The position numbers were made by a program, and so were the translations under genes. Of a stretch of 11,778 bases of DNA, positions 1 to 11,778 are shown piece by piece. Each line of letters begins with the position of its first letter. Positions within the stretch are counted from its first letter, which is position 1. Source of the DNA: Oscillospiraceae bacterium (GTDB lineage: Bacteria > Bacillota > Clostridia > Oscillospirales > Acutalibacteraceae); contig WQRM01000035.1 of the NCBI GenBank assembly GCA_009786735.1, positions 1 to 11,778 of the forward strand. The letters are read 5' to 3'. A model generated the notes under the pieces. The model saw only the letters and a program-made list of their open reading frames with translations. It was not told the origin of the DNA and ran no database searches.

Positions 1-1047
1 TCAAGCGGGGTGGACAGCAGCTATATCGTCGCCACGTCCAACGTGCAAAAGACCTTCACCGTGGGCTTCGACACCGGCAGCCACTACAACGAAACCACCT
101 ATGCCAAAGCGCTTTCGGACGAGCTGGGCATTGAGCACCACAGCAAGCTGATCTCGGCAGACGAATACTTCGCCGCGCTGCCGGGGATTCAATACCACAC
201 CGACGAACCCTTGGCCGACCCCGCCGTGATGGCGCTGCACTTTGTGAGTGTTGTGGCGCGCGAGCATGTGCGCTGCGTGTTTTCGGGCGAAGGACCCGAC
301 GAGTTTTTCGGCGGCTACCACATCTATCGAGAGCCGATTTCGCTGCGGCATCTCACCCACTTGCCCAAGCCATTGCGCAAGTGCTTGGCGTGGCTGGCGC
401 GCAATCTGTTGCCGGTTGGCATGAAGGGGCGCGACTTCTTCATTCGCGGCGGCATGACGGTGGAAGAACGCTTTGTGGGCAACGCGAAAATCTTCGATGA
501 CCACGAGCGGCGCAAGCTGCTGCTGCGCCCCACCGGCGCATCCTACACCGACGTGACCGCGCCTTACTTCGCCCGTGTGCAGCACCTGGATGACATCACC
601 AAAATGCAATACGTGGACATTAAGCTGTGGCTGGACGGCGACATCTTGCAGGGCGCGGACAAAGTGCCGATGTCGCATTCGCTTGAGGTGCGCACACCGC
701 TGCTGGACAAGGAAATCTTTGCGGTGGCGGCAAAAGTGCCCGCGAAATATCGCGTGAGCAAAACCGAAACGAAAATCGTGTTTCGGCGAGCCGCGCAGCG
801 CAAGCTGCCCGAAAGCGTGGCGCAAAAGCGCAAGCTGGGCTTCCCCGTGCCGATTCGCGTTTGGCTGCGGGAAGACAAATACGCCGCGATGGTGCAGGCG
901 GAGTTTGAAGGCGACACGGCGAGGCAATACTTCGACACCGCAGCACTGGTGAAGCTCATTGCGCAGCACCGCGCCGGCAAGTTCGATCACAGCCGCAAGA
1001 TTTGGACGGTGTATACGTTTCTGCTGTGGCATCGCGCATATTTTTAG
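1..1047 (+). CDS. asnB: Asparagine synthetase (glutamine-hydrolysing), C-terminal synthetase domain, 5'-truncated by window edge
   Basis: The frame is open from the first base, so the gene starts outside the window; 348 residues are visible against roughly 600 for whole AsnB. AsnB makes asparagine from aspartate, ATP and glutamine in the cytosol. The first residues, SSGVDSS, are the ATP-pyrophosphatase P-loop that opens the synthetase domain. SGEGPDEFFGGY (near residue 97), the DGDILQGADKVPMSHSLEVRTPLLD stretch summarised as DILQGADK...EVRTPLLD, and KRKLGFPVP follow in the order expected for the family. The N-terminal class II glutaminase domain is missing only because it lies upstream of the window. 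The P-loop has Ser where the textbook SGG motif has the first Gly, a variant I recall from other clostridial AsnB proteins. The gene converges on the GSIII end of the glutamate synthase operon and ends with TAG just before a hairpin terminator. Identity is secure; the true start cannot be seen. Confidence 0.95.
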   Translation, partial: SSGVDSSYIVATSNVQKTFTVGFDTGSHYNETTYAKALSDELGIEHHSKLISADEYFAALPGIQYHTDEPLADPAVMALHFVSVVAREHVRCVFSGEGPDEFFGGYHIYREPISLRHLTHLPKPLRKCLAWLARNLLPVGMKGRDFFIRGGMTVEERFVGNAKIFDDHERRKLLLRPTGASYTDVTAPYFARVQHLDDITKMQYVDIKLWLDGDILQGADKVPMSHSLEVRTPLLDKEIFAVAAKVPAKYRVSKTETKIVFRRAAQRKLPESVAQKRKLGFPVPIRVWLREDKYAAMVQAEFEGDTARQYFDTAALVKLIAQHRAGKFDHSRKIWTVYTFLLWHRAYF

Positions 1048-1054
1048 GCAAGCG

Positions 1055-1084
1055 AAATCCCCAAGCGTTGCGGCTTGGGGATTT
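1055..1084. terminator. Intrinsic terminator between convergent asnB and GSIII genes
   Basis: A perfect 12-bp inverted repeat, AAATCCCCAAGC (1055-1066) and GCTTGGGGATTT (1073-1084), encloses a 6-base loop. On the + strand it runs into a T-rich tract (1082-1096), as expected for an asnB terminator. The opposite side has only a weak T content, so its use by the GSIII operon is likely but less efficient. It fills most of the 50-bp gap between the two stop codons. Confidence 0.85.
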
Positions 1085-1097
1085 GTTGTTTGTTTTG

Positions 1098-3188
1098 CTA
1101 AACCACACTGTTGAGGATTTGCGCATACGTGGGGAACGCCCAGTATTTGTTGGCAACAAGGGTTTCCAACTCGTCAACGACCAACCGAAGCTCGGTCATC
1201 GCGGCAAAGAGTTTGTCGCGGCTGAATCGCGCTTGCTCAAGGGCTCCGCGCTCTTGACCCGCTTGCAGCAGGGTATCCTCCAACGCGTTGAGCTTTTTCA
1301 GCATCAGCGAAGATGAGTTTGCAATCTTTTTGAGGAAATACTCCTCCAAGCCTTTGTCCACGCCGCCGCAGTCCATTTTGCGCCGCACCAAACATGCCAG
1401 CTCATTTTGATAGCTGATGCAAGCGGGAACGATCTCGCCTTTCACCATGTCTACCATCGTCAGTGCTTCGATGTGCAAGGTTTTGGCGTAGTTCTCCAGC
1501 AAGATTTCGTAGCGTGCGTGCAGCTCGGACTCGGTGAGCACATGGTGCTTGGTGAAGAGTTCCACGCTTGCGGGCGATACGAGTGTCGGCAATGCCTCCA
1601 CCGTGGTGCGCAGGTTGGAAAGCCCGCGCGCGTGCGCTTCGGTGACCCATTCGTCGGCATAGTTGTTGCCGTTGAAGATGATGCGCTTGTGCGCTTTGAT
1701 GGTTTTTTTCACAAGCTTCGCAAGCGCTTTAGTGAAGTCTTCGCTGCCCTCTAGGCTGTCGGCAAACTGCCGCAGCACTTCGGCCACCATGGTGTTGAGC
1801 ACGAAGTTCGGGCCTGCCACCGAAAACGTTGAGCCAAGCATGCGGAACTCAAACTTGTTGCCGGTGAAAGCGAATGGCGACGTGCGGTTGCGGTCGGTGG
1901 TGTCCTGCGGGAAGTGTGGCAGCACGGTTACGCCGATTTCCATCGACTGCTGTTGCTGCGGGCAATAGGCCTTGCCGGACTCAAGGGCATCGAGAATGGC
2001 GGTGAGTTCGTCACCCAGGAACATCGAAATGATGGCGGGCGGGGCTTCGTTAGCACCCAAGCGATGGTCGTTGCCCGCGCTTGCGGCCGACACCCGCAGC
2101 AGGTCTTGATAATCGTCCACGGCTTTGATCACCGCAACGAGGAACAGCAAAAACTGCGCGTTTTCGTGCGGGGTTTTGCCGGGGTTGAGCAAGTTGATGC
2201 CGGTGTCTGTGCTAACGGACCAGTTGTTGTGTTTGCCGCTGCCATTGACGCCTGCAAAGGGCTTTTCGTGCAACAGGCAGGCCAAACCATGGCGGTCGGC
2301 AACAACTTTCATCAGTTCCATCGTCAGCTGGTTATGGTCGGTAGCGATGCTCGTGGTGGTATAGATTGGCGCAAGCTCGTGCTGCGCGGGAGCAACTTCG
2401 TTGTGCTTGGTTTTGGCGCAAACGCCCAGCTTCCACAGCTCTTCGTCCAGGTCTTTCATGAAAGCACTCACCCGGGGCTTGAGTGTGCCAAAATAGTGGT
2501 CGTCAAGGTCTTGCCCTTTGGGCGGACGAGCGCCGAAGAGCGTTCTGCCGGTGTTGATGAGGTCGGGACGCTTGAGGAATGTTTCTTTGTCGATGAGGAA
2601 ATATTCCTGCTCGGGCCCAACTTCAGACACCACGCGCGTTGCGGTGGTGTTGCCGAACAGCCGCAGAACGCGCAGGGCTTGTGTCTCCAGGGCTTGCATG
2701 GAGCGCAGCAGGGGCGTTTTTTTGTCAAGGGCTTCGCCGTTGTAGCCACAAAAGGCGGTGGGAATGCACAGCGTGCCGTCTTTGATGAAGGCGTAGGAGG
2801 TGGTGTCCCACACGGTGTAGCCGCGGGCTTCAAAGGTGCAGCGCAGCCCGCCGGAGGGGAAGCTTGATGCATCGGGTTCGCCGCACACGAGCGCTTTGCC
2901 CGAAAATTCCATGATGATTTTGCCATCGCCATTGGGGGAGATGAAGCTGTCATGTTTTTCGGCGGTAGTGCCTGTCATGGGCTGAAACCAGTGCGTGAAG
3001 TGCGAGGCACCTCTGGCAACCGCCCAGTCTTTCATGGCGCTTGCCACCACGTTCGCCACTTCGCGGTCCAGGTGCGTGCCGCCGGAGATGGTGCGCCGCA
3101 GCGCCTTGTAGGTGTCTTTGGGCAGGTGTTCGCGCATGGCTTCGTCATTGAATACCATTGAGCCGAATAATTCGGGAATCTGTTTCAT
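1098..3188 (-). CDS. glnN: Glutamine synthetase type III (GSIII, GlnN)
   Basis: A 696-residue GSIII makes glutamine from glutamate, ammonium and ATP. The length matches GSIII (about 700 residues, dodecameric) and is far above GSI or GSII. Family signatures are visible: [15 protein letters not shown] near residue 65, the acidic [11 protein letters not shown] metal-site segment, [29 protein letters not shown], and [17 protein letters not shown] chose the ATG at 3188 over an in-frame GTG at 3197, because that GTG lies inside the AAAGGTG ribosome binding site that serves the ATG. It is the last gene of the glutamate synthase operon, 39 bp after the GXGXG subunit with no terminator or clear promoter between, so it should be co-transcribed and come under the ANTAR leader at 8087-8140. 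A second, unrelated-type synthetase (GSI) lies upstream at 8763-10082. Confidence 0.96.
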
Positions 3189-3194
3189 GTCAAT

Positions 3195-3202
3195 CACCTT
3201 TC
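3195..3202 (-). promoter_or_regulatory. Ribosome binding site that fixes the glnN start
   Basis: GAAAGGTG lies 6 bases before the ATG at 3188. The alternative GTG start at 3197 falls inside this site, which argues for the shorter protein. Confidence 0.75.
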
Positions 3203-3227
3203 GGAATGTATTACTTTATCAAGTCGC

Positions 3228-3872
3228 TTAGTTCGCGACATAAAGTTGATGGTAGGGGTTCGTTGCGTTGGGGCAAAGCACATAAAATTGGCTTTGCAGC
3301 AGCTCGTTTGCGTCAAACGAAAAATGCTGTGCAAACTGCGTAACATACGCCGCGATTTCTTGCAGGTCTTCGGGCGTGGCTGCATGTTGGCTCACCTGTG
3401 CGGGCAGATGCTCAAGTGGCTGCTGTGCACGAATGAAAATCTTGCCGCCGTGCATGCCTGTGCCGGTGAAGTTGCCCGCTGGGCTGTCGGCGCAGTCCAT
3501 GCTCAACACAACGATTAAACCGCCGGCCATGTATTCGCCCAAAAAGCTGCCCGCGCCACCGCCGATGACCAACACCGGCTTTTGGCTTTCGTATTCCTTC
3601 ATGTGGATGCCTGCGCGATAACCCGCGCTTCCGCGCACGTAGATCTCGCCGCCACGCATGGCATAGCCGAGGGCATCGCCTGCGCTGCCGTGCACGATGA
3701 TGGTGCCGTGGTTCATGGTGTCGCCCACGGCATCTTGCACATTGCCCTGCACGGTGATTTCGCCGCCGTCCAGATACGCGCCCATGGCGTTGCCGGGTGT
3801 GCCGCTCAGGTGCAGTGTTTCGCCGGTTTTGAGACCCGCGCCCAAAAAGCGCTCGCCGCAACAAGTGGTCAT
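3228..3872 (-). CDS. Glutamate synthase GXGXG-domain subunit (GltB C-terminal domain as a separate protein)
   Basis: This 214-residue protein corresponds to the last domain of the large glutamate synthase subunit. It is a right-handed beta-helix made of repeated G-x-x-x-G units. The repeats are clear: GTPGNAMGAYLDGG, GNVQDAVGDTMNHG, GSAGDALGYAMRGG and GSAGYRAGIHM, followed by VLVIGGGAGSFLGEYMAGG and GNFTGTGMHGGKIFIR. In whole GltB this domain is structural, helping to position the amidotransferase and FMN domains; it has no known catalytic residues. The ATG at 3872 overlaps the TGA of the preceding FAD oxidoreductase gene by 4 bases (ATGA), and GGGAGGTGA sits 6 bases upstream, so translation is probably coupled. 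Similar domains occur in formylmethanofuran dehydrogenase subunit C, but the neighbouring amidotransferase and FMN genes make the glutamate synthase assignment firm. Confidence 0.93.
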   Translation of the reverse strand: MTTCCGERFLGAGLKTGETLHLSGTPGNAMGAYLDGGEITVQGNVQDAVGDTMNHGTIIVHGSAGDALGYAMRGGEIYVRGSAGYRAGIHMKEYESQKPVLVIGGGAGSFLGEYMAGGLIVVLSMDCADSPAGNFTGTGMHGGKIFIRAQQPLEHLPAQVSQHAATPEDLQEIAAYVTQFAQHFSFDANELLQSQFYVLCPNATNPYHQLYVAN

Positions 3873-5041
3873 GTTGGTTCACCTCCCAGCGTTTTCTGTC
3901 GGTGTTCCCGGGTGAAGGCCATCAGCCCCGGTGTTTCGCAAATTAGCGCAAAGTCAATGCTGTCCAGCGGCGTTTGCTCGCGGATGAGGCTGGTGTAGAT
4001 GCCCGCTTTGTCCACATCGCCGATGAGCATGAAGCCGTTGAGGCGGTTGCCGCTGTGGAACAATTTCTTGCCCGGTGCGGTGTAGACTTCGCCGGTGTAG
4101 TTGCCCGCGGTGACGATGTGCAGGCCGAAAAAGCCCACGGCGTTCATGGGAATCGCCTTGCCAAAGCTTGCGTTGCCGCCTGCCATGTTGATGCCCGCGC
4201 ACTCGCCTTGCAAGAAGGCATTGGGCAACAACGCCATAACTTTGCTTTGCCCGCTGGCGATGTCGATGGTCTGCGTGCAGTCGCCCGCGGCGTAGATGTT
4301 CGCCGCCGTGGTTTCGCTTTTGTCGTTGACAACGATGCCCTGCTCAATTTGCGCGATGCCTTGCAGCAACGCGGTGTTCGGTCGCTGCCCCACAGCAAGC
4401 ACCACGATGTCATATTCATTTGAAGGTTGCGCCGGTTGCCCCAGCGCAAACGCCACGCCGTGGCTTTCCAGATGCGCTTGCACTTGCGCGGCGCTTTCCG
4501 CATCCAAAATGGCGGGCAGAATTTGCGGCGCGAGGTCGGCTACCGTGACCTGCTCGACACGTTTGAGAATGCCCTCCGCGCATTTAAGCCCCACCAGCCC
4601 CGCGCCAATAATCAGCACACGTTTGCTTGGGTCAAGGGCGGCTTCAAGGGCAAGTGCGTCGTCTAGGGTGGTGAAGGTGAAGCGGTTCGGCACGCTATCG
4701 AGGCCTTCAATCGGCGGCACAACTGGCGACGCGCCTGTGCCCACCAGCAGCTTGTCGTAGGCAAGGGTGCTGCCGTCGGCTAACGTGACTTGCCCGGCGC
4801 TCACCTGTGTGACCTCGCCGTGCAGCAGCGCGCAATTGTGCGCGGCATAAAAATCGTCCGGGCGGTATTTCATGCTGTCACGCGTGGTTTTGCCCTGCAG
4901 CAGATAGGAAATGAGCGGGCGCGAGTAGGTGTGGTGCGGCTCGTGGGTGACGATGGTGATGTCGCCGTGCGGGTCAACCTGGCGAATGCCCTGCACCGCG
5001 CCGATGCCCGCCGCTGAATTGCCGATGATGACATACTTCAT
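3869..5041 (-). CDS. FAD/NAD(P)-dependent pyridine nucleotide-disulfide-type oxidoreductase, probable electron-input subunit of glutamate synthase
   Basis: This is a 390-residue two-dinucleotide-fold flavoprotein. The N-terminal FAD fold starts IIGNSAAGIGAVQGIR (residues 5-20). A second Rossmann motif for NAD(P)H, RVLIIGAGLVGLKCAEG, begins at residue 141. YDKLLVGTGASP (95-106) and NIYAAGDC (249-256) are the usual flavin-contact motifs of the family that includes rubredoxin reductase and the N-terminus of nitrite reductase NirB. No CxxxxC redox disulfide is seen. I infer that it oxidises NAD(P)H and passes electrons through the adjacent ferredoxin to the FMN/Fe-S core, the role of GltD in ordinary bacterial glutamate synthase. 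It is not GltD itself, which carries its own Fe-S domain. I set the start at the ATG at 5041, since the frame upstream only overlaps the ferredoxin gene. That ATG overlaps the ferredoxin TGA by 4 bases. The physiological donor and acceptor are inferred from context. Confidence 0.9.
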   Translation of the reverse strand: MKYVIIGNSAAGIGAVQGIRQVDPHGDITIVTHEPHHTYSRPLISYLLQGKTTRDSMKYRPDDFYAAHNCALLHGEVTQVSAGQVTLADGSTLAYDKLLVGTGASPVVPPIEGLDSVPNRFTFTTLDDALALEAALDPSKRVLIIGAGLVGLKCAEGILKRVEQVTVADLAPQILPAILDAESAAQVQAHLESHGVAFALGQPAQPSNEYDIVVLAVGQRPNTALLQGIAQIEQGIVVNDKSETTAANIYAAGDCTQTIDIASGQSKVMALLPNAFLQGECAGINMAGGNASFGKAIPMNAVGFFGLHIVTAGNYTGEVYTAPGKKLFHSGNRLNGFMLIGDVDKAGIYTSLIREQTPLDSIDFALICETPGLMAFTREHRQKTLGGEPT

Positions 5042-5478
5042 CGCGCAGCCCCCCTTTCCTCGAATACGATCGCACCGTTGGGGCAGCCGCGCACGCAAGC
5101 CGGTGTGCCCGCGCTGCTTTGCACGCACAGTTCGCACTTTTGCATCACGCCGTGCGCCGTGGAAGCCACTGCGCCAAAGGGACAAACCAGCACGCAGGTG
5201 CAACAGCCCACACAGCGGTCTTGGTCGATGGCGACCATGCCGTCGGTCACGGTCAATGCGCCGGTGATGCAGCTTTTCACGCACAGCGCGTCTTTGCAGT
5301 GGCGACACGACACCGCAAAGCTGATGCCGTCTTTCTCTTCAATGCGCATGCGCGGGTGGATTTTCATGCCTGCGAGTGCCCGTGCCATGTCGCGCTCGCC
5401 GGTGCCGGCGAAGGCACAATAGTATTCACACAAGCGACAGCCCAAGCACCATTGCTCGTTCACATAAATTTTCTTCAT
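5038..5478 (-). CDS. 4Fe-4S polyferredoxin (HycB/DmsB-like electron transfer subunit)
   Basis: A 146-residue iron-sulfur protein with four cysteine groups: C11/14/17/21, C58/61/66/70, C89/92/95/99 and C115/118/128/132. This spacing is that of the four-cluster electron-transfer subunits related to HycB and DmsB. An extra Cys (C93) lies inside the third group. There is no signal peptide, so it should be cytosolic. It sits between the FMN glutamate synthase gene (3 bp after that stop) and the FAD oxidoreductase gene (4-bp overlap), which fits a wire carrying electrons between the two flavoproteins. GGGGGAG lies 6 bases before the ATG. The Fe-S protein family is certain; its partner assignment rests on gene order. 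Confidence 0.92.
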   Translation of the reverse strand: MKKIYVNEQWCLGCRLCEYYCAFAGTGERDMARALAGMKIHPRMRIEEKDGISFAVSCRHCKDALCVKSCITGALTVTDGMVAIDQDRCVGCCTCVLVCPFGAVASTAHGVMQKCELCVQSSAGTPACVRGCPNGAIVFEERGAAR

Positions 5479-5481
5479 CAG

Positions 5482-6987
5482 CTACTCCCCCGCATGCCGG
5501 ATGCCCAGGATTTCCAGCTCTTTCTCGTTTAAGCCAATTCCGCGCAACATTGACCGGTTGCCCTTGAGGCTTTCGATGGAATTGATGCCCATGCCGCCCA
5601 TCATCTCTTTGATTTCGTGCCGCCAAGCGTTCATCAGGTTCACCAGACGGCGGTGCCCGATGTCGGGGTTCAGGCGGCGGGTGAGCTGTGGCTCTTGCGT
5701 GGCGATGCCCCAGTTGCACTTGCCCGCATGGCAGCTTCTGCACAGGTGGCAGCCCAGCGCCATCAGCGCCGAAGTGCCGATGTACACACAGTCCGCGCCC
5801 AGCGCCACGGCCTTGACGACATCTGCGCTGGAACGAATGCTGCCGCCGACGATGATGGATACGTTGTCGCGTATTCCTTCGTCGCGCAGGCGTTGGTCAA
5901 CGCTGGCGAGGGCAAGTTCAATGGGAATGCCCACGTTGTCGCGGATGCGCGTGGGTGTTGCGCCCGAGCCGCCGCGAAAGCCATCAATGGCGATGATATC
6001 TGCGCCGCTGCGGGCAATGCCGCTGGCGATGGCGGTGACGTTGTGCACGGCGGCGATTTTCACAATCACCGGCTTTTTGTGCCCGGTGACCGTCTTGAGC
6101 GAATACACCAGCTGGCGCAGGTCTTCAATGGAGTAGATGTCGTGGTGTGGTGCGGGCGAAATTGCGTCGCTGCCCTCGGGAATCATGCGCGTGCGGGAGA
6201 TGTCGCCCACGATTTTCGTGCCCGGCAGGTGTCCGCCGATGCCCGGTTTTGCGCCTTGCCCCATCTTGATTTCGATGGCGGCGCCGCTGTTGAGATACGC
6301 CGAGTGCACCCCAAAGCGCCCCGATGCCACCTGCACGATGGTGTTCGCGCCGTATTCGTAGAAGTCTTCGTGCAAACCACCTTCGCCGGTGTTGTAGAGA
6401 ATGCCCAGCTCCTGCGCGGCGCGGGCGAGGCTTTCGTGCGCGTTGTAGCTAATCGAGCCATAGCTCATCGCCGAGAACATCACCGGCATAGACAGTGAAA
6501 TCTGCGGCGGCAGGTTGTTGATCATGCGACCGTTTTCGTCGCGCTGGATGTCTCGCGGGCGCGCACCGAGCGACACCTTGGATTCCATGGGTTCGCGCAG
6601 TGGGTCGATGGATGGATTGGTCACCTGCGAAGCATTCAGCAGGATTTTCTCGAAGTATACGGGATACCGTTGCGGGCAGCCCATGCTCGACAACAGCACG
6701 CCGCCGGTGTCCGCTTGGCGATACAGCTCGTTGATGGTGCGGTTGGTCCAGTTGCTGTTGGGGCGATAGGTGTTGCCGCTTGGGATGATCTTCAGCGCGC
6801 GCGTGGGGCACAAGCTCACACAACGATGACAGTTCACGCACTTTGCGTCGTCGCACACCATTTTGTCGTGCTCGGACAGATATTCATGCACCTCGTTGGC
6901 GCATTGACGTTCACACACACGGCAGTTGATGCATCGGTCGCGGTTGCGCACCACTTCATGTTCAGGATATATCCAGTTAATTCCCAT
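5482..6987 (-). CDS. Glutamate synthase FMN/Fe-S core subunit (archaeal-type GltB2) with N-terminal ferredoxin domain
   Basis: This 501-residue protein is the catalytic heart of glutamate synthase: ammonia and 2-oxoglutarate are condensed and reduced to glutamate on FMN. The N-terminus holds two 4Fe-4S groups (C19/22/25/29 and C50/53/56/60). The FMN-binding TIM barrel follows, with KMGQGAKPGIGGHLPGTKI, GFRGGSGATPTRIRDNVGIP and IIVGGSIRSSADVVKAVALGAD summarised as GGSIRSS...ALGAD. Next is a cysteine cluster, CHLCRSCHAGKCNWGIATQ, in the place of the GltB 3Fe-4S site. The ATG at 6987 is preferred over an upstream TTG because GGAGG lies 6 bases before it. The gene overlaps the amidotransferase gene by 11 bases and precedes the ferredoxin gene by 3, so assembly as a complex is likely. 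Whole GltB subunits are about 1500 residues; here the amidotransferase and GXGXG domains are separate proteins. Confidence 0.95.
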   Translation of the reverse strand: MGINWIYPEHEVVRNRDRCINCRVCERQCANEVHEYLSEHDKMVCDDAKCVNCHRCVSLCPTRALKIIPSGNTYRPNSNWTNRTINELYRQADTGGVLLSSMGCPQRYPVYFEKILLNASQVTNPSIDPLREPMESKVSLGARPRDIQRDENGRMINNLPPQISLSMPVMFSAMSYGSISYNAHESLARAAQELGILYNTGEGGLHEDFYEYGANTIVQVASGRFGVHSAYLNSGAAIEIKMGQGAKPGIGGHLPGTKIVGDISRTRMIPEGSDAISPAPHHDIYSIEDLRQLVYSLKTVTGHKKPVIVKIAAVHNVTAIASGIARSGADIIAIDGFRGGSGATPTRIRDNVGIPIELALASVDQRLRDEGIRDNVSIIVGGSIRSSADVVKAVALGADCVYIGTSALMALGCHLCRSCHAGKCNWGIATQEPQLTRRLNPDIGHRRLVNLMNAWRHEIKEMMGGMGINSIESLKGNRSMLRGIGLNEKELEILGIRHAGE

Positions 6988-8065
6988 GTTCAACCTCCAC
7001 AATCACGGGCTCGCCGCCCTTGGGCGCCCACACGCTTTCCAGTTGCGGCGCAATCACGCGGATGGCCGCTTCTTCGCTGGCGATATAGGTCATGTTGCCT
7101 TGTTCGCCCACCACCATGCTGCGTAGCTTGAGCCGGTCGTTGAGCGCCATCAGCCCGCCCTCGTGACCCACGAGGATAGAGAACGGACCGGTAATCAGCT
7201 GCGGTGCGAACATCACACGCAGATATTCAAGGGTTTCGCGCTCGGCTTGCGGCATGCGTTGAATCGTTTGCCAAAAAGGTGCTGCAATCACCGAGGAAAT
7301 TTCCGGCAGCGTCAAGCCCTTCTTGCGGTGCAGATAATCGACGATGTAGGTGATGACCTCCGTGTCGGTCTGCAGGGTGCACTTGTAGCCATACATCTCG
7401 ATGGCGCGGCGGTTGGCGTCGTAGGACGAAATTTCGCCGTTGTGCACCACGGCGTAATCCAGCAGCGCAAAGGGGTGCGCGCCGCCCCACCAGCCCGGCG
7501 TGTTGGTTGGATAACGCCCATGGGCGGTGAAGCACCAGCCCTCATATTCCTCCAGCCGATAGAACCGCCCCACGTCTTCAGGAAAACCCACCGCCTTGAA
7601 CACGCCCATGTTTTTGCCGGACGAAAACACGTATGCGCCATCATACTGCGTGTTCACGCGGAACACACAGCGCGCCACAAACTCGCGTTCGTCCAGCTGG
7701 CTGTCGGTCAGTTTGCTGGGCAGCGGGGTGACGAAGTAGCGCCAAATATACGGCTCGTCGGTGATTTCTTTCATCTTGCGCGTGGGGATTTTCGACAGGT
7801 TGATGATGTCGAAATGGCGCTCGAAGAACGCCTCGCAGTCGCGACGCACTGCGGTGCTGTCGAAAAAAACATGCAAAGCATAGTAGTCTTTGTATTGCGG
7901 ATAAATGCCGTAGGCAGCAAAACCGCCGCCCAAGCCATTGGAGCGGTCGTGCATCACGGCGATGGACTTGATGATGTCCTCGCCGCAAAAACGGCGGCCG
8001 CTTTTATCAATCATGCCGGATATCGCGCAGCCGGATGGAATGCGCACTTGCCCTTCACGTAGCAT
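6977..8065 (-). CDS. Class II glutamine amidotransferase, glutaminase subunit of split glutamate synthase (GltB1-like)
   Basis: This 362-residue Ntn-hydrolase should release ammonia from glutamine for the FMN core subunit encoded next. Class II amidotransferase residues are visible: nucleophile Cys13 in IPSGCAISG, Arg184 in HGRYPTNTPGWWGG, Asn209-Gly210 in VVHNGEIS, and Asp234 in LQTDTEV. The Cys is preceded by 12 residues, so the protein probably needs removal of a short propeptide to expose the N-terminal nucleophile, as in GltB and PurF; cleavage itself is inferred. I chose the ATG at 8065 because AGGAGGT lies 7 bases upstream; an in-frame start 13 codons earlier falls within the terminator leader and is unlikely. 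It is the first gene of the operon, right behind the ANTAR-type leader, and its 3' end overlaps the next gene by 11 bases. Confidence 0.93.
   Translation of the reverse strand: MLREGQVRIPSGCAISGMIDKSGRRFCGEDIIKSIAVMHDRSNGLGGGFAAYGIYPQYKDYYALHVFFDSTAVRRDCEAFFERHFDIINLSKIPTRKMKEITDEPYIWRYFVTPLPSKLTDSQLDEREFVARCVFRVNTQYDGAYVFSSGKNMGVFKAVGFPEDVGRFYRLEEYEGWCFTAHGRYPTNTPGWWGGAHPFALLDYAVVHNGEISSYDANRRAIEMYGYKCTLQTDTEVITYIVDYLHRKKGLTLPEISSVIAAPFWQTIQRMPQAERETLEYLRVMFAPQLITGPFSILVGHEGGLMALNDRLKLRSMVVGEQGNMTYIASEEAAIRVIAPQLESVWAPKGGEPVIVEVEHGN
6994..6998 (-). promoter_or_regulatory. Ribosome binding site of the FMN core gene, inside the amidotransferase gene
   Basis: GGAGG is 6 bases before the ATG at 6987 and lies within the last codons of the amidotransferase gene. 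It rules against the upstream TTG as the start and makes translational coupling likely. Confidence 0.75.
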
Positions 8066-8072
8066 GGAAAAA

Positions 8073-8079
8073 ACCTCCT
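8073..8079 (-). promoter_or_regulatory. Ribosome binding site of the amidotransferase gene
   Basis: AGGAGGT, a full consensus site, lies 7 bases before the ATG at 8065. It settles the start codon and sits just after the leader terminator, so it is transcribed only on readthrough. Confidence 0.85.
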
Positions 8080-8086
8080 GAAATGC

Positions 8087-8121
8087 AAAAAAGACACCCA
8101 TCAACCACCCATAGCGGATGC
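8087..8121 (-). terminator. Leader terminator (attenuator) of the glutamate synthase operon
   Basis: GCATCC (8121-8116) can pair with GGGTGT (8099-8094), directly followed by C and six T (8092-8087). The 6-bp stem is weak, includes two G-U pairs, and has a long 16-base loop, so the fold is a hypothesis. Its 5' arm is the 5' arm of the second ANTAR-type hairpin, so the two structures exclude each other. That is the arrangement expected for antitermination. Confidence 0.55.
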
Positions 8122-8140
8122 TGATAAGCGCCTTTGCTTA
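8099..8140 (-). promoter_or_regulatory. ANTAR-type dual-hairpin antiterminator in the glutamate synthase operon leader
   Basis: Two hairpins lie four bases apart on the transcript. The first is TAAGC-AAAGGC-GCTTA (8140-8125), a perfect 5-bp stem with a six-base loop. The second is CATCCGCT-ATGGGT-GGTTGATG (8120-8099), eight positions with one C-U mismatch and two G-U pairs, again with a six-base loop. Both loops have A at position 1 and G at position 4. ANTAR proteins are known to bind exactly such paired hexaloop hairpins and so prevent formation of an overlapping terminator. An ANTAR regulator gene ends 54 bases upstream, and the terminator overlapping the second hairpin is listed separately. 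The first hairpin begins at about the predicted transcription start, so a start more than a base or two downstream would trim it. Confidence 0.75.
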
Positions 8141-8146
8141 GCCTAC

Positions 8147-8175
8147 AGTATAGCAGAATTTCGCGCGGTTGTCAA
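8147..8175 (-). promoter_or_regulatory. Sigma-A promoter of the glutamate synthase/GSIII operon
   Basis: TTGACA (8175-8170) and TATACT (8152-8147) are separated by exactly 17 bases. The start should fall near 8138-8142, giving a leader of about 75 bases. The -35 box lies within the palindrome CGGTT-GAC-AACCG (8178-8166), a possible operator. No terminator is seen between the ANTAR gene and this promoter, so readthrough from the glnA operon may add to its output. Confidence 0.85.
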
Positions 8176-8193
8176 CCGTTTTTTGAAAAAATT

Positions 8194-8763
8194 TTAATTT
8201 TCATACAATTTGATAATCCCCTCGGCGATTTCCCGCTTGGCGGTGCGGGAGTCCATCGCCTGCTTTTCGATGTAGCGATGCGCCTGCTCTTCGCTCATGC
8301 TCAGCTGCGACACCAACATGCATTTTGCGCGGTTGATGATGCGGATGTCGTCAATCTTTTGCTGCAGCTGCACGTTTTCTGTTTGCATGCGGCGAATGCG
8401 GTTGTGCGCGGACTTGGCGAACATCAGCGCAGACCAAAGCGTGGGTTTGCTGATGGGCTTGGCGATGGTGAGCACGCCAGCACACTCGCACAGCGCAGAC
8501 ACCGCATCGTGGTATTCGCTTTTGACCACGAGAATCACTTGCGTTGTGCCCCGAGAAGCGATGTCGCACGATAATTTTTCGCCGGATTCGTCGCGCAGCA
8601 AAGAGTTGATGATGACCAGGTCGAAGTCTCGCTCGCACAGCCGCCGCCGCGCTTCGCCACCCGAGCGTAGCGCAGCAATCTGCTGCACACCGGCTTCATG
8701 CAACAGCTTTGTGAAATATTCGGCGCCTTTTTCCGAGCGGCTAACGATCAGTGCACTTTCCAC
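8194..8763 (-). CDS. ANTAR-domain response-regulator-like antiterminator (NitR-like nitrogen regulator)
   Basis: This 189-residue protein has an N-terminal receiver-like domain (about residues 1-115), a short helical linker rich in charged residues (MQTENVQLQQKIDDIRI), and a C-terminal ANTAR RNA-binding domain (about 130-189) with NRAKCMLVSQLSMSEEQAHRYIEKQAMD and REIAEGIIKLYE in key positions. ANTAR proteins act by antitermination on nascent RNA. The receiver lacks the usual phospho-acceptor: Asn53 replaces Asp in DLVIINSLL, and the early acidic pair is Ser-Arg-Ser-Glu; only the KP motif (Lys102) remains. It is thus probably not controlled by ordinary phosphorylation. The GTG start overlaps the glnA stop by one base (TAGTG), with GGGG 8-11 bases upstream. 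Its likely target is the leader at 8087-8140, just downstream. Clostridial nitR genes also lie next to glnA, which supports a nitrogen role. Confidence 0.92.
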   Translation of the reverse strand: MESALIVSRSEKGAEYFTKLLHEAGVQQIAALRSGGEARRRLCERDFDLVIINSLLRDESGEKLSCDIASRGTTQVILVVKSEYHDAVSALCECAGVLTIAKPISKPTLWSALMFAKSAHNRIRRMQTENVQLQQKIDDIRIINRAKCMLVSQLSMSEEQAHRYIEKQAMDSRTAKREIAEGIIKLYEN

Positions 8764-10082
8764 TAAATTACCCCAAAGTAGCGTTGTGTGTAAAATTCTG
8801 CTTTGTCTTTCGCCGCAGCAAAGTGGGCGATTTCCGGTTGCTTGTGCGCAAGATAAACCGCAAGGAGCTCTTCGCCCAGCACGCGCTTGACGAAATCGCT
8901 TTGTTGCGCAAGCTTCAAGGCTTTTTCCAGGCTTTCGGGCAGCTGCGCCAGTGCGCTCGTTACGCTTGCGTCCGCCGCATACAAGTCGGCATCCACGGCT
9001 GGCGGCAGCGAAAGCGCTTGCTCAATGCCCTCGAGCCCTGCGGCAATGATCAGCGCAAAGGCAAGGTAGGGGTTGAGTGCCGGGTCGGGCGAGCGCAGTT
9101 CCATGCGCGCTTTTTCGCCGTTGGCGGCGGGAATGCGCACGAGCTGCGAGCGGTTTTCGTGTGACCACGAAACATATTTGGGCGCTTCAAACTTGCCGAA
9201 GCGTTCGTAGGAATTGGTGATGGGGTTGAGAAACAGCGTGATTTCCGGCGTTTTGGCGAGCACTCCTGCGATGAAGCTTTCGGCGGCCTCACTGTGTCCT
9301 TGACCCACGCCGCTGAAGATGTTCGTTCCGTTGTGCGAAAGCGACAGATTCACATGCAGCCCGCTGCCCACCGCGCCCAATATCGGCTTTGGCATGAACG
9401 AAGCAAACAGTCCGTTGCGCGCAGCAATGGCCTTAACCACGCTTTTGAAGGTCAGCAGATTGTCGGCACTGGTCAGCGCATCGCTGAAGCGAAAGTCAAT
9501 TTCGTTTTGCCCGGGCCCTTGTTCGTGGTGCGACGTCTCGGGTGTCACGCCCATTTCCTCAAGGGTCAGGCAAATTTCGCGGCGAATATCCTCCCCGCGA
9601 TCCAGTGGCGCAATATCCAAATAGCCACCGTGGTCAAGCGGCGTGGTGGTTGGTTCGCCGTCGTCGTCGGTGTTGAACAGATAGAACTCGCACTCCGCGC
9701 CCACATTGCAGGTGTAGCCCATGGCTTCGGCTTTCGCAACCACTTGTTTGAGCAGCGTGCGCCCATCGTGCAAAAAGGCAGCGCCATCGGGCGTTTTGAT
9801 GTCGCAGAAAAACCGCGCCACGCGTCCCGGCCCTGGCCGCCAAGGCAGCAGGGTTAGGGTGGCTGGGTCGGGAAACAACAGCAAGTCTGAGCGTGTTACA
9901 TCACGAAAGCCCAGCACAGCATGGGCATCAAACGAAATGCCATGCTCAAACGCGGCAGGCAGTTCACTGCCCATGATAGAAATGTTTTTTTGCACCCCAA
10001 ACAAATCGCAAAAACCAAGCCGAACGAACTTCACATCGTTTTCTTGAACAAACTCCAGCACCTCGGCAGCCATTGTGCTCAT
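8763..10082 (-). CDS. glnA: Glutamine synthetase type I (GlnA)
   Basis: A 439-residue GSI, the usual length for the Firmicute alpha form, makes glutamine from glutamate, ammonium and ATP as a dodecamer. Visible motifs include GFRDVTRSDLLLFPDP, GAECEFYLF (metal ligands), HHEQGPGQNEIDFR, GSGLHVNLSLS, NPITNSYERF, the ENRSQLVRIP substrate arginine segment, and RMELRSPDPALNPYLA. Tyr is present in DADLY, near the position adenylylated in proteobacteria, but no adenylyltransferase gene is seen here and Firmicutes normally do not use that switch. The latch segment reads FDAHAV (Asp52-Ala55) where B. subtilis and E. coli have Asp-Gly-Ser-Ser. The ATG at 10082 has GGGGG 8 bases upstream; a second Met at residue 4 is possible. 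It heads a two-gene operon with the ANTAR regulator, under a consensus promoter with a short leader. Confidence 0.96.
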   Translation of the reverse strand: MSTMAAEVLEFVQENDVKFVRLGFCDLFGVQKNISIMGSELPAAFEHGISFDAHAVLGFRDVTRSDLLLFPDPATLTLLPWRPGPGRVARFFCDIKTPDGAAFLHDGRTLLKQVVAKAEAMGYTCNVGAECEFYLFNTDDDGEPTTTPLDHGGYLDIAPLDRGEDIRREICLTLEEMGVTPETSHHEQGPGQNEIDFRFSDALTSADNLLTFKSVVKAIAARNGLFASFMPKPILGAVGSGLHVNLSLSHNGTNIFSGVGQGHSEAAESFIAGVLAKTPEITLFLNPITNSYERFGKFEAPKYVSWSHENRSQLVRIPAANGEKARMELRSPDPALNPYLAFALIIAAGLEGIEQALSLPPAVDADLYAADASVTSALAQLPESLEKALKLAQQSDFVKRVLGEELLAVYLAHKQPEIAHFAAAKDKAEFYTQRYFGVI

Positions 10083-10115
10083 CGAAAAGCCCCCTTAATT
10101 TATCATACAAACTAT

Positions 10116-10144
10116 ATTATAAAGTAAATTTGCCCGGTTGTCAA
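10116..10144 (-). promoter_or_regulatory. Sigma-A promoter of glnA and the ANTAR gene
   Basis: TTGACA (10144-10139) and TATAAT (10121-10116) are both perfect and 17 bases apart. Transcription should start near 10108, leaving a leader of about 26 bases with no hairpin or attenuator. Control, if any, must act at initiation or on the enzyme. Confidence 0.88.
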
Positions 10145-10155
10145 TGAAAATTTGC

Positions 10156-10184
10156 TTGACAAACGCCACGAACTGTAGTATAAT
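10156..10184 (+). promoter_or_regulatory. Sigma-A promoter of pyrG
   Basis: TTGACA (10156-10161) and TATAAT (10179-10184) are perfect with a 17-base spacer. The predicted start is about 10191. It is divergent from the glnA promoter; the two -35 boxes are only 11 bases apart. Confidence 0.9.
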
Positions 10185-10197
10185 GGTAGTGATGCAA

Positions 10198-10213
10198 GCA
10201 GCAATGGCGCTGT
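10198..10213 (+). promoter_or_regulatory. Possible ANTAR-type hexaloop hairpin overlapping the pyrG attenuator
   Basis: GCAGC-AATGGC-GCTGT can form a 5-bp stem (last pair G-U) with a six-base loop having A at position 1 and G at position 4. The core AGCAATGGCGCT (10200-10211) matches AGCAAAGGCGCT in the first hairpin of the glutamate synthase leader at 11 of 12 bases. It shares bases with the 5' arm of the pyrG terminator, so the two exclude each other. No convincing partner hairpin is found upstream, so its role is uncertain. Confidence 0.4.
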
Positions 10214-10249
10214 GGGCTTTATTTTGCCCACGGCGCTGTTTTTTATTTT
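10203..10249 (+). terminator. Intrinsic terminator in the pyrG leader (attenuator)
   Basis: GGCGCTGTGGGC (10206-10217) pairs along its whole length, with two wobble pairs, with GCCCACGGCGCT (10226-10237) around an 8-base loop. Three more pairs extend the base. It is followed by TTTTTTATTTT (10239-10249). It lies between the promoter and the pyrG ribosome binding site, so most transcripts should stop unless antitermination occurs. Confidence 0.88.
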
Positions 10250-10263
10250 GAGGAGGGCTTGAG

Positions 10264-11778
10264 ATGACCAAGTATATCTTCGTAACCGGCGGGGTGGTGA
10301 GCGGCCTTGGCAAGGGGATCACAGCGGCAAGCCTGGGGCGGCTGCTCAAGCAGCGCGGGATGAACGTTACCGCGCAAAAACTTGACCCCTACATGAACGT
10401 TGACCCCGGCACGATGAGCCCGCTGCAACACGGCGAGGTCTTTGTCACCGACGACGGCGCGGAGACCGACCTGGATTTGGGGCACTACGAGCGCTTCATT
10501 GACGAAAACTTGACGAAAACCAGCAACCTCACCAGCGGGCAAGTTTATCGCAATGTGCTTGACCGCGAGCGCGCCGGTGAATACCACGGCGGCACGGTGC
10601 AGGTGATTCCCCATGTGACGCAGGAAATCAAGGATTTCATCTATGCCGGTGCGCGCCACAGTGGCGCGGATGTGCTCATCACCGAAATCGGCGGCACGGT
10701 TGGCGACATCGAATGCCAGCCATTTTTGGAGGCGGCACGGCAAATTTCGTTGGAGCAAGGCAGCACAAACTGCCTGTTTATTCATGTCACACTGGTGCCC
10801 TACCTCAAGTGCAGCGGCGAGCATAAGAGCAAACCCACGCAGCATAGTGTGAAAGAACTGCGCAGCCTGGGCATTGCGCCCAACGTGATTGTCGCCCGCG
10901 CCGAGCAGCCGCTCGGGCCTGGCATCGCCGACAAAATCGCGTTGTTTTGCAACGTGAAGGCCGACTGCGTGATTGAAAACCTTGACTTGACTTCGTTGTA
11001 TACCGCGCCGCTGATGTTCCACCAAAATGGTCTCGACCGCGTGGTGTGCCGCGAGCTAAACCTGCAAACGCCCGCGCCGGATCTCACCGATTGGCGCGCC
11101 ATGACAGAGAAAATCGCTGCGCGCAAGCGGGAAGTCAGCATTGCCATTGTGGGCAAGTATGTGCAGCTGCACGACGCCTATCTTTCCATCATCGAAAGTC
11201 TGAACCACGCGGGCTTTGCACATGGCGCACGGGTGAACATCGCGTGGGTGGACAGCGAAAGCGCAACCCTCGCGCAAGACTTGCAGGGCGTTGACGGCAT
11301 GATTATTCCCGGTGGATTCGGCGACCGCGGCATTGAGGGCAAGATTGCCGCCTGCCGCATCGCGCGTGAACAAGACATCCCGCTGCTGGGCATTTGCTTG
11401 GGCATGCAGGTGGCGGTGATTGAGTTCGCGCGGCACGTGTGCGGGCTGGATGACGCGAACTCCGCCGAGTTTGATGAAACCTCGCCGCACCGCGTGATTG
11501 ACTACATGCCCGGGCAAGTGGGCAAGGTGGGCAGCGGCGGCACAATGCGTCTGGGTGCGTATCCCTGCAGCATCGCGCCGGGCACGCGCCTGCACGCGCT
11601 GTATCAAGCCGACGACATCAGCGAGCGGCATCGCCACCGCTTTGAGTTCAACAATGACTATCGCCAGCAGCTCACACAGGCGGGGCTGACGATTTGCGGC
11701 ACCTCGCCGGACGACAGCCTCGTTGAGGCCATCGAGCTGCCGGGCAAGCGTTTTTTCGTGGGCGTGCAGTTTCATCCC
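10264..11778 (+). CDS. pyrG: CTP synthase, 3'-truncated by window edge
   Basis: PyrG converts UTP to CTP using glutamine nitrogen and ATP in the cytosol. The visible 505 residues run from the N-terminal synthetase domain ([20 protein letters not shown] at residues 6-25, [35 protein letters not shown]) through [14 protein letters not shown] to the C-terminal class I glutaminase domain ([10 protein letters not shown], nucleophile Cys378 in GICLGMQ, and QFHP at the very end, where His504 belongs to the triad). About 25-40 residues are missing beyond the window. GAGGAGG lies 7 bases before the ATG and follows directly on the leader terminator. The gene is divergent from glnA with 181 bp between start codons. 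Identity is certain; control by the leader attenuator is strongly suggested by sequence. Confidence 0.97.

Follow-up and report, generated by a model that had tools for sequence, protein, structure and literature searches.

A leader with one ANTAR-type hexaloop, probably an attenuator, precedes the glutamate synthase and GSIII operon of an Oscillospiraceae bacterium

The window, an 11,778-nt stretch of DNA from an Oscillospiraceae bacterium, carries on its minus strand, in order of transcription, glnA, a gene for a regulator with receiver and ANTAR domains (REC+ANTAR), a promoter, a leader and six genes for a split glutamate synthase and a type III glutamine synthetase (GSIII). The features in and around the leader are:

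8763–10082, minus strand: glnA (glutamine synthetase), immediately preceding the regulator gene
8194–8763, minus strand: NitR-like regulator, a pseudo-receiver (N53 at the phospho-Asp position) plus ANTAR domain (Pfam, alignment)
8147–8175, minus strand: promoter of the GATase operon, −35 box TTGACA (8175–8170), 17-nt spacer, −10 box TATACT (8152–8147), 11 of 12 consensus positions matching
8125–8140, minus strand: candidate antiterminator hairpin TAAGC[AAAGGC]GCTTA, hexaloop 8135–8130 with A1 and G4 (scan, folding, covariation in relatives)
8090–8135, minus strand: intrinsic terminator, 5′ arm 8135–8116, loop 8115–8111, 3′ arm 8110–8090, bulge 8106 (folding, covariation)
8087–8092, minus strand: U6 tract, predicted termination point (sequence)
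near 8079–8074, minus strand: ribosome-binding site (RBS) AGGAGG of the GATase gene
6977–8065, minus strand: operon gene 1, glutamate synthase class-II glutamine amidotransferase domain (GATase)
1098–6987, minus strand: remainder of the operon, namely
5482–6987, minus strand: GltS
5038–5478, minus strand: Fer4
3869–5044, minus strand: pyridine-nucleotide oxidoreductase
3228–3872, minus strand: GXGXG
1098–3197, minus strand: GSIII

The promoter, the six downstream genes and the REC+ANTAR protein (Pfam ANTAR, 2.5e-16; Response_reg, 2.1e-9) are as an earlier reading of the locus, made from the sequence alone, had described them. The base of the hexaloop hairpin (P1) lies 6 nt downstream of the −10 box; from the position of the promoter, the transcript should start at the hairpin or a few bases from it. 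This hairpin, the first of two in the sequence-only reading, is borne out with its A1 and G4, and we take it to resemble the 13-nt eut motif. The −35 box sits within an inverted repeat, CGGTTG-A-CAACCG (8180–8165), which may serve a DNA-binding protein as operator.

Folding predicts the terminator as the most stable structure of the leader, a 20-bp stem with one bulge and the loop GCUAU, at −24.5 kcal/mol (z = −5.5), a stability that no shuffle out of 200 attained; the RBS of the GATase gene lies outside this fold. The 5′ arm of the terminator consists of the hexaloop, the 3′ arm of P1 and further bases, and because both structures use the same bases, hairpin and terminator are mutually exclusive. 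P1 is weak in the window, at −3.3 kcal/mol against about −24 kcal/mol for the terminator. In folds of the growing transcript (lengths counted from 8143), every prefix tested from 20 to 44 nt has the hexaloop hairpin in its best fold; at 48 nt the hairpin is lost, and at 52 nt the terminator has formed.

Other parts of the earlier drawing gave way. Its second hairpin, with loop ATGGGT, reaches −3.9 kcal/mol as drawn, whereas the same 22 nt can fold to −5.8 kcal/mol, and two of the three pairs adjoining its loop are G-U. Both drawn hairpins together give −8.0 kcal/mol; at its most stable, −12.1 kcal/mol, that stretch retains the first hairpin and drops the second. The 6-bp terminator that it proposed stands at −4.8 kcal/mol, less stable than the best fold of its own segment (−6.5 kcal/mol); the six T at 8092–8087 are present. 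Since the best fold is the 20-bp terminator, the weak point admitted at the time, the short terminator stem, disappears.

We assign a probability of roughly 0.8 to the leader being a single-hexaloop ANTAR attenuator of the glutamate synthase (GOGAT)/GSIII operon. Its computed support comprises the exclusive structures, covariation, promoter spacing, the lack of enrichment for a second hexaloop of at least 4 bp, and co-occurrence with the regulator; regulator binding, antitermination and the nitrogen signal are what we infer. The central idea of the sequence-only reading, ANTAR antitermination of this operon by the adjacent regulator, is thereby retained (through conservation, covariation and co-occurrence) and its dual-hexaloop structure is given up; the response to nitrogen state that it envisaged agrees with the target genes and with what has been published on NitR. 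Mechanistically, the first ~16 nt of the transcript would fold into the hexaloop hairpin, which an active NitR-like regulator would bind and hold. The loop and the 3′ arm, which also make the terminator 5′ arm, would then be unavailable, the terminator would be blocked and RNA polymerase would continue into the six genes. With the regulator inactive, the terminator would displace the weak hairpin and transcription would end in the U6 tract at 8092–8087. The regulator would thus probably decide whether the nitrogen-assimilation genes are read.

The regulator has a match in 77 of the 118 genomes searched, the window's genome included. An early scan of relatives for dual hexaloops returned only a few mixed cases, and we therefore took up the single-loop reading. 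Regulator loci from 60 relatives and the window (61 sequences) were scanned for single-hexaloop elements, defined by one A1/G4 hexaloop, a C-G closing pair, a stem of at least 4 bp and a downstream arm complementary to loop and 3′ arm, with a T tract. The 88 raw hits, 52 of them with the loops AAAGGC or AATGGC (A1 and G4 being required by the scan), were reduced to 70 by four filters (loop AA.G[GA][CTG]; outside annotated genes; a promoter-like box or annotated gene nearby; limited length) and to 69 unique elements. These lie in the window and in 34 of the 60 relatives' loci; in the other 26 loci nothing passed the scan. Dinucleotide shuffling of the 61 sequences, done three times, gave 6 hits in all, or about 2 expected per set, under the loop filter only and not the other three. 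Within 300 nt downstream of the 69 elements are genes for GSIII (27), GATase (22), glnA (6) and CTP synthase (1), and 13 elements have something else downstream or a gene without annotation here.

Bases of the shared 3′ arm pair in both P1 and the terminator at stem positions 1–4 in 68, 67, 66 and 65 of the 69 elements, and the triples at position 4 include G-C-G (26), A-T-A (21) and C-G-C (12). In a 44-sequence alignment, 93.2% of cells are paired for P1, with 60 changed on both sides, and 96.0% for the terminator, with 107 changed on both sides, in each case reached by none of 500 shuffles. Two of the five covariation measures for P1 are not above the shuffles, namely pairs changed on both sides (value reached by 491 of 500) and further pair types (499 of 500). 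Judged from these comparisons, hairpin and terminator both appear to be under selection. Of the covariance search put forward with the sequence-only reading, compensatory changes are thus one outcome. Rfam 15 has no match at the leader, its five sub-threshold matches in the window lying elsewhere, and a covariance model of our own was therefore built, its training set including both elements of the window (the second is described below). On the loci of eight relatives, Rfam returned only tRNA at the gathering threshold and no match to the elements.

As a check on selection bias, we collected terminators whose 5′ arm starts with AANGGYG without requiring P1, both in this first set and in a second set of 79 loci with named organisms, which shares members with the first (L178 and G072, for example). 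P1 of at least 4 bp is present in 54 of 85 and 64 of 107 of these terminators, respectively, against 21% and 18% when the 5′ flanks are shuffled among sequences; the remainder includes mirror-strand copies of the same terminators. The second set contains 78 elements in 49 loci. Promoter spacing recurs in both: a −10-like box ends 4–14 nt upstream of P1 in 61 of the 69 elements, joined by a −35 box (at least 10 of 12 matches) in 50 of 69, and lies 2–15 nt upstream of the hairpin in 68 of the 78, with a −35 box in 51 of 78. Elements are also found in the cultured Clostridium methylpentosum DSM 5476, Sedimentibacter saalensis and Niameybacter massiliensis.

The regulator has the receiver and C-terminal ANTAR domain of the REC-ANTAR family, lies within a GS/GOGAT gene cluster as NitR-type regulators do, and matches the PDB sequences 1s8n (putative antiterminator), 1qo0 (AmiR) and 6wsh. 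Its named relatives at 61–65% identity (L171–L174, L191) are all labelled Oscillospiraceae. N53 aligns with D54 of EutV, so that the phosphorylatable Asp is missing; the position is N in 64 of 75 sequences and D in 8, these sequences being 75 of the 79 named loci, one dropped for a stop, plus the window. When EutV numbering, as given in excerpts of PMC8934654, is mapped onto the chain with an offset of two that we infer, K143, K147 and K149 become R, R and K in the window's regulator, His occupies the Tyr164 position in 75 of 75 sequences and Ile the Arg142 position in 64 of 75. The fold and much of the RNA-contact chemistry appear to be kept, with differences at two contact positions, and phosphorylation is probably not retained. 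Because the receiver lacks the phospho-Asp, the signal probably arrives through protein contact or a ligand and not through phosphorylation. In 45 of 60 loci the regulator gene directly follows glnA, an adjacency which suggests that glutamine synthetase, or its state, may be that signal. The 60 relatives' loci include 27 with a GATase gene upstream of the regulator and in the same orientation; there, glnA and the regulator may belong to the operon under attenuation. Should transcription run on from the glnA-regulator promoter, other sequence would precede the leader in those transcripts.

Hits of the covariance model occur in 50 of 77 relatives with the regulator against 5 of 41 without it (listings compared by hand). 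The five are G001, G076, G087, G088 and G094, and only G076 has a strict element. Ten regulator-negative genomes were checked for an ANTAR domain, which scored above the cut-off in G022 and G047 and was absent from G076. The strict element of that genome (L154, G076:C40) thus stands without a detected ANTAR protein in an assembly that is 90% complete. Across 393 genomes of the class, the model hits 69 of 118 with a NitR-like regulator (match at E ≤ 1e-40, our threshold), 21 of 130 with a weaker match and 9 of 145 with none (Fisher p = 5e-22, relatedness ignored); the remaining 49 of the 118 have no model hit. The same-genus genomes G002, G003, G005, G006, G007 and G013 have the regulator and no model hit. 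Co-occurrence of element and regulator is partly phylogeny. In the window's own genome (70% complete), the regulator is the only ANTAR protein found. EutA is encoded there as well (G000:C37:5055–6419, locus L293), despite the NitR-like protein being the sole ANTAR protein detected.

These data also bear on whether the leader could be a plain terminator or attenuator read by a ribosome, a small molecule or another RNA-binding protein, its position beside an ANTAR gene being coincidental. The G076 element without a detected ANTAR protein would agree with this explanation, which we consider quite unlikely: the 5′ arm of the hairpin, which lies outside the terminator, covaries with the 3′ arm, the loop AA.GGC is that of ANTAR targets, genomes with NitR-like regulators yield model hits more often, and no Rfam family is found at the leader or, at the gathering threshold, at the elements in eight relatives' loci.

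How many hexaloops the element has was assessed against other loop types. A further A1/G4 hexaloop with a stem of at least 4 bp occurs in 1 of 69 elements on the downstream side, within the element, where the 15 other loop types average 7.4, and in 1 of 69 on the upstream side, within 50 nt, where they average 2.6; both cases are in locus L058. When stems of 3 bp are admitted, second A1/G4 hexaloops are as frequent downstream as other types (11 of 69 against a mean of 13.1) and somewhat more frequent upstream (9 of 69 against 6.9); with Watson-Crick pairs only, the counts are 1 against 4.2 downstream and 7 against 2.9 upstream, so that at 3 bp a minority of elements may have a weak second loop. 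In the second set, an upstream A1/G4 hexaloop of at least 4 bp lies within 60 nt in 5 of 78. As a positive control, a similar scan that accepted stems down to 3 bp was run on 17 eutA loci and gave 13 hits; on our reading of the output, eight leaders have an element directly before eutA, and six of these eight have a second A1/G4 loop of at least 4 bp, with 21–27 nt from loop to loop. Eight tandem pairs, 63–89 nt apart and six of them before GSIII, are found among the 69 elements (loci L055, L056, L059, L063, L067, L076, L079 and L085); since both members of a pair satisfy the scan, each with a terminator of its own, we read them as two attenuators in series and not as one dual motif.

Apart from rare or possibly weak second loops in some relatives, neither the leader nor the relatives' elements therefore show the two hairpins with a short linker that characterize a dual-hexaloop element. 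They do have the one A1/G4 hexaloop hairpin of the minimal ANTAR motif, as redefined in excerpts of PMC8934654, and the combination of A1/G4 with exclusivity towards an intrinsic terminator that published ANTAR targets display. From its sequence features, the element is best called an ANTAR attenuator variant, which would work like one and fails the dual-loop definition. A classical dual-hexaloop element, with ATGGGT as a working hairpin overlapping a short terminator, is very improbable: the window's second loop has A1 and G4 at the right places and some relatives have weak 3-bp second loops, but the ATGGGT hairpin is not the best fold and two of its three loop-adjoining pairs are G-U, second A1/G4 hexaloops of at least 4 bp do not exceed chance in relatives, whereas a similar scan detects the dual loops of eutA leaders, and the best terminator uses the first loop. 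Highly improbable, too, is an element acting mainly on 5′-end stability, translation or regulator titration and not on antitermination, which would suit a hairpin at the predicted 5′ end and the sequestration proposed for single hexaloops in excerpts of PMC8934654, but not its overlap with a strong U-tailed terminator maintained through compensatory change, nor an RBS outside the best fold.

The single-hexaloop element is not confined to this operon. Two further copies lie in the same genome, the first in the window itself:

10156–10184, plus strand: promoter of CTP synthase, 12 of 12 consensus positions
10195–10243, plus strand: second single-hexaloop element, GCAGC[AATGGC]GCTGT (10198–10213), with overlapping terminator (10203–10240) (scan, folding)
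G000:C13:10397–10453 (locus L127), minus strand: third element of the genome, before purC (SAICAR synthetase) (covariance model)

The second element precedes the CTP synthase gene, pyrG, which starts at 10264, and the purC copy is matched by the model at E = 5.4e-9 from outside the training set. The same regulator probably controls both genes likewise. Other matches in this genome were left uncounted: C5:21416 (no hairpin), C137:2186 (14.3 bits) and C13:10393 on the plus strand, the mirror of the purC element. The region upstream of pyrG (10116–10184) holds two perfect consensus promoters, divergent and with 11 bp between their −35 boxes, the leftward one serving glnA-regulator through a short leader without an element and the rightward one serving pyrG.

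Forty further model hits in this and other genomes divide into 27 that pass a loose hairpin test and 13 that fail. By our reading, 22 of the 27 precede nitrogen or nucleotide genes, namely those for ammonium transporters, GSIII, glutamate dehydrogenase, glutamate synthase, CTP synthase, purC, a purB-like gene, gatC, dapF, an amidohydrolase and PII; L130, L150, L163, L164 and L165 do not. Pfam gave the expected family for nine of ten downstream proteins and none for the L154 protein, which we had read as purB. The ammonium transporter reading is Pfam-confirmed for one of seven cases (L136), and the hairpin of the PII case (L158) is weak. Of the 13 failing hits, 11 look like ordinary terminators (L128, L129, L135, L142, L143, L147, L149, L159, L160, L162 and L166) and L148, before asnA, has a hairpin and no T tract that passes. 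Used alone, the covariance model overcounts, as it also matches plain AAAGGC-GCC terminators without the antiterminator hairpin (for example, L142, L143 and L159). At L153 (G041:C41), the remaining one of the 13 failing hits, which precedes a GATase gene, the loop is GAAGGC, without A1.

A wider generalization is tentative and in our estimate rather doubtful: that in many Clostridia a non-phosphorylated NitR-type ANTAR protein and single hexaloops at +1 control a nitrogen regulon of GOGAT, GSIII, glnA, amt, GDH, CTP synthase and purine genes, with no recruitment hairpin needed and glutamine synthetase as the sensor. The elements themselves outline a candidate nitrogen regulon in Clostridia that takes in CTP and purine synthesis.

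Part of this picture has precedents. In Desulfotomaculum reducens, ANTAR elements have been associated with glutamate synthase genes, and elsewhere with glutamate or glutamine synthases (excerpts of PMC3369931); these elements have the same kind of target gene and were found with a dual-hairpin model. That glutamate and glutamine synthase genes can be under ANTAR control is already published. The primary paper on NitR is reportedly Stutz 2007. NitR of Clostridium saccharobutylicum, like the regulator here an ANTAR regulator of GS/GOGAT genes, is said in part of a review to induce them by antitermination under nitrogen limitation (PMC6316151). Compared with that system as reviewed, the RNA element is here defined and single-looped, pyrG and purC copies are added, and the glnA-regulator pair of the window is served by a separate promoter that no element follows. 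The RAT antiterminators of SacY/BglG involve another protein and another RNA motif than ANTAR. They, too, rely on one hairpin exclusive with a terminator (excerpts of PMC3369931).

The closest comparison is with ANTAR RNAs themselves, which the relevant passages of PMC3369931 and PMC8164766 define as dual stem-loops. Those of EutV/eutP, NasR/nasF and AmiR/amiE (excerpts of PMC3369931) share with the leader an A1/G4 hexaloop, a terminator-exclusive hairpin, an ANTAR regulator and nitrogen genes; here, by contrast, one hexaloop lies just behind the promoter. Its hairpin corresponds to the terminator-embedded P2 of the dual RNAs, and their upstream P1 'recruitment' hairpin is not seen. The window's leader and those of many relatives thus seem to use one hairpin where the textbook version has two. 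In the excerpted parts of PMC8934654, one EutV dimer contacts one loop, yet both hexaloops are needed for antitermination, for a reason that is left open; the authors propose a recruitment hairpin, ask what role single hexaloops play and suggest them for settings in which no transcribing polymerase imposes a time limit. Among the open-licence PMC papers searched we found no natural single-hexaloop attenuator. The existence of this class may be the reason such leaders would escape dual-loop models and Rfam. The elements described here would form a natural class with one loop under the polymerase's time limit, present also in cultured species, and they make the question of why EutV needs two loops directly testable.
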